From Myxococcaceae bacterium (GTDB lineage Bacteria > Myxococcota > Myxococcia > Myxococcales > Myxococcaceae), in NCBI GenBank assembly GCA_016793095.1, contig JAEUJQ010000027.1, positions 124,001-188,000 on the forward strand: DNA of 64,000 bases. The letters are read 5' to 3'. The position numbers were made by a program, and so were the translations under genes. The notes beneath the pieces are model-generated. The model did not search any database. It saw only the letters and a program-made list of their open reading frames with translations, and was not told where the DNA came from. Below, in pieces: positions 1-64,000 of the stretch. Within the stretch, counting starts at the first letter, position 1, and every line of letters starts with the position of its first letter.

Positions 1-1
1 G

Positions 2-37
2 TGGCTGCAGATCGCCACCTACCACCTCAAGAACTGA
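2..37 (+). CDS. gspM: C-terminal end of the upstream gene, probably GspM (partial)
   Basis: The first bases read in frame 2 as WLQIATYHLKN followed by TGA, four bases before the ATG of gspN. In type II secretion operons gspM normally precedes gspN, so this is probably the end of GspM, the inner-membrane platform protein. Only eleven residues are visible, so the assignment rests on position and not on similarity. Confidence 0.45.
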   Translation, partial: WLQIATYHLKN

Positions 38-41
38 AGCC

Positions 42-965
42 ATGGCCACCTCGAAGCTGAAAGTCGTGCGGCGCGTCTTCGGCTACGGCGCCTTCTTCTT
101 CCTGGCCGTGGTGACGGCGTTCTTCCTCACGTTCCCCTACGACGCCCTGAAGGACCGGGCGCGCCTCGAGGCGGACAAGGCCGGCTTCTTCCTGCGCATC
201 GGCTCCATCGGCCCCGGCTTCTTCTCGCTGCGCGCGAAGGAGCTGCAGCTCAGCAAGAAGTCCGACGCCGACCCGCCGCCGGCGCCGCTGAAGATCGAGG
301 CGGTGTCCGCGGGGCCTTCGCTGCTGCCGCCGGGCGCGAGCGTCGTCATCAGGCTGTTCGGCGGCACCGTCACCACGCGCGTGTCCGGGTTGTCGAACCT
401 CAGGGTGCGGGTGGACGCCGAGGACCTCAACCTCGCCAGCCCCACCCTGAAGGAGTTCTCGGGCATCGACTTCGCCGGCACCATCGAGGCGCACGTCGAT
501 CTCACCCTGCCCCGCGTGCCCGTCGGCCAGGGCCCGGCAGAGCCCGACCTCTCGCAGGCGAGCGGCACGGTCACGCTCGAGGCGAAGGGGCTCGCGGTGA
601 ACGGCGGCTCGATGGAGATGGTGATCCCCCAGTTCGGCCCCGAGCCCACGCCGCTCGATCTACCGAAGATCGTCGTGGGCGATCTGTCGGGGAAGCTCAA
701 GTTCGAGAAGGGCGCTGGCACCATCGAGCGGTTCGAGGCGAAGTCTGCCGATCTCGAGCTGCAGGCGTCGGGCACCCTGAAGCTCGCCAGGCGCCTCGAG
801 TACGCCGAGCCGGGCATCGAGGTGCGCTTCAAGCCCGACCCCGAGTTCCAGAAGCGCCTCGGCCTCATCGGCAGCGCGCTGTCGATGGTGGGGCCGGACC
901 CGAAGGACCCGTCGTGGCGCATGGGCCGCCTCACCGGGTACCTCGGCCGCCCCAACTTCCGCTGA
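42..965 (+). CDS. gspN: Type II secretion system protein GspN
   Basis: This 307-residue protein starts with a short basic segment and one transmembrane helix (about residues 13-33). A large periplasmic region rich in beta-strand patterns follows, as expected for GspN, an accessory inner-membrane-anchored component found with some type II secretion systems. The ATG lies four bases after the preceding stop, which suggests translational coupling at the end of a gsp operon. The reading frame is complete. The family call rests on the overall pattern (single N-terminal helix, GTVTLEAKGL-like strands, length near 300) and the upstream remnant. An AsmA-like protein of unknown function is the main alternative. 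Confidence 0.7.
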   Translation: MATSKLKVVRRVFGYGAFFFLAVVTAFFLTFPYDALKDRARLEADKAGFFLRIGSIGPGFFSLRAKELQLSKKSDADPPPAPLKIEAVSAGPSLLPPGASVVIRLFGGTVTTRVSGLSNLRVRVDAEDLNLASPTLKEFSGIDFAGTIEAHVDLTLPRVPVGQGPAEPDLSQASGTVTLEAKGLAVNGGSMEMVIPQFGPEPTPLDLPKIVVGDLSGKLKFEKGAGTIERFEAKSADLELQASGTLKLARRLEYAEPGIEVRFKPDPEFQKRLGLIGSALSMVGPDPKDPSWRMGRLTGYLGRPNFR

Positions 966-973
966 GCCAGCCC

Positions 974-1528
974 TCAGACCTGCCCGCGCGAGAGGATGTT
1001 CTGCAGGTTCTGCCGGCTGATGCCGAGCAGCTGCGCGGCCTGCGCCTTGTTGCCGTGGGTGCGCGCGAGGGCCTCGAACACCATGGCCCGGCGCACGGCG
1101 TCGAGCACGTCAGGCATCGCCCAGTCGCCGACGACGCGGCGCACCACGGCGTCGAGCTCGAAGTGCCGGGGAGCCTGGAGGCCCTCGACGACCTCGAGCA
1201 GATCCTCGGCCGAGAACGGCTTGGCGACGAACGCCGCAACCCCGGCCTTGCCCAGGGCGAGCCCGTCAGACGCCTCGGCGAACCCGCTCACCGCGATGAC
1301 GGGCGGCGCGGGGTGTTGGCTCGCCGCGGCGCGCGCGACGTCCACTCCGCTCTCCTCGCCCAGCTTCACGTCGGTGATGACGAGATCGACGCCGCTGTGG
1401 AGGATCGTCAGCGCTTCAGCCACGGTCGCGACCTCGATCACCGTCGCCCCGGTGCGCTCGAGGATTCGGCGAATCGTCGTCCGCACCAGCGGCTCATCAT
1501 CGACGACCAGGATCCGCGTGAAGGCCAT
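974..1528 (-). CDS. Response regulator with Fis-type helix-turn-helix output
   Basis: The 184-residue protein has an N-terminal receiver domain: the acidic pair D10-D11, phosphoacceptor D53, S81, and K103 in the VAKPF motif. After a linker comes a C-terminal Fis-type helix-turn-helix (about residues 140-182, with LARTHGNKAQAAQLLGISRQ). It lacks the AAA+ domain of NtrC, so it resembles the RegA/PrrA/ActR class that controls transcription directly. No histidine kinase is adjacent, so the partner is unknown. It is divergent from the double-FHA sigma54 activator, and the shared 140-bp region holds two inverted repeats. Its 3' end meets the gspN stop with eight bases between. Confidence 0.88.
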   Translation of the reverse strand: MAFTRILVVDDEPLVRTTIRRILERTGATVIEVATVAEALTILHSGVDLVITDVKLGEESGVDVARAAASQHPAPPVIAVSGFAEASDGLALGKAGVAAFVAKPFSAEDLLEVVEGLQAPRHFELDAVVRRVVGDWAMPDVLDAVRRAMVFEALARTHGNKAQAAQLLGISRQNLQNILSRGQV

Positions 1529-1567
1529 GCACTCGAAAATGTCTCAGCGCTCGCCCCGCGGTGCCAT

Positions 1568-1581
1568 GCAACAGATGTTGC
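1568..1581. promoter_or_regulatory. Perfect 14-bp inverted repeat (candidate operator)
   Basis: The bases GCAACA-GA-TGTTGC form a perfect dyad. It lies 39 bp upstream of the response-regulator start and 87 bp upstream of the FHA-activator start. Two-fold symmetry of this size suits a dimeric Fis-type HTH regulator, so autoregulation is possible. Binding is inferred. Confidence 0.4.
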
Positions 1582-1630
1582 GCCCATTCCCCCACATGGG
1601 TGCCCCCGCACCCCGGAAACGCAAAGGCCC

Positions 1631-1649
1631 ACGTTTCTGACCGAAACGT
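1631..1649. promoter_or_regulatory. 7-bp inverted repeat before the FHA-sigma54 activator
   Basis: ACGTTTC and GAAACGT flank a 5-bp spacer. The right arm ends 19 bp before the ATG at 1669, so the repeat could be an operator or a 5' leader hairpin next to the ribosome-binding region. No T tract follows, so it is not a typical terminator. Confidence 0.35.
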
Positions 1650-1668
1650 CCCGTGCTAGGCGGCCGAT

Positions 1669-3348
<1,680 letters not shown>

Positions 3349-3386
3349 GCAGCGCGTGCGGGGTGGCGCGACGCGCTCGCCCGTGA

Positions 3387-3640
3387 CGGCGCGCGTACCC
3401 CACCAGCATCGCGCAGGGCACCGTCGACTGCGGCTCCCTGAAGTCGTCCGCCGCGTACACGGCCGCGTTCCAGCCCGAGTACGCGAACGCGATGGAGAGG
3501 CGGCTCGACGGGCTTCCGCGCCCAGCCCAGCGGCATCGCCCGGGCCGTCACGCCCGCCGACGCGCCGGGGGAGCTCTCGTCGCTTGCGGCGTCACTCAGC
3601 GACCGCGCGGCGAACCGGCGGAGCTCCTGCCGGACGCACA
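3387..3640 (+). pseudogene. Possible decayed coding fragment
   Basis: From 3393 to about 3509 every codon of one frame ends in G or C, giving a protein-like stretch that contains AQGTVDCGSLKSSAAYTAAF and PEYANAMERRLD. The coding-like pattern then moves one frame forward (RAQPSGIARAVTPADAPGEL and onward) until about 3620. There is no start codon with a ribosome-binding site, and an in-frame TGA at 3384 closes the 5' side. I read this as the remnant of a gene with a one-base frame change and both ends missing. I do not recognise the family. In DNA this GC-rich, chance coding-like frames do occur. Confidence 0.33.
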
Positions 3641-3703
3641 GGCCCAGCCCGGGTCCGCTCCGGAGCGCCGAGCCTTCCCCACAGGTCGGACCCGCCGAGC
3701 CGG

Positions 3704-3758
3704 CTCCACCGCCTGCCGCTCCACCGCCTGCCGCTCCACCGCCTGCCGCTCCACCGCC
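3704..3758. repeat. 15-bp tandem repeat, about 3.7 copies
   Basis: The unit CTCCACCGCCTGCCG is repeated exactly three times (3704-3748), followed by the first ten bases of a fourth copy. If translated, one frame would give a Pro/Ala-rich tract (PPPAA). It sits downstream of the possible gene remnant. The rest of 3641-3968 shows nothing I recognise apart from the likely promoter region of the next gene. Confidence 0.85.
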
Positions 3759-3968
3759 GCTGGCACGGGCGCTGCTGAACCCGGGTCGTGGCCGCCGTCA
3801 GCCCCACCCAGCGTGTCGACGCAGCCGCGCCCGTCTGCGCGCGGCGTGGCGCTCGGGCCTCGCGCCGTGGGTTGTCCGCCGCGCTGCCGCGACACCCGCC
3901 AACCCGTTGGATTTTCGGGACCGCGAGGGTCGATAGATCGGCCGTGCGGGAGGGGCGTTGAACGAGCC

Positions 3969-4493
3969 ATGACCGCGCTCCCGCCCCTCGACGAGCTGTA
4001 CCGCCTGCACCGGCAGCGAGCGCTCGCGGTGGTTCGCCGCATCGTGAAGGACGCCGACGAGGCCGAAGACGTGGTGCAGGAGGTCTTCGTGCGCCTGTAC
4101 TCGAAGACGGTGCACTTCGACGGCAAGGCCGCCTGCACGACGTGGCTGCACCGCATCCTGGTGAACTCGTCGATCAACTGCCTCCGCGCGAAGAAGCGCC
4201 GCGGGAAGCTGGAGACGCCCCTCACCTTCGTGGAGGACCCGGAGGCGAAGGCGGTGGGCAACGAGCGGCACGCGCTGCTGCTCGAGGCGCTGCAGCACCT
4301 GTCGGAGCAGCACCGGCTGGTCGTCACGCTGCGCGACGTGCGCGGCTACTCGTACCCCGACATCGCCCGCATGCTGGGCCTGCCGGAGGGCACGGTGAAG
4401 AGCGCCCTCAACCGCGGCCGCACGCGACTGGCGAAGGTGATGGCGGCGAAGGAGCCCGAGGCGCTCGAGTGGGCGGCTGCCGACGACGACTGA
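3969..4493 (+). CDS. ECF-family RNA polymerase sigma factor
   Basis: A 174-residue protein with sigma-70 region 2 (DEAEDVVQEVFVRLY, about residues 34-48) and region 4 HTH (YSYPDIARMLGLPEGTVKSA, about 130-149), without regions 1 or 3, as in extracytoplasmic-function sigma factors. The ATG at 3969 begins MTALPPLDELYRLHRQRALA, which matches the usual N-terminal length. The frame stays open upstream to 3387, but that part has no sigma-factor content. No anti-sigma gene is adjacent: the next gene is convergent and starts six bases after this stop. Control may therefore be transcriptional or through a distant partner. Confidence 0.92.
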   Translation: MTALPPLDELYRLHRQRALAVVRRIVKDADEAEDVVQEVFVRLYSKTVHFDGKAACTTWLHRILVNSSINCLRAKKRRGKLETPLTFVEDPEAKAVGNERHALLLEALQHLSEQHRLVVTLRDVRGYSYPDIARMLGLPEGTVKSALNRGRTRLAKVMAAKEPEALEWAAADDD

Positions 4494-4499
4494 GGAGCT

Positions 4500-5327
4500 C
4501 TACTCCTCACCCTTCTGGCCGATGAACTGGTCGCCCTTCTCCTTGAAGAGCACGTTGAAGGTGGTGAGCGAGCCGTAGCAGCGCGTCACGTACTGCTGCA
4601 TCTCGACCTTCTCGGCGTCGGACAGCTTCGGGTGGGCGTTGATGCGCTGCTCGAGCGTGCGCAGGCGGTCGCGCACCATCACCACCTTGTGGAAGAGCGC
4701 GTCGATGGGCAGGTCCTTCGACTGGAGCTGCGGGTTGCCGGGCACCAGCTTCACCGTCCCGCCTTCCCACTTCTGCGCCAGCGGCACCTCGGCGAGGCCC
4801 GACGCCTCGAGGAACAGCTCCATCAGCTCCTGGCGGGTCATGCGATCTCCTTCGAAGTCGATCTCGGTGTTCGGGTCGACGCGGTGGACGAGGGTCGGTC
4901 CGACGGCGGTGGGGCGGCTGCTCCCGGACGCCGAGCGAACCACGGGCGCGATGCTCTTGAGCGCCTTCGCGCGAGAGCTCTGCGCCTCGTGCGCCACCTT
5001 CGCGGCCTCGCCGCGCGGCGCGAACGCGTTGCACAGCGGCGCGGTGGGAGGGAAGAGGGAGCGCTGCGGCTGGAGCCGGCAGTCGCCCACCCAGCCCCTC
5101 ACCGGGTCGAGGGAGTGCGCGCGCCAGAGCTTGCAGTTGCCGCAGACCTTCTCGTGGGGCTCGAAGGTGGGCACCGGCGGCGCTTCGGCGACCGGCGCGG
5201 CGCCCTGCAGAGCCGGCGTCGGAGCCTGAGCCGCTTCGCCCGGCGCCGCAGAGGTGGGCCCGGTGGACGGCTGCTCCGGGGCTGACCCCGGCGTCGCTGC
5301 TGGTGGCTGATCGGCCTCGCCGCTCAC
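4500..5327 (-). CDS. Conserved-type protein with a four-cysteine cluster, unknown function
   Basis: From the GTG at 5327 the product has 275 residues. An ATG at 5390 would add 21 residues but leave only about 60 bp before the divergent fusA start. The N-terminal third is Pro/Ala-rich and probably disordered. A four-cysteine cluster follows (CGNCKLW, then single cysteines about 18 and 16 residues later in GDCRLQP and APLCNAF), which could bind zinc or iron. The C-terminal 130 residues look helical, with [20 protein letters not shown] and many charged residues. No signal peptide is visible. I do not recognise the family. It converges on the ECF sigma gene with a six-base gap. Confidence 0.7.
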
Positions 5328-5449
5328 CGGCTGCCGCCTACTCAAGGTGCGCGCCGCCCGCCACGCCCTCGCGCGCCATCGCGATGTCACCTGCCGACCC
5401 GGAACGGCGCTTGTGTTTCGGGACGCCTTTCAGTAGGGGCCGCGCCGCT

Positions 5450-7585
5450 ATGGCGAAGATCCCTCTCGAACGAATCCGCAACATCGGCATCTCGGCCCAC
5501 ATCGACTCGGGCAAGACCACCCTCACCGAGCGCATCCTCTATTACACGGGGCGCATCCACGCGATCCACGAGGTCCGCGGCAAGGACGGCGTCGGCGCGA
5601 AGATGGACTCGATGGATCTCGAGCGTGAGAAGGGCATCACGATTCAGTCGGCCGCGACCTACTGCGTGTGGCAGGGCTCGCAGGAGCAGCTGCCCGAGCA
5701 CAACATCAACATCATCGACACGCCCGGGCACGTCGACTTCACCATCGAGGTCGAGCGCGCCCTCCGCGTGCTGGACGGCGCGATCCTGGTGCTCGACTCG
5801 GGCAAGGGCGTGCAGTCGCAGTCGATCACCGTCGATCGGCAGATGAAGCGCTACCGCGTGCCCCGCATCGCGTACGTGAACAAGATGGACAACCCGGGCG
5901 CGAACTACGAGCGCGTCGCCGAGATGCTGAAGGAGAAGCTCGCGCACCACCCGGTGAAGCTGCAGGTGCCGATCGGCGCTGAGGACAAGTTCGCGGGCAT
6001 CATCGACGCCATCACGGGCAAGGCCTACTTCTTCGACGGCGACAACGGCGAGAACATCCGCGTCGAGGCGGTGCCGGCCGACATGGTCGAGCAGGTGAAG
6101 GCCGCGCGGCAGGAGATCATCGAGCGCGTCGCGGACGTGGACGAGGCCCTCGCCGAGAAGTTCCTCGCCGAGGAGCCGGTCTCGGACGACGAGCTGCGCG
6201 CCGCGATCCGCCGCGCCACGCTGGCGCTCAAGATGACCCCCGTGATGTGTGGCTCGGCCTTCCGCAACAAGGGCGTGCAGCTGCTCCTCGACGCGGTCTG
6301 CATGTACCTGCCGAACCCGGCCGAGGTCGAAAACGTGGCGTTCGACCAGTCGAAGGGCGAGGAGAAGCTGGTGCTCGAGTCGGTGCCGAACAAGCCGTTC
6401 GTCGGGCTCGCGTTCAAGCTCACCCAGGACAAGTTCGGTCAGCTCACGTACGTGCGCATCTACCAGGGGAAGATCGCGAACGGCGACACGCTGGTGAACA
6501 CCTCGAACCAGCTCCGCAAGGCCCGCGTGCCGCGCATGTTCCGCATGCACTCCGACGAGCGCGAGGAGCTCACCGAGGCCGAGGCCGGCGACATCGTGGC
6601 CTTCTACGGCCTCGAGTGCTCGTCCGGTGAGACGTTCACCGACGGCAAGATGAACGTGACGCTCACGTCGATGTTCGTGCCCGCCGCGGTGATCAGCCTC
6701 TCGGTCACCCCGAAGGACCGCGGCAGCGAGACGAACTTCTCGAAGGCGCTCAACCGCTTCACGAAGGAAGACCCGACCTTCCGCGTCCACCAGGACGAGG
6801 AGTCTGGCCAGACGATCATCTCGGGCATGGGCGAGCTCCACCTCGAGATCTACATGGAGCGCATGAAGCGCGAGTACAACTGCGAGGTCGTCGCCGGCAA
6901 GCCGCAGGTCGCCTACCGCGAGACGATCACCCAGCGCGGCGAGTACGCGTACACGCACAAGAAGCAGACCGGTGGCTCTGGTCAGTTCGCGCGGGTGTGC
7001 GGCTTCCTCGAGCCGCTGCCCAACGACGCCGTCGAGCAGTACGAGTTCGTGAACGAGATCGTCGGCGGCTCGATCCCGCGCGAGTTCATCCCCGCCTGCG
7101 ACAAGGGCTTCCAGGAGGCGGTGAAGAAGGGGTCGCTCATCGGCTTCCCCGTCGTCGGCATCCGCTGCGTCGTCAACGACGGCCAGTACCACGACGTCGA
7201 CTCGAGCGAGCAGGCGTTCAAGACGGCCGCGATCATGGGCTTCCGTGAGGGCTACGAGCGCGCCAAGCCGGTGGTGCTCGAGCCGATCATGAAGGTCGAG
7301 GTCGAGGCGCCCATCGACTTCCAGGGCTCGGTCGTCGGCCAGATCAACCAGCGCCGCGGCGTGATTCAGACGACGTCGTCGGCCGACGGCAACGTCACCG
7401 TCATCGCCGAGGTGCCGCTCAACACCATGTTCGGCTACTCGACCGACCTGCGCTCGGCCACCCAGGGCAAGGGCAACTTCACGATGGAGTTCGCCCGCTA
7501 CGGCATCGTGCCCCGGAACGAGCAGGAAGAGATGATGAAGAAGCACAGGGAGAAGCTGGCGGCGGAGCAGGCGGCCCGGAAGTAA
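5450..7585 (+). CDS. fusA: Translation elongation factor G, mitochondrial-type (EF-G1)
   Basis: This 711-residue GTPase moves tRNA and mRNA through the ribosome. Motifs in order are G1 AHIDSGKT (near residue 17), the switch I region ending in [12 protein letters not shown]3 DTPGH, G4 NKMD and G5 GSA, followed by the EF-G domains II-V. The sequences [20 protein letters not shown] and [20 protein letters not shown] are those of mitochondrial EF-G1 and the related bacterial spdEFG1 group. They differ from the canonical AHIDAGKTTTTERIL form. In such bacteria translocation and ribosome recycling are split between two EF-G proteins, so a second gene is expected elsewhere. The start at 5450 gives the standard [14 protein letters not shown]-terminus. 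The gene stands alone, outside a ribosomal protein operon. Confidence 0.97.
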
Positions 7586-7611
7586 GCCCGCTCCCCTCGC
7601 GCAGCGCCCGG

Positions 7612-7647
7612 CGGCCGGTCACCTCGGGGTGGCCGGCCGTTCGTGTT
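7612..7647 (+). terminator. Probable rho-independent terminator after fusA
   Basis: A 12-bp stem, CGGCCGGTCACC with GGTGGCCGGCCG (one mismatch or wobble), closes a TCGG loop and is followed by the T-rich TTCGTGTTT. It lies 26 bp past the fusA stop, in the right orientation. Confidence 0.7.
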
Positions 7648-7743
7648 TCCCCGACCGGCTCGACGTCGCCGCGCGAGATTGCGCTTGCGGCAGCCGGGTG
7701 CGTTCGTACATTGCCGCCCGTCGAGTCTCTCGAAAGGACGACC

Positions 7744-9537
<1,794 letters not shown>

Positions 9538-9546
9538 GCGGCTCGC

Positions 9547-10260
9547 TCAGCGCGTTGGAGGCGCGAGCCCGTACTGCGCGGCGAAGGCGGTCGCCTTCGC
9601 GTCGTCGTCGAACGTCTCGAGCACGTCGTACACGAGGTGCAGCGTGTCGCCGCCGCGCGTGAGCTCGACGACGGGGCGCGCGGCCTCTGGTGGCCAGGGA
9701 CAGAGGTCGAGCAGCTTCGGCTTCGCCGGCCTCGCGTCCGCCTCCCTGCACTGTTTGCAGCGCGCGGGCCCCCGGGCGCAGTGCAGGCTCTTCTGAGTGA
9801 CGATGGCGAGGCAGTCTGGCGACCGCGCGGCCCACGCGAAGAACGGCCCTGGCGCAGCCAGCTTCTCGTGCACGGCGAAGACGCGGAAGACGCGCTGGCC
9901 TCCGTCGGCGTCGCCGAAGCGACCCGAGAGCCACACGGCACAGGACGTGGCGGGACCACAGAGGGCATCGAGCCGGTCGTTCAACGAGACGCCGAGGGCA
10001 GCGTCGTCGAACCGCACCCCGTCGCCAGCGGTGGGTGGCACCACCGCCGCGCCGAGCACGCCAACGCGTGGCTTGCGCCAGAGGGTGAAGAGCAGCTTGA
10101 AGGCAGGCACCTTCGGCTGCCCGGCGAGCCAGCGCTCGAGCTCGGTGCGATCGGCGAGGTCGGGGCCGCGCACGAAGTACGTCGCGGGCGCGCGGTGCAG
10201 CTCCTGGGCGTTCGCCACGGTGCCTCCGAGCAGCAGGGTGAGGAGGAGCAGGCGGTCCAT
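9547..10260 (-). CDS. Secreted protein of unknown function
   Basis: A 237-residue protein with a cleavable signal peptide (MDRLLLLTLLLGGTVANAQ). The mature part has cysteine pairs (LCGPATSC, then CARGPARCKQC with a later LCPWP), suggesting periplasmic disulfides. The C-terminal part is mixed alpha/beta. I do not recognise a domain. The start at 10260 places the signal peptide at the N-terminus; the frame stays open further upstream, but those codons look non-coding. It diverges from the lipoprotein at 10348 across about 87 bp and converges on the acyl-CoA synthetase with nine bases between stops. Confidence 0.7.
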   Translation of the reverse strand: MDRLLLLTLLLGGTVANAQELHRAPATYFVRGPDLADRTELERWLAGQPKVPAFKLLFTLWRKPRVGVLGAAVVPPTAGDGVRFDDAALGVSLNDRLDALCGPATSCAVWLSGRFGDADGGQRVFRVFAVHEKLAAPGPFFAWAARSPDCLAIVTQKSLHCARGPARCKQCREADARPAKPKLLDLCPWPPEAARPVVELTRGGDTLHLVYDVLETFDDDAKATAFAAQYGLAPPTR

Positions 10261-10347
10261 TACCGCGTGACAGCCTATGCCAACGCGCTGGCCCTCGCTC
10301 ACGGCCTCACCCACCGCGCGGCCGCGAGGTCTGGCATGCTGCCGCCG

Positions 10348-11235
10348 ATGCGCGTCGTCCAACTCCTCGCTCTTCTCGTCCCTGTGCTGTTGGCGTGCGG
10401 CGGCGGCGCCCGAACGGCTGACGTCACGCTGACCCTTCCCAACGGCTCCGTGCAGTCGAGGTCGCTCGGACCCAGCGGAGGCTTCCTCTTCGACGGCTCC
10501 ACTCGCGCCACCGTCTCGTTCCCTGACATCGCGGAGTGGGGCAAGGACGTGCCCCTCGGCGTGTCGCTGCAGCTCGGCGCGCTGCAGCCCGGCCGGTACG
10601 GCACCAGCGGTCGGCTGCACCTCGGCGAGGACACGGTCGCCCGCGCGAAGTCCGTCACGTACGACGTCTCCATCGAGCGGGTGCGCTGGCAGAACGACGG
10701 CGCCTTCCCTTTCCGCATGGAGGGCACCTTCACCGGCACCACCGCCGAGAACCACAAGCTCGAGGGCCGCTTCAGCACCACCCTGCACGACTGCTCCGAC
10801 AAGGTGCTCGCGAACTCGGGCTCCTGGCTGTGCGGCCTCCCCTTCCCGTCGTCGAAGTACACGGAGCAGACGTGGACCATCGACAGCTGGGTGACCGAAG
10901 GCGACTGCCCCGACGCCATCTTCAAGCGGTTCGCTGGTGGGCGCGAGTACACCGTGGGGCCGCGCTTCGCCTCGGCCGGCGGCCAGAAGCAGCTGCAGTG
11001 CGTGGGCACCTACGCGAACGCCTTCAAGGCGATCTGCGGCGCGAGCGAGGAGAACGTCTCCGCTGACGGCTGCACCTGGTCGGTCACCGCCTATTCGACG
11101 CCTGGCGTCGTCACCGTGGTGCAGCCGCGCATGGCGATCTTCGCCGGCACCACCGGGACGAGCTGCCCGCCGAAGCTCTGCGTGATGTACCCGCGGGACT
11201 TCGTGCCCAAGTCAGGCGCCTCCCCGCAGGACTGA
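10348..11235 (+). CDS. Putative lipoprotein, unknown function
   Basis: The 295-residue product starts MRVVQLLALLVPVLLACGGG, a lipoprotein signal peptide with the lipobox LLAC. An ATG four codons upstream (10336) would also work. The mature protein is beta-rich, with paired cysteines (HDCSDKV, SWLCGLP, GDCPDAI, LQCVGTY, KAICGAS, DGCTWS, TSCPPKLC) typical of exported myxobacterial proteins. No catalytic motif is visible. It is divergent from the secreted protein at 9547 and probably monocistronic, because a GC-rich hairpin follows. Confidence 0.75.
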   Translation: MRVVQLLALLVPVLLACGGGARTADVTLTLPNGSVQSRSLGPSGGFLFDGSTRATVSFPDIAEWGKDVPLGVSLQLGALQPGRYGTSGRLHLGEDTVARAKSVTYDVSIERVRWQNDGAFPFRMEGTFTGTTAENHKLEGRFSTTLHDCSDKVLANSGSWLCGLPFPSSKYTEQTWTIDSWVTEGDCPDAIFKRFAGGREYTVGPRFASAGGQKQLQCVGTYANAFKAICGASEENVSADGCTWSVTAYSTPGVVTVVQPRMAIFAGTTGTSCPPKLCVMYPRDFVPKSGASPQD

Positions 11236-11281
11236 GCCGGTCGGTCTGGGGCTTCGCGGGTATGGTCGAGAGGTGACAGGC

Positions 11282-11302
11282 CGCGGCGTGGTCCTCGCCG
11301 CG
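11282..11302 (+). terminator. GC-rich hairpin after the lipoprotein gene
   Basis: CGCGGCG and CGCCGCG form a perfect 7-bp stem around a 7-base loop, about 45 bp after the stop at 11235. No T tract follows, so it may only assist rho-dependent termination. Confidence 0.3.
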
Positions 11303-11399
11303 CTGGGTTGCCCGAGCCGAGCGCCCGGGCTGACGAGAGGCCCGGTGCTCCAGTTCATCTTCCTCGCCGTCGCCGGGCAGCCTCGGCGATGATGCGCGC

Positions 11400-12044
11400 A
11401 TGCGCGAACGTCCATGGGCGGCTCCACACAAGGCCCTCCGCCACGTCCTCGGCCTCTTCCAGGCTGCCGCGGGGGCGACCGACTACGGCCAGCCCGACGA
11501 GGTCGCCCGCCTCAAGCGCCTCGGCGGTGAGCTGTTCGAGCTGCTGTACAGCCACGCGAGGAGCGAGAACGAGCACCTCCTCGTGGCGCTCGACGTCCGC
11601 GCACCCGGCGCGAGCCAGCACGACCGCGCAGAGCACGTCGACCTCGAGGCGACCCTGCACGAGCTCGAGGCCCGGCTCTCACGCCTCGACGGCACGCAGG
11701 GCGAGGAAGAGGGCTACCAGCTCTACCTGGCGTTCTCCGACTTCCACGCCCGCTACCTCGCCCACATCCTGCACGAAGAGCGCGTGACACAGCCTGCGCT
11801 CACCGCGGTGTACTCGGACGACGAGCTGCGCGCCCAGCGGGAGCAGACGATGCAGGCCGTGGACTTCCGCATCATCCTGCTGTTCCTCAAGTACGCAGTG
11901 CCCGCCCAGCCCGACACGGAGAACGTGCCGCTGCTCACGTCTCTCAAGGCGGGCGCGCCGGTCGGCGCCTTCGAGGCGGTCGTGGGGGCGCTGCGCGAGA
12001 CGATGCCACCGGCGAGGCTCGAGGCGCTCCTGGCCCGGCTGTGA
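11400..12044 (+). CDS. Hemerythrin-like (HHE domain) protein
   Basis: A soluble, largely helical 214-residue protein with the spaced histidine and acidic residues of the hemerythrin/HHE cation-binding fold: H10 in PHKALRH, HARSENEHLL, DFHARYLAHILHEE. Such four-helix bundles bind a di-iron centre and sense or store oxygen or nitric oxide, or protect iron-sulfur proteins. The ATG at 11400 directly precedes the helical domain. There is no signal peptide. Neighbours give no pathway hint. An iron-free structural homologue is possible, because I could not match every ligand position. Confidence 0.7.
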   Translation: MRERPWAAPHKALRHVLGLFQAAAGATDYGQPDEVARLKRLGGELFELLYSHARSENEHLLVALDVRAPGASQHDRAEHVDLEATLHELEARLSRLDGTQGEEEGYQLYLAFSDFHARYLAHILHEERVTQPALTAVYSDDELRAQREQTMQAVDFRIILLFLKYAVPAQPDTENVPLLTSLKAGAPVGAFEAVVGALRETMPPARLEALLARL

Positions 12045-12066
12045 CGCTGGCAGCGCCCATCGCGTC

Positions 12067-12813
12067 TCAGCCGAACGTCTTCACGAAGAAGGCCGCCGTC
12101 ATCGCCCACCCGATGACGATCACCATCCGCTTCACCAGGCGCACCTCGAGGCGCAGCGCGAAGCGGGCTGTCAGGTAGCCGCCGGCCGACGCGGCGACGG
12201 CCATCACCAGCGCGCGCGGCCACTCCACGATGCCGGCGACGATGAACGCGGCCGTGGCGGTGAGGTTGATGGCGAGCCCCAGCACCGACTTCAGCCCGTT
12301 GAGCCGGTGCAGGTCGCGCCCCCCGAGCAGGGTGAGCGCTGCGAGCATCAGCAGACCGATGCCGCCACCGAGGTAGCCGCCGTAGAGCGCGATGGGGACC
12401 TGCGCGAGCACGACGATCCACCGCGACGGCTGGCCGAACCGCTCGAGGCGCGCGCGCAGCCGGTCTCCGAACGTGAAGAGCAGCGCGCCGAACGCGACGA
12501 GGAAGGGCACCAGCTTCGCGAAGGTGTCACCGGGGGTCGCGAGCGCCGCCAGCGCACCCACGAGCCCGCCGGCGAGGGACACCGCGATGAGGGGCACCAG
12601 CGCGCCCGGGTCTTCGCGCATCACCGAGCGGTACCCCCACGCGCTCGCGACCGAGCCGGGCCAGAGGGCGACGGTGCTGGTGGCGTTGGCAGCCAGCGGA
12701 GGCGTGCCGGTGAAGACCAGGGCCGGGAAGGTGAAGAACGTGCCCCCGCCGGCGATGGCGTTGATGCCGCCTGCCAGGAACGCCGCGCCAGTCAGCAGCA
12801 CCCAGGTGAACAC
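12067..12813 (-). CDS. TSUP (TauE/SafE) family membrane permease
   Basis: A 248-residue integral membrane protein with about eight hydrophobic helices. It has the signature early glycine-rich segment GGINAIAGGGTFFTFPAL and the repeated GGYLGGGIGLLML motif of the second half, both typical of TauE/SafE (DUF81) proteins. The family moves sulfite, sulfonates or other small organic anions, and substrates are rarely predictable. It diverges from the metallophosphoesterase, and its 3' end is 22 bp from the hemerythrin gene stop (convergent). Confidence 0.88.
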   Translation of the reverse strand: MFTWVLLTGAAFLAGGINAIAGGGTFFTFPALVFTGTPPLAANATSTVALWPGSVASAWGYRSVMREDPGALVPLIAVSLAGGLVGALAALATPGDTFAKLVPFLVAFGALLFTFGDRLRARLERFGQPSRWIVVLAQVPIALYGGYLGGGIGLLMLAALTLLGGRDLHRLNGLKSVLGLAINLTATAAFIVAGIVEWPRALVMAVAASAGGYLTARFALRLEVRLVKRMVIVIGWAMTAAFFVKTFG

Positions 12814-12860
12814 GGCCGAAGGCGTACCACGGCGTCTCCTTGATGCAGCAGAATGCCCAC

Positions 12861-13889
12861 ATGCGTCACGTCGCCATCGGAGATCCGCAGGCCCCGCTCG
12901 ACACGTTCCTGCGCATCCTCGACGGACACGGGCTGCTGGGCGATGACGGCCGCCTCGAAGACGACGTGCACCTCGTGTCGATGGGCGATCACTTCGACTA
13001 CGGCACGCCCGAGCAGCGCGACCGCGCCACCGCCGACGGCGAGGCGATCCTCTCCTGGCTCGCGTCGCACCCGCCCGAGCGCGTCACGATCCTCATCGGG
13101 AACCACGACGTGGCGCGGGTCTGCGAGCTGTTCCCCTTCGACGACGCGACGTTCCTCGCGGCGCACCGGGAGGCGCGCGAGCTCTACGCGGCGGAGGCTC
13201 CAGCCGAGGCGTTCCTCGCGAAGTACCCGACGGTGCCCGACGCCGAGTGCCTGGCGCGCGACTACTCGTGCTTCTCGACGGCCCAGCGCGCGCTGGTGAC
13301 GGATCTCTTGCGCTCGAGGCGACTGCAGCTGGCGGCGCACCACCGTGGCGTGCTGCTCGTGCACGCGGGGGTCACCGAAGACGATCTGTCCCTCGCGAAC
13401 ATCCGGGCGAGCGACGCGGCGGCGGCCAGCGACGGCCTCAACGCCTGGCTCGACGTTCGCCTCAGCGAGTGGACCGGGGGCCCGCTCGCGCTGGCGCCGC
13501 TCCACCAGGTGGGCAGCCCCAGCACCGGCGAAGGCCGCGGCGTGCTGTACCACCGCCCGTGCGATCCCTCGACGCAGCCGGCCAATCGCCTCGTGGGGCC
13601 TCCGCGCCGGCGCTTCGATCCGCGGCGGCTGCCGGCCGCGTTCCCCCAGGCCATCGGTCACATCCGCGACAACAAGTGCCGGGAGCTGATGCCCGCCTGG
13701 AGCCCGCCCGGAGCGCCGATCGACGGCCCGCTGAGGTCGCTCACCGTCACCGGCGCGGCCGTCACCTATGAGGTGGGCTGCCGAGCCGACGCGCGGCTCT
13801 TCTTCACCGATGCGGGCATGTCGCACGCCCCGCCCGAGCAGTACGAGCTGTTCGACCTCGACGCGCGCGCGCCGCTCTCCCGCCCGTGA
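12861..13889 (+). CDS. Calcineurin-like metallophosphoesterase
   Basis: A 342-residue protein (ATG at 12861; an ATG at 12843 would add six residues) with the metallophosphoesterase metal-binding motifs in order. These are IGDPQAPLDTFL (a variant of GDxHG with Asp kept), MGDHFDYG, LIGNHDVAR and LLVHAGV, with a later metal-ligand histidine. It resembles cytoplasmic PP1-type or ApaH-like phosphatases, but the first motif has Pro-Gln instead of the usual xHG, so one metal ligand may differ. The substrate is unknown. The stop overlaps the GTG of a possible small coupled ORF. Confidence 0.85.
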   Translation: MRHVAIGDPQAPLDTFLRILDGHGLLGDDGRLEDDVHLVSMGDHFDYGTPEQRDRATADGEAILSWLASHPPERVTILIGNHDVARVCELFPFDDATFLAAHREARELYAAEAPAEAFLAKYPTVPDAECLARDYSCFSTAQRALVTDLLRSRRLQLAAHHRGVLLVHAGVTEDDLSLANIRASDAAAASDGLNAWLDVRLSEWTGGPLALAPLHQVGSPSTGEGRGVLYHRPCDPSTQPANRLVGPPRRRFDPRRLPAAFPQAIGHIRDNKCRELMPAWSPPGAPIDGPLRSLTVTGAAVTYEVGCRADARLFFTDAGMSHAPPEQYELFDLDARAPLSRP

Positions 13890-14089
13890 GCCCCGGCCAC
13901 GTGTGGACCTCCGACGAGGCGCGCCGGGCCTTCAAGGCCCTGCCACGACGGCAGAGCGAGAACACGCCGTCGGCGGTCGTGCAGCTCGAGCGCCGCGACG
14001 TGCGCGAGCGCTCGAAGCAGCGCGCGCGGTGCTCTCCCGCCCGTCAAGAGACGCGGGCCGGCTCGAAGCAGGTGATGAGCGGGACGTGA
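13886..14089 (+). CDS. Possible small coupled ORF, 67 residues
   Basis: A GTG overlaps the stop of the phosphoesterase (GTGA, 13886-13889) and opens a 67-codon frame whose first 50 codons almost all end in G or C, as in real genes here. The product is basic and soluble, with SDEARRAFKALPRR near the start. Its last 15 codons run over the 3' end of the convergent EEP-family gene. I recognise no family. Translational coupling to the phosphoesterase is inferred. A chance frame in GC-rich DNA is the main alternative. Confidence 0.4.
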   Translation: MSPGHVWTSDEARRAFKALPRRQSENTPSAVVQLERRDVRERSKQRARCSPARQETRAGSKQVMSGT

Positions 14090-14979
14090 TCTGACAAGCC
14101 GTGGAACCGGCTCACCTCGTCACCGAACGCGTGCGTGTCGCGCAGGTCGGCGAACTCGACGCCGCGGCCGAAGATGTGATCGAGGTGCATGCGCAGCTGC
14201 ATGAAGCCGGCGGTCGAGAAGGAGTCGGGCCGGCCCGCGTCGATCTGCTTGAGCACCTCCTGGGCGCCCTGCAGCTTCGCCTCGCGGGTGAGCAGCTCGT
14301 ACACGGGCGTCGCGGGCGCCGAGTTGAAGTCGCCGACGATGAGGTACGGCTCCCGATGGGCGACGTGCTTCGCGTAGTCCGACACGGCCCTCGCCTCGGT
14401 GAGCTGGTTCTTCCCGTGGCCCATCTTCACCTTCTGGCTCCAGAACTCCTTGGCCCAGGGCGTGGGCAGCGACAGGTGCGTGTTGAAGAGGTGGAAGGCG
14501 TGGCCCTTCGTGTCCTCGAGGTGCAGGTGGGCGGCGATGCGCGTCTGCTTGATGCGGCGGATGGTGCGCTCGGTGCGGTGGGTGATGTCGAAGGGCTGAT
14601 CGGAGTTGCCCTTGAGCACGTTCACCGTCTGCTGGTTGACGAGGATGGCGAGGCCCGTCGTGTACACCTTCAAGGGCCCGACGCCGTAGACGTGCGCCGG
14701 AAAGTAGAAGGCGCTGTAGGGCATCGGCACACCGCGGCGCTGCATCGTGGCCTCGAGGTGCCGCATGAAGGCGTCGAGCTGGGTCTCGGCGGGCGGGGCG
14801 CCCCGGTGCGCGGCGGTGGAGCGGATCGACTTCGTCTCCACCTCCTGCAGCGCGATGACGTCGGCGAGGGGCGTGAGGCTGGCGATGGCGTCGGCGATGC
14901 CCTGCTTCGAGGTCGCCGTCGAGGCCAGGCCCTTGAGCGCGTGGCCGAAGTAGCGGACGTTGTAGCTGACGAGTCGCAT
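14044..14979 (-). CDS. Endonuclease/exonuclease/phosphatase (EEP) family protein
   Basis: A 311-residue protein with the EEP-fold catalytic motifs. These are N7 in MRLVSYNVRYFG, the metal-binding glutamate in LQEVE, FNTHLS, VGDFNSAP, LDHIF and the terminal SDHVPL. Members cut DNA, or remove phosphates from lipids or inositols. The substrate cannot be told from these motifs alone. No signal peptide is present, so it is cytoplasmic. It lies just downstream of the YcaO-TfuA pair on the same strand, 75 bp after tfuA, and could be co-transcribed with it. Confidence 0.9.
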   Translation of the reverse strand: MRLVSYNVRYFGHALKGLASTATSKQGIADAIASLTPLADVIALQEVETKSIRSTAAHRGAPPAETQLDAFMRHLEATMQRRGVPMPYSAFYFPAHVYGVGPLKVYTTGLAILVNQQTVNVLKGNSDQPFDITHRTERTIRRIKQTRIAAHLHLEDTKGHAFHLFNTHLSLPTPWAKEFWSQKVKMGHGKNQLTEARAVSDYAKHVAHREPYLIVGDFNSAPATPVYELLTREAKLQGAQEVLKQIDAGRPDSFSTAGFMQLRMHLDHIFGRGVEFADLRDTHAFGDEVSRFHGLSDHVPLITCFEPARVS

Positions 14980-15054
14980 CGCTCGCGGCAGTCTATTCCA
15001 CGTTCAGCCGGGTCGATCAGCCTCCCCCGCTCGGCCGGCCCGGGGCGGCGGCGC

Positions 15055-16056
15055 TCAACGCCGTGGCCAGCGGCCGGACAGGCGAGCCTCGAGGACCAGC
15101 CCCTCCTCCCAGGACGGCCCGTCGCCGACGAAGCGCTCGGGGGCCGACAGCACCAGCGCCTCGAGGGCCTCGACCTCGGCGTCGGCGACCGCTTCGTCCA
15201 CCGCGCCGTGCACCCGCACCTCGAGCGCTGCGCGGGGCACCGTGAGGCCCGCGGCTCTCGCGAACGAGGCCAGCAGCAGCCGGCGCAGGCCCTGCTTCGC
15301 CAGTGCGTCGGCGTCGGGCAGCGTCTTCAGCCAGGCCAGGGTGTTCCCGTGCGCGTCCTCGAGCCGCGTGCGCCTGACGAAGGAGCTCAGCGGGATCGCG
15401 CGGACCGGGCGCGGCTTGCGCTTCGACAGCCGGGCTGCGACGCGCAGGGCCTGCCTGGCGTCGAGGGCCTTCTGATCGACGGCGTTGGCCTTGAGCCACG
15501 CCAGCAGGCCGGCGCGGCGGGGCGCGGGGAGGCGGCCGACGAGGGCACGCCAGGTGCGCCGCTTGAAGAAGGTCGATCGGGCCTCGGCCAACAGGGTCCG
15601 GGCCTCCCCGGCGCTCACCACGCGCCTCGCCTTCGCGGCCGCCACGGAGGCCTCGACGTTCACCAGCGGCACGGTGAGGGGCCGGTAGCCGCTCTCGGCG
15701 TCGCCGTGCAGCAGCACCACGTCGGCGTCGTCGCTCCGCCGCCCGGCGACGTAGTCCCCCGCGATGCGTCCCACCGGCAACATACCCTCGCTGTACAGCT
15801 CGGCGGCCCGCAGCGCGCCCATGCTCGAGGCGCCCACCAGGTGCACGCCCGACGCCAGCGCGGCCCGCAGCTCGTGGTGCCACACCGAGGGCACCGCCTC
15901 GAAGACGCCGTCGATGAGCACGATGACGCCCGGGCGCGAGGAGAGGGCGCGGAACACGTCGCCCTGCCGCGCCGGAGGCAGGAAGGTCGCACGGACGAGC
16001 CTCTTCGCCTCGGCGAGCGGCAGCGTGGGCCCGAGGAACACCACCACGTCACTCAT
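15055..16056 (-). CDS. TfuA-domain protein, partner of YcaO
   Basis: A 333-residue protein with the TfuA-like core in the N-terminal half: VVVFLGPTLPLAEAKRLV at the start, then VIVLIDGVFEAVPSVWHHE and GVHLVGASSMGALRAAEL. TfuA was named for the trifolitoxin cluster. With YcaO proteins it promotes backbone thioamide formation, for example in methyl-CoM reductase and thioamide peptides, probably by sulfur delivery or substrate engagement. Its ATG overlaps the YcaO stop as ATGA, so the two are translationally coupled. The C-terminal 150 residues are a basic, helical extension of unknown role. Confidence 0.85.
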   Translation of the reverse strand: MSDVVVFLGPTLPLAEAKRLVRATFLPPARQGDVFRALSSRPGVIVLIDGVFEAVPSVWHHELRAALASGVHLVGASSMGALRAAELYSEGMLPVGRIAGDYVAGRRSDDADVVLLHGDAESGYRPLTVPLVNVEASVAAAKARRVVSAGEARTLLAEARSTFFKRRTWRALVGRLPAPRRAGLLAWLKANAVDQKALDARQALRVAARLSKRKPRPVRAIPLSSFVRRTRLEDAHGNTLAWLKTLPDADALAKQGLRRLLLASFARAAGLTVPRAALEVRVHGAVDEAVADAEVEALEALVLSAPERFVGDGPSWEEGLVLEARLSGRWPRR

Positions 16057-17051
16057 CGCAAGAGCTCCGACTCCTCGAGGCCGACGCCGATCGCCTTCAC
16101 CACGTGGAGGGGCGACGCGGTGACGGGCACCACGACGACGCGCGCGGCGAGGGCGCGCGGCCAGCCCCGTACGGCCCCCGACCGCGCGAGCGGCCGCCCT
16201 GCCCCGCTCCTCGCCGCCGCGAGCAGCGCCTCTCCGGCGGGCCGCTTCCCGGTCGCGATGTCTTCGCGAGCTCCATGAATCTCCGTGAGTCGCGACTGGG
16301 CCGCCTCGAGCAGCGCCGCCTCGAGCGCGGCTCCCGCCGTGCGCCGGCACGCATAGCCCGCGGTGAGGGGCACAGCCGGATCCTCGGAATCGAAGAGCAG
16401 CACGCCGGCGAGCGGGACGGGCCGCTCGGCAAGCACGCAGGGCACCACCCCGAAGCCGTGTGCCTCGAGGCGCGTGACCAGCGGCGTGCGCCAGACGATG
16501 CGGGCGGCGGCGACGACGGGCGGCGACCACCCGCGCGGCAGGGCCGCGGCGAGGGCGTGTCGTTCCCAGAGCTCGAGCACCGCGTGCTCGACGGCGGCCG
16601 CGCGCACGACGTGGGCTCCGTAGCCGTTGCTCGTCCACGACGTCGTCGAGGGCCCGAGCCAGCGTGCGCCCGCGGGTGGGCAGTACACGCGCTCGGCGGC
16701 GACCCACACCGCCTCGCCGTCCAACAGACGTTCACCCGGGAGCCAGGCGCGCGCGAGCCCGTCGTCGTCGAGCACGAGGCCCTCGAGCTCCTCGCCGCGG
16801 CAGAAGCGCAGCGGCGCCCCGTCGATCCGCTCGGCCGCGTCCAGCTCGGCCGCTTCGCCGACGGCGCTCCAGGCAGCCTCGGCCAGCGTCAGGCCCTTCC
16901 CCTGCGTCACCTGGAGCACGTGCCCCCGGGGCCGCACGGCGGCCATCACCTCGACGCCGGCGCGGTCCATGCCGGTGACACGGGCGAGGCGGGTGATGCC
17001 CAGCGCGGCGAGGAGCGACGGCGACGGCGGGCCCGATGGCATCGGCGGCAT
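16053..17051 (-). CDS. YcaO-domain protein (ATP-dependent backbone cyclodehydratase/thioamidase family)
   Basis: A 332-residue protein, starting at the ATG at 17051 (another ATG three codons on). YcaO features are GKGLTLAEAAWSAVGEAAEL near residue 50, followed by the conserved central block WTSNGYGAHVVRAAAVEHAV and LELWERHALA, and the late acidic segment LEAALLEAAQSRLTEIHG. YcaO enzymes use ATP to activate peptide amide oxygens, giving azolines or, with TfuA, thioamides. It lacks a proline-rich C-terminus like that of classic azoline-forming YcaOs, which fits the TfuA-dependent group. No precursor peptide, E1-like partner or exporter is adjacent. It is divergent from the lipoprotein at 17098. 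Confidence 0.87.
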   Translation of the reverse strand: MPPMPSGPPSPSLLAALGITRLARVTGMDRAGVEVMAAVRPRGHVLQVTQGKGLTLAEAAWSAVGEAAELDAAERIDGAPLRFCRGEELEGLVLDDDGLARAWLPGERLLDGEAVWVAAERVYCPPAGARWLGPSTTSWTSNGYGAHVVRAAAVEHAVLELWERHALAAALPRGWSPPVVAAARIVWRTPLVTRLEAHGFGVVPCVLAERPVPLAGVLLFDSEDPAVPLTAGYACRRTAGAALEAALLEAAQSRLTEIHGAREDIATGKRPAGEALLAAARSGAGRPLARSGAVRGWPRALAARVVVVPVTASPLHVVKAIGVGLEESELLR

Positions 17052-17097
17052 CGTGCCACGCGCTCCGTGGAAGCGCCTCGTTGTCAGCCCCGCGTCG

Positions 17098-17709
17098 ATG
17101 GGGTTTCGTGCCCGCGTGCCCTGGCGCATCGCTCTCGCCGTCGTCGCGCTCAGCGCCTGCGGTCGCTCCGAGCCCGTCGAACCGCCGCTCGCGCTCGAGC
17201 CGCTGCGCGCCGTCGACGCGGGGAGTCGTGACGCAGGGCGACCCGACGCGGGACTCGACGGCGGCGCCCACGCGGGCCGCGCGGACGGTGGCGTGCCCAC
17301 CTCGTGCGCGAGCCAGCCCGGCCCCGTCAGCATGCAGCGCTGCCGCCTGCGCCTGCGCTTCACGCGGCTCACGCGCTCGACGGCCTCGTGCTTCGTCGAC
17401 GTGCGCATGAGCCCCGGCGAGGAGGGCGTGCTCGAGTGGGACTGCGGGCAGCCGTCGGGCCGCGCCGAGGTGCAGTTCGCCAGGGCGCGCTTCACCGGGT
17501 GGGTGACGGACCGCGTCGTCGACGTCTGCTACGGCTCCGAGTTCGACTGGAGCGACGGCTGCCGATGGACCTCCGCGCAAGCGCTCCGGGGCGCTGCGTC
17601 AGCCGGCGCGACGCTGACGCTCACGTATGGCGAGGCGCCGCTCAGCGGGCAGACGGGCTGCCAGGTGCCCTGCCAGGCCTCTGGTGACGTCGTGGTGCTC
17701 GGTCCGTGA
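17098..17709 (+). CDS. Putative lipoprotein with an Asp/Gly/Ala-rich linker
   Basis: A 203-residue protein with a signal peptide and lipobox-like LSAC (MGFRARVPWRIALAVVALSAC). A low-complexity linker (repeats of DAGRPDAG type, about residues 40-70) leads to a small domain with eight cysteines (TSCAS, QRCRL, ASCFV, WDCGQ, VCYG, DGCRW, TGCQVPC). This is probably an exported, disulfide-stabilised protein. No family is recognised. Its start is only 46 bp from the divergent YcaO start. Confidence 0.72.
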   Translation: MGFRARVPWRIALAVVALSACGRSEPVEPPLALEPLRAVDAGSRDAGRPDAGLDGGAHAGRADGGVPTSCASQPGPVSMQRCRLRLRFTRLTRSTASCFVDVRMSPGEEGVLEWDCGQPSGRAEVQFARARFTGWVTDRVVDVCYGSEFDWSDGCRWTSAQALRGAASAGATLTLTYGEAPLSGQTGCQVPCQASGDVVVLGP

Positions 17710-17728
17710 CAGCAGTACAGGGCGCCGG

Positions 17729-18577
17729 GTGAACGGCTCGCCGCGCTCCCGGACCGTCGGCCTCGCCGTGGTGGCCGCGGCCGCGACGTGCTGGGGCACC
17801 TGGCCGCTCTTCGTACGGCACGGAGGCCAGTCAGGGCTCGTCGTCGGCTTCCTCACCATGGCCGTGATGGCGCTGCCGTCGCTCGTCCTCGCGCGGGCCT
17901 TCCACCTGCGCGACCGGGGCGCGCTCGTCGCCCTCGTCGTGATCGGCGTGTCGGACGCAGCCAACGTCGCGCTGTACTTCTCGGCGCTCGAGGCCGGGCC
18001 GGTGGTGGTGGCGGTGTTGACGCACTACCTGGCCCCGCTGCTGGTGGCCCTCACCGCGCCGCTCCTCTTGAAGGAGCCCCGTTCGCGCCGCGCGCTCGCC
18101 GCCCTGCCGCTGATGCTCCTCGGCCTCTTCCTCGTGCTGCCGTCGGGCGCCTCCGGCTCGGCGTGGCAGGCGGGGCTCTTCGGCGGGGGCTCGGCCGTCT
18201 TCTACGCGGCGCTCGTGCTGGCCAGCCGCAGAGCCGCGGTGTCGTTCCCGCCGCTCGCGGTGACGTCGTTCCACGCCGTCGTCTCGGCGCTGTTGCTGCT
18301 GGTCGTCTTCCGGGAGCGCGTCGTGCCTACGCGCTTCGACGCGGGCCTGGGCCTGCTGCTCGCCGGCGCGACCGTCAACGGGCTCCTCGGCGCGTTCCTC
18401 TTCAACTTCGGCCTTCCACGCATCGGGGCGCAGTTGACGGGTGTGCTCACCTACCTCGAGCCGCTCGTCGCGGCGGTCATCGGCATCCTCCTGCTCGGCG
18501 AGCCCGCCACCGGCTCGACCGTGCTCGGGCTGGGGCTCGTGCTGGGGGCGGGGACGTGGACGGCGCTGGAGCGGTGA
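17729..18577 (+). CDS. EamA/DMT-family inner-membrane transporter
   Basis: A 282-residue protein with ten predicted hydrophobic helices arranged as two five-helix EamA repeats (SALEAGPVVVAVLTHYLAPL in the first, GLPRIGAQLTGVLTYLEPL in the second). DMT permeases export amino acids, nucleobases or other metabolites. The substrate is not predictable. The GTG at 17729 gives the usual N-terminus (MNGSPRSRTVGLAVVAAAAT) and follows the lipoprotein stop by 19 bp, so the two may be co-transcribed. Confidence 0.87.
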   Translation: MNGSPRSRTVGLAVVAAAATCWGTWPLFVRHGGQSGLVVGFLTMAVMALPSLVLARAFHLRDRGALVALVVIGVSDAANVALYFSALEAGPVVVAVLTHYLAPLLVALTAPLLLKEPRSRRALAALPLMLLGLFLVLPSGASGSAWQAGLFGGGSAVFYAALVLASRRAAVSFPPLAVTSFHAVVSALLLLVVFRERVVPTRFDAGLGLLLAGATVNGLLGAFLFNFGLPRIGAQLTGVLTYLEPLVAAVIGILLLGEPATGSTVLGLGLVLGAGTWTALER

Positions 18578-18608
18578 GCGAGGCGTGTGAGGCGTGTGCC
18601 GCCGACCA

Positions 18609-20291
18609 TCAGGGCGACGGCGCGGGGGTTGGCGTTGGCTCGGGCGGGGGCGGCGGCGGCGGCTGGTTCGGATCGGTCGCGGGCGTCTCGCTGGTGGGCG
18701 GGGGCTCCACGGGCTGCGTCGCGACCGTCTCGCTCTTCTTGCCCTTGAACTCGTAGCCGATCTCCACGTCGATGACGAAGCCGAGCTGGCTGTCGTACCG
18801 CCGCACCTCGGGGTTCAGCCGGAACGTCTGGTACGCGCGCCCGTTCACGAAGAGGAACGGCAGGATCTTGAGCCGCGCGCCCGCGTAGAAGACGGTGTCG
18901 GGCACCAGCGGGTCGATGCGGAAGATGGCCGCCGGTGAGGTGATGCCCCGCTTGTAGTAGCTGCCGAACACCTGGACGAAGTCGAGCACCGGCACCTCGA
19001 GGTGCGCGATGAGGTTGGTGTTGGGCGCGTTCGACACGCCCTCGGCGGCCAGGGTGAGGCCCACCTTGCCGGGGATGCCCCAGCTCGCCTCGAAGTAGTA
19101 GCCGAGGCGTTGGCCGAGGCCCCGCTCCAGGACGTACTGCTGGCGGGTGATGGCCCGCCGCGCGGCCTGCCCTGGCACCTCTTCACTCGCGAAGATGAAG
19201 CGCTCGATCTCGTAGAAGGTGTCGAAGTAGCTCGGCAGGTAGCGGTTCCCCAGCACGCGGAACTCACCCACCACGCGAAAGGCGTTGATGATGTCGCGGC
19301 CGACGTTGAAGCGGCCGAGCACGCCCGCGGTGAAGCCGCCGTCGCCGCCGATCATCATCGAGTAATCGACGTAGGGCTTGATGTCGATGTTCGCCGTCTT
19401 CACCACCTTCACCTCGGCGTCGATGCCCACGAGCCCGACCGGCCGCGCCTGAGACAAGAGGCGCCCCTGTGAGTCCACCTGGCGGAGCCCCGTCGCCGCG
19501 TCGGTGGTGAGCACGTACGGGGCCCTCCAGTCCGTCGCGCCGGTGACGCCGATGGACAGGGTCTTCGCGAGCAGGTTCTCGCTCTTGAGGAAGGACAGCG
19601 GCTTGATGAAGCCGAGCCCGGCCAGGGTGTTCCACTCGAGCAGATCGTTCGTGAAGAGCTCGAAGCCGCCGAAGTCGTTGTACGCGTCCACCTGCGCCGA
19701 CGCGCGCGGGTAGTCGATGTCGATGTTGGGGGCGTAGCGCCGCACCAGCGCGCCATGTCCGATGGACGAGGAGTACCGTTGACCGGCCGAGATGTAGAGG
19801 CGGTCTTCTTTTCGTCCGTACGTCACGTACTTCAGCAGGCGCCCGAAGTCGTGAACGCTGTCCCAGTCTTCCGTGCGCAGCCGACCGGCCCGCTTCGTCA
19901 GCAACGGAGACCCGGTCTCGGGGTCGGGCGCGAAGTTCACCAGCTCGAGGCGCAGGGGCACGCCGAACCCCAGCCCCAGCTTCCCCTCGAGGAAGCGCAG
20001 GTCCACCATCGGCTCGACGAGCAGGTAGAAGGCGGTCTCGAACCGATCGAGGCCCGCCGACACGCCGATGCGGTTGTTCTTCACCACCAGGCGGTCGCTG
20101 CCCAGGTAGACCGAGAGCTCGCCCTTCACGAAGCCCGCCGTCGGCGCGGTCGTCTCGGCGGCCGTCAGCGGTGGCGGCGCGAGCGGCGCGTCAGCAGGCG
20201 TCGTCGGCGCTTGGACGACGGTGGATGCGTCGGGCGCTCCGCCGTCCTCGGCTTGCGCCAGAGCCGTCACCAGCAAGACCGTCAGCAGCAT
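18609..20291 (-). CDS. Outer-membrane beta-barrel protein, unknown function
   Basis: A 560-residue protein with a short signal peptide (MLLTVLLVTALAQA), a Pro/Ala-rich segment to about residue 50, and then alternating amphipathic strands (GELSVYLGSDRLVV, FYLLVEPMVDLRF, LGYYFEASWGIPGKVGLTLA) typical of a barrel of many strands. The tail after FVIDVEIGYEFKGKKSE is a long Pro/Thr-rich extension, which is odd for a barrel and may reach the periplasm or the surface. A strong ribosome-binding site (GGGGGAG) precedes the ATG. It is the last gene of the minus-strand run with the pseudopilins and could be the outer-membrane part of that system, or independent. Confidence 0.8.
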   Translation of the reverse strand: MLLTVLLVTALAQAEDGGAPDASTVVQAPTTPADAPLAPPPLTAAETTAPTAGFVKGELSVYLGSDRLVVKNNRIGVSAGLDRFETAFYLLVEPMVDLRFLEGKLGLGFGVPLRLELVNFAPDPETGSPLLTKRAGRLRTEDWDSVHDFGRLLKYVTYGRKEDRLYISAGQRYSSSIGHGALVRRYAPNIDIDYPRASAQVDAYNDFGGFELFTNDLLEWNTLAGLGFIKPLSFLKSENLLAKTLSIGVTGATDWRAPYVLTTDAATGLRQVDSQGRLLSQARPVGLVGIDAEVKVVKTANIDIKPYVDYSMMIGGDGGFTAGVLGRFNVGRDIINAFRVVGEFRVLGNRYLPSYFDTFYEIERFIFASEEVPGQAARRAITRQQYVLERGLGQRLGYYFEASWGIPGKVGLTLAAEGVSNAPNTNLIAHLEVPVLDFVQVFGSYYKRGITSPAAIFRIDPLVPDTVFYAGARLKILPFLFVNGRAYQTFRLNPEVRRYDSQLGFVIDVEIGYEFKGKKSETVATQPVEPPPTSETPATDPNQPPPPPPPEPTPTPAPSP

Positions 20292-20333
20292 GAGCTCCCC
20301 CGTGGCACGTCGAAGCTTCGCCCGAAGCGACCG

Positions 20334-21038
20334 TCAGCGGCCGCACGGATCGATCGGCTTCAGGAACTTCGCGAGCTCGGCCTCGTCGCAGACGGTGCCG
20401 GTGAGATCGAGCTCGCTCGCAGGCTTTCCGGGCGCCGGATCGCGCATGGACCAGATGCCCACGCGCAGCTGCTCCCCGGGACAGTCGAACAGCACCGACG
20501 CGTTGAGGCCGTCCTCGACGGCCTGGTTGCCCATGCCGCCGAACTGCCCTCGCGCGGCGACGTAGTAGATGCGGCGCCCGTCCACCGTGATGTTGCCGCG
20601 CTTGATGACGTCCCTCGGATCGATGTTGACGCCGTTGCTTCGCAGGTTGCCGACGTCGCCCTCGCCCGAGATGAAGAAGCTGCGGGTGCGCTGGTTCTCG
20701 TCGTTCGCCATCAGGCGCACATACATGAAGAGCCGATCGCCGATCTCGATGCCGCCGTCGGGCAGCACCGGACGATCGGTGAGCAGCGCGGTGTCGACGA
20801 TGCCGAAGACGCTCATCGACATGGCCGGGTGGTAGCCCGGCGGAAGCTCGCCCAGCATCTTCTTCGCGTTCTCTTCCCTGGCCTTCGGGTCGGTGACGCC
20901 CGCGACCATGTCGCTCGTCTTCTTGGCGACGAAGCCGAAGAAGATGGCGAAGCCGAGGCACGTGAGGGCCGCGAAGCCCCCGCAGCCCAGCAGGACGTAC
21001 AACCAGGGGGAGCGCTGCTTCGGGCCAGCCTGTTCCAT
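20334..21038 (-). CDS. Single-pass membrane protein, unknown function
   Basis: A 234-residue protein with a short cytoplasmic N-terminus, one transmembrane helix (WLYVLLGCGGFAALTCLGFA, about residues 12-31) and a periplasmic domain of about 195 residues. The domain is beta-rich and contains a possible C-terminal disulfide (FDCPGEQ, TVCDEAE, DPCGR). I recognise no family. It is co-oriented with the barrel gene (42 bp downstream) and the Flp-like pilin (43 bp upstream), and so is probably part of the same transcript. Confidence 0.7.
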   Translation of the reverse strand: MEQAGPKQRSPWLYVLLGCGGFAALTCLGFAIFFGFVAKKTSDMVAGVTDPKAREENAKKMLGELPPGYHPAMSMSVFGIVDTALLTDRPVLPDGGIEIGDRLFMYVRLMANDENQRTRSFFISGEGDVGNLRSNGVNIDPRDVIKRGNITVDGRRIYYVAARGQFGGMGNQAVEDGLNASVLFDCPGEQLRVGIWSMRDPAPGKPASELDLTGTVCDEAELAKFLKPIDPCGR

Positions 21039-21081
21039 GCGCCTCGCTTAGCCGAACGCGCCCGCAGTGCAACCGTGGAGG

Positions 21082-21309
21082 CTACACCGCTCCCATCGCC
21101 AGCACCGTGTAGAGGCTGCGCAGGTAGATATCGAGCCCTTCGAAGAGCTTCAGGTACTGCGAGATGCCCATGACGGCCCCGCCGCCGAGGAGCAACAGGG
21201 CGTGGCTGACGATGCTGTACTCCACCATCGACTGGCCGCGGGTGAGGCGGCGGCGGAGCGCTCGGCGAAGAGCCCGGGTCTTCCTGCTCGGCGTGGGGAG
21301 GGTTCTCAT
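21082..21309 (-). CDS. Flp-like (Tad) pilin-type small protein
   Basis: A 75-residue protein with a basic leader (about 25 residues) followed by GQSMVEYSIVSHALLLLGG. This is the pattern of Flp/TadE prepilins: cleavage after Gly, Glu at mature position 5 or so, and a hydrophobic helix for filament packing. After processing it would be about 50 residues, close to Tad major pilins. It differs from a standard Flp in having a second amphipathic part (QYLKLFEGLDIYLRSLY). It could be the major pilin of the adjacent pseudopilin set, comparable to the small pilin of the M. xanthus Kil system. That link is inference. Confidence 0.7.
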   Translation of the reverse strand: MRTLPTPSRKTRALRRALRRRLTRGQSMVEYSIVSHALLLLGGGAVMGISQYLKLFEGLDIYLRSLYTVLAMGAV

Positions 21310-21322
21310 GGCCGTGTCCTCG

Positions 21323-21577
21323 TCAGAAGTTGCTCGTGTTGGTGGGTTTCTTCGGCTTGGTGCCGCTCGCACAGGACTGCCTGCACGCCTGCTCGAACTG
21401 CTTGAGGACCACGTCACAACCCGCCTTGGCCTGCGGGTCTTTCGTGGCCGCCTCCTTACACTGCTTCTCGAAGGTCTTCTGAACCGTGGCGCAGTTGCGG
21501 GCGCAATCGGGCCGACCGTTCGCGGGGGCCGCCGCACCCACCAACAACACCGCCAACGCCGGAGCGAGCCGCTTCAT
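21323..21577 (-). CDS. Small secreted protein with a palindromic six-cysteine pattern
   Basis: An 84-residue protein with a signal peptide (MKRLAPALAVLLVGAAAPANG). The mature part has cysteines spaced C-x3-C-x10-C-x13-C-x10-C-x3-C, which reads the same from either end. This fits an antiparallel helical hairpin tied by three disulfides, as in twin-CX3C proteins. The tail is Lys/Pro/Thr-rich. It overlaps the upstream gene by four bases and sits 13 bp before the pilin-like gene, so co-expression is likely. I know no family with exactly this pattern. Confidence 0.75.
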   Translation of the reverse strand: MKRLAPALAVLLVGAAAPANGRPDCARNCATVQKTFEKQCKEAATKDPQAKAGCDVVLKQFEQACRQSCASGTKPKKPTNTSNF

Positions 21578-22479
21578 GGAGACTTCCTTTCCTGCTCCAG
21601 ACTGTACATCAGGCTGACCTCGCCTGCCCCGCCCGCGATGGCAGAGACCGACTGAGAGACGCCAGGCTTCCGTGCGACGATCGAGCGACCATTGTCGGCG
21701 GACATCACCTCTTCCACCATCCACCCGTCCTTCTTCATCAGCGCGACGATCTCGTCGACCGTGCCCTTCACCTCTCCGCGGCGGCGGGTGGTGACGATGC
21801 TGCGCGTCTTCCCCTCGAGGGCCATCTGCACCACCTGCGGAGTCTGGCTCTCGGCCGGCAACACCAGGCCGGGCGGAACATGGCGGTTCCCGTCGAGCAT
21901 GCGCTGGGGCCGGGTGGCCGACAGAAACACCATCGTCTCGGTGGACTGCGGGGTGTTCTTCAGCACCGAGACCATGTGCACGATGCCCTCGGCGATGCCA
22001 CCGTCGCTCTTCTCCTCCTCGAGCCAGGCCACGTACCCCATGTCGCGGTTGAACATGTGGCTGACGATGGGGAAGCCCGCGTCGAGGTAGGTGAACTCGT
22101 AGAACGAGATGATCTGCTCAGGTTGATCGCGCGTGGCGAACCACGAGGCCACCATCGGCATGCCCATCACGCTGGAGACATCAGAGAGACGCCGCGGCTC
22201 GGCGTTCGGGTAGGGCGGAATGCCGCGCAGCGAGCGGGCGTCGGCGCCTCCAGTGGCGGTCGAGCTGACTGGCGCGCCGAGCGGCAGCAGTCGGTCAGCA
22301 GTCTCGTCAGCGTGCGCGAACATCGCCTCGGCCTCGTCCTCTTCACTGCCCGGCCTGCTCCCGAGCACCGCCCCGAAACCGACCCCCACGACCGCGGCCA
22401 GCAGCAGCAGCGCTCCGACGCTGACCGACCGACGTGCCCTCTGGGCTCCATTCACCCCGGAGCCACTGCTCTGGCTCAC
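21574..22479 (-). CDS. Membrane-anchored protein of the pseudopilin operon
   Basis: A 301-residue protein starting at a GTG that overlaps the stop of the upstream gene (GTGA). It has a short N-terminal cytoplasmic part, one transmembrane helix (VGALLLLAAVVGVGFGAVLG, about residues 26-45) and a periplasmic region of about 250 residues with a globular part (PMVASWFATRDQPEQIISFY, then EEKSDGGIAEGIVHMVSVLK). No catalytic motif or cysteine pattern is evident. Translational coupling on both sides ties it to the TadE-like genes. Function unknown. Confidence 0.72.
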   Translation of the reverse strand: MSQSSGSGVNGAQRARRSVSVGALLLLAAVVGVGFGAVLGSRPGSEEDEAEAMFAHADETADRLLPLGAPVSSTATGGADARSLRGIPPYPNAEPRRLSDVSSVMGMPMVASWFATRDQPEQIISFYEFTYLDAGFPIVSHMFNRDMGYVAWLEEEKSDGGIAEGIVHMVSVLKNTPQSTETMVFLSATRPQRMLDGNRHVPPGLVLPAESQTPQVVQMALEGKTRSIVTTRRRGEVKGTVDEIVALMKKDGWMVEEVMSADNGRSIVARKPGVSQSVSAIAGGAGEVSLMYSLEQERKSP

Positions 22480-23585
22480 TGCGCGAGTCCGAAGTACCCG
22501 TTCTGCCGGTTGTTGTAGGTCGACTGGACCCGCGTGTCGCCCCACTGGGCGGCCCAGTGATCTCTGAACTCCTGCTGCGCGCTGTTGGGCTCGAACGCCG
22601 CGGCCGCGGTGCTGAGGTTGTCGCCGACCGCGTCCTGCCGTGAGGTCCCGCGGATCATCCCCGCCTGCTCGATAGCCTTGTTCCAGTCCTCAGCCGCGGT
22701 CGTCGCGCTGCTCGCCGTGTTGTAGGCGGCACGAATTCGCGCATAGAGCGGGTGGTTCATGTACGGGCCCGATGGGGCGTTGGGGTTGATGCCCGAGATG
22801 TCGTTGCTACCGCCCTGAAGCCCCAGCGCCCATGGGTCGACGAGCATCGCATGCTCGGTCTTCGCGAGGCGCCAGTAGTTGGAGCCCAGCGACGTCTCTC
22901 CGTGCTCCTTCGCGTTCATGCGATCGTTGTGGGCTTGATCCTGCGAGGCGGGCGGAGAGCCGCCGGTCAGATCGGTCGCCGCGCCATTGCCGGTGGCCCA
23001 GCGAGACTTCATGCGGTCCTTCTTCACGCCGCTCGCGTCCACGTTGACCTCGAAGCCCTTCCCGCCCCGGAAGTTGTTCAGGAAGCTGTTCGGCAGGTAG
23101 TAGTTCATGATGCCGAGCCGCGAGCTGCACGTGACCACGCCACCTTGACCAAAACCGGCCACCGCCGACGCGGCCGCGCCAGAGGGGCTCAGCGGCTCTG
23201 AGATGTAGCAGCGCACCTGACCGCCGTACTGGGCCGCGTTCTTCCCGATCCAGCACTCGTGGGCCGTCATCGGCTTGTGGTGTTTCACGTCGTCGCAGTC
23301 GTAGTCACGATTGTACGAGTCATACGCAGCGGAGTGATCGCAGTACGTGAGCCGGCTGAAGCGCGCGTACTTGCTGTCCGCGTGGTCCCGCACCTGACTG
23401 CCATAGTCGAGGATGGTGAAGTCCCACGAGGCCTGCACGGCGGCCTCCTGGCCGTTGAGCTTCATGATCAGCATTTCCTGGAGGAAGTGCATGTACATGA
23501 TGAGCGGCACCAGGAAGATCATCGAGACCGCCAGCTCGACGGCCGCAGCGCCACGACGACGACGAGAGAGGGCGTTCATGATCAC
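22476..23585 (-). CDS. Large TadE-like pseudopilin
   Basis: A 369-residue protein with a basic N-terminus and the pilin-type segment RRRRGAAAVELAVSMIFLVP, containing Ala/Val-Glu at the position expected for class III prepilin processing. One transmembrane helix follows. The large C-terminal domain (over 300 residues) is polar and Cys-containing (LTYCDHS, YDCDDVK, HECWIGK, VRCYISE, VTCSSRL), so it would be an exported minor-pilin domain far bigger than that of ordinary TadE. The start overlaps the upstream stop as ATGA. It probably acts as a tip or minor pseudopilin. Confidence 0.75.
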   Translation of the reverse strand: MIMNALSRRRRGAAAVELAVSMIFLVPLIMYMHFLQEMLIMKLNGQEAAVQASWDFTILDYGSQVRDHADSKYARFSRLTYCDHSAAYDSYNRDYDCDDVKHHKPMTAHECWIGKNAAQYGGQVRCYISEPLSPSGAAASAVAGFGQGGVVTCSSRLGIMNYYLPNSFLNNFRGGKGFEVNVDASGVKKDRMKSRWATGNGAATDLTGGSPPASQDQAHNDRMNAKEHGETSLGSNYWRLAKTEHAMLVDPWALGLQGGSNDISGINPNAPSGPYMNHPLYARIRAAYNTASSATTAAEDWNKAIEQAGMIRGTSRQDAVGDNLSTAAAAFEPNSAQQEFRDHWAAQWGDTRVQSTYNNRQNGYFGLAQ

Positions 23586-25150
23586 TCCACTCCTTCGACG
23601 GGCGCCTGAACGTTCGCGTTCGAGTCACCGGCCATGTTGAGCACCTGCCTGAGTTCGTCACGCTTGAACGGGTGCAGCTTGGCACGCCAGAACGGGTCGA
23701 AGCCGTTGGGTGGGAGCTTCCAGTCCGCGCCGAGCTGGTGGAAGTAGGCCTTCGCCTTGCCCACCGCGATGCCCTCGGTCTTCGGCACCAGCGTGACCTT
23801 CTTCTGCTCATTGCCGATGCGCAGGTTGATGGTGCCGCTCGAGTTCACCTCAAACGCCCCACGTCCGCCCTTCTGGAGCAGCCGCAGATCCTGTCCCACC
23901 GCGCCGTAGGCGTTGGGCTGGCCCCAGTCGTTGTCCTCGTTCGGGCTGGTGTGGGCGTTGAAGCTGATCAACGTCGCCTCACCCGACACCAGCGCGATGG
24001 TCTTGAACTCGGGGTGGTTGTCGCCAACGGCGCCGTTGTGCTCGCCACCACCTTGCGACGAGAAGACACTCGAGCCGAGGATTGAGAAGCCCCGGCCATG
24101 CCGCCAGCTGACGTTGACGAAGCCAAACCCCGTGGCCGACCCGACGTTGGCGGCCGTCTCGCCGTTGTCCGATGCCTTGTTGAACTCGGTGTCGCCAACC
24201 CGTGAGGCGAACGCACCCGGAAAGTAGGTCGCGCGGTAGCTGCCCTCGCTCTGGATATCCATCATCTTCGGCGGGTTGCTGACCATGAACATGGAGGAGC
24301 CGCGGAAGTCCTGGTGGTCAAGCAGCGCACCGCCGCTCACCGCGTGATTGAAGAGGCCCCGCGCTGCGTTCGCCGCGTTCTGCATCGACTTGGAGCGCTC
24401 GGTCGGCGGGGGCCGGGACCGCGCGAACACGAGTGGCGCCGATCCACTGCACGCGTCGAGGTCGCCATCAGGGCCGTCGAGCGTGCACATGAAGTTGCTG
24501 ACGTTGATGGAGTCGAGGGCGTTCTTGTAGCGCGCCTGAGGGGCGGTCTTCGCGAGCATGTTGCGGAGGATCTGCCCGCCGTTGATCTCGCCCTTGATCT
24601 TGTTCACCAGCTGCAGCTCCTGGTCGTAGAGCGATTTCTTCGCTTCGTAGAGCTCCTTCACCGCGTCGTTGAACTGCTGCTCCTTGCCCTCGAGCTTGTC
24701 TTCGTAGTCGCCCTTCTCGCCGTAGTACTGCGCGGCGATGATGCCGGCCTGGATGGCATCCAGGCAATGAATCACGCAGGGCCCCTTCGTGCAGCACTTC
24801 GAGGTCTCCTGGAGGGCCACCAGGCCGAAGGCTATGGCGCCGCCCTGCAGCATGTTCACCTCGTGCGTGGCGATGGTGTTCCACGCGTGCAGAGACATCT
24901 GCGCGACGGTGAGGGCGGCGATGGCGCGGTTGAGCACGGCGTTGACGTTCATCGCCCGCGCCTGCAGCACCGCGACGCTGTAGGCCTGCGCATCGGCGGC
25001 CTGCTGAATGCGGATCTTCTCGTGCGCCGTGTGCGCGACGTTGAAGCCGATCACCATCATCAACGCCAACACCAGCATGGTGACGACCGACAACACCATC
25101 GTCTGGCCGCGGCGAGCCCTCGAAGCCGTGATCATCGTGCGCTCTCCCAT
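23582..25150 (-). CDS. TadG-like pilus-assembly protein
   Basis: A 522-residue protein with an N-terminal RRGQTMVLSVVTMLVLALMM segment, the hydrophobic anchor of TadG/TadE-type proteins, followed by the helical stretch with HEKIRIQQAADAQAYSVAVL that is characteristic of TadG N-terminal domains. The rest is a large exported domain with a coiled-coil-like section (KGDYEDKLEGKEQQFNDAVK) and a beta-rich C-terminal half. I see no MIDAS motif, so the von Willebrand domain of classic TadG seems absent. The ATG overlaps the previous stop by one base (TGATG). Confidence 0.78.
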   Translation of the reverse strand: MGERTMITASRARRGQTMVLSVVTMLVLALMMVIGFNVAHTAHEKIRIQQAADAQAYSVAVLQARAMNVNAVLNRAIAALTVAQMSLHAWNTIATHEVNMLQGGAIAFGLVALQETSKCCTKGPCVIHCLDAIQAGIIAAQYYGEKGDYEDKLEGKEQQFNDAVKELYEAKKSLYDQELQLVNKIKGEINGGQILRNMLAKTAPQARYKNALDSINVSNFMCTLDGPDGDLDACSGSAPLVFARSRPPPTERSKSMQNAANAARGLFNHAVSGGALLDHQDFRGSSMFMVSNPPKMMDIQSEGSYRATYFPGAFASRVGDTEFNKASDNGETAANVGSATGFGFVNVSWRHGRGFSILGSSVFSSQGGGEHNGAVGDNHPEFKTIALVSGEATLISFNAHTSPNEDNDWGQPNAYGAVGQDLRLLQKGGRGAFEVNSSGTINLRIGNEQKKVTLVPKTEGIAVGKAKAYFHQLGADWKLPPNGFDPFWRAKLHPFKRDELRQVLNMAGDSNANVQAPVEGVE

Positions 25151-26061
25151 CACCGCATCTCCCAGGGAATCCGGCACTTGTCGTCCTGCTTGCCGGTGTT
25201 GGTCGCCCGATTGCCGTTGGGCAGGTTGGACTGCGCGTTGCGGCTGAAGTTCGACTGCATGCGCATCGCGTACGAGGTGCGAATCGGCATGATGTACTTG
25301 CGCGAGTTGGCCAACCCGAGGAGGCGATCCTTCAAGGTCTTCGCTTCCGGGTTGTTGGGGTCCTTCTTCCAGCCCAGCCAGCGCATCTTCTTGGGGCTGC
25401 CCGTCTCTTCACCAACCGCCAGGCGGAACACCATCCAGTTCGCGAAGGGAATGTACATTCGGTAGAAAGCCGTCACCTGGATCTGCATCTTGGTGGCGTT
25501 GAACTGCTGCCAGCTGAAGTCCTGCGGGCCCGAGGTCGCGCCGCCAGCACCGACGCCGGGGATCGCCGGGAGGCCGGGCAGACCGCCTCCGCCGCCGCCG
25601 CTCGGGTCGTTGTCGTCGGGGGCTGCCGGCTCGGAGCCGCCCTTGCCCTGCCCCAGCGCATCGCGCGGATCGTCGAAGTTCGCGTTCTGGCTGACCTGGC
25701 TGCGCTGCGGGTTGCAGACGACGACCTCGACGAAGGGCACCCCGCTCTGGGTGTTGTTCTTCATGTTGTTCCAGGCGGTGTTGTAGGCGCCCGCACTGTC
25801 CGTCTTGTGCGGCGCGCCCACGGTGCTGTCGCGGCCGAGCACGGGCAGGAGCACCGCGAGCGCCGCCTTCTTCATGACCTCGACCTCGCCGCGGTTCACC
25901 GAGCCCGCACGCACCGCCTTGTACGCGGCATACTTCGCCATCACCCGTGCGTGGTGCATGAGCCCCAGCTGCAGGAGCCCGAGAATCAGGAACACGAAGA
26001 CGGGCATGATGATGGCCGTCTCCACCACCACCTGCCCTCGAACACGTCGCGCGCGTCGCAT
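25150..26061 (-). CDS. TadE-like pseudopilin with a glycine-rich insert
   Basis: A 303-residue protein beginning MRRARRVRGQVVVETAIIMP, which has the Gly-x4-Glu prepilin pattern and a hydrophobic helix of TadE family proteins. The exported region has a Gly/Pro-rich insert (SGGGGGGLPGLPAIPG, near residues 155-170) and a C-terminal basic, Asn-rich tail. It heads the overlapping four-gene run of pseudopilin genes. 161 bp separate it from the FHA gene upstream, so a promoter may lie there. The start at 26061 was chosen because it places the basic n-region directly before the anchor. Confidence 0.78.
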   Translation of the reverse strand: MRRARRVRGQVVVETAIIMPVFVFLILGLLQLGLMHHARVMAKYAAYKAVRAGSVNRGEVEVMKKAALAVLLPVLGRDSTVGAPHKTDSAGAYNTAWNNMKNNTQSGVPFVEVVVCNPQRSQVSQNANFDDPRDALGQGKGGSEPAAPDDNDPSGGGGGGLPGLPAIPGVGAGGATSGPQDFSWQQFNATKMQIQVTAFYRMYIPFANWMVFRLAVGEETGSPKKMRWLGWKKDPNNPEAKTLKDRLLGLANSRKYIMPIRTSYAMRMQSNFSRNAQSNLPNGNRATNTGKQDDKCRIPWEMR

Positions 26062-26222
26062 GGTGAGATTGTCTCCGCTTCGTCGAGGCCTGGCGAGGAC
26101 CGCGGCCAGGTGACCGATGGGTGTGGGGTGTGCTCCCATGCCGTGATTGTCGGCAGGGCCCTCCAACCTGGCCATCCGTCAGGTGGACGCTGAAAAAAGC
26201 AGCCTCATTCCAGCAAGTTGCG

Positions 26223-27971
26223 TCACTCGACTGGAGGAGCGCCAGCCGCCTCGAAGTCCTCGAACCCGTCGAGCTTGCGGAGCAGCGCCCTCGAGAAGTT
26301 GTAGCAGGGGTGTTCCCGCGTCGGGAAATGCTCGGGGATGTTCTCGAGCACCTGCCGGCCTTCAGCGAACGCATCGGGCCGCGTGTTCACGATGCTCTGG
26401 AACTTGATGATCATCGAGTTGCACTTGCGGTCGAGCTCGGGGCGGATCTCCTTCATGCGCGTGCGGGAGAGCGTGAGCAGCTCGGCCGGTGCGTCGGGGG
26501 TCGCCTCGAGCAACAGCCACGCCTCTCGATAGGTCTTCCACGCACGGAAGAGGTTGGCGGCGCCCACCTCGCGCATCTCCCAGGCCTTGCTCGCCCGTTC
26601 GATCTCCGCACCGGCGCGACGACGGGCCTCGTCAGCCGACATCTCGGGGACGGGGATGATCTCGACCCAGAGGTTCCAGATCTTCCACTCGTCCTCGCCA
26701 GGAGGGTTCTTCACGTTGTCGAAGATGATCAGGTTCTCGTCGCGCGGCTTGAGTACGGCGGCGGGCAGGATCAGCTCGATCTCCCGTGACTCGACGTCGA
26801 TGTTGTCCGGCGGCACGGTGCCGAGATCCTGCCCGTTGAGGTTCACCGTCACCTCGTCGGTCGAGATGTTGGCTGCCTGGTAGTGCAGCACTCCGACGAT
26901 GCGGGTGGGAGAGGTGGCGTTGAAGGTGAAGGCCTTCTGGTCGGGCGTTCGGAACGTCACCCTGCCCTCACCGAAGCTGTCTTCGATGAGCGCGCCGTCG
27001 AGCGGGAAGCTCTTCGGTTCGACGCGGTTGATGCGCTGTCGCGGCCACGCCACGTACCCTGCGAGCGCAACCGTACCGACCAGGAGGATGGTGCCGAACA
27101 CGGCGAGCAGCGCCCGCGCGCCCTTCGGCAGATCCTGCCACATCAACTGAACGCGGCCCCCCGCGGACTGCTGCAGCTGTCGGCGGAGCCGGGCCCGCTC
27201 GGCGGCTGAGAGCTCGACCTCGCCTCCCGCTGGCTCCTCACGCGCCAGGGACCGCCGCGGCGGGCGCTCGAGACCACCGCCCCGCGACGGTCGCGCCGGC
27301 GGAGCGGGCGCAGGCCGGGCGCCGCTCCCACGTGTCGTCAGCGCCTTCGGCTTCGGCACGTCCACGAACCCGGTGGCGTCGTCGTCCTCGGGCTGCTCGG
27401 CGCCGTCGTCACCCGTCGAGCCGCCGTCGTCCCCCGTCGAGCCGCCGTCATCCCCCGTCGAGCCTCCCTCATCGCCGGTGGACCCTGCCGCATCTTCATC
27501 GGCGTTCGTCGCGTCGGGCCGGGCGGCCGCGGGGTTGGAGCGGCGTTCGGCTGGCATCGCCGCCGTCGACCTCCGCGGCGGGGGGTTCTTCGTCGGCGGC
27601 CGCGTCATGTTGGGGTCCTCGGCCGGATCGTCCGCGGACTCGTCCATCGTCCCCGAGGGTGCGGGCGCCATCGTCTCATCGAGCGCGAGCTCGACCTCGA
27701 AGACGGTGTCACCGATCATGATCGCGTCGCCGCTCTTGAGCTCTCGCGGCGCCTTCACGGGCGCGTTGTTGAGGCGGGTGCCGTTGGCGCTGCCCAGATC
27801 CTCCACGTAGTACTTCCCCGCCTTCTGGAAGACGCGCGCGTGGCTCCGCGATGCGGCGCCGTCCTTGACGACGACGTCGTTGTCGGCGGTCCGCCCGAGA
27901 CGTGCCTCGTCGGTGAACGAGTACTCTTCGCCCGCCGCAGCGCCAGTCGAGACCCTGAGTTGGAAGGCCAC
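26223..27971 (-). CDS. FHA-domain single-pass membrane protein
   Basis: A 582-residue protein (GTG at 27971). The N-terminal FHA domain (about residues 8-100) has LGRTADNDVVV, SRSHARV and DLGSANGTRLN and should bind phosphothreonine. A long disordered segment follows, with a GGSTGDD repeat near residues 165-190. Next are a basic region, one transmembrane helix (ALLAVFGTILLVGTVALAGY, about residue 285) and a periplasmic domain with a beta-sandwich look plus a helical C-terminus. It could couple Ser/Thr-kinase signals to the envelope machine encoded next to it. FHA proteins occur in several secretion and pilus systems. I do not recognise the exact family. Confidence 0.8.
   Translation of the reverse strand: MAFQLRVSTGAAAGEEYSFTDEARLGRTADNDVVVKDGAASRSHARVFQKAGKYYVEDLGSANGTRLNNAPVKAPRELKSGDAIMIGDTVFEVELALDETMAPAPSGTMDESADDPAEDPNMTRPPTKNPPPRRSTAAMPAERRSNPAAARPDATNADEDAAGSTGDEGGSTGDDGGSTGDDGGSTGDDGAEQPEDDDATGFVDVPKPKALTTRGSGARPAPAPPARPSRGGGLERPPRRSLAREEPAGGEVELSAAERARLRRQLQQSAGGRVQLMWQDLPKGARALLAVFGTILLVGTVALAGYVAWPRQRINRVEPKSFPLDGALIEDSFGEGRVTFRTPDQKAFTFNATSPTRIVGVLHYQAANISTDEVTVNLNGQDLGTVPPDNIDVESREIELILPAAVLKPRDENLIIFDNVKNPPGEDEWKIWNLWVEIIPVPEMSADEARRRAGAEIERASKAWEMREVGAANLFRAWKTYREAWLLLEATPDAPAELLTLSRTRMKEIRPELDRKCNSMIIKFQSIVNTRPDAFAEGRQVLENIPEHFPTREHPCYNFSRALLRKLDGFEDFEAAGAPPVE
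27406..27480. repeat. 21-bp tandem repeat inside the FHA gene, about 3.5 copies
   Basis: A 21-bp unit containing TCGTC(A/C)CCCGTCGAGCCGCC recurs with few changes. On the coding (minus) strand it encodes the heptad GGSTGDD. This is a flexible acidic linker of the FHA protein, and its copy number may vary between strains. Confidence 0.8.
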
Positions 27972-28044
27972 GGCCGGAGCGAACCCGGCTCGCGCGATGA
28001 GGTCAAGCCTTGTCGAAGCGCCCGGTTCGTGGCTTGCCACGGCC

Positions 28045-28773
28045 ATGCGATCCCAGCTCGGTGGACTCGAGGTCGTCACGGTGCAGGCACGTCAGCAGAC
28101 GCCGCCCGATGGCGTGGTGGTGCTGTGTCATGGGTTCGGCGCGCCCGGCACCGATCTCGTCGGCCTGGCGGAAGCGCTGGTCACGCTCGAACCCGCGCTG
28201 GCCAAAGTGCGCTTCCACTTCCCGGCGGCACCGCTGTCGCTGGGCGACCTCGGCTTCGGGGACTCCCGCGCCTGGTGGATGATCGACCTCGAGACGATCG
28301 CCGCGCTGCGCACCGCCGGCCCCGAAGCGTTGCGTGAGTTCCGCCGCGTCGAGCCCGACGGCATGCCGGCCGCGCGTCGCGCGGTGCACGCCCTGGTGAA
28401 CGAGGTGATGAACAGCGCCGGGGTGCCGTTCTCGAAGCTGGTGCTGGGCGGGTTCTCGCAGGGAGCGATGATCTCCACCGACGTCGCCCTGCGCCTCGAG
28501 GAAGCACCTGCCGGGCTCGTCGTGCTCTCAGGCACCCTGCTGCTCGAAGAGCTGTGGCGGACGAAGGCCACCGCGCGCGCGGGTCTTCCCGTCTTCCAGT
28601 CGCACGGCCGCTTCGACGAGGTGCTGCCGTTCGAAGGGGCGCGCTGGCTCGAGACCCTGCTGCGAGAAGCCGGCCTGCAGGTCGACTTCCACGCGTTTGG
28701 AGGGGGTCACGAGATCCCGCTGGCGGTGCTTCGGGGCCTCGCCTCGTTCCTCAGGCAGCGTCTTGGGCTTTGA
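28045..28773 (+). CDS. Phospholipase/carboxylesterase family alpha/beta hydrolase
   Basis: A 242-residue cytoplasmic protein with the alpha/beta hydrolase motifs of the carboxylesterase/phospholipase (YpfH/Est) group. These are the oxyanion segment VVLCHGFGAPG, nucleophile Ser in GGFSQGA, the acid in SHGRFDEVLPF and the histidine in GGGHEIP. Substrates are short acyl esters or lysophospholipids in characterised members; the real one is unknown. The ATG at 28045 is 73 bp from the divergent FHA gene start. It may share a transcript with the next gene 66 bp downstream, which also acts on lipids. Confidence 0.9.
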   Translation: MRSQLGGLEVVTVQARQQTPPDGVVVLCHGFGAPGTDLVGLAEALVTLEPALAKVRFHFPAAPLSLGDLGFGDSRAWWMIDLETIAALRTAGPEALREFRRVEPDGMPAARRAVHALVNEVMNSAGVPFSKLVLGGFSQGAMISTDVALRLEEAPAGLVVLSGTLLLEELWRTKATARAGLPVFQSHGRFDEVLPFEGARWLETLLREAGLQVDFHAFGGGHEIPLAVLRGLASFLRQRLGL

Positions 28774-28839
28774 GGCTCATCAGGTACGCGAATCCACTGG
28801 GGTTGCCACCACGGCGCGCCCTCGGTATGTGGCGCGGCC

Positions 28840-29469
28840 ATGAGCACCTCCGATCCGATGCGCGACTACGTGCGGCACACCCAGGGGCGGATGTACCAGA
28901 GCGACTTCTTCGAGTTCTTCTCGAAGGTGCACCCGTCGATGCCGTTCCTGTTCTGGCTCCCCGTGGTGTCCTGGGTGCTGGGCTCGACGCTGCTCAACGG
29001 CACCACCACCTGGCAGATCACGGTGGTGGCCATCCCGCTCGGCTTCCTGGGCTGGCAGTTCATGGAGTACTTCGTTCACAAGAACGTGTTCCACACCTGG
29101 CCGGGCTGGACGGGCCATGGCTTCCACCACAAGTACCCTGACGATCCGGCGCGCCTCGTCATGCCGCTGCCGGTCTCCATCGGCCTCGCGTCGATCATCG
29201 GCGGCCTGCTGTGGTTGGTGGGGCGGCCCGATCTCACCATTCCGTTCTGGGTGGGGCTGGTGCTCGGCTACCTCTGGTACGACTTCATGCACTGGTCCAC
29301 GCACTACCGCACGCCCACCACCGAGCGTGGCAAGCGGCTGCGGGCGCACCACATGGCCCACCACTTCGCCGACCCCGATCAGAACTTCGGCATCAGCCAC
29401 ATGTGGATGGACAAGCTCCTCGGCACCCAGCTCGTGCGCGGTGAGGAGAAGTCGGAAGCGAAGAGCTGA
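28840..29469 (+). CDS. Fatty-acid hydroxylase / sterol-desaturase superfamily membrane protein
   Basis: A 209-residue membrane protein with four hydrophobic segments and the His-box array of membrane di-iron oxygenases: FVHKNVFH, GHGFHHKYP, HWSTHYR and HHMAHHF. The spacing resembles fatty-acid 2-hydroxylases, which hydroxylate ceramide or phospholipid acyl chains using oxygen. Myxobacteria make 2-hydroxy fatty acids and sphingolipids, so this role is plausible but unproven. No cytochrome b5 domain is fused, so electrons must come from elsewhere. Confidence 0.9.
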   Translation: MSTSDPMRDYVRHTQGRMYQSDFFEFFSKVHPSMPFLFWLPVVSWVLGSTLLNGTTTWQITVVAIPLGFLGWQFMEYFVHKNVFHTWPGWTGHGFHHKYPDDPARLVMPLPVSIGLASIIGGLLWLVGRPDLTIPFWVGLVLGYLWYDFMHWSTHYRTPTTERGKRLRAHHMAHHFADPDQNFGISHMWMDKLLGTQLVRGEEKSEAKS

Positions 29470-29484
29470 CGAGCTCGGCCCGCC

Positions 29485-29934
29485 TCAGCGCGACGCGAGC
29501 GTGAGGTAGCCGCAGTGAAAGCCGACCCCCTCGACGGGCCGCGAGCACAGCTCCCCGCGTTCGGGTGAGAAGGCCCCCTCGGTCACGGGACCCGCCTCGG
29601 CGACGATCGACGCATCGAGCCCGGCCGAGGACACAGGCGCGCCGAGCAGCAGTCGCCCTCCGCCCAGGAGGAGGAGCAGCGTCGCGGCGACCCCGACCAG
29701 CGCCCGGTTGAGCCGACCGCGAGGGCCGGGCTCGACCCGCGGCACGACCCCCTTCCACAAGTGCTGGACCTCGTCGCGGGCCGCCCGCTCGCGGAAGAGC
29801 CGGCGCTCGGTCTCGAGCCACTGCAGCTCATGACGACAGCGCGGGCAGTGCGCAGCGTGCTCGCGCAGCGCCTCGTCCGGGAGCTCGCCCTGCACGGCGG
29901 CGTCGAGGAGGTGGGTCTTCCCGCAGCGGCTCAT
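29485..29934 (-). CDS. Anti-sigma factor with a zinc-finger-like N-terminus
   Basis: A 149-residue protein with the anti-sigma HxxxCxxC motif (REHAAHCPRCRHEL, about residues 25-38) followed by a helix, one transmembrane segment (ALVGVAATLLLLLGGGRLLL, about 83-102) and a short periplasmic tail with two cysteines. Its ATG overlaps the stop of the sigma-factor gene (ATGA), the usual arrangement of an ECF sigma with its membrane-bound inhibitor. Release would follow proteolysis or a redox change at the zinc site. The signal is unknown. Confidence 0.87.
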   Translation of the reverse strand: MSRCGKTHLLDAAVQGELPDEALREHAAHCPRCRHELQWLETERRLFRERAARDEVQHLWKGVVPRVEPGPRGRLNRALVGVAATLLLLLGGGRLLLGAPVSSAGLDASIVAEAGPVTEGAFSPERGELCSRPVEGVGFHCGYLTLASR

Positions 29935-30566
29935 GTCGGCCCTCCCAGGTGAGGGAGCAACGCGGCCCGCAGCGCAAGGCGGGCCCGGTGGATCTCGTTC
30001 TTCACCATGGGCAACGTCCACCCCATGGCGGCGGCGATCTCGTCGTACGACAGCCCGTGATCGAGGCGCAGCAGCAGCGCCGCGCGGCGGGGCTCGGACA
30101 AGTCCGCGAGGGCGGCCGAGAGCTGCCCTTCGAGCTCACGATCGAGGAGGGTGCGCTCGGGATCCGGGGCGGGCAGGACCGCCGCCGGCAGCCCCTCGTC
30201 CTCGTCACTCTCGAGCGGCTGGTGCTGGCGCACCCGCTTCACCTCGAAGGCGACGTTGCGCGCGATGCCGAACACCCATGGCTTGAAGCGGTCGCGCTCT
30301 CCGAGCCTCGGGAGCTGAACGTGCGCGCGCGCGAAGGTCTCCTGGGTCGCGTCGTCAGCCGAGTCCGGCTGGCGAATGAGATCACGCAGGAAGCGGCGCA
30401 CCGCGAGCACGTGGCGCTCGAAGAGGGCCCGGAAGGCCTCGCTCTCACCCCGCTGCGCGCGCGCCACCAGCGCCTCATCGGGCGTCTGGGGAGTGATGGG
30501 CTCGGGGCGGCGCAGCAGGCGAAGCACGGCGGGAAGAGAATGCGACCTGAGGCCCTCTGGTTTCAA
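29931..30566 (-). CDS. ECF RNA polymerase sigma factor (RpoE-like)
   Basis: A 211-residue sigma factor: region 2 (QPDSADDATQETFARAHVQL, about 68-87) and region 4 (HGLSYDEIAAAMGWTLPMVK, about 170-189). It is encoded with its presumed membrane anti-sigma factor. A TTG at 30566 gives the longest product; a GTG at 30527 is an alternative, and neither has a clear ribosome-binding site. Region 2 shows the RFKPWVFGIARNVAFEVKR segment that contacts -10 DNA. Target genes are unknown, and autoregulation is common in this class. Confidence 0.9.
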   Translation of the reverse strand: MKPEGLRSHSLPAVLRLLRRPEPITPQTPDEALVARAQRGESEAFRALFERHVLAVRRFLRDLIRQPDSADDATQETFARAHVQLPRLGERDRFKPWVFGIARNVAFEVKRVRQHQPLESDEDEGLPAAVLPAPDPERTLLDRELEGQLSAALADLSEPRRAALLLRLDHGLSYDEIAAAMGWTLPMVKNEIHRARLALRAALLPHLGGPT

Positions 30567-30603
30567 GCCAGCGCAACCCGCTGATCCGACAGTCCGGGGC
30601 GGG

Positions 30604-31632
30604 TCAATCGTCGTCGGGCATCCCCCAGGCTGCGGGCAGGGAGACCCGCGCAGCCCTCAGGCGGCGGAGGTGCGAGCGAAGCCAATCGAGCTCGAGCGTC
30701 GCGGGCTCGCTCCGCCCCCGCTGATGAACCCGCAGGACCCCCAGCGCTCCGAACATCGCCCCGATGGCCTTCATCATCGGCTCGGGAGCGTGCGACCCCA
30801 CCAGGTCCACGTCGAGCCGATTGCCCTCGGTGCGCCGGGCCCGAAGCGTCAGGCTCTGCGACTCGAGGGTGAGCGTCGCTCCGGGCCAGGCGGCCGCCAC
30901 GACGGAAGAGGCGTAGCCGAGCACCTCGCCGTCCACGTCGACGCGAACGTCGAGGCGAGCGCAGCGGGGTCGAAAGGGCGACCGCGCCAGACGCTTCGAG
31001 AGCTCGAGCGCGGCGCTGCGACCGAAGCGCTCGAGCTCGAGGACGAGCCCATCGAGCTGAGTGAAGGCCGGCGCCGGCAGGACCCGGTCGAGCAGCTCCA
31101 TCACCTGTCTCACGGTGCCCACCACGCCAACGCCCCGAAAGGTCCACGGCGCCGCGGTTCGGGCGAGGGCCTCGAGGAGACGGCGGTCCTCGCAGGTGAC
31201 GACCGCCAGCTGCGCCAGCGCTGGCTCTCGCAGCGCCTCTGCCAACGCGGTCGCCGGGACTCCGGCTGGCACCCGGAGCTCGCGAAGCAGCGGCAGCGTT
31301 GGCTCGTCGCGCCATCGAGCCCGCCCCTCCGACGAGAAGGCCTGGGGCTTCAAGGCCACCCGCGCCAGGAACCCGCGGTCGAACCGCACCGAGGCTTCGT
31401 CCACGAAGGGGGCGAGGCGCCCCAGCCAACGCGTCCGGTGAGCCTTCTCGAGCTGGGCGAGGCGGACTCGATCGTCGGCAGTGTCTTCGAGCCGCAGCGC
31501 CTTGAACTGCAGCGCGATGAACTCGCCGCGAGGGTCTCTGCGCTCGAGGAGCGCGTCCTGCAGCACGAGCCGCGGGGCGTCGTCATCTGGCTGCTGCGCC
31601 GCTGCGGTGACCAGGGCGACGAGCTCGCTCAT
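30604..31632 (-). CDS. TIGR02996-type repeat-companion domain protein
   Basis: A 342-residue protein whose N-terminus (DDDAPRLVLQDALLERRDPR, then GEFIALQFKAL) matches the short domain found at the start of many myxobacterial and planctomycete proteins with leucine-rich or other repeats. The rest (about residues 90-342) has leucine-spaced segments such as LRELRVPAGVPATALAEALR, reminiscent of degenerate LRR-type repeats. The domain's function is not established. It sits alone, 36 bp downstream of the start of the ECF gene and nine bp after kup on the same strand. Confidence 0.65.
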   Translation of the reverse strand: MSELVALVTAAAQQPDDDAPRLVLQDALLERRDPRGEFIALQFKALRLEDTADDRVRLAQLEKAHRTRWLGRLAPFVDEASVRFDRGFLARVALKPQAFSSEGRARWRDEPTLPLLRELRVPAGVPATALAEALREPALAQLAVVTCEDRRLLEALARTAAPWTFRGVGVVGTVRQVMELLDRVLPAPAFTQLDGLVLELERFGRSAALELSKRLARSPFRPRCARLDVRVDVDGEVLGYASSVVAAAWPGATLTLESQSLTLRARRTEGNRLDVDLVGSHAPEPMMKAIGAMFGALGVLRVHQRGRSEPATLELDWLRSHLRRLRAARVSLPAAWGMPDDD

Positions 31633-31641
31633 GTCGGCTCG

Positions 31642-33681
31642 TCAGAGATCGACCTGCATGCCGAGCTCGACCACGCGGCCGGGCGGAATCCCGAAGTAGC
31701 TGGTCGCCGACAGCGCGTTGCGGGACACGAACGAGAAGACCGTCTTGCGCCACCGCATCATGGTGGACTTGCCGTGGGTGAGCAGCGTCTCGCGGCCCAG
31801 GAAGTAGCTGGTCGTCGAGGGCTCGGCGACGAGCCCCTCTTCCCGCGCAGCCACGAGGATCGCGGGGACGTTGGGGGTCTCCATGAAGCCGGTGCGCCAC
31901 AGCACCCGGTAGAACCCGTTCCCGAGGTCCTTCACCTCGAGCCGCTCGTCCTTCGGCACGTAGGGGACCTCCATCGGCAGGATCGACAGCAGCACCACCT
32001 GCCGGTGCAGCACCTGGTTGTGCTTGAGGTGGTGCAGCAGGACCGGCGGCGTACCGTCGGGGTTGCCGGACATGAAGACGGCGGTGCCGCGCACGCGGTA
32101 CGGCTTGGTGGCCTCGATGTCCTCGAGCAGGGCGGTGATCGGCATCAGGGACTGGTTGAAGCGCTCGCCCAGCTCGCGACGCCCGCGCTTCCACGTCGTC
32201 ATCAGCGTGAACATGGTGATGCCCAGCGCCACCGGGAACCAGCCGCCGTCGAAGAACTTGAGCAGGTTCGCCGAGAAGAACGGGACGTCGAACGAGAGGA
32301 AGAGCAGGCCCAGGGGCAGCACCCGCCACAGGGGCCACTTCCAGTTCCGCAGCGCCATGTAGCTGAAGACGATCGAGGTGATCGTCATCGTGCCCGTCAC
32401 CGCGATGCCGTAGGCGGCCGCCAGGGCGGTCGAGCTCCTGAACGCCACCACGAGCGTGAGGCACGCCACCATCAGCGCCTGGTTCACCTCGGGCACGAAG
32501 ATCTGCCCTTCGTTGCGCTCCGAGGTGTGCACGATGGTCACGCGCGGCAGGTAGCCGAGCTGCACTGCCTGCCGGGCCAGCGAGAACGAACCCGAGATCA
32601 GCGCCTGCGAGGCGATCACCGTCGCCGCGGTCGCGAGGCCCACCATCGGGTAGACCAGAGCGCCAGGCACCAGCGCCCAGAACGGCTTGGCCACCCACCC
32701 GTTCTCCAACAGGTACGCCCCCTGCCCGAAGTAGTTGATGAGCAGCGCGGGGAACACCATGACGAGCCACGCGATGCGAATGGGCCGCGCGCCAAAGTGG
32801 CCGAGGTCCGCGTAGAGCGCCTCACCGCCGGTGATGCACAGCACGACCGCGCCGAGAATCACGAAGCCATGCCAGGGATCGTGGCTGAACAGGCGCAGCG
32901 CCCACACGGGGTTTGCCGCCTCGAGCACCGCAGGGTTCAGCAGGATCGCGCGCACGCCGAGGATCGTCAGGGTGATGAACCAGACGACCATGATGGGCCC
33001 GAACACCCGACCGATGCCGCCCGTGCCGCGCTTCTGCACCATGAAGAGCGCCACGAGGATCGCGAAGGTGATGGGCACTACGGCCTGGTCGAGCGCGTGG
33101 GTCGCCACGCCAAGCCCCTCCACGGCCGACAACACCGAGATGGCCGGCGTGATGACGCCCTCGCCGAACAGCATCGAGGCGCCCAGCAGGCCCGCCAGCA
33201 CCACCGCCACCGTCGTCCGCTTCCCCGACTCACGCCCCGGCACCAGCGCGAGCAGCGCGAACATGCCGCCCTCGCCCTTGTTGTCCGCCCGGGTGATGAA
33301 GAGCAGGTACTTGAAGGTGACGACCATCGTCAGCGACCAGAAGAACAGCGACAGCACCCCGAGCACGGCGTCGTGCGACACGTCCATGGCATGGGGGGAC
33401 GTCACCAGCTGGCCGTTGATCTCCTTCTTCGCGAAGCACTCCTGCATCGCGTAGAGCGGGCTGGTTCCGATGTCTCCGTAGACGACGCCGAGGGCGCCGA
33501 TGGCGAGGGGCAGCAGCTTCTTGTGCTCGTGGCCGTGTTCGCCGCCGCCCGGAGTCGGCGCAGGAGCCGCACTCGGCGCAGGTGCCGGAGCCGGCGGTCT
33601 CGGGGCCTCGGGCTTTGGACCGCCCTCGACCCCAGCCGGAGGTGGCTGAGCGGCAGGCGGGGCCTGGGGGGTGTCACTCAT
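31642..33681 (-). CDS. kup: Kup-type low-affinity potassium uptake permease
   Basis: A 679-residue protein with the Kup/HAK signature VVYGDIGTSPLYAMQE in the first helix, GGMFALLALVPG, and twelve hydrophobic helices up to about residue 480. A C-terminal cytoplasmic domain of about 190 residues follows (LHHLKHNQVLHRQVVLLSIL). Kup takes up K+ by proton symport. The first 50 residues are an unusual Pro/Ala-rich cytoplasmic extension absent from E. coli Kup. The ATG at 33681 was chosen. An ATG at 33765 would extend it further (MNQVKQSLNASRW) and cannot be excluded. Confidence 0.93.
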   Translation of the reverse strand: MSDTPQAPPAAQPPPAGVEGGPKPEAPRPPAPAPAPSAAPAPTPGGGEHGHEHKKLLPLAIGALGVVYGDIGTSPLYAMQECFAKKEINGQLVTSPHAMDVSHDAVLGVLSLFFWSLTMVVTFKYLLFITRADNKGEGGMFALLALVPGRESGKRTTVAVVLAGLLGASMLFGEGVITPAISVLSAVEGLGVATHALDQAVVPITFAILVALFMVQKRGTGGIGRVFGPIMVVWFITLTILGVRAILLNPAVLEAANPVWALRLFSHDPWHGFVILGAVVLCITGGEALYADLGHFGARPIRIAWLVMVFPALLINYFGQGAYLLENGWVAKPFWALVPGALVYPMVGLATAATVIASQALISGSFSLARQAVQLGYLPRVTIVHTSERNEGQIFVPEVNQALMVACLTLVVAFRSSTALAAAYGIAVTGTMTITSIVFSYMALRNWKWPLWRVLPLGLLFLSFDVPFFSANLLKFFDGGWFPVALGITMFTLMTTWKRGRRELGERFNQSLMPITALLEDIEATKPYRVRGTAVFMSGNPDGTPPVLLHHLKHNQVLHRQVVLLSILPMEVPYVPKDERLEVKDLGNGFYRVLWRTGFMETPNVPAILVAAREEGLVAEPSTTSYFLGRETLLTHGKSTMMRWRKTVFSFVSRNALSATSYFGIPPGRVVELGMQVDL

Positions 33682-33737
33682 GGCACTGCGCCCAATAGCC
33701 CAAGCGGTGCCGGGCAACAGACCCATCCAACGCGACG

Positions 33738-33775
33738 CGTTAAGTGATTGTTTTACCTGGTTCATTTCGTCGGGC
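33738..33775 (-). promoter_or_regulatory. AT-rich island upstream of kup, probable promoter region
   Basis: The segment around TTAAGTGATTGTTTTACC is much richer in A and T than the rest of the window and lies 60-95 bp upstream of the kup start, in the gap to the divergent DUF1800 gene. I could not assign confident -35 and -10 boxes. Confidence 0.35.
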
Positions 33776-33868
33776 CTCGGCTGACCGACGTCACTCGCGC
33801 GCCAGGCACTCCAGCCGTGGGCTCCAGGTGTCGTCCAACTTCGGCTCGGCCCACGTGTTCGAAGGGGC

Positions 33869-35494
33869 ATGATCCGGCTCTGGCTGGTGGCTTTCGCGAG
33901 CTGTGCGTCCGCGCCCGCCGTACCGGTGCCCGTCCGGCCGACCCCGCTGTCCGTTCAGGTGTCGCTGCCGGCGACCGGGCTGTCGGAGGCGGAGCGCACC
34001 ACCCACGCGCTGAACCGGTTGGCGTTCGGCCCCTCAGGTGGCGACCGTCAGCGCATCGCCGCGATGGGCCTCGAGGCGTGGCTCTCGGAGCAGCTCACGC
34101 CCGGCGTCGATCCCGCGATGGACGAGCGCCTGTCGGGCTTCAAGACGCTCGATCTCTCGGTGGCCGAGGCGCTTCGAGAGTTCCCGCGGCCCGACCAGCG
34201 GCTGAAGGCGATGGGCGTCGACCCGGGCTCGCCAGCAGGACAGGAGGCGGCACGGCGCCTGGTGAAGGAGTCGCCCGAAGAGCTGCCCCGGCAGCTCCTC
34301 ATCGAGCTGACCCAGGCGAAGCTGCTGCGCGCCGCCACCTCGAAGCGGCAGCTCGAGGAGGTGCTGGTCGACTTCTGGTTCAACCACTTCAACGTCTCGG
34401 CCGAGAAGAACCGCGTCCGGTGGATGGTGAACGCCTACGAGCGCGAGGCCATTCGCCCGCACGTGTTCGGGCGCTTCCGCGAGCTGCTGGGCGCGACGGC
34501 GAAGCACCCGGCCATGCTCTGGTACCTCGACAACTGGATGTCGGTGCGCGACGGCTTCGAGCTGCCGCCGGCGTTCCGCAAGAGCCTGGGGGACGACGCG
34601 GGCCCGCCGCGGGCGCTGGGGCTCAACGAGAACTACGCGCGCGAGCTGCTCGAGCTGCACACCGTGGGCGTGAACGCCGGCTACACCCAGGCCGACGTGC
34701 GCGAGGCCGCGAGGGCCCTCACAGGCTGGGGCCTCGAGCTCCGCCAGCGCCAGCGGGACTTCGCGCGCTTCGAGTTCCACCGCCTCGCGCACGACGACGG
34801 CCCCAAGCGCGTCTTCGGCCTCGAGCTGCCGGCCGGCCTGGGCCAGGACGACGGCGAGCGCCTGCTCGACCACCTCGCGCGCCACCCGGCCACCGCGCGG
34901 CACCTCGCCACGAAGCTGTGCCAGCGGCTGGTGAGCGAGCAGCCCCCGCCGGCGCTGGTGGACCGCGTCGCCGCGACGTTCCTGCGCACCGACGGCGATC
35001 TCACGGCGACGTACCTCGCCGTCATCGAGAGCCCCGAGTTCTGGAGCCCGGCGAACGTCGGCACCCTCACCCGCACCCCGCTCGAGTTCGTGGTGGGCGC
35101 CGTGCGGACCGTGGGCACGCTCGATGAGGTGCAGCGGCCGCTCGCGGCGGTCCTCGACCAGCTGGGCCAGCCGCTCTACCGCTGCCCGCCGCCGACCGGC
35201 TACCCGGAGCACGGCGCGCACTGGATCTCGGCCGGCGCGCTCGTGTCCCGCATCAACTTCGGCCTGCGCCTCGCGACCGGCCGGATCCCCGGCGTCGAGG
35301 TGGCGCTGCCGCCGAAGGACACGCCGGTCGACGTGCTCGCGCGAGACGTGCTGGGCCGGCCGGCCTCGGCGTCGACGATCGCGACGGTGGAGCGCGCGCT
35401 GCGGCAGGACGACGACGTGGACGAGCGGCGCGGGCCGCAGGTCGCGAAGGTGGTGGGGCTGCTGCTCGGCTCCCCGGAGTTCCAGAAACAATGA
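33869..35494 (+). CDS. DUF1800 family protein
   Basis: A 541-residue protein with an N-terminal hydrophobic segment and the DUF1800 core: THALNRLAFGPSGGDRQRI near residue 44, then DFWFNHFNV, NENYARELLELHTVGVNAGY and ARALTGWGL. These motifs define DUF1800, which is almost always encoded directly before a DUF1501 gene, as here (ATGA overlap at 35491). The function is unknown. Secretion and a link to polysaccharide or surface processes have been proposed for the pair, without firm proof. Confidence 0.9.
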   Translation: MIRLWLVAFASCASAPAVPVPVRPTPLSVQVSLPATGLSEAERTTHALNRLAFGPSGGDRQRIAAMGLEAWLSEQLTPGVDPAMDERLSGFKTLDLSVAEALREFPRPDQRLKAMGVDPGSPAGQEAARRLVKESPEELPRQLLIELTQAKLLRAATSKRQLEEVLVDFWFNHFNVSAEKNRVRWMVNAYEREAIRPHVFGRFRELLGATAKHPAMLWYLDNWMSVRDGFELPPAFRKSLGDDAGPPRALGLNENYARELLELHTVGVNAGYTQADVREAARALTGWGLELRQRQRDFARFEFHRLAHDDGPKRVFGLELPAGLGQDDGERLLDHLARHPATARHLATKLCQRLVSEQPPPALVDRVAATFLRTDGDLTATYLAVIESPEFWSPANVGTLTRTPLEFVVGAVRTVGTLDEVQRPLAAVLDQLGQPLYRCPPPTGYPEHGAHWISAGALVSRINFGLRLATGRIPGVEVALPPKDTPVDVLARDVLGRPASASTIATVERALRQDDDVDERRGPQVAKVVGLLLGSPEFQKQ

Positions 35495-36645
35495 TCTCGA
35501 GACGACGCCTGCTCCAGTCGCTCGCGGTGTTCGGCGCCGCGCCCGTGTTCGCCGAACCGCCGCGCGCCAAGAAGACGCTCGTGGTGGTGTTCCTGCGTGG
35601 CGGCGTCGACGGCCTGGCGATGGCGCCGCCCATGGGCGATCGCGACTACGCGGCGCTGCGGACCACGACGCGGGTGAAGGGCCTGCGCCTCGACGACACC
35701 TTCGGCCTCCACCCGGCCATGGCCGCGCTCCTGCCCCTCTACGCGTCGAAGCAGCTCGCCGTGGTGCACGCGACCGGCCTGCCCGTGTCGCCCCGCAGCC
35801 ACTTCGAGGCGCAGGACTTCCTCGAGTCGGGCACGCCGGGCCGCCGCGCCGCCGAGGGCTGGCTCAACCGCGCCGGCCGCGACCTGCCGAAGAGCGCGTT
35901 CTCGATGGTGGCGGTGCAGAACACCCTGCCGGTGTCGCTGGCGGGCGACTCGAGCGCCCTCGCCTTCCCGTCCCTGCGCGACTTCCGCGTGCTCGGCGGA
36001 GACGCGGCGGCCACCACCTTCGAGGCGCTGTACGAGAGCGCCGTCGACGAGGCCCTGCGCACGTCGGGCCACGAGGCCTTCGACTTCCTCGAGCGCGCGA
36101 AGCACGAGGGCCTGGCCGATCGCCCCGCGCAGCACGGCGCGCAGTGGCCGAAGACGGCGCTGGCCCGCCGCCTTCAGGACATCACCCGCCTCATCCACGC
36201 CGACGTGGGGCTGTCGATCGCCGCCACCGAGGCAGGGGGCTTCGACACGCACCTGGGCCAGGGCGCCGAGACGGGGCAGCTCGCGAACCGGCTGAAGGAG
36301 GTCGCCGACGCGCTCGCGGCCTTCGCGCAGGATCTCGGCCCGCGGCTCGCCGACGTCACGCTGCTGACGATGACCGAGTTCGGCCGCACCGCGAAGGAGA
36401 ACGGCACGCGCGGGACGGATCACGGCACCGCGTCGGCGTCGCTCGTGCTCGGGGGCGGAGTCGCTGGCGGTCGGGTGCTGACGCGCTGGCCGGGACTCGC
36501 GGCGAGCGCGCTCCGGGACGGCCGCGATCTCGAGCCGACGACCGACCTGCGCGCGGTGATGAGCGAGTGCCTCGACTCGGTGGGCATCCGCACGCGCGAC
36601 GTCTTCCCCGACTTCGCGCCGGTGAAGCTCGGGCTCTTCGGCTGA
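35491..36645 (+). CDS. DUF1501 family protein with Tat-type signal
   Basis: A 384-residue protein starting MISRRRLLQSLAVFGAAPVF, a twin-arginine-like signal. The DUF1501 core follows: VVVFLRGGVDGLAMAPPMGD, LHPAMAALLPLY, VHATGLP and SRSHFEAQDFLESGT, with the late metal-type motif FDTHLGQG and TMTEFGRTAKENG. The fold belongs to the alkaline phosphatase/sulfatase superfamily, so it probably binds metal and may be a hydrolase; the substrate is unknown. Its start codon overlaps the DUF1800 stop by four bases. Confidence 0.9.
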   Translation: MISRRRLLQSLAVFGAAPVFAEPPRAKKTLVVVFLRGGVDGLAMAPPMGDRDYAALRTTTRVKGLRLDDTFGLHPAMAALLPLYASKQLAVVHATGLPVSPRSHFEAQDFLESGTPGRRAAEGWLNRAGRDLPKSAFSMVAVQNTLPVSLAGDSSALAFPSLRDFRVLGGDAAATTFEALYESAVDEALRTSGHEAFDFLERAKHEGLADRPAQHGAQWPKTALARRLQDITRLIHADVGLSIAATEAGGFDTHLGQGAETGQLANRLKEVADALAAFAQDLGPRLADVTLLTMTEFGRTAKENGTRGTDHGTASASLVLGGGVAGGRVLTRWPGLAASALRDGRDLEPTTDLRAVMSECLDSVGIRTRDVFPDFAPVKLGLFG

Positions 36646-36657
36646 GCCGCGCATCGC

Positions 36658-36915
36658 TCAGCTCGCGCAGGCGACGCCTGGCTTCACGAACGAGCCATCG
36701 CGGCACTCCTTCGTGTAGCCGAGGCTCGTGCAGCTCGCGCCACCACTCCAGGTGCCGCGCAGTCGCGAGCACACGTCGGCGCCCTTCTCGAACCGGGTGT
36801 CGCGGAAGTCGTGACAGAAGCGCGTGCCGGTCGTCGCCGTCTGCTCACACGCTCCCGTCGTGCTCGCGCCGCCGCAGCCGAGCAGGACCGCACCGAGGAG
36901 CAGGACGGCTCTCAT
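36658..36915 (-). CDS. Small Cys-rich lipoprotein
   Basis: An 85-residue protein with a lipoprotein signal (MRAVLLLGAVLLGCGG) and six further cysteines in a mature part of about 70 residues (GACEQ, RFCHDF, DVCSRL, ASCTSLG, KECRDG, VACAS). Probably disulfide-bonded at the outer membrane. No family recognised. It converges on the DUF1501 gene with a 12-bp gap. Confidence 0.7.
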   Translation of the reverse strand: MRAVLLLGAVLLGCGGASTTGACEQTATTGTRFCHDFRDTRFEKGADVCSRLRGTWSGGASCTSLGYTKECRDGSFVKPGVACAS

Positions 36916-37000
36916 GCCCCAGACGACGAGCATCGGCCGTGCCGTGGGCAGCGCGCCTGATTCTGCCGATCTCAGCAGGGCGCGTCCGCACGCGTTGCGC

Positions 37001-37498
37001 TCAGAGCTCGCCGGGCAGCGGCGCGTCGCCTTCCTTCACGCGCGCCCACATGGCCGTCTGGTCGCCCGTGTAGATGACGGTCTCGCCCTGCCGGAACTCG
37101 AACTGGTAGCGCACCATGATGTTGTCGGCCATGCGCCGGCTGCGCGTCGTCCAGCCCTTCAAGATGACGGGAGCGCCGGGCCGCGCGAGCGCGAGGAAGC
37201 GCGCCTCGTGGATCTTCGCGCCGTAGCCGATCCACCCCTCTGCGTGGCGCAGGCCGAGCACGTAGTACGCGTGCACGAAGCCGATCATGCCGGTCATGTG
37301 CACCATCAGACCGCCGCTCAGGTGGCGGGGGTGACGGACCGGGTGCACGCGCTGCGCGCGCGTGAGCGGCAGCTCCTCGTGCACGGGCATCTGGCAGACG
37401 ACCTCGCCCTTCTCCTTGTCGATGGAGAGGATCTCGTCGATCAGCAGCCCCTCGGGCGAGTACGGGCAGTCATCGACGAAGGCTTGTTCGAGCGGCAT
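37001..37498 (-). CDS. Hotdog-fold protein (thioesterase/dehydratase-like)
   Basis: A 165-residue cytoplasmic protein. PHPRHLSGG-like residues (HPVRHPRHLSGGLMVHMTGM, about 52-71) and the strand pattern GYGAKIHEARFLALARPGAP, then RMADNIMVRYQFEFRQG, match the hotdog superfamily (FabZ/thioesterase group). Catalytic residues cannot be fixed. The gene begins two bases past the stop of the S9 peptidase gene, so both are on one transcript, which gives no obvious pathway. Confidence 0.6.
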   Translation of the reverse strand: MPLEQAFVDDCPYSPEGLLIDEILSIDKEKGEVVCQMPVHEELPLTRAQRVHPVRHPRHLSGGLMVHMTGMIGFVHAYYVLGLRHAEGWIGYGAKIHEARFLALARPGAPVILKGWTTRSRRMADNIMVRYQFEFRQGETVIYTGDQTAMWARVKEGDAPLPGEL

Positions 37499-37499
37499 G

Positions 37500-39650
37500 T
37501 CAGAGGGTCTCCTTGAAGGTCACGGCGATGCGCTCCCAGAGCCGCTCGGTGACCAGCGGGTCGGGCACCATGTGCGTGAAGTTCGACAGCGGCAGCACCG
37601 AGTGGGGCTTGCCGGCCTTGAAGAGCGCGTCGGACAGCTTGAGCGAGTGCAGGAAGTACACGTTGTCGTCGGCGGTGCCGTGGATGAGCAGGATCGGCCG
37701 CTTCGCGTCCTTCACGTACGACAGCAGCGAGCTGACCTCGTAGGCCTTCGGCTGGGCGTCGGGCAGGCCGAGGTAGCGCTCGGTGTAGTGCGTGTCGTAG
37801 TCGCGCCAGTCGACGACGGGAGCGCCGGCCACCGCGCTCTTGATGACGTCGCCCTTCGTCATCGCGAGCAGCGCGGCCATGTAGCCGCCGAAGCTCCAGC
37901 CGTAGACGCCGACGCGCGTGAGATCGAGCTCAGGCACTTTCTGGGCGAGCTGGGTGAGGCCGACGATCTGGTCGTTCGCGGTGGTGGTGGCGAAGTCGCC
38001 CTTGATGGCGCGCTCGTAGTCCCTGCCACGCCTCGGCGTGCCGCGCCCGTCGAGCTTCACCACGAGGAAGCCCTGGTTCGCGAGCCACTGCAGCACGAGG
38101 TTCTCGCGCATCACCTCGAGCACCTCGAGGTGCCCCGGGCCGCCGTAGACGTTGAGCACCACCGGGTACTTCGTGCCCTTCTTGAAGTCCTTCGGGCGGA
38201 TGACCGCAGCGCGCATCTGCTGGGGCCCGCTCAGGGTGAACGTCTCGATGGACAGCGCGAGGCCGGGCTCGATGGCGACGCTCGGCAGCTCGGCCACCTT
38301 CGCGCCGTCCTTCAGCACCACGTGCTTCGGCATCGCCCGCGTCGAGGTGGTGGAGACGACGAAGGCCGAGCCGTCGTCGCTCATCACCGCGCCCTCGGTC
38401 GCGCGCCCTTCGGACGGCGTCTTCACGCGCTCGGGCGCGCCGCCGTTCACGGTCTTGAAGAGCAGCGACTGCGTCGGGTCGTCGCCGCCGAGGAAGTAGA
38501 GCGTGCGCGACTTCGGCTCGAAGCCGACGAGACCCAGCTCGCCTTTGTAGCCGGCGGCGCGCGGCACCCACGTGACGGGCGAGGAGCCGTCGGCCTTGCG
38601 CAGCTCGAGCTCGTGCCCGCCGTTCCTCTCGGTGTCCCAGAAGAAGCCGGAGCCGTCGGGCAGCCAGTGCGGCACGTCCTGGTTGATGTTGAGCCAGGCC
38701 GGGTCCTCCTCGGTCACCAGCACGGTGGACCTGCCCGTCTTCGGGTCGATCGCGAGCAGCTGCGCCTTCGTCTGCTCGCGGCTCTGCACCACGACGGACA
38801 GCGCGCCGGCCTTCGGCCACTTGACGGTGGTGACGTAGGGAAACGCGGCGCGGTCCCACGAGACCTCGATCGGCTTGCCGCCGGCGAGGGGCATGATGGC
38901 GAGCGCGACGTCGGCGTTCTTCTTGCCCGGGCGCGGGTAGAAGAAGCGGTCGGCTTCGGCCTCGGGGTGCATCGGGTCGGCGATGCCGAAGCGCTCGAGG
39001 CCGGTGTGATCGGTCTTCTGGAAGATGACGTGCTTGCCGTCGGGCGAGAACCAGAAGCCCGAGAAGCGGCTCATCTCCTCCTGGGCGACGAACTCGGCGA
39101 GGCCGTTGGGCTTGAGCTCGGAGCCGCCGGTCGTGACGCGCGCCTCGGTGTTCTTCGCGAGGTCGACGACGTGCACGTCGTGGTTGCGCACGTAGCCCAC
39201 GTGCGTGCCCGCGGGAGAGAACTTCGGATCCATGCAGGCGCCTTCGCCGGTCTTGAGCTGGGTGACCTTCTTCGTGGCGCGCTCGACGAGGTAGAGCTTG
39301 CCCGAGAGCACCACGAGCAGCTTCGAGCCGTCCGGCGAGAGCTGGTAGCTCGTGAAGCCGCGGGCCGACACGCGCTGGCGCTCGAGGCGGGCCTTCTCGG
39401 CGGCGGTGAGCGTCTCCGAGGCGCCCTGGAGCAGCGAGTCTGGTGTGAGCAGCTCGCTCGTCTTGCCGGTGGCGACGTCGAGCTCGTAGAGCAGCTGGCG
39501 CGAGTCCTTCGGAGCCGACCGGAGGAAGAAGACGCTCTTGCCGTCGGGCGAGAACTTCGGCCGCTCGGGCCGGCCCGCGAGGTAGCGGCGCGTCTCGGCG
39601 TACTCGCGGAGGAACTGCGGGTCGGAGACGGTCGCGGCGAGGAGGGTCAT
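37500..39650 (-). CDS. S9-family prolyl oligopeptidase-like serine peptidase
   Basis: A 716-residue protein. The N-terminal beta-propeller region (RPKFSPDGKSVFFLRS and later FSPAGTHVGYV, FSPDGKHVIFQ) resembles the DPP IV propeller. The C-terminal alpha/beta hydrolase domain has the nucleophile in GWSFGGYMA near residue 586, the acid in HGTADDNVYF near 660 and the histidine in NFTHMVPD near 692. The start could be nine bases upstream (GTG, 39659), which would give a longer hydrophobic leader (IVMTLLAATV) suggesting export. S9B peptidases cleave after proline in short peptides. No partner gene is evident. Confidence 0.92.
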   Translation of the reverse strand: MTLLAATVSDPQFLREYAETRRYLAGRPERPKFSPDGKSVFFLRSAPKDSRQLLYELDVATGKTSELLTPDSLLQGASETLTAAEKARLERQRVSARGFTSYQLSPDGSKLLVVLSGKLYLVERATKKVTQLKTGEGACMDPKFSPAGTHVGYVRNHDVHVVDLAKNTEARVTTGGSELKPNGLAEFVAQEEMSRFSGFWFSPDGKHVIFQKTDHTGLERFGIADPMHPEAEADRFFYPRPGKKNADVALAIMPLAGGKPIEVSWDRAAFPYVTTVKWPKAGALSVVVQSREQTKAQLLAIDPKTGRSTVLVTEEDPAWLNINQDVPHWLPDGSGFFWDTERNGGHELELRKADGSSPVTWVPRAAGYKGELGLVGFEPKSRTLYFLGGDDPTQSLLFKTVNGGAPERVKTPSEGRATEGAVMSDDGSAFVVSTTSTRAMPKHVVLKDGAKVAELPSVAIEPGLALSIETFTLSGPQQMRAAVIRPKDFKKGTKYPVVLNVYGGPGHLEVLEVMRENLVLQWLANQGFLVVKLDGRGTPRRGRDYERAIKGDFATTTANDQIVGLTQLAQKVPELDLTRVGVYGWSFGGYMAALLAMTKGDVIKSAVAGAPVVDWRDYDTHYTERYLGLPDAQPKAYEVSSLLSYVKDAKRPILLIHGTADDNVYFLHSLKLSDALFKAGKPHSVLPLSNFTHMVPDPLVTERLWERIAVTFKETL

Positions 39651-39829
39651 GACGATCACGGCCGCGCGACATGGCGCAGCGCTGAGCGTTCGGCAAGCGG
39701 GACCATGCGGGTGCCGGCTCGGTGGTGCACCTCGAAGCAACGTTTGGGAGGCCTTCGTTCACTCGCAGCCGCCACGGTTTCACGACGCAGAGGGTTCAAA
39801 CCGAGGCGGCGCGAGGGTAGAGGGCGCGT

Positions 39830-41011
39830 GTGACGCCGACGGTTTCGCTCGACGCGGTGCAGGTGCTCGCGCTCGCCGCGGCGGGGCTCGGCATCGGCGC
39901 CGGCCTCAAGCGCCTCTTCCCCCTGCTCGAACGCCTCAACCTGCCGACGGCCATCCTGGGCGGCTTCGTGCTCGCGCTCGTGCAGTTCGTCCTGCGCGAC
40001 CGGGTGCTGAACTTCCGGGTCGAGACGTGGCTGCGCGATCTGCTGATGATCGCCTTCTTCACGACGGTGGGCTTCGGCGCGCGGCTGTCGCTCTTGCGGC
40101 GCGGCGGCGTTCCAGTGCTCCTCTTCTTCGGCCTGGCGGTCGTCGGGGCGCTGGCGCAGAACGCGCTGGGCGTCGGGCTCGCCAGGGCGTTCGGCCTGCA
40201 CCCCCTGCTCGGCGTCGCGTCGGGCTCGGTGGCGCTCACCGGTGGTCCGGCGACCGCGCTCGCCTTCGGCGCCGAGTTCGAGAAGCTGGGCGTCGCCGGC
40301 GCGAGCGGGTTCGGGCTGGCGAGCGCGATGTTCGGCATCGTCTCTGGAGGGCTGCTCGGCGGCTTCCTCGGCGGGCGCTTCGTCGCGCGTGCCCCGAAGG
40401 CTGCGCTTCTGGAGCGACCTGCGTCGGAGGCGCCGGAGAGCCCAGCGCTCGAGCCCGGCCGCGTCCTGCCGATGGTCGCGCTGCTGGCGGTGACGATGGG
40501 CCTCGGCAGCCTCGTGTCCACGGCGCTCGCGGGCGCGGGCGTGGTGCTGCCGGCCTACGTCGGCGCGATGCTGGTGGCGGCGGTCGTGCGGAATGTCGAC
40601 GACGCGCGGCGGCGCCCCCTCATCTCCGAGGCGCACCTCGAGGTGCTCGGCGAGGCGGCGCTCCAGCTCTTCATCGTGATGGCGCTGCTCACCTTGCAGC
40701 TGTGGGCGCTGGTGAATCTGGCGCTGCCGGCCGTCGCGATGCTCGCCGCGCAGGTGGTGCTCGTCGCCGCCCTGAGCGCGCTGGTGTTTCGCGTGATGGG
40801 GCGCGACCACGAGGCGGCGGTCACCGCGAGCGGCTACGTCGGCTTCATGCTCGGCACGACGGCGAACGCAGTGGCCTGCATGAACGAGCTCACCGGCAAG
40901 TACGGGCCCGCGCCGCGCGCCTGGTTCATCGTGCCGCTCGTCGGCGCCTTCCTCATCGACTTCGCCAACTCGGTGCTGGTGACGTGGCTGATGAACGTGT
41001 TCGGGCGATGA
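39830..41011 (+). CDS. gltS: Sodium/glutamate symporter GltS family
   Basis: A 393-residue membrane protein with about ten to twelve hydrophobic helices. The conserved GltS segments are LNLPTAILGGFVLALVQ, FFTTVGFGA, SVALTGGPATALAF, FGIVSGGLLGGFLGG and GYVGFMLGTTANAVACM. GltS transports glutamate with Na+. Two internally related halves are visible from the repeated GG-rich re-entrant segments. The GTG at 39830 gives MTPTVSLDAVQVLALAA. The gene stands alone, about 180 bp from the divergent peptidase; that gap holds nothing I recognise. Confidence 0.9.
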   Translation: MTPTVSLDAVQVLALAAAGLGIGAGLKRLFPLLERLNLPTAILGGFVLALVQFVLRDRVLNFRVETWLRDLLMIAFFTTVGFGARLSLLRRGGVPVLLFFGLAVVGALAQNALGVGLARAFGLHPLLGVASGSVALTGGPATALAFGAEFEKLGVAGASGFGLASAMFGIVSGGLLGGFLGGRFVARAPKAALLERPASEAPESPALEPGRVLPMVALLAVTMGLGSLVSTALAGAGVVLPAYVGAMLVAAVVRNVDDARRRPLISEAHLEVLGEAALQLFIVMALLTLQLWALVNLALPAVAMLAAQVVLVAALSALVFRVMGRDHEAAVTASGYVGFMLGTTANAVACMNELTGKYGPAPRAWFIVPLVGAFLIDFANSVLVTWLMNVFGR

Positions 41012-41017
41012 GCTCGG

Positions 41018-41332
41018 TCACCGGCGCGAGCGCAGGGAGATCAGCGCCCGCAGCCCGGCCGAGAGGTGCGTGAAGCGCACCCCCAGCACATGCCAGGTGC
41101 TCGTCATCGGGTTGCCCGCGCGGGCCCAGGCGACGACGCCGGTCCACCGCAGCTCCTTGTTCCCGTGCAGCACGTAGCCCTCGACGGGCGCGCCCTGCGG
41201 GAGCAGTTGCGTCGTCTCGAGCTGGAAGCCTCCCGGGCTCACGTCGGCGCTCAACGCGGCCTGGCGCCCGCCGATCGAGACCGGCAGGCGAACGGGGCTG
41301 CGCACGTCACGGCGGTTCGCGTTCGTCGTCAT
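41018..41332 (-). CDS. PilZ-domain protein (c-di-GMP binding candidate)
   Basis: A 104-residue protein that is essentially one PilZ domain. The basic motif RRDVRSPVRLPVSI supplies the RxxxR of the c-di-GMP site, and DVSPGGFQLE matches the D/NxSxxG motif. Single-domain PilZ proteins are common in myxobacteria and act by binding partners. It converges on gltS with six bases between stops. The target is unknown. Confidence 0.88.
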   Translation of the reverse strand: MTTNANRRDVRSPVRLPVSIGGRQAALSADVSPGGFQLETTQLLPQGAPVEGYVLHGNKELRWTGVVAWARAGNPMTSTWHVLGVRFTHLSAGLRALISLRSRR

Positions 41333-41466
41333 GCCCGAACGGTGACACGACAGGCCTGTCGCACAACTTTTCGGCCACCGCCCCGCCAGGGGACCCTCCA
41401 CGAGCCGGACCACACCCGCGAAGACGGGCGCAGAGCTGGCACCGCGCCCATGGCAAGCTCGCGTCA

Positions 41467-42171
41467 ATGGTCAGAGCTGCCGCCTCCGAGGTGCTCGCTG
41501 GCTTCCAGGCCGCGCCGGTCTTCTCGGCGCTCCCGCGCTCGATGCACGAAGGGCTCGCACGGCACACGCGCGTCGTGCAGCTGCGCGCTCACGACGTCCT
41601 CTGGAGAGAGGGAGACCGGGCCACCAATCTGGGCCTGGTGCTCCACGGCCGCGTCGCAGTGGAGCGGAGCCGACACCGGAAGGTGATGGTCGACGTCGCC
41701 GGCCCCAACGAGCTCGTGGGAGAGGTCGCCTTCTCACTGGGCGCGGCCTACCAGTTCGACGTGCGCTGCCTCCGGAGGTCACGCGTGGCCCTGGTGCCCG
41801 CCCGGCTGCTGCAGACGGCTCTGCGCGCTCAGCCCGCCGTGGCCGTGGCCCTGGCCTTCGAGCTGGCCCAGGAGGTCCTGCGGCTGACGCGACGCCTCGA
41901 GTCCCTCTCGGCCGGCACGGTGAGCCGGCGGCTGGCGCGCGTGCTCCTCGGACTCACTGAGCGTTTCGGCACACCCTTCCCCGGCGGCACGCTGATGCCC
42001 GTCCGGCTGCGGCGGGAGGACCTCGCGGCGCTGGCCGCCACCACCCTCGAGTCGGTGAGCCGGCAGATCAGCGTGTGGAAGCGCGACGGCGTGCTCGTGC
42101 CCCAGCCCGTCGGCTTCCTGATGACCGACCTCCAACGACTGCGACGCCTGGCCGATCTCGACGGGGAGTGA
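41467..42171 (+). CDS. Crp/Fnr-family transcriptional regulator
   Basis: A 234-residue regulator with an N-terminal cyclic-nucleotide-binding-like beta-roll (VLWREGDRATNLGLVLHGRV, then GPNELVGEVAF) and a C-terminal winged helix (RREDLAALAATTLESVSRQI). The phosphate-binding cassette is incomplete (no clear RTATV-like motif), and there are no FNR-type cysteines, so the ligand is unclear. It converges on the two universal-stress genes, which may be its targets. That link is inference. Confidence 0.88.
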   Translation: MVRAAASEVLAGFQAAPVFSALPRSMHEGLARHTRVVQLRAHDVLWREGDRATNLGLVLHGRVAVERSRHRKVMVDVAGPNELVGEVAFSLGAAYQFDVRCLRRSRVALVPARLLQTALRAQPAVAVALAFELAQEVLRLTRRLESLSAGTVSRRLARVLLGLTERFGTPFPGGTLMPVRLRREDLAALAATTLESVSRQISVWKRDGVLVPQPVGFLMTDLQRLRRLADLDGE

Positions 42172-42188
42172 GGCGCGGCGCCCCCACT

Positions 42189-42950
42189 TCACGCCGCCGC
42201 GTGCAGGGCCTCGGCGAGAGGCAGCACCAGCACCGAGCGCCCTGAGCGCTCGACGATGTCGGCGGCGAGCTCGCCGCGGAAGAGGCTGGCGAGGGGCGAC
42301 GGCTCGCGCGTGCCGACCACCACGAGGTCCGCGGCGCGCCGCCTCGAGAGCTCGAGCCTCACGCCCTCGCCGGCCTTCGCGCGCCCGCTCGACGCCGCGA
42401 GCTGCTCGAGGCGCCCGGCAGAGAGCGCCTCGGCCGTCTCCATGGCGAGCGCCCACGACAGCTCATGGCTGAGCGCGTCGCCCTCTCCCGCTCCCGGTGG
42501 GCGCGCCACCAGCACGGGGGCGCGCGCGGTGCGGGCGAGCTCGGTCACGCTCGCGCCGAAGTGGCCCTCCTGCGGCGGCACGACGATGAGCTCGATGCCG
42601 AGCTCCAGCGCCCGCGCTGCGACCTCGACGACGAAGTCGCCTTCGCGGGTCTCGAGCGCGGTCACCTGCGACGCCCCCCCGACCGCGGCCAGCCAGCGCC
42701 GGGTCGCCTCCAGCACCTCGATTCCATGGGCGACCACCTGCAGCGCCGCCAGGCTGTTGAGCTGGGGAAAGAGCGGAAACGACGAGGTGCGAGTGGACTC
42801 CACGCGCAGCACGTACAGCTCCGCGTCGAGGAGCCTCGAGATCGCTAGCGCGCGCTCGAGGCTCTGCGTGGGCAGGTCCGCGCCCCGGAGAGCGAGGAGG
42901 AGGCGCCGAGGCACGGCGGCGCGGTTGCGGGTGACGGTGTCGTTCATCAT
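42189..42950 (-). CDS. Universal stress protein family (UspA-like)
   Basis: A 253-residue protein with a first Usp-like domain (RRLLLALRGADLPTQSLERA, ending in LARTARAPVLVARPPG) and a second, more diverged half ending in GRSVLVLPLAEALHAAA. The ATP-binding GxxG loop is altered in the second half (GTREPSPLASLFRG), so nucleotide binding is doubtful. The GGAG site eight bases before the ATG at 42950 supports the start. It lies 38 bp downstream of the other Usp gene, probably co-transcribed. Confidence 0.78.
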   Translation of the reverse strand: MMNDTVTRNRAAVPRRLLLALRGADLPTQSLERALAISRLLDAELYVLRVESTRTSSFPLFPQLNSLAALQVVAHGIEVLEATRRWLAAVGGASQVTALETREGDFVVEVAARALELGIELIVVPPQEGHFGASVTELARTARAPVLVARPPGAGEGDALSHELSWALAMETAEALSAGRLEQLAASSGRAKAGEGVRLELSRRRAADLVVVGTREPSPLASLFRGELAADIVERSGRSVLVLPLAEALHAAA

Positions 42951-42988
42951 GGAGTGCTCCGATCGGGTCAGGGGTTGGGCCCCGCGGC

Positions 42989-43714
42989 TCAAGCCGAGGG
43001 GGGAACGACCAGCACGCTGCGGCGCGCCATCTGGGTGATCACCGCGCCGGCGGGGCCGCTGTCAGGGGGCGAGCCTGAGGCGCCGACGACGATCAGGTCG
43101 GCGTCCTCCCTGCGCGCCTCGGTGAGGATGCCGGACGCGACATCGACCGAGCGCGTGAGCACCGCGTCGGCGCCCAGCTCGTCGGCGAGCCTCGCGAGGC
43201 GGCGCTCGGCCTCGAGGTGAACGCCGCGATCCGCCCCCGCGATCTGTGCGAGGTCGTTGTGCACGATGGTGAGCGGCCGGTCGAGCGCCGTGGCCAGGCT
43301 GCAGGCCTCCAGCACCACCGGGTGGCAGGGGTCCTCGAGGCTCGTCGCCGCCAGCACTGGCCTCCGCCCGCGTGACGCACGGGCGACGAGACACGGCGCG
43401 CGGGCAGCCGAGGCCAGCCAGCCAGCGCTCTCAGCCGGCCACCCGCAGCCAGCAGCCATCACCACCACCCGGGGCCCGAACCGGCGGAGCCTTCGGGCGA
43501 GCGCCGAGGTCCGCCCGCCCCACGCGCCACCCGGGCTTCCGGCGCCCTCAGGCAGGCCCGTGAACTCGAGCTGGACGAGCTCGGCGTCCAGCGCGCTCGA
43601 GAGCGTCTCGGCCCACTCGCGCGCCGCGGGTCGGTCACCGCGCCGCTTGAGCAGCACGACGGGTGGGCTTCGCGGGGGCACGGACTGGATGACGGCGATG
43701 GCGGGCGTGTTCAT
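42989..43714 (-). CDS. Universal stress protein family (UspA-like)
   Basis: A 241-residue protein with two Usp-type halves. The second ends in LIVVGASGSPP ... ARRSVLVVPPS, close to the GxxG-x9-G(S/T) nucleotide site. A strong ribosome-binding site (GAGGAGG) precedes the ATG. The two Usp genes and the convergent Crp regulator form a small stress module. The upstream 167 bp before the divergent LysR gene is comparatively AT-rich and probably holds both promoters. Confidence 0.78.
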   Translation of the reverse strand: MNTPAIAVIQSVPPRSPPVVLLKRRGDRPAAREWAETLSSALDAELVQLEFTGLPEGAGSPGGAWGGRTSALARRLRRFGPRVVVMAAGCGWPAESAGWLASAARAPCLVARASRGRRPVLAATSLEDPCHPVVLEACSLATALDRPLTIVHNDLAQIAGADRGVHLEAERRLARLADELGADAVLTRSVDVASGILTEARREDADLIVVGASGSPPDSGPAGAVITQMARRSVLVVPPSA

Positions 43715-43881
43715 GTGACTCCTCCTCGGCCTCAACCTCGCACGCGACCGCACTTGTTCTGAATACCGAAAGACTGACAGACTCGGTCCCAAAAACAGAC
43801 GACTTGGCGCTCCGAGGGGCGTCCGAAGGGCTCGTCAGACGAGGCGAAACGATGACGCCACAGTTCGTCTAGAACGACGGA

Positions 43882-44798
43882 ATGGCTGCCTGGCTCAACC
43901 ACCACCACCTGCAGTACTTCCGCGTGATCGCCCAGGAGGGCGGCATCAGCGCGGCGGGGCGGAAGCTGTCGATCACCCACTCGACGCTCTCGACCCAGCT
44001 CAAGCAGCTCGAGGACGTGCTGGGCCGGCCCTTGTTCGACCGGGAAGGCCGCCGCCTCGTCCTGACCCCGTTCGGCGAGCAGGTGCTCACCTACGCCGAG
44101 GCGATTCACCGGCTCGGGGCCGAGCTGCTCGACTTCTCCGCGGGCGTCAGCGCGCCCGAGGAGCGCCGCCCGTTTCGCGTCGTCGTCACGCCGACCCTCC
44201 CCAAGACGATCGTCTTCCAGCTGCTCGCCTCGGTGCTCGCCGACCCGCGGTGCGGCCCGGTCGACGTGAGGGAGCGGCCGGGCCCGAGGCTGCTCGGCGA
44301 TCTCACCGCCGGCCGGGCCCACGTCGCGCTCAGCGACGAGCCGGTCGTCGAGGCGGGCGTGCATTCCCACCTCCTGGGGAGCTCCGGGCTCCACTGGTAC
44401 GGCGCCGCCGAGCTCGCGCACCGCTTCCGGCGAGGGTTCCCCGGCTGCCTGAACGACGCCCCTTCGTGCTCCCGGCGCAGCACCTGCCGATCCGGAGCGT
44501 GCTCGATCGCTGGCTGGTCGAGCGCGGCATTCGGGCGCGCGTGGCGGCGACCGCCGATGACACCTCGATGGTGCGGGTGTTGGGAGCGCGGGGCGTCGGC
44601 GTCTTCCCGGTGCGCGACGCGCTCCGCGCCGAGGTGGACGATCTGCGCCAGGCGGTGCCCATCGGCCCCATCGACGGCGTGGTCGAGAGCTACTACGCGA
44701 TCAGCGTCGAGCGGAAGGTGAAGGACGAGGCCGTCGCGCTGGTGCTGGCCAGCGCCCGCGCCCAGTTCGGGAAGGGTCGGCCACTGTCACCGCGCTGA
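43882..44798 (+). pseudogene. NhaR-like LysR regulator interrupted by a frameshift
   Basis: The N-terminus (MAAWLNHHHLQYFRVIAQEG, then SITHSTLSTQLKQLEDVLGR) is the LysR winged HTH in the NhaR form, with LNYxHLxYF-type start. The effector domain is open in this frame to about 44461, then shows no sensible protein. The expected C-terminal half (FVLPAQHLPIRSVLDRWLVE, ending FGKGRPLSPR) continues in the next frame up to 44798. Adding one C to the short C run at 44459-44462 restores one reading frame of 305 residues, the normal NhaR length. It is therefore either a recent pseudogene or a sequencing or assembly error. The last 12 bp overlap the convergent gene. Confidence 0.8.
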
Positions 44799-45539
44799 CT
44801 GCGCGCGTTCGTCGCCAGGGGGCGCTGCGATCGCGTCTGCGGGGTAGCGGCCCACCGCCTTGAAGTACGCCGCCTCGGGTGGAGGGCGGCGCCGGTTCAC
44901 CTCGAGGGCGGGGCTGCCCAGGCGCGGCGCGCCGTCTCCCTCACGGACGACCTCCGCGCCATCGCAGAAGCTCCACGTCGTCCGCCCCGCGTCGCGCCAC
45001 GCGAAGAAGATGATGGGGCTGCCTGGCCGCAGGGGGCAGGCCCGCCTGGCCGACTGCTGCTGCACGAGGCGCTCCCGGCGCCACTCTGCCAGCGCGCGGG
45101 CCTCGCGCACGGCCTGGAGGTGCTCGGGGGCGGCGGCGAGCAGCGCCCTGGTGCCCTCGAGCAGCGCCTTCCCGCGGGCGATCAGCGGCGGCCACGCACC
45201 CTCCCTGGCGAAGTCGCACCGCGTGAGCGCGTCGAGGTTGCGCTGGTGCAGCTGCACGAGGGTCGGAAGCCGCTCGAGGGCGTCCTCCACGAGCGCCATC
45301 GAGGCGTCGCTCCACTCGGCGTCGGCGCTCGACGGCGTGGTGCTCACGAAGCGGCTCAGCAGGCCGTTGACCGAGGCGACTTCGTCGATCAGGAACCGTG
45401 GCTCGGCGTCGCAGATGGCCCCACCGGGGAACGCGCGCACCGTCGCCCGCACGCCGCCGAAGTCGAACGGCTCGGACCTGATGGTCGGCCTGACCGGGGT
45501 GCAGCCCAGCAGGCAGAGGAGACCAAGGAGGCGCCGCAT
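44787..45539 (-). CDS. Putative lipoprotein, unknown function
   Basis: A 250-residue protein with a lipoprotein signal (MRRLLGLLCLLGCTPV, lipobox LLGC). The mature part is mostly helical (RNLDALTRCDFAREG, LLEGTRALLAAAPEHLQAVR), with a small C-terminal domain containing WSFCDGAEVV. No family recognised. It overlaps the 3' end of the LysR gene by 12 bases and diverges from the dehydrogenase pair. Confidence 0.68.
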   Translation of the reverse strand: MRRLLGLLCLLGCTPVRPTIRSEPFDFGGVRATVRAFPGGAICDAEPRFLIDEVASVNGLLSRFVSTTPSSADAEWSDASMALVEDALERLPTLVQLHQRNLDALTRCDFAREGAWPPLIARGKALLEGTRALLAAAPEHLQAVREARALAEWRRERLVQQQSARRACPLRPGSPIIFFAWRDAGRTTWSFCDGAEVVREGDGAPRLGSPALEVNRRRPPPEAAYFKAVGRYPADAIAAPPGDERAQSAR

Positions 45540-45624
45540 GCGTCGGACGATCGTCTGGAGCGAGACGACACGACCATGATGGCCATCAAAGAGTCGGCAG
45601 ACGTGCGGAGCGTACAGGTTTCCC

Positions 45625-46815
45625 ATGAAGCCACGCTCCATCGGGTTCCCGTGCGCGCGCCACGAGTCGGCGGAGGTGCGGGAGTTCCTCCCGCCGCTCT
45701 TCGGCTTCCTGCAGCAGTTCGGGCTCGACCGCGTCGTGATCGAGGAGGGCTACGGCCAGCGCATGGCGATTCCCGCCGCGAGCTACGACGCCGCGCTGCC
45801 CGGCCTACAGCGGGGAACGCGCGAGCAGGCCCTGTCACAGGAGCTCGTGGTGATGTTGCGCTGCCCTTCCATGCCCGACCTGCGCCGCCTTCGCCCGGGC
45901 GCCGTGCTGGTCGCGATGCTGCACTTCCCGACGAGGCCCGAACGGGCGGCCTTGATGGAAGCGCTGCGCGTCACCGGCGTGGCCATGGACCAGATCGTCG
46001 ACGATCTGGGCCGGCGGCTGATCGAGAACCTCGAGGCCGTCGGCTTCAACGGCGTGCGGGTCGGCATGGAGGCCCTGGCCTCGACGTGGCCCGGGTTCGA
46101 CAGCCCCGAGCGGCCTCCGCTCCACGCGACCGTGCTCGGTGGAGGGGCGGTCGGGGCCCACGCGGTGCGCGCTGCCGTGCGGTACGGCGACGATCAGGTG
46201 CGAGCGCGGCTGGGAGCGGCCGGCGTCGCCGGGGTTCGGGTGACGGTGCTCGACGTCGAACTCACACAGAACGGCCCTCTCCTCGACGACGTGCTCCGGA
46301 CCACCGACCTGCTGGTCGACGCGACGCAGCGCCGCGACGTCTCGCGGCCCGTCGTGCGGAACGATCAGCTGGCGCACCTGCCGGCCCACGCGGTGATCGT
46401 CGACCTGTCGGTGGACCCCTACGACTTCGACCGGAACCCACCGGCAGTTCGAGGGCTCGAGGGCATCCCCGAGGGGACGCTGGACCAGTACGTCTTCGCG
46501 CCCGACGACCCCGCCTGGGACCTGCTCGATGCGCGGGTGCCGCACGCGGCGCGCCGCACGGTGGCCAGCTGCTACTCGTGGCCAGGTATCCGCCCGGTCG
46601 ACTGCATGACCGTCTATGGCAAGCAGCTCGAGCCGGTGCTGCGTGCCTTGATCGAGCGCGGCACCGACCTGCCTGCGCAGGGCGGGACCTGGGCCGAGCG
46701 CGCGACCGGTCGGGGGTGCCACCGGCGTTGGGTGATGGGTGGTCGCGACCTGATCGAGGCGGCCGGGGGCGCGCTCCTTCGCGCGGAGATCACGAGCAAG
46801 GCAGGTTCGCGATGA
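45625..46815 (+). CDS. Alanine dehydrogenase/PNT-like protein, first of a tandem pair
   Basis: A 396-residue protein. The N-terminal domain (about 1-135) has the AlaDH/PNT layout beginning GFPCARHESAEVREFLPP and ending RLIENLEAVGFNGVR. The central Rossmann region has VLGGGAVGAHAVRAAVRYG near residue 175. The C-terminal part contains ARRTVASCYSWPGIRPVDCM. The classic catalytic lysine/histidine pair of alanine dehydrogenase is not clearly kept, so substrate and activity are uncertain. The stop overlaps the start of the next gene (ATGA), which encodes a paralogue. Confidence 0.75.
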   Translation: MKPRSIGFPCARHESAEVREFLPPLFGFLQQFGLDRVVIEEGYGQRMAIPAASYDAALPGLQRGTREQALSQELVVMLRCPSMPDLRRLRPGAVLVAMLHFPTRPERAALMEALRVTGVAMDQIVDDLGRRLIENLEAVGFNGVRVGMEALASTWPGFDSPERPPLHATVLGGGAVGAHAVRAAVRYGDDQVRARLGAAGVAGVRVTVLDVELTQNGPLLDDVLRTTDLLVDATQRRDVSRPVVRNDQLAHLPAHAVIVDLSVDPYDFDRNPPAVRGLEGIPEGTLDQYVFAPDDPAWDLLDARVPHAARRTVASCYSWPGIRPVDCMTVYGKQLEPVLRALIERGTDLPAQGGTWAERATGRGCHRRWVMGGRDLIEAAGGALLRAEITSKAGSR

Positions 46816-47933
46816 GGCTGACCCTGGGCATTCCGCGCATGCACAAGGAACCGGGTGAGCGGCGAGACTTCCTGCCCCCGCTCCTGGCGGCCGCCGCGCG
46901 GTTGGGCGTGTCCGTCGTGATGGAGCGCGGCGTCGGCAGCGGGCTGGGGCTGAGCGAAGCAGACTACCTGGCGGCGGTGCCCGGGCTGAAGGTCGTCGCC
47001 AGCCGGCAGGAGGCCTGGGCGCAAGACGTGGTGCTCGTGCTCCGAAGCCCCGAGGTCGAGGAGTTCGACGCGCTCGTGAAGCGTGGCAGCACGGTGATGG
47101 CGATGCTCCACCTTCGCACGCGGCCGCGGCGGGTCAAGAAGCTGCAGGCCCTCGAGGCCTACGCCGTGAGCCTCGACGGGCTCGTCGGCGACGACGGGGC
47201 GCGGCTGGTCGAGAACACGAAGGCGGTGGGGTGGAACGGGCTGGAGGCCGCCTTCGGAGCGCTCGAGACCACGAACCCCTGGCGCCTCGAGCCCGGCCAG
47301 AAGGTGCTCGAGGTCACCGTGATGGGCGCGGGGCAGGTGGGGAAGCACGCCGCCGAGGCCGCCATCAAGTACGGCAACCGGTCCCGCTGGGACGCGTGGT
47401 CGAAGCGGGGGACTCCGCCCGCGGTCGCGGTCCTCGTCGGCCGCCGCGTCACCAGCGACATGGTGTGGCTCAAGGAGCGGCTCGCGCAGACCGACGTGCT
47501 GGTGGACGCCACGCAGCGCGACCGGTCGGACATCCCCCTGCTCAGCAACTCCAGCCTCCGGTGGCTGCCCGAGCACGCGGTCGTGTGTGACCTCAACGTC
47601 GACCCCTACGTGCCGACGGGCTCGCCGCCGACGGTGCGAGGCATCGAGGGCATTCCCATGGGCACGCTCGACAAGTGGGTCTTCACGCCAGACGACCCTC
47701 ACTGGGCCGACACCATTCCGGCGGGGGTCAACCACGCGGCCCGGCGCACGGTGGTGAGCTGCTACTCCTGGCCGGGGATCCACCCGCGGGAGTGCATGGA
47801 GCACTACGGGCGCCAGCTCGAGCCGCTGCTCGTGCGTCTGCTCGAACGGTCGGGGGCCTCGGGCCTGCGCCGTGACGGCGACGCGCTCGACCGCGCGCTC
47901 TGGAGAGCCAGCCTGTCTGCCCTGGAGGCCTGA
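46812..47933 (+). CDS. Alanine dehydrogenase/PNT-like protein, second of a tandem pair
   Basis: A 373-residue paralogue of the preceding protein. The start (GIPRMHKEPGERRDFLPP) is closer to alanine dehydrogenase (KEP...R motif kept), the Rossmann loop is VMGAGQVGKHAAEAAIKYG, and the C-terminal part has ARRTVVSCYSWPGIHPRECM, nearly the same as its neighbour. Overlapping translation suggests a 1:1 complex, perhaps a heteromer in which one subunit keeps catalytic residues. The reaction may be an NAD-linked amino-acid or opine dehydrogenation. That is inference. Confidence 0.78.
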   Translation: MRLTLGIPRMHKEPGERRDFLPPLLAAAARLGVSVVMERGVGSGLGLSEADYLAAVPGLKVVASRQEAWAQDVVLVLRSPEVEEFDALVKRGSTVMAMLHLRTRPRRVKKLQALEAYAVSLDGLVGDDGARLVENTKAVGWNGLEAAFGALETTNPWRLEPGQKVLEVTVMGAGQVGKHAAEAAIKYGNRSRWDAWSKRGTPPAVAVLVGRRVTSDMVWLKERLAQTDVLVDATQRDRSDIPLLSNSSLRWLPEHAVVCDLNVDPYVPTGSPPTVRGIEGIPMGTLDKWVFTPDDPHWADTIPAGVNHAARRTVVSCYSWPGIHPRECMEHYGRQLEPLLVRLLERSGASGLRRDGDALDRALWRASLSALEA

Positions 47934-47974
47934 CCCGCCCCAGAGTCCTCCGCAGTCCTGAAAGGAAAGATCCT

Positions 47975-48538
47975 ATGAGAGCCCTCGTCATCGTCGTCCT
48001 CGCCGTCGCCGCTGCAGCCTGCGTCCACACGCCGAAGGTGGAGCCCGTCACCGCTGCGCCGCCGCCGAAGGTGGAGGTCGTCACCCCACCGACGCCCGCC
48101 GTGGTGACGCAGGCGAGCTGCGCGGCAGACTCGGAGTGCCGCAACGGCTTCCTCTGCGTCCGGAGCCTGTGCGTGGCCATCACCCCCGAGCTGGCCGAGT
48201 GCGCGACGGTGCGCGTGCACTTCGACTTCAACGAGGCCCTCGTCCGGCCGGATGACGAGGTCGTGCTGCAGCGAATGGCGCGGTGCCTGAGGGCCGACGT
48301 CAAGCTGCGCGTCACCATCGAGGGCCACGCCGACGAGCGGGGCACCGAGGAGTACAACCTCGTGCTGGGCAACCAGCGGGCGTACGGCGTCGAGCGGTAC
48401 CTCGACACCCTCGGGGTTTCCCGCTCGCAGCTCGCCAGCGTCAGCTACGGGTATGAGCGCCCGCTCTGCACGGAGCATGACGAGGCCTGCTGGTCGAAGA
48501 ACCGGCGGGTCGCGCTGAAGCCCACCCGCGCTCCCTGA
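47975..48538 (+). CDS. OmpA/Pal-family lipoprotein
   Basis: A 187-residue lipoprotein (MRALVIVVLAVAAAACVH). A Pro/Val-rich linker and a four-cysteine segment (ASCAADSECRNGFLC, SLCVAI) lead to a C-terminal OmpA domain (about 80-187): VHFDFNEALVRPDDEVVL, IEGHADERGTEEYNLVLGNQ and NRRVALKPTRAP. The domain binds peptidoglycan and ties the outer membrane to the wall. A good ribosome-binding site (AAAGGAAAG) precedes the ATG. No Tol genes flank it, so it is not the main Pal. Confidence 0.9.
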   Translation: MRALVIVVLAVAAAACVHTPKVEPVTAAPPPKVEVVTPPTPAVVTQASCAADSECRNGFLCVRSLCVAITPELAECATVRVHFDFNEALVRPDDEVVLQRMARCLRADVKLRVTIEGHADERGTEEYNLVLGNQRAYGVERYLDTLGVSRSQLASVSYGYERPLCTEHDEACWSKNRRVALKPTRAP

Positions 48539-48657
48539 GCGCCCGCAGGTCGCGACGAGAGGCGCGCCGGGTGATCGGCTCAAACGGTGGTTGTCAGCAA
48601 CCCCCGGAGTCCGCTTTGGTGCGGCTCCCCCGCCTGGCCGGCAGCACCGGAGCCCCG

Positions 48658-50109
48658 ATGTCACCGATTCGCCTCGTCCTCTTCCTCGCGACCCTCGCGC
48701 TCGCGTCCGCCTGTGGCACGCGCTTCACCTGCGACGCGAAGTCCTGTCCCACCGGCTGCTGCAACGCCTCGTCGGGGCGCTGTGAGGTCGGCAACACCGC
48801 CGAGCAGTGCGGCGCGAACGGCGCCACCTGCTCCGCCTGCAGCGCGGGCCAGCAGTGCAGCGCGGGCGCCTGCGCGGCGAACGGCGGCACGGGCGGAGGC
48901 TCGGCCACGGGCGGCGGTGCCGCGGGCGGTGGGGCGACGGCTGGAGGCTCCAGCGCCGGCGGCGGCACGGCGCAGGCGACCACGTCGTTCTACCGCGACG
49001 TGCTGCCCATCACCCAGGTGCGCTGCGCCGGCTGTCACCGCATGGGCGGCATCGGCCCCTTCCCCCTCGAGACGTACGCCCAGGCGAAGCCGATGGCCGC
49101 GGCGATGAAGGACGCGGTGGTGGCGAAGCGCATGCCGCCGTGGATGCCCGACAACTCGTGCGGCGGCCCCTTCGTCGACGACCGCACGCTGTCGCAGGCG
49201 CAGATCGACACCCTCGCGAAGTGGGCCGACGAGGGCGCGCCCGAGGGCAACCCGGCCGACGCGCCGGCGCCTCCGGGCCCCGTGGGACAGCTCCCCCGCG
49301 TCGACGCGACGCTCACCATGACCGAGGCGTACACGCCGTCGGCGACGCTCAACGATGACTACCGCTGCTTCCTCATCGACCCCGCGCTCTCGGGCAACCG
49401 GTTCGTCACCGGCTACGACATCCAGCCGGGCGTCGCCGCCGAGGTGCATCACGTCATCGTCTACATCGTCGACCGCAACGCCGCGCGAACGAAGGACATG
49501 AACGAGGCCGGCCCGGGCTGGACGTGCTTCGGCGACTCGGGCCTTCAGTCACCCGGCCCCATCGGCGCGTGGGCTCCCGGCACCGGCGCGGTCATCTTCC
49601 CGTCGAACACCGGCATTCAGCTGACCGCGAACCAGGTGCTCGCGATGCAGATTCACTACAACACCAACAACGGCGTGCGGCAGCCCGACCAGACGGCGAT
49701 CCGGATCATGTACTCGGCGCCAGGGGCCTCGCCGACCGCCGCGTACCTGCTGCCGCTCGTCGCCGACGGCTTCGCGATCCCTCCCAACGCGACCAACTAC
49801 AGCTACAGCGAGACGTTCCCCAACCCGACGCGCGCCCTCACCATCCGGGTCTGGGGCCTGATGCCGCACATGCACACGCTCGGGAAGCGCATCACCATCA
49901 AGGGCCCCGCTGACGCCTGCCTCGTGGACATCCCCCGCTGGGACTTCCACTGGCAGCAGCAGTACTTCCGCATGACGCCCTTCAGCATTCCGCCCAGCGG
50001 CTCGCTCACCATGTCATGCACGTGGGACAACCCGACCACCCGCACGGTGCGCTGGGGCGAAGGCACCAACGACGAGATGTGCTTCGCGTACGTCTACGCG
50101 ACGCTCTGA
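48658..50109 (+). CDS. Lipoprotein with cytochrome c site and copper type II monooxygenase (PHM-like) domain
   Basis: A 483-residue protein with signal and lipobox-like SAC, and a Cys-rich segment (SCPTGCCNASSGRC and on). After a Gly-rich linker (about 75-105) there is a single haem c motif (CAGCH) followed by MPPWMP. The main part carries copper ligands of PHM/dopamine-monooxygenase type: EVHHVIVYIV, MQIHYNT, LMPHMHTLG and the late Met in NDEMCFAY. These enzymes use two copper ions to hydroxylate aliphatic carbons with ascorbate or another electron donor. Here the fused haem could deliver electrons. It would act in the periplasm or at the cell surface. The substrate is unknown. Confidence 0.82.
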   Translation: MSPIRLVLFLATLALASACGTRFTCDAKSCPTGCCNASSGRCEVGNTAEQCGANGATCSACSAGQQCSAGACAANGGTGGGSATGGGAAGGGATAGGSSAGGGTAQATTSFYRDVLPITQVRCAGCHRMGGIGPFPLETYAQAKPMAAAMKDAVVAKRMPPWMPDNSCGGPFVDDRTLSQAQIDTLAKWADEGAPEGNPADAPAPPGPVGQLPRVDATLTMTEAYTPSATLNDDYRCFLIDPALSGNRFVTGYDIQPGVAAEVHHVIVYIVDRNAARTKDMNEAGPGWTCFGDSGLQSPGPIGAWAPGTGAVIFPSNTGIQLTANQVLAMQIHYNTNNGVRQPDQTAIRIMYSAPGASPTAAYLLPLVADGFAIPPNATNYSYSETFPNPTRALTIRVWGLMPHMHTLGKRITIKGPADACLVDIPRWDFHWQQQYFRMTPFSIPPSGSLTMSCTWDNPTTRTVRWGEGTNDEMCFAYVYATL

Positions 50110-50154
50110 TCATCCGATGCACACGCGCGCGACTTCGGAGTAGACCCGCGCGCC

Positions 50155-51348
50155 ATGAGCTACACGGTCCTCGCACGCAAGTACCGGCCCCAGGCCTTCG
50201 AAGAGATGACGGGCCAGGAGCACGTGGTCCGCACGGTCGAGAACGCCATCAAGCTCGACCGCGTGGCGCACGCGTACCTGTTCGCGGGGCCGAGAGGCGT
50301 GGGCAAGACGACCGCTGCCCGGCTGCTCGCGCGCGCGCTCAACTGCGAGAAGGGCCCCACCGCCAACCCCTGCGGCGCCTGCCGCGCGTGCACCGAGATC
50401 CGCGACGGCATCAGCACCGACGTGCAGGAGATCGACGGCGCCTCGAACAACGGCGTCGAGAACGTGCGCGAGATCCGCGAGAACGCGAAGTACCAGCCGC
50501 AGCGCGACCGCTACAAGATCTACATCATCGACGAGGTGCACATGCTCTCGGGCGCGGCGTTCAACGCGCTGCTCAAGACGCTCGAGGAGCCGCCGGGGCA
50601 CGTGAAGTTCATCTTCGCCACCACCGAGGCGCACAAGCTGCCCGACACCATCCTCTCGCGGTGCCAGCGGCACAACTTCCGGCGCATCTCGCAGGCGTCG
50701 ATGCTCAAGCGCCTCAAGGAGATCGCGCAGGCCGAGCAGGTGAAGGTCTCGGAGTCGGCGCTCTCGCTCATCGTGCGCCAGTCCGAAGGCGGCATGCGCG
50801 ACGCGCTCTCGCTGCTCGATCAGATCCTGAGCGCGTGCGGCAACGAACCGAAGGACGAAGACGTCGCCGAGACGCTGGGCACCATCGACCGCACCGTCGT
50901 GCACGGCATCGCGAAGGCCCTCGTCACCCGCGACGCGGCCATCGTGCTCAAGCACACCGAGGAGCTGTGGAACCGGGGCGTCGATCTGCGCCGCCTCGCC
51001 GAGGAGCTCGCGTGGTGGCTGCGGCACCTCTTCGTCGCCCGCGCGACCGGGGCTGCGCCTGACGAGCTGGCGGACACCGATCGCGAGGCCGTGGTGGCGC
51101 TCGCCCGCGACGCAGACGCGGCCCAGCTCGCCCGGCTCTTCGACGTGGTGCACACGGGCGTGTGGGAGATCGCGCGCGCGCCGCAGCCCCGCCTCGCCTT
51201 CGAGATGACGCTGCTGAAAGCGCTGCACCTCGCGCCCGCCGCGTCGATCCCCGAGCTGGTCGCCCGCGTGGAGCGGCTCGCCAGTGGCCAGCCCGTTGCC
51301 GCCGGAGCGCCGGGAGGTCGCTCCACCTCGGCGCCCTTTCGCGCCTGA
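50155..51348 (+). CDS. dnaX: DNA polymerase III gamma subunit (DnaX domains I-III), ends at a frame break
   Basis: A 397-residue clamp-loader ATPase. Walker A GPRGVGKTT near residue 44, a four-cysteine zinc module (LNCEKGP, CGACRACTE), Walker B IYIIDEVHML, and sensor and SRC-like motif SRCQRHNFRRI are all present. The collar domain III follows to about residue 375. Translation stops at 51346 just after the collar. The tau-specific part continues in the +1 frame from about 51338. The short product therefore equals the gamma subunit. The gene sits before ybaB and recR, the common bacterial order. Confidence 0.93.
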   Translation: MSYTVLARKYRPQAFEEMTGQEHVVRTVENAIKLDRVAHAYLFAGPRGVGKTTAARLLARALNCEKGPTANPCGACRACTEIRDGISTDVQEIDGASNNGVENVREIRENAKYQPQRDRYKIYIIDEVHMLSGAAFNALLKTLEEPPGHVKFIFATTEAHKLPDTILSRCQRHNFRRISQASMLKRLKEIAQAEQVKVSESALSLIVRQSEGGMRDALSLLDQILSACGNEPKDEDVAETLGTIDRTVVHGIAKALVTRDAAIVLKHTEELWNRGVDLRRLAEELAWWLRHLFVARATGAAPDELADTDREAVVALARDADAAQLARLFDVVHTGVWEIARAPQPRLAFEMTLLKALHLAPAASIPELVARVERLASGQPVAAGAPGGRSTSAPFRA

Positions 51349-52435
51349 GCCGCCACGAGCGCCAGAGGCTGGCACGAGGTCGTCGCACCCACCGTCGGCC
51401 GCACCCCCGACCGCGACGCCCGCCCCCGCGCCTCGCGCCGCCGAGGCGCTGACACAGCCCGCCGCCTCGGCTCGCGCAGGCACGCCAGCCCCACCCGCGC
51501 AATCAGCGCCTCCGACCCACCCGGCCGCCGCGCCTCGCGCAGGGACGCCAGCCCCACCCGCGCCATCCGCCGCCGCCACCACCGAGCGCGCGCAGCCCGC
51601 GCCTCACGCAGGCACGGCAGCCCCACCCCCGCAATCAGCGCCTCCGACGCAGCCGGTCGCCGCGCCTCGCGCAGGCACGCCAGCTCCACCCGCCCAATCC
51701 GCCGCCGCCGCCACCGAGCCTGCGCGGCGCTCCGGCACGCCAGCACCACCCTCGGCTGCTCCACGCGGCGGCGCCGGGGCACCCCAGCCCACGCAGCCCG
51801 ACGTCGTGCTCGTCAACCGAACGCTCCCGCGGGCCCCACAGGTCGAGGCCGGTGTTCCGCCAGAGGACCCCGACGAGCGTCTGTTCGCCCCCGAGGGCAG
51901 CGCCGAAGGGTGCGCGTCTGGCGACTGCTTGCCCGACGCCCCGACGGCAACGACGACGAAGCCCGCGGCGCCGACGAGCAACACTGAGACCTGGCGGCTC
52001 GCCGTCGAGGCCGTGCGCGCCGCCTCGCCACGCCACGGCAAGTCGCTGAGCCACGGGCGCTTCATCTCGCTCGAGCCCGGCACGGTGCGCCTCGCCTTCC
52101 CCAACGACGCCGCCTTTCACCGCTCGACCGTCTTCGGCATGTCGCGGCAGCTCATCGAGGAGGTGCTGACGAAGCACTTCGGCCGCCCCACGAAGGTGGC
52201 GGAGGACACCACGGCCCAGGCGCTCAAGGCCGCCGCGCCCAGCATCGCCGAGGAAGAGGCGAAGGAGACCGCCGCCCGCCACCAGGCCATCGACGCGCGG
52301 GTCGCCCAGCACCCGGCCATCAGGAACGTGCTGCGCATCCTGGGCGGCACCGTCGAGCACGTGCAGTACCTCGAGCCCGTGCGCGAGGCGCCCTCGCTCG
52401 TCGCGCCGGCCAACGCGCCGCCAGAAGACGAGTGA
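51338..52435 (+). CDS. dnaX: Tau-specific C-terminal part of DnaX, in the next reading frame
   Basis: This frame gives 365 residues with no start codon of its own that fits. A Pro/Ala/Thr-rich linker with repeats (about 150 residues) is followed by a folded C-terminal region (TETWRLAVEAVRAASPRHGK, FISLEPGTVRLAFPNDAAFH, SRQLIEEVLTKHFGRPTKVA) typical of the tau tail that contacts polymerase alpha and DnaB. One base fewer at the CCCTTT run (51334-51339) would fuse it to the preceding ATPase, giving a tau of about 759 residues. So it is made by +1 frameshifting, or the sequence has an indel. Confidence 0.85.
   Translation, partial: FAPEPPRAPEAGTRSSHPPSAAPPTATPAPAPRAAEALTQPAASARAGTPAPPAQSAPPTHPAAAPRAGTPAPPAPSAAATTERAQPAPHAGTAAPPPQSAPPTQPVAAPRAGTPAPPAQSAAAATEPARRSGTPAPPSAAPRGGAGAPQPTQPDVVLVNRTLPRAPQVEAGVPPEDPDERLFAPEGSAEGCASGDCLPDAPTATTTKPAAPTSNTETWRLAVEAVRAASPRHGKSLSHGRFISLEPGTVRLAFPNDAAFHRSTVFGMSRQLIEEVLTKHFGRPTKVAEDTTAQALKAAAPSIAEEEAKETAARHQAIDARVAQHPAIRNVLRILGGTVEHVQYLEPVREAPSLVAPANAPPEDE
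51471..51745. repeat. Degenerate 60-70 bp repeats in the DnaX tau linker
   Basis: Four to five imperfect copies encode variants of RAGTPAPPAQSAPPT followed by a Pro/Ala-rich spacer. Adjacent copies differ by small changes and alternate in type. The repeats form a flexible linker and could change length between strains. Confidence 0.75.
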
Positions 52436-52502
52436 CGCGACGGCTGTTCACACGCGCCCGAATCCGCTACGCAGCCGCTCTCACCTCGCCGCAGGAGCCG
52501 CC

Positions 52503-52814
52503 ATGCCCGGAGTCGATCTCAACTACTTCATCCGTCAGGCCAACAAGCTGACCGAGCAGATCGAGAAGCGGAAGACCGAGCTCGCCACCGAGACCGTCGA
52601 GGGCAAGGCCGCCGACGGCCTGGTCACTGTCGTCGCCACCGGCAACCAGGAGGTGAAGAGCATCAAGATCGACCCGAAGGCCGTGGGCGATCTCGCGATG
52701 CTCGAGGACCTCATCACGGCCGCCGTCAACGCCGCGCTCACGAAGTCGAAGGAGCACCAGGCCGCCGAGCTGGGGAAGATCTCGAAGGGCATCAAGATTC
52801 CCGGCATCACCTGA
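52503..52814 (+). CDS. ybaB: YbaB/EbfC-family nucleoid-associated protein
   Basis: A 103-residue DNA-binding protein of the YbaB/EbfC family, with the central conserved strand GLVTVVATGNQEVKSIKIDP and an acidic-then-helical C-terminus. It usually lies between dnaX and recR, as here (recR starts ten bp downstream). Family members form dimers, bind DNA as nucleoid-associated proteins, and may aid recombination. The N-terminal helix (YFIRQANKLTEQIEKRKTEL) is complete. Confidence 0.92.
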   Translation: MPGVDLNYFIRQANKLTEQIEKRKTELATETVEGKAADGLVTVVATGNQEVKSIKIDPKAVGDLAMLEDLITAAVNAALTKSKEHQAAELGKISKGIKIPGIT

Positions 52815-52823
52815 GAAGCACCG

Positions 52824-53423
52824 ATGACCCCCGACGCGATCAACCGCCTGGTGGCCCAGCTCGCGCGGCTGCCCGGCATCGGCGAGAAGACCGCCCAGCG
52901 GCTCTCGTTTCACCTGCTGCGCACCCCCGACCTCGCGCGGGGCCTGTCGAACGCGCTCGTCGAGGTCGTCGATCGCGTGAAGCTCTGCCCGCGTTGCTTC
53001 AGCCTGCACGACGGGCCGCTCGAGAGCCGCTGCGGCTTCTGCACCGACGCGCGCCGGGAGGACCGGGTGCTGTGCGTCGTCGAGGGCATCAGCGACGAGC
53101 TCGCCATCGAGCGTACGAAGGAGTTCCGCGGGCGCTACCACGTGCTCCACGGCGTGCTGTCGCCGCTCGAGGGCATCGGGCCCGAGCAGCTGCGCATCAA
53201 GGAGCTGCTCACCCGCCTGCAGGAGGCGCCCGTCGAAGAGATCATCGTCGCCACCAACCCCGACGTCGAAGGCGAGGCGACGGCGCTCTACCTGACCCGC
53301 CTGCTCAAGCCGATGGGGCTCAAGGTGTCGCGGCTGGCGCAGGGCATCCCCATGGGCGGCGACCTCGAGTACGCCGATCAGGCGACGCTCGCGCGCGCGC
53401 TGTCGGCCCGCCGCGAGCTGTAG
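52824..53423 (+). CDS. recR: Recombination mediator RecR
   Basis: A 199-residue protein of normal RecR length. It has the N-terminal helix-hairpin-helix (LARLPGIGEKTAQRLSFHLL), the CxxC...CxxC zinc finger (CPRCFSLHDGPLESRCGFC), the Toprim domain with CVVEGISDELAIE, and the C-terminal LYLTRLLKPMGLKVSRLAQG and GIPMGGDLEYADQATL motifs. RecR works with RecO and RecF to load RecA onto gapped DNA. Transcription probably continues from ybaB. Confidence 0.97.
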   Translation: MTPDAINRLVAQLARLPGIGEKTAQRLSFHLLRTPDLARGLSNALVEVVDRVKLCPRCFSLHDGPLESRCGFCTDARREDRVLCVVEGISDELAIERTKEFRGRYHVLHGVLSPLEGIGPEQLRIKELLTRLQEAPVEEIIVATNPDVEGEATALYLTRLLKPMGLKVSRLAQGIPMGGDLEYADQATLARALSARREL

Positions 53424-53435
53424 GACGCTGAGGCA

Positions 53436-53834
53436 ATGCTCGCGGCGCTCACCTCCCTCATCGTCGCGGCGCCCACCCTGGTCTGGTCGAGCAGCACCAA
53501 CGTGTCGGGCGGCAAGCGCGTCACCCTGCAGGCGAGGGGGCTGCAACCCGGCGTTCACTACTCGGTGGTGACGAGGGGCGTCTGCGAGGTGAAGGACGCG
53601 CCCCGACGACGCCGCTGGCGGGAACGGGTGCACCCGCTCGGCAACGTGCCCTTCGGCACCGAGTTCCGCGTCTTCATCGGCGACGCCGAGTTCCCGACCG
53701 GAGTGGACGAGGCCCGCACCCTGTTCCGCGCCGCCTCGGCTGATCCCGAAGTCCGGCTGGAGGACCGCTCGAGCCCCGCCAGCGGTCGCACCCGATGCCG
53801 GCTCACCTTCGTGGGCATCGAGACCGTTGACTGA
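53436..53834 (+). CDS. Small secreted protein, unknown function
   Basis: A 132-residue protein with a signal peptide (MLAALTSLIVAAPTLVWS) and a short mature domain with two cysteines (GVCEVKD, TRCRLTF) and beta-strand patterns (GKRVTLQARGLQPGVHYSVV). It starts 13 bp after recR. No family recognised. Confidence 0.6.
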   Translation: MLAALTSLIVAAPTLVWSSSTNVSGGKRVTLQARGLQPGVHYSVVTRGVCEVKDAPRRRRWRERVHPLGNVPFGTEFRVFIGDAEFPTGVDEARTLFRAASADPEVRLEDRSSPASGRTRCRLTFVGIETVD

Positions 53835-53925
53835 TCGTCACCAACTGAGGAGTGGACCCCAAGCCCTTTCGCGGGGATAAAGCGTGAAACACCTTTCGCC
53901 GTCTGCTACACCTCGTCAGTCTTTT

Positions 53926-53940
53926 TCTCCTTGAAGGAGA
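53926..53940 (+). promoter_or_regulatory. Perfect palindrome covering the mglB Shine-Dalgarno
   Basis: TCTCCTT-G-AAGGAGA is a 15-bp perfect inverted repeat whose right arm is the AAGGAG ribosome-binding site of mglB, 12 bases before the ATG at 53952. In RNA the left arm could pair with the site and hide it, which would make mglB (and coupled mglA) translation adjustable. The loop would be only one to three bases. Confidence 0.45.
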
Positions 53941-53951
53941 GCTTCGACCTC

Positions 53952-54431
53952 ATGGCCTCGCAGCTCGTGATGTACGAAGAGGAATTCCACCGGATCAATG
54001 CGGTGTGCGATCGCTTGACCAAGGACGCCAACGCGAAGGTGGTCTTCCTCGTCGACAAGAACGGCCAGCTCATCTCGGCGGCCGGCCAGACGAACAACAT
54101 CGACACGACCTCGCTCGCGTCGCTCACCGCCGGCAACGTCGCGGCGATGGGGGGCCTCGCCAAGCTCATCGGCGAGAACGAGTTCCCCAACCAGTTCCAT
54201 GAGGGCGCGAAGGACTCGCTCTACATGACCCTGGTGGGCGGGCGTGTGGTGCTGGTCGTCATCTTCGACAACCGCACGTCCCTGGGCCTCGTCCGCCTGC
54301 GCATCAAGAAGGCCAGCGACGAGCTCGAGAAGATCTTCGCGGCGCTGGCGGCACGGTCGGCTGCGCCTGGCGCGGGGTCTCCGTTCGCGGAGATCTCCGA
54401 CGCCGACATCGACAACCTGTTCAGCGAGTAA
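53952..54431 (+). CDS. mglB: MglB, Roadblock/LC7 GTPase-activating protein for MglA
   Basis: A 159-residue Roadblock/LC7 protein, the same length as M. xanthus MglB, with [20 protein letters not shown] and DIDNLFSE at the ends as in that protein. MglB dimers form the GAP of MglA and mark the lagging pole. The ATG at 53952 was chosen by the match [12 protein letters not shown]; a TTG at 53931 would add seven residues but sits inside the ribosome-binding palindrome. mglA follows 13 bp later. Confidence 0.97.
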
Positions 54432-54444
54432 GCGGGCCCGCCAA

Positions 54445-55035
54445 ATGTCCTTCATCAACTACTCAAGCCGCGAGATCAACTGCAAGATCGTCTACTACGG
54501 CCCGGGTCTGTGCGGGAAGACGACGAACCTTCAGTACATCTACAACAAGACCAACCCCGAGACGAAGGGCAAGCTCATCTCGCTGTCCACCGAGACCGAC
54601 CGCACCCTCTTCTTCGACTTCCTCCCGCTGTCGCTCGGTGAGATCCGCGGCTTCAAGACGCGCTTCCACCTCTACACGGTGCCCGGGCAGGTCTTCTACG
54701 ACGCCTCCCGAAAGCTGATCTTGAAGGGCGTCGATGGCGTCGTCTTCGTGGCCGACTCGCAGGTCGAGCGCATGGAGGCGAACATCGAGTCGATGGAGAA
54801 CCTGCGCGTCAACCTCGCCGAGCAGGGCTACGACCTCAACAAGATCCCCTTCGTCATCCAGTACAACAAGCGCGACCTGCCCAACGCCGTCTCCGTCGAG
54901 GAGCTGCGCAAGGTGCTCAACCCGCGCAACGTGCAGGACCATCAGGCCGTGGCACCGACCGGCGTCGGCGTCTTCGACACGCTGAAGGGCGTCGCGAAGC
55001 TCGTCCTCACCGAGTTGAAGAAGGGTGGACAATGA
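54445..55035 (+). CDS. mglA: MglA, small Ras-like GTPase controlling cell polarity and gliding
   Basis: A 196-residue GTPase. The P-loop GPGLCGKTT starts at G19, with G21, R53 and Q82 at the positions important in M. xanthus MglA, T78 in place of the usual Asp of the PM3 motif (YTVPGQ), and NKRD for guanine specificity. GTP-bound MglA sits at the leading pole and at focal adhesions and activates the Glt/Agl motor. MglB ends its activity. The stop overlaps the next start by four bases (ATGA), so downstream genes are translationally coupled. Confidence 0.98.
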
Positions 55036-55760
55036 ACGTTCGTCTCGTCGGGCTGGGTGTGGCGCTGCTGGCGCTCGCCCCGACCTTCGCGCAGACGCCC
55101 GCAGGGGGCAGCCCGGCTGCGTCTGCTCCCGCCGCGGCGGCGCCCGGGCCCGGTGCGCCCAGTGCTCCCGCTCCCCAGACCGCCGACGAGGCGTTTCAAA
55201 CGCGCGTCAAGCAGTTGGAGGAGCAGGTCGTCGATCTCAAGGAGAAGATCTTCCGCACCAAGGCGCGCCTGCTGCTGCTTCAGGAGACCGTGCTCGGCGG
55301 CGACATCAGCCAGGGCGCGAGGGCCGTCATCTACCACCGCAAGGAGATGAGCTCGCAGTTCGTGCTCGAGTCCGTCGCCTACGCGCTCGACGGCGCCCCC
55401 ATCTTCACCAAGGTGGACACCAACGACGATCTCAACAAGCGGGAAGAGTTCGAGATCTTCAACGGCCGCATCGTGCCCGGCAACCATCAGATCGCCGTCC
55501 GCATGGTGTACCGCGGCGCAGGTGGCGTCTTCAGCTACACCGAGGGCTACAAGTTCAAGCTCCAGTCGAACCAGACGTTCACGGCCGAGGGCGGCAAGAT
55601 CACGATCGTGAAGGTGGTGGGTTACGAGAAGGGCGGCATCACCGCCGAGATGAAGGACAAGCCGGCCATTCGCTACGACATCACCACCACGAAGGAAGGC
55701 GCCCCCAGAGAGGGCGCGGGTGATCAGTCGCAGCCCGGTGCGGCAACCAACCCGCAGTAG
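55032..55760 (+). CDS. Secreted coiled-coil protein of the mgl-glt locus, unknown function
   Basis: A 242-residue protein with a signal peptide ([20 protein letters not shown]), an Ala/Pro-rich linker (about 22-50), a short coiled coil ([20 protein letters not shown], about 58-77) and a beta-rich C-terminal domain ([20 protein letters not shown]). It would be periplasmic. It starts inside the mglA stop and is followed 14 bp later by the TPR protein. I do not recognise a named family. The position argues for a role in gliding motility or polarity. Confidence 0.82.
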
Positions 55761-55774
55761 CGCTCGAGGGATTC

Positions 55775-58150
55775 GTGTTGCTGCGTGGGGCGCACAGGGG
55801 CAGCGTCGGCGGAACCGCGGTGTGGCGGTGGACGGGGCTCTGCCTCGCGCTCGCATCTCCGGCGATGGCCGCCGAGACGATCACCGAGCTCACCGGGCGC
55901 ACCGAGACGGCCGCGGGCCTGGTGAAGACGGCCGCGAACGACGTCGAGCTGGTGGAGCGCCAGTACACCCTCGTGCAGGAGCCGACCGACGAGGCGGCGC
56001 TGCTGCAGCGCTTCTCCGACGCCGAGATCCGCAAGCTGCTGGGCGACTACGCGACCGCCTCGGTCCTCTTCTACGACCTGGTCGCCAACAAGGACTTTCA
56101 GAAGTCGCCCCGCTTCGTCGACGCGCTCTACTACCTCGCGGACTCGCTCTACGAGATGAAGAACTACCTCGGGGCGCGCCTGTACCTGCGGCAGCTGCTC
56201 GACCTGCGCGGCAAGTACTACAAGGAGGCGCTCGCCCGGTACCTCGAGATCGCCGGCCGGCTGAACTTCTTCGTCGGCGTCGATGACTACATCACGCAGG
56301 CGCGCGGGCTGTCGGGCGGAGCGCTCCCACCCGAGCTCTCGTACGTCTACGGCAAGTGGCTCTTCCGCCGCGAGGATCTGTCGGTCGAGGAGCGGGTGCC
56401 TCGCGCCCTCCAGGTCTTCGACGGGCTCGCGAGAGAAGCCGGCGGGCCGCTGCGGCTGCAGAGCATCTACTTCATGGGCGTCGGCCATGTGCGCCTCCGG
56501 GCGTGGGACAAGGCGATCGAGTCGTTCACGCAGGTGACGAAGATGACCGCTCGCGATGCCCGTGACCGACAGGTGCAGGAGCTCGCCGAGCTCTCGCTTG
56601 GCCGCGTGTACTTCGAGACCGGCAAGTATGACGAGGCGGTCGATCACTACTCCCGCGTCCAGCAGCAGTCCGACAACTTCCCCGACTCTCTCTACGAGAT
56701 CGCCTGGTGCTACGTGCGCAAGGGCGAGCTGCGCAAGGCGAAGGACGCGACCGAGGTGCTGCTGCTGGTCGCCGAGAACTCCGTGCTGGCGCCCGAGGCG
56801 AAGATCCTCCAGGGCACCCTGCTGCAGAAGCTGCAGAAGTACGAAGACGCGCTCGACACCTACAACGGGGTCATCAACGAGTACGCGCCAGTGCGTGACG
56901 AGATCGACGCGCTGCTCACCGTCAACAAGGATCCGGTGACGTACTTCGACGAGCTGCTCGCGCGGAACGAGAAGAGCCTCGACGTGACGAAGCTGCTCCC
57001 GCCGACCGCGCTCAAGTGGGCCAGCACCCGCGAGGACGTCGCCGACGCGGTGGCGATCACCGACGCGCTCGATCAGTCCCGCAAGGGGCTCGCCGAGTCG
57101 AAGGACATCGCCAACCGCATTCTCCAGTCGCTCGACGACCGCGGCCTCGACTCGTTCCCGCTGCTCCAGGAGGGGTACAGCCGCGCCGCCGCGGTCGAGA
57201 CGGCGGTCACCCGCGCCGAGGAGCAGCTCACCCAGATCGAAGGGGAGCTCGTGGGCAGCAAGCTGTCCGCCGAGCAGCAGGCGCAGCTCGACGCCGCCCG
57301 CGCCGAAGAGAAAGCCCTCAAGGCCCGCATCGACACCCTGCCCACCACGAGCGAGCAGGTCAACGAGCGCAAGGCCCGCATCCAGGGCGCCATCGACGCG
57401 CTCGAGAAGCAGGCCTTCCAGCTCAGCGTCGAGCTGCAGTCGCAGGCCGCGCAGCTGGTGGCGGTGCGCAAGTACGTGGACGACACGCGGCCTCAACGCA
57501 AAGGCAACAAGACCGCCGCCGAAGACGAGAAGGCCTTCCTCGAACGCGTCACCAACGAGCAGAACGGCATCGACGCCTCGCTGGCCGAGATCGACGATCT
57601 CCGCAAGCGGCTCGCGGCCGAGCGGAACAACGCCGACAAGGCGGTCAGCGGCGAAGACGCGCTGCGCCGGAAGTACGCCTCGGTGCTCGACCAGGAGCGC
57701 GGCATCTACAACCAGCTGCGCGCTGGCCTGCCTGAAGAGTCACGACGCCTGCTCGGCCGCATCGACGTCATCCGCGCCGACGCCGACGCCCTGAAGGACC
57801 GCGTCGCCCGGGCCAAGGGGACGATCCGCGAGCGCGTGCAGCGGCGCGCCCAGAAGCTGCGCGAGCAGGTGCTGGCCGAGGCCACCCTGCTCGAGGGCTT
57901 CACGAAAGACACCGACGCCATCACCGGCGAGACCCGCAACCTCGTTGGCCGCATCGCCTTCGACAGCTTCCGCCGCGTGCAGAAGAGCTTCTACGACCTG
58001 GTGCTGAAGGCCGACGTCGGCGTGGTGGACGTCTCGTTCCAGCGCAAGCAGGACAAGACCGCCGAGATCCAGAAGAAGTCCGCCGCCAAGGACCGGGAAC
58101 TGAAGCAGCTCGATGACGAGTTCAAAGAAGTCCTCAAGGACGTGGATTGA
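55775..58150 (+). CDS. Periplasmic TPR and coiled-coil protein of the mgl-glt locus
   Basis: A 791-residue protein (GTG at 55775; a GTG at 55820 would give a cleaner signal peptide, WRWTGLCLALASPAMA). The N-terminal half has TPR-type helix pairs (ARYLEIAGRLNFFVG, LQSIYFMGVGHVRLRAWDKA, YDEAVDHYSRVQQQSDNFPD). The second half, from about residue 420, is a long coiled coil (ARAEEKALKARIDTLPTTSE, ALEKQAFQLSVELQSQAAQL). It resembles periplasmic scaffold parts of the gliding motor, but it is not GltD or GltE. It ends two bases before the gltD start. Confidence 0.85.
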   Translation: MLLRGAHRGSVGGTAVWRWTGLCLALASPAMAAETITELTGRTETAAGLVKTAANDVELVERQYTLVQEPTDEAALLQRFSDAEIRKLLGDYATASVLFYDLVANKDFQKSPRFVDALYYLADSLYEMKNYLGARLYLRQLLDLRGKYYKEALARYLEIAGRLNFFVGVDDYITQARGLSGGALPPELSYVYGKWLFRREDLSVEERVPRALQVFDGLAREAGGPLRLQSIYFMGVGHVRLRAWDKAIESFTQVTKMTARDARDRQVQELAELSLGRVYFETGKYDEAVDHYSRVQQQSDNFPDSLYEIAWCYVRKGELRKAKDATEVLLLVAENSVLAPEAKILQGTLLQKLQKYEDALDTYNGVINEYAPVRDEIDALLTVNKDPVTYFDELLARNEKSLDVTKLLPPTALKWASTREDVADAVAITDALDQSRKGLAESKDIANRILQSLDDRGLDSFPLLQEGYSRAAAVETAVTRAEEQLTQIEGELVGSKLSAEQQAQLDAARAEEKALKARIDTLPTTSEQVNERKARIQGAIDALEKQAFQLSVELQSQAAQLVAVRKYVDDTRPQRKGNKTAAEDEKAFLERVTNEQNGIDASLAEIDDLRKRLAAERNNADKAVSGEDALRRKYASVLDQERGIYNQLRAGLPEESRRLLGRIDVIRADADALKDRVARAKGTIRERVQRRAQKLREQVLAEATLLEGFTKDTDAITGETRNLVGRIAFDSFRRVQKSFYDLVLKADVGVVDVSFQRKQDKTAEIQKKSAAKDRELKQLDDEFKEVLKDVD

Positions 58151-58152
58151 CC

Positions 58153-61100
58153 GTGAAGACGCCTTCTTTCGCGATGGTGTCGCTGAGCGCGCTGCTCGCC
58201 GCGAGCGTGGCGTTCGCCCAACCGAAGAAGGCCGACAAGAAGGCTGACGCGGGCGTGGCGATCGATGCGGGTGTGGTCGGCCCCCAGATGCCGGTGGTGT
58301 CTCCGTCTGGCGGCGCGTCCGAGACGAAGGACGACAAGCCCCCGGAGAACGTCAAGCCGAAGACCCGCTACTACGAAGGCATGGGGCGCACGGACCAGGA
58401 GAAGCGCCTGCTCGAAGAGGTGAGCCAGGCGCTCGCGGCCTACGAAGAGGAGTCGAAGGAGTTCCGCCGCGAGGTGCAGCTGCTCATCGAGAAGAAGTAC
58501 GAGGAGAAGCGGAACACCCTCGCCAACTCCTACGAGAAGGCCATTCGCGACCTCGAGGTGCTCGAGCGAAAGGAGCGCCTCGACGCCATCTCGGCCTTCG
58601 AGGAGTTCCTCACCCGGTACCCCAACGACCCACGCTACACGCCGGACGTGATGTTCCGGCTGGCCGAGCTCTATTACGAGCGCTCCAGCGACGATCACAC
58701 GGTCGCGATGCGCGACTACGAAGAGGCGCTCAAGAAGCTCGACCCCGAGAAGAACCCGACGCCGCCGCCCGAGCCGAAGATCGACTTCTCGAAGTCCATC
58801 GCGCTCTACCAGCGGCTCATCAACGACTTCCCCTCGTACAAGCTGAACGACGCCTCGTACTACCTGCTCGGCTACTGCGAGGAGAAGCAGGAGAACTTCG
58901 AGAAGGCGAAGGTGTCGTACGAGAAGCTCATCGCCGCGTACCCGAAGTCGAAGTTCACCATCGAGGCCTGGGTGCGCCTCGGCGAGTACTACTTCGACGC
59001 CTACGACGTGCCCGACGCGCTCGAGAAGGCGGCCGACGCCTACGAGCACGCCATCGCCGACACCAACCACCCGCTCTATGACAAGGCGCTCTACAAGCTC
59101 GGGTGGACCTACTACCGCATGGACAAGTTCGATGAGGCGGTGAGCCGCTTCTTCGCGCTCGCGGACTTCTACCAGGCCGAGGCCAGGCGGAAGGGCGAAG
59201 ACGAGGTCGGCGGCGATCTGCGCGCCGAAGCGCTCCAGTACACCGCCATCAGCTTCGTCGATGAGAAGTGGGGCTCGCTCGCCAAGGCCCAGGAGCTGTT
59301 CGCGAAGATCGGCGGCCGCCCGTACGAGGCCGAGATCTATCGGCGCATGGCCGACGTCTACTTCGATCAGACCAAGCACCCCGAGGCCATCGAGGCCTAC
59401 CGCCTCGTGCTGCAGAAGGACCCGCTCAACAAAGATGCGCCGCAGATCCAGCAGCGCATCGTCCAGGCCTACGAGCGCGACCGCAAGCTCGAGGAGGCCT
59501 TCGCCGAGTCCTCGAAGCTCGCCAACATGTTCGTGCCCGGCACGCCGTGGCACGAGAAGTGGAAGCGCGACCCCGACGTGGTGCTGGCCGCTGGCGAGCT
59601 CGCCGAGAAGAGCCTGTACTCGACGGCCATCTACCACCACCAGCAGGCGCTCGTTTACAAGCAGGAGCAGAAGTTCGAGCAGGCCAAGGCCGCCTTCGAG
59701 ACCGCCGCCAAGGCGTACCAGTCGTACCTGGGCCGCTTCCCACGCTCGAAGAACGCCTACGAGATGGAGTTCTACTGGGCCGAGTGTCTCTACAACTCGT
59801 TCCAGTTCGCCGAGGCCGCGAAGCACTACGCCGCCGTGCGCGACTCGAGCCAGGACGTGAAGTACCTGAACGACGCGGCCTACTCCGCCGTGCTCTCGTG
59901 GCAGAAGCAGCTCGACCTCGAGATCAAGACCGGCCAGACACCGGCGACGAAGGTGCTCACCTCGAAGGACTACGCCGAGGGCCAGGCGCTGCCGAAGCCG
60001 GTGGCCCTCACGCCCACCGAGCAGGCGTACGTGGACAACTCCGACAAGTTCCTGGTGCGGGTGAAGGCTGGCGACGAGAAGGCGCCGGGCATCGCCTACC
60101 GCGCGGCCGAGATCTTCTACACGCACAACCAGTTCGAGGAGGCCCGCAAGCGCTTCGAGGCCATCATCTCGAACTTCCCGAAGACCGAGATCGCCCAGTA
60201 CGCGGTCAACCTCACCATCGAGTCGTTCCTCATCGAGAAGAACTTCACCGCCGTCGAAGACTTCTCGCAGAAGTTCCTCGCCAACAAGGACGTCATCGAC
60301 CCGAAGTCGAAGCTGGGAGGCGAGCTCGTGAAGTTCAACCTCGGCGCCAAGTTCAAGCGCGCCGAGGAGCTGATGGCGAAGGGCGACTACGACGCGGCCG
60401 CGCGCAAGTACATCGAGCTGGTGCAGGCCGAGCCGAAGCACGAGTTCGCTGACAAGGCGCTGAACAACGCCGCCGTCTGCTACGAGAACGTGCAGCGCTT
60501 CGACTCGGCGCTGCGGCTCTACGAGCGCATCTTCAACGAGTACCCGCAGTCGAAGCTGGCCGACTCCGCCCTCTTCCGCGTCGCCGTCAACGCCGAGAAG
60601 TCGTACGACTACGACAAGGCGATCGAAAAGTACCAGAAGCTGGTGAAGGAGTACCCGCAGGCGAAGGATCGCGAGAACGCGCTCTTCAACACCGCCCGCC
60701 TGCTCGAGGCGCTGCAGCGCTACAACGAGGCCGCTGCCGCGTACCTGCGCTTCGCCGACACGTACCCGAAGAGCGAGGAGGCGCCGAAGAACCAGTTCCG
60801 CGCCGCCCTCATCTACGAGAAGCAGAGCGACTGGAACAAGGAGATCGGCGCCCTCAACGAGTTCGTGCAGAAGTTCTCGAAGGACCCGAAGCAGACCGAG
60901 CTCGTCGTCGACGCCCGCAAGCGCATCGGCGACGCGTACGAGAAGTTGAACAAGGACAAGGAGGCCCGCAAGGCCTGGGAGTCGGCCGCCGACGACTTCG
61001 ACCGCCGGGGCCTCAAGCCCGAGACCAACCCCATCGCCGCCGAGGCGGCCGCCTACGCCCGCTTCCAGCTCGCCGAGGTGGTGTTCGCCGAGTTCGACAA

Positions 61101-61617
61101 GATGAAGATCGGCGGCACCGGCAAGGCGCTCGAGAACTCGCTCAAGAACAAGAAGGAGGCGGTGAAGAAGGTCAACGCCGCCTACGACCAGATCGTCAAG
61201 TACAAGCGCGTCGAGTGGACGCTGGCGGCCTTCTACCGCAAGGGCCACGCGCTCGAGCGGTTCGCCCAGGCCGTGCTCGAGACGCCGGTCCCTCCAGAGG
61301 TCAAGCGGCTCGGCGACGAAGCCGTCGTCATCTACCAGGACTCGCTGGCCGCGCAGACGGTCGCGCTCGAAGACAAGGCCGTCGAGAACTACGCCGGCAC
61401 CATCGCCGAGGCCCGCAAGGCGCGCATCTCGAACGAGTGGACCAGGAAGACGCTCGAGTCGCTCAACCGCTTCCGCCCCAAGGAGTACCCGGTGCTGAAG
61501 GAGCCCAAGACGGTCATCGAGGGCGACGGCACGTTCTCGGATGGCGCGGTGGGCACCATCGACGGGGTGAAGGAGCGCGCGGCCCCGCAGAAGCTCCAGT
61601 CGGAGGACGAGAAGTGA
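58153..61617 (+). CDS. gltD: GltD (AgmU) periplasmic TPR protein of the gliding motor
   Basis: A 1154-residue protein with a signal peptide (MKTPSFAMVSLSALLAASVAFA). TPR-like repeats follow through most of its length (YLLGYCEEKQENFEKAKVSY, YKLGWTYYRMDKFDEAVSRF, NAAVCYENVQRFDSALRLYE, NTARLLEALQRYNEAAAAYL). Size and order (gltD-gltE-gltF-gltG) match the M. xanthus G1 cluster, where GltD/AgmU is a large periplasmic TPR component of the Agl-Glt machine. The GTG at 58153 directly follows the upstream stop, and its own stop overlaps gltE (GTGA). Confidence 0.9.
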   Translation: MKTPSFAMVSLSALLAASVAFAQPKKADKKADAGVAIDAGVVGPQMPVVSPSGGASETKDDKPPENVKPKTRYYEGMGRTDQEKRLLEEVSQALAAYEEESKEFRREVQLLIEKKYEEKRNTLANSYEKAIRDLEVLERKERLDAISAFEEFLTRYPNDPRYTPDVMFRLAELYYERSSDDHTVAMRDYEEALKKLDPEKNPTPPPEPKIDFSKSIALYQRLINDFPSYKLNDASYYLLGYCEEKQENFEKAKVSYEKLIAAYPKSKFTIEAWVRLGEYYFDAYDVPDALEKAADAYEHAIADTNHPLYDKALYKLGWTYYRMDKFDEAVSRFFALADFYQAEARRKGEDEVGGDLRAEALQYTAISFVDEKWGSLAKAQELFAKIGGRPYEAEIYRRMADVYFDQTKHPEAIEAYRLVLQKDPLNKDAPQIQQRIVQAYERDRKLEEAFAESSKLANMFVPGTPWHEKWKRDPDVVLAAGELAEKSLYSTAIYHHQQALVYKQEQKFEQAKAAFETAAKAYQSYLGRFPRSKNAYEMEFYWAECLYNSFQFAEAAKHYAAVRDSSQDVKYLNDAAYSAVLSWQKQLDLEIKTGQTPATKVLTSKDYAEGQALPKPVALTPTEQAYVDNSDKFLVRVKAGDEKAPGIAYRAAEIFYTHNQFEEARKRFEAIISNFPKTEIAQYAVNLTIESFLIEKNFTAVEDFSQKFLANKDVIDPKSKLGGELVKFNLGAKFKRAEELMAKGDYDAAARKYIELVQAEPKHEFADKALNNAAVCYENVQRFDSALRLYERIFNEYPQSKLADSALFRVAVNAEKSYDYDKAIEKYQKLVKEYPQAKDRENALFNTARLLEALQRYNEAAAAYLRFADTYPKSEEAPKNQFRAALIYEKQSDWNKEIGALNEFVQKFSKDPKQTELVVDARKRIGDAYEKLNKDKEARKAWESAADDFDRRGLKPETNPIAAEAAAYARFQLAEVVFAEFDKMKIGGTGKALENSLKNKKEAVKKVNAAYDQIVKYKRVEWTLAAFYRKGHALERFAQAVLETPVPPEVKRLGDEAVVIYQDSLAAQTVALEDKAVENYAGTIAEARKARISNEWTRKTLESLNRFRPKEYPVLKEPKTVIEGDGTFSDGAVGTIDGVKERAAPQKLQSEDEK

Positions 61618-63491
61618 ACGGCCTCCCGCTCCGCCTGCTGACGTGCGCCGCGCTGGCCCTCGCGACGGCCTGCGCGACCACGCCCGAGAAGAAGCCCGAG
61701 CCTGACCTCACGAACGCGCCTGCAGAGACCCCAGAGGTCCCGTACGAGCCGAAGAAGCCGGTTCCTGCCGAGCCCGCTCCAGCGAGCGAGCAGCCCAGAG
61801 CCGAGCAACCAGCGGCGGGAGGCGCGCCCGCCGCGGCCGCCGAGCCCGAGCCGCCGCCGAGGCCGAAGTTCGACGCGGCCTCCACCACCCGCTTCAAGGA
61901 GGGAGCTGACGCCCTCAAGCAGGGCAACCTCGAGAGCGCCGAGCGGGCGTTTCGCGAGGTCCTCGACAGGAACGCCCAGGTCGATCACGCCTGGACCAAC
62001 CTGGGCCTCATCGCCGAGCGCCGGGGAGATCTCGACGCCGCCGAGAAGGCCTACCGGCGCGCCCTCGGCATCAACGCGACCCAGGACGCCGCGTGGGATC
62101 GGCTGGCGCGCCTCGCCTGCCGCACCCGTCGCTGTCCGCAGATCGACGCCGAGCTGCGCAGCACCATCGCGCAGAACCCCGCCGCGCTCGGCCCACGCAT
62201 CGCCCTGGTCTACGCGCAGCTGCAGCAGAACAAGCTCGAGCCCGCCGCCGGCGAAGCGAAGAAGGTCCTCAAGGCCGACGAGCGCAACGTGCGCGCGATG
62301 CAGCTGCTCGGCCAGGTCTTCCTCAAGGAGGGCAAGTTCGAGCTCGCCCGCCTGGTGCTCGAGACCGCGCGTGACATCGACCGCGAAGACGCCACCACCC
62401 AGTACTACCTCGGCCTCACCTTCCTGAAGCTCAAGCAACGCCCGCAGGCGGTGGAGTCGTTCCGGCTGGCGGCGCAGCTGCAGCCTGACTTCGCCGAGGC
62501 GCGCAACGCGTTCGGCGCCGTCCTCATCGAGAACCAGGATTACGAGGGGGCCACCCGCGAGCTCGAAGCCGCCGTCGCCGCCGCCCCCGAGTTCACCCTC
62601 GCCTGGCTGAACCTCGCCTCGGCGTACCGAGGCCAGCAGCTGCTGCCGAAGGCCATCGAGACGTACCAGAAGGTGCTGAAGGCTCGACCTGACTACACCG
62701 ACATCTACTTCAACCTCGGCATCACCTACCTCGACTCCGAGGTGCCGGGCCTCGACAGCACCCAGCGCTTCCGCACCGCCATCGACTACTTCAACCAGTA
62801 CCGCGCGAAGGGCGGGAAGGACGATCGCGTCGAGCAGTACATCAAGGACGCGAACAAGGGCATCGAGAAGGAAGAGCGCCGCAAGGAGCGCGAGAAGAAG
62901 GACGCGCTGCGGAAGATCGAGCAGGAGAAGAAGAAGGCGGAGGACGAGGCCCGCGAGAAGGCCGAGGCCGAAGCGAAGGCGAAGGCCGACGCAGAGGCGA
63001 AGGCGAAGGCCGACGCAGAGGCCGCCGCGAAGGCTGAGGCTGAGGCGAAGAAGAAGGCTGAAGCCGACGCGAAGAAGGCCGAGGCGGACGCAAAGAAGAA
63101 GGCCGCCGAAGACGCCAGGGCCGCTGCGAAGGCGGAAGCCGACGCGAAGAAGCAGGCCGAAGCCGACGCGAAGGCCGCCGCGAAGGCGGACGCGGAGGCG
63201 AAGAAGAAAGCCGAAGCAGACGCGAAGGCCGCGGCGAAAGCCGAGGCTGAGGCGAAGAAGCAGGCCGCCGCCGACGCGAAGGCCGCCGCGAAGGCGGAAG
63301 CCGAGGCGAAGAAGAAAGCCGAGGCCGACGCGAAGGCGGCTGCGAAAGCCGAGGCCGAGGCGAAGAAGAAGGCTGAAGCCGACGCGAAGAAGAAGGGCTC
63401 CAGCGGTGGCAAGCTCAGCGACGACGACGAGCCCGCCCCCGCTCCCAAACCAGCCGGCGGTGGCGCTAAGCTCGGGGATGACGAGAAATGA
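61614..63491 (+). CDS. gltE: GltE (AglT) TPR lipoprotein of the gliding motor
   Basis: A 625-residue protein starting MNGLPLRLLTCAALALATAC, a lipoprotein-like signal. A Pro/Glu-rich linker leads to TPR repeats (about 85-420; HAWTNLGLIAERRGDLDAAE, AMQLLGQVFLKEGKFELARL). A Lys/Ala/Glu-rich helical region of about 170 residues (about 430-600) built on the pattern AKAAAKAEAEAKKKAEAD follows. GltE/AglT is an outer-membrane-associated TPR lipoprotein needed for gliding. The long charged helix could span the periplasm, like TolA. The start overlaps the gltD stop and the stop overlaps gltF (ATGA). Confidence 0.9.
   Translation: MNGLPLRLLTCAALALATACATTPEKKPEPDLTNAPAETPEVPYEPKKPVPAEPAPASEQPRAEQPAAGGAPAAAAEPEPPPRPKFDAASTTRFKEGADALKQGNLESAERAFREVLDRNAQVDHAWTNLGLIAERRGDLDAAEKAYRRALGINATQDAAWDRLARLACRTRRCPQIDAELRSTIAQNPAALGPRIALVYAQLQQNKLEPAAGEAKKVLKADERNVRAMQLLGQVFLKEGKFELARLVLETARDIDREDATTQYYLGLTFLKLKQRPQAVESFRLAAQLQPDFAEARNAFGAVLIENQDYEGATRELEAAVAAAPEFTLAWLNLASAYRGQQLLPKAIETYQKVLKARPDYTDIYFNLGITYLDSEVPGLDSTQRFRTAIDYFNQYRAKGGKDDRVEQYIKDANKGIEKEERRKEREKKDALRKIEQEKKKAEDEAREKAEAEAKAKADAEAKAKADAEAAAKAEAEAKKKAEADAKKAEADAKKKAAEDARAAAKAEADAKKQAEADAKAAAKADAEAKKKAEADAKAAAKAEAEAKKQAAADAKAAAKAEAEAKKKAEADAKAAAKAEAEAKKKAEADAKKKGSSGGKLSDDDEPAPAPKPAGGGAKLGDDEK
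62940..63400 (+). repeat. Lys/Ala/Glu-coding tandem repeats in gltE
   Basis: Imperfect repeats of about 45-60 bp (GCGAAGGCCGCCGCGAAGGC-type) encode A-K-A-E-A-E-A-K-K-K stretches. They are clear by eye and probably vary in number. The encoded peptide should be one long, stable single helix. Confidence 0.8.
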
Positions 63492-63739
63492 GGTCCTCCA
63501 TGCGCGCGGTGATGACGATGGTGGTGCTGCTGGCGTCGGCGGCCCTCGCCCAGGCGCCCGCCGGCGGCGCGAAGAAGAAGAAGGTCATTCGCCTCGACGC
63601 CATCACCGTCGAAGGCCGCATTCAGAAGCCTCAGGCCTTCTACATTCTGCAGCGCTCCACGCTGAACTTCGACGAGCTCAACCGCGCCGAGACCTTCATC
63701 CCGAAGGTCGAGAAGAGCGTCGACAAGGGTGCGTTCTGA
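63488..63739 (+). CDS. gltF: GltF, small exported protein of the gliding motor
   Basis: An 83-residue protein with a signal sequence (MRAVMTMVVLLASAALAQA, from the second Met) and a short mature part, KKKKVIRLDAITVEGRIQKP and FYILQRSTLNFDELN. Identified by position between gltE and an FHA-domain gltG start; its own sequence is too short for a secure family call. Its start overlaps the gltE stop (ATGA). Confidence 0.75.
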   Translation: MRSSMRAVMTMVVLLASAALAQAPAGGAKKKKVIRLDAITVEGRIQKPQAFYILQRSTLNFDELNRAETFIPKVEKSVDKGAF

Positions 63740-63766
63740 TCCTTGTCGCGCCTGCCGTTCGGGTCT

Positions 63767-63785
63767 AGAACGCTGAGACCGTTCT
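63767..63785. promoter_or_regulatory. Inverted repeat in the gltF-gltG gap
   Basis: AGAACG and CGTTCT flank seven bases, 28 bp after gltF. The 110-bp gap is the only real break in the mgl-glt chain, so this hairpin may process or attenuate the message, or mark an internal promoter. Confidence 0.3.
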
Positions 63786-63849
63786 TGTAGGAAATCAAAG
63801 GTTTCGAGCGGCGGAACTTCCCCCGCAACGAGTTGTCGAAGAGGGCACT

Positions 63850-64000
63850 ATGGCGACCGCGCCGCTTGCCGGAAAGAACCTGCGTATCGCGCTCATCCAG
63901 GGCGCCAAGATCACCGAAGACCGCACCTTCAAGCGTCGCGGCTCGGTGACCGTCGGCCAGGACGCGAAGAACACTCTCGTCGTTCCGGTCTCGAACCTCC
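63850..64000 (+). CDS. gltG: GltG (PglI), N-terminal FHA domain, cut by the window end
   Basis: The visible 50 residues (MATAPLAGKNLRIALIQGAK, then FKRRGSVTVGQDAKNTLVVP) are the first strands of an FHA domain, with the VGQDAKNTLVVP loop in the place of GR.xxNDI. GltG/PglI in M. xanthus is a modular inner-membrane protein with an N-terminal FHA domain and a C-terminal TonB-like domain. A GAAGAGGG site precedes the ATG. The rest lies outside the window. Confidence 0.82.
   Translation, partial: MATAPLAGKNLRIALIQGAKITEDRTFKRRGSVTVGQDAKNTLVVPVSNL

What the first reader, a model, noticed from the sequence alone, without database searches (positions are those of the whole stretch)
18609..27971. Pilin half of a Tad/Kil-like machine in one long operon
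One strand encodes an FHA membrane protein, three oversized TadE/TadG-like pseudopilins, a coupled membrane protein, a six-cysteine protein, a Flp-like pilin, a membrane protein and an outer-membrane barrel. The ATPase, platform proteins and secretin of Tad are absent here. M. xanthus kills prey on contact with a split Tad-like Kil system that also has large pseudopilins and genes in two clusters. This set may be the second cluster of such an apparatus, or a new relative.
Basis: partly seen in the sequence, partly recalled or inferred. Interest (0 to 1): 0.66.

Follow-up and report, generated by a model that had tools for sequence, protein, structure and literature searches.

The report
Tip3-type tip operon for Kil pilus
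These genes encode the tip of a pilus of the kind that the predatory soil bacterium Myxococcus xanthus uses to kill other bacteria on contact; the tip type is already known, but this genus seems to have kept only that one type and has wrapped it in three extra envelope genes.

Summary
In detail: nine codirectional genes, 27971 to 18609 on the minus strand, tightly packed. They are not a whole pilin half of a machine. The centre (26061-21082) is a Tip3-type tip cluster of the Kil Tad pilus: kilM, kilN, kilL, a membrane protein, a Cys-rich protein and the adapter pilin kilO. M. xanthus has the same order, with a KilO homologue of 59 aa, the published KilO length. A KilM tree puts the window with M. 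xanthus Tip3 (100/97), apart from its other three tips.

The rest of the machine is in the same genome: cluster I (FHA-ATPase KilF, secretin KilC, peptidase KilA), cluster II (KilG/H, KilB), KilP-like major pilins and a T3SS export gene set.

Two points are new here. First, the operon's FHA protein is sister to the FHA protein coded beside kilH in other genomes, and FHA, membrane protein and barrel form a trio that also occurs without a tip. Second, this genus carries only Tip3-type KilM (1-2 copies), although Tip3 was the weakest tip in single-tip M. xanthus CFU assays.

Predation by this organism is inferred. Verdict: real, mostly explained, new member of a known kind.

The parts
26223..27971 (-). 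FHA-domain inner-membrane protein (582 aa, GTG start): cytosolic FHA domain, Pro/Gly-rich linker, one TM helix, periplasmic domain; sister clade of the FHA protein coded beside kilH in kil cluster II of other genomes
   Evidence: Pfam FHA 1.2e-16; 41% identity to the Myxococcus cluster II FHA protein (7e-66); tree 99/90 with kilII FHA
25150..26061 (-). KilM homologue, TadE-like minor pilin (303 aa), Tip3 type
   Evidence: Pfam TadE 6.6e-12; tree with M. xanthus Tip3 100/97
23582..25150 (-). KilN homologue, large TadG-like minor pilin with variable distal domain (about 520 aa; start ATG 25150, overlapping the kilM stop, or ATG 25135)
   Evidence: full-length match to M. xanthus Tip3 KilN, 32-33%; shares only the N-terminal 80 residues with KilN4, 38%, hhalign 1.9e-26; model: two long helices plus beta domain, mean pLDDT 76
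22476..23585 (-). KilL homologue, Cys-rich pseudopilin (369 aa)
   Evidence: order and homology in 40 loci; hhalign to KilL4 97% probability, 3.2e-11
21574..22545 (-). TM_d: one N-terminal TM helix and a two-repeat periplasmic domain (up to 323 aa; start uncertain, overlaps kilL); conserved gene of Tip3 clusters, also in M. xanthus; function unknown
21323..21577 (-). secreted six-cysteine protein (84 aa), conserved in this genus and two relatives; function unknown
   Evidence: signal peptide and spaced cysteines
21082..21309 (-). KilO homologue, Flp adapter minor pilin (75 aa, cleavage motif RG|QSMVEY)
   Evidence: alignment; M. xanthus and Myxococcus homologues are 59 aa, the length published for KilO (PMC12075869)
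20334..21038 (-). TM_e: membrane-anchored protein (234 aa), usually directly upstream of the barrel
   Evidence: found beside the barrel in about half of the barrel loci, with and without tip genes
18609..20291 (-). probable outer-membrane beta-barrel (560 aa, signal peptide, ImpL63-like by NCBIfam)
   Evidence: NCBIfam NF047543 2.8e-34; distribution; low-confidence strand-rich model

Best explanation
This is a Tip3-type tip operon of a Kil (Tad-like) pilus in an uncultivated Myxococcaceae genus. Shown here by sequence: KilM, KilN, KilL and KilO homologues in the conserved Tip3 order, with core machine genes collinear to both M. xanthus kil clusters elsewhere in the genome. Inferred from M. 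xanthus genetics and models: KilA cleaves the prepilins; KilM, KilN and KilL assemble into a spear-shaped trimer with the variable KilN domain outermost; KilO couples it to the end of a KilP filament; KilF with KilG/H extends the filament through the KilC/KilB channel on prey contact; T3SS export parts help deliver the lytic activity. Inferred, weaker: the FHA protein links contact signalling (phosphopeptide binding) to assembly of this pilus, and TM_e and the barrel supply an envelope partner specific to these genera.
For: Syntenic Tip3 cluster in M. xanthus AM003 and Myxococcus sp.; KilO of 59 aa there; KilM tree; the KilM model recovers exactly four tips in Myxococcus, matching the published four; own cluster I and II with KilF 79%, KilC 83%, KilG/H 73-75% and KilB 81% identity and the correct domains; KilP-like pilins; T3SS export genes collinear with Myxococcus; FHA sister to kilII FHA; profile matches to KilN4 and KilL4.
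Against: No expression or phenotype data; the genome is a draft of 93 contigs. The KilN distal domain gave no structural relative in the searches run, so what it binds is unknown. M. xanthus strains with Tip3 alone had no detectable activity on E. coli or B. subtilis and a minor effect on C. crescentus in CFU assays (PMC12075869). TM_e and the barrel can occur without a tip.
Confidence: 0.87

Rival explanations
1. The tip belongs to the Kil pilus, but in this genus the pilus serves surface attachment or cell-cell contact rather than prey killing, as most Tad pili do.
For: Only Tip3-type tips are present, and Tip3 is the weakest killing tip in single-tip M. xanthus strains in CFU assays; tips of other Tad pili are thought to serve adhesion (PMC12075869; general knowledge).
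Against: The complete Kil-specific core, including FHA-fused KilF and the T3SS export genes, is retained, most of it at 70-80% identity.
Confidence: 0.2
2. Two separate functions share one transcript: the FHA-TM_e-barrel trio is an envelope or signalling system of its own into which a mobile tip cassette was inserted.
For: The trio stands without a tip beside it in G027, G043 and G002; the barrel is found in other families of the order without a full-length Tip3 KilN; Myxococcus Tip3 lacks all three.
Against: The FHA member is sister to a core kil cluster II protein and its presence is nearly complementary to that copy, so at least FHA is Kil-related; the nine-gene order is kept in three genera.
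Confidence: 0.35
3. A new machine related to Tad but distinct from Kil.
For: The ATPase, platform and secretin are not in the locus.
Against: Only one Tad-type platform pair exists in the genome and it is the Kil one; the pilin genes have Myxococcus Tip3 homologues in the same order.
Confidence: 0.02

Closest known systems
Tip3 cluster (kilM3, kilN3, kilL3 and kilO = mxan_1150) of the M. xanthus Kil pilus, PMC12075869
   Same: Gene order kilM-kilN-kilL-TM_d-kilO; full-length KilN homology; KilO-type Flp; KilM clade
   Different: Here flanked by FHA upstream and TM_e-barrel downstream and with a six-Cys protein; KilO homologue is 75 aa instead of 59; KilN only about 33% identical
kil-gene cluster II of M. 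xanthus (Tip4, KilK, KilB, KilG/H, FHA proteins), PMC8460266
   Same: Core genes collinear at C85 of this genome; an FHA protein sister to the window's
   Different: No match to KilM4/N4/L4 or KilK was found in the C85 region, and the FHA gene that follows kilH in Myxococcus is missing there
TadE/TadF/TadG minor pilins of ordinary Tad loci
   Same: TadE domain, prepilin motifs, large TadG-like protein
   Different: Much larger C-terminal regions; closest kin are Kil tips
NCBIfam ImpL63 (Leptospira)
   Same: Barrel gene matches the model in two stretches
   Different: Far below the curated cut-off (119 of 1000 bits)

Membership tests
Kil pilus Tip cluster (KilL/M/N), Tip3 type | three adjacent minor-pilin genes homologous to KilM, KilN, KilL with prepilin cleavage sites | tested here: met
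Kil pilus Tip cluster (KilL/M/N), Tip3 type | groups with M. xanthus Tip3 rather than Tips 1, 2, 4 | tested here: met
   KilM tree, 100/97; Tip3 identified by its 59-aa KilO
Kil pilus Tip cluster (KilL/M/N), Tip3 type | KilO-type Flp adapter in the cluster | tested here: met
Kil pilus Tip cluster (KilL/M/N), Tip3 type | heterotrimeric spearhead fold with alpha1N bundle | not tested
   only single-chain folding available; the KilN monomer has a long N-terminal helix and a distal beta domain
Kil system | FHA-fused KilF ATPase, KilC secretin, KilG/H platform, KilB, KilA in the genome | tested here: met
Kil system | KilP-type major pilin | tested here: met
   three copies in the own genome
Kil system | needed for contact-dependent prey killing | not testable with these tools
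   needs a cultured strain and deletions
TadE/TadG (Pfam) | profile match over the curated cut-off | tested here: inconclusive
   met for KilM (45.8 bits), below cut-off for KilN (14.8 of 22.3), none for KilL

The most novel reading that the evidence does not exclude
In these genera the Kil pilus has been rewired. A tip-linked copy of the kilH-neighbour FHA protein replaces the cluster II copy, and together with TM_e and a barrel it forms a dedicated envelope port or signalling unit for a pilus that carries only Tip3-type tips: a natural single-tip-type predator, with a prey range that the M. xanthus work did not sample.
Probability: 0.3. Interest if true: 0.65.

Novelty: new member of a known kind. 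Interest (0 to 1): 0.42.

Why it matters
M. xanthus carries four partly redundant tips, which makes single-tip functions hard to read. A genus whose Kil pilus appears to carry only Tip3-type tips is a natural test of what Tip3 is for, a tip with little activity on the three prey species tried in CFU assays. The linked FHA gene offers a concrete entry to the open question of how prey contact triggers Kil assembly, and TM_d is a conserved Tip3 gene to test next to the pilins.

Tried and rejected
One region request was mis-sized and repeated. Pfam Flp_Fap finds KilP-type pilins but not KilO/KilK, in Myxococcus either, so it cannot show absence of a KilK elsewhere in the genome. Structure searches with the KilN model gave no relative: Foldseek best E 0.39, VIA-align Z at most 7.5, mostly from long helices. 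The barrel model was too poor to search. I first read the window FHA as the very gene that sits beside kilH in Myxococcus, moved here. The tree makes it a sister clade, and G010 and G014 hold both copies, so an old duplication with differential loss fits better. I considered that the barrel is a Kil tip component and left it as unproven, because it is widely present without Tip3. Two alignment attempts failed on a stop codon.

Full report
OBSERVATION. Neighbouring genes overlap or lie within about 45 nt, except FHA-kilM (about 160 nt). Downstream, a convergent EamA transporter ends at 18577; upstream, a divergent esterase begins. The FHA and first TadE domains are significant, the second pseudopilin is a weak Tad match and the third has no Pfam hit. 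All four pilin-like proteins keep a type IV prepilin cleavage motif and a hydrophobic helix.

THE CORE IS A TIP3-TYPE TIP CLUSTER. A search of 79 related genomes with the TadG-like protein gave full-length matches across the family. Around them the same genes stand in the same order: TadE-like, TadG-like, third pseudopilin, TM_d, Flp. A scan of named genomes found this order in Myxococcus xanthus AM003 (L094), Corallococcus, Archangium, Pyxidicoccus and others; 40 of 54 loci with hits have all four large genes in order on one strand, 33 of them with the Flp downstream. PMC12075869 describes four minor-pilin 'Tip' clusters in M. xanthus, each with kilL, kilM and kilN; its tip3 cluster also carries a 59-aa Flp, KilO. 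The Flp in M. xanthus AM003 and in Myxococcus sp. G028 is 59 aa. A KilM model finds exactly four copies in each of these genomes, matching the four tips. In a KilM tree the window falls with M. xanthus Tip3 (100/97), apart from Tip4 and the two others. The window's TadG-like protein shares only the first 80 residues with KilN4 (38% identity, hhalign 1.9e-26), which agrees with the published view that tips share a base and differ at the distal end. KilL matches KilL4 by profile.

THE REST OF THE MACHINE IS IN THE GENOME. Contig C79 carries a collinear kil cluster I: KilF (FHA plus T2SSE), KilC (secretin) and KilA (peptidase A24). C85 carries cluster II: KilG, KilH and KilB. Identity to Myxococcus is 73-83% for KilC, KilF, KilG/H and KilB; KilA is lower, 36%. 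C85 holds the only single-domain T2SSF platform pair. Three KilP-like pilins (C51, C90, C55) and T3SS export genes collinear with Myxococcus are present. The KilM4/N4/L4 genes of Myxococcus cluster II gave no match in C85, and no Flp motif was found there.

FHA, TM_e AND BARREL. The operon's FHA protein matches, along its length, an FHA protein coded next to kilH in Myxococcus cluster II (41%, 7e-66), also seen in M. xanthus AM003. In a 67-row tree the tip- or barrel-linked FHA proteins and the kilH-linked ones from the same family form one clade (99/90), apart from a third, unlinked paralogue. By my count family genomes have FHA within 5 kb of kilH and only two of these (G010, G014) also have a tip-linked copy; of 18 genomes with a kilH but no FHA beside it, 16 have FHA beside a tip or barrel. 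Related genomes and fragmented assemblies make this a pattern, not a statistic. FHA-TM_e-barrel stand together without a tip beside them in G027, G043 and G002, whereas here and in two further genera (G023, G021) the tip genes lie between FHA and TM_e. So the nine-gene operon looks like a tip cassette inside a three-gene cassette, one member of which is Kil-related.

ONE TIP TYPE. The seven genomes of this genus have one or two KilM genes each, with scores of the Tip3 type, whereas the complete Myxococcus genome has four. The second copy here (C19) clusters with the window, but its KilN reading frame is broken in the assembly. Divergent tips beyond the model's reach are not excluded. In M. xanthus, Tip3 alone had a minor effect on C. 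crescentus and none detectable on E. coli or B. subtilis in CFU assays.

MECHANISM. Shown: gene identity, order, relationships, and presence of the core. Inferred from M. xanthus (PMC8460266, PMC12075869): trimeric tip at the end of a KilP pilus, coupling by KilO, extension on prey contact, and lysis aided by the T3SS export apparatus. Speculative: FHA as the link to contact signalling, and the barrel as an envelope partner. The KilN distal domain gave no relative among solved structures in the searches run, so its target is unknown.

VERDICT. A real and mostly explained locus: a Tip3-type tip operon of the Kil pilus.

Noticed in passing
L052:9120-10657 (own genome C19): The second Tip3-type cluster in this genome has its kilN reading frame split in two by a frameshift, either decay or an assembly error.
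   Followed up: partly
G010 (same family): This genome has 14 KilM-like and 16 KilN-like matches, a striking expansion of tips, though the assembly is fragmented (about 940 contigs).
   Followed up: no
L201, L202, L203 (own genome C51, C90, C55): Three near-identical KilP-like major pilin genes on three contigs, where Myxococcus shows one by the same search.
   Followed up: partly
L087: A record titled Comamonas sp. KCTC 72670 carries a Myxococcus-type Tip3 cluster; the record is probably mislabelled.
   Followed up: no
own genome C36:5136-6161; G028:C1:1615795-1616835: A further FHA paralogue, unlinked to known kil genes, is present in most genomes of the family that have a kilH gene.
   Followed up: partly
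G025 and G044 (2.3-2.7 Mb genomes): Small genomes of the same family keep a Tip3-type cluster with its FHA gene and a Kil platform, but lack the barrel.
   Followed up: no
window 29485-30566: A sigma-70 family (ECF-like) sigma factor with a following possible anti-sigma gene lies near the operon; any link is untested.
   Followed up: no
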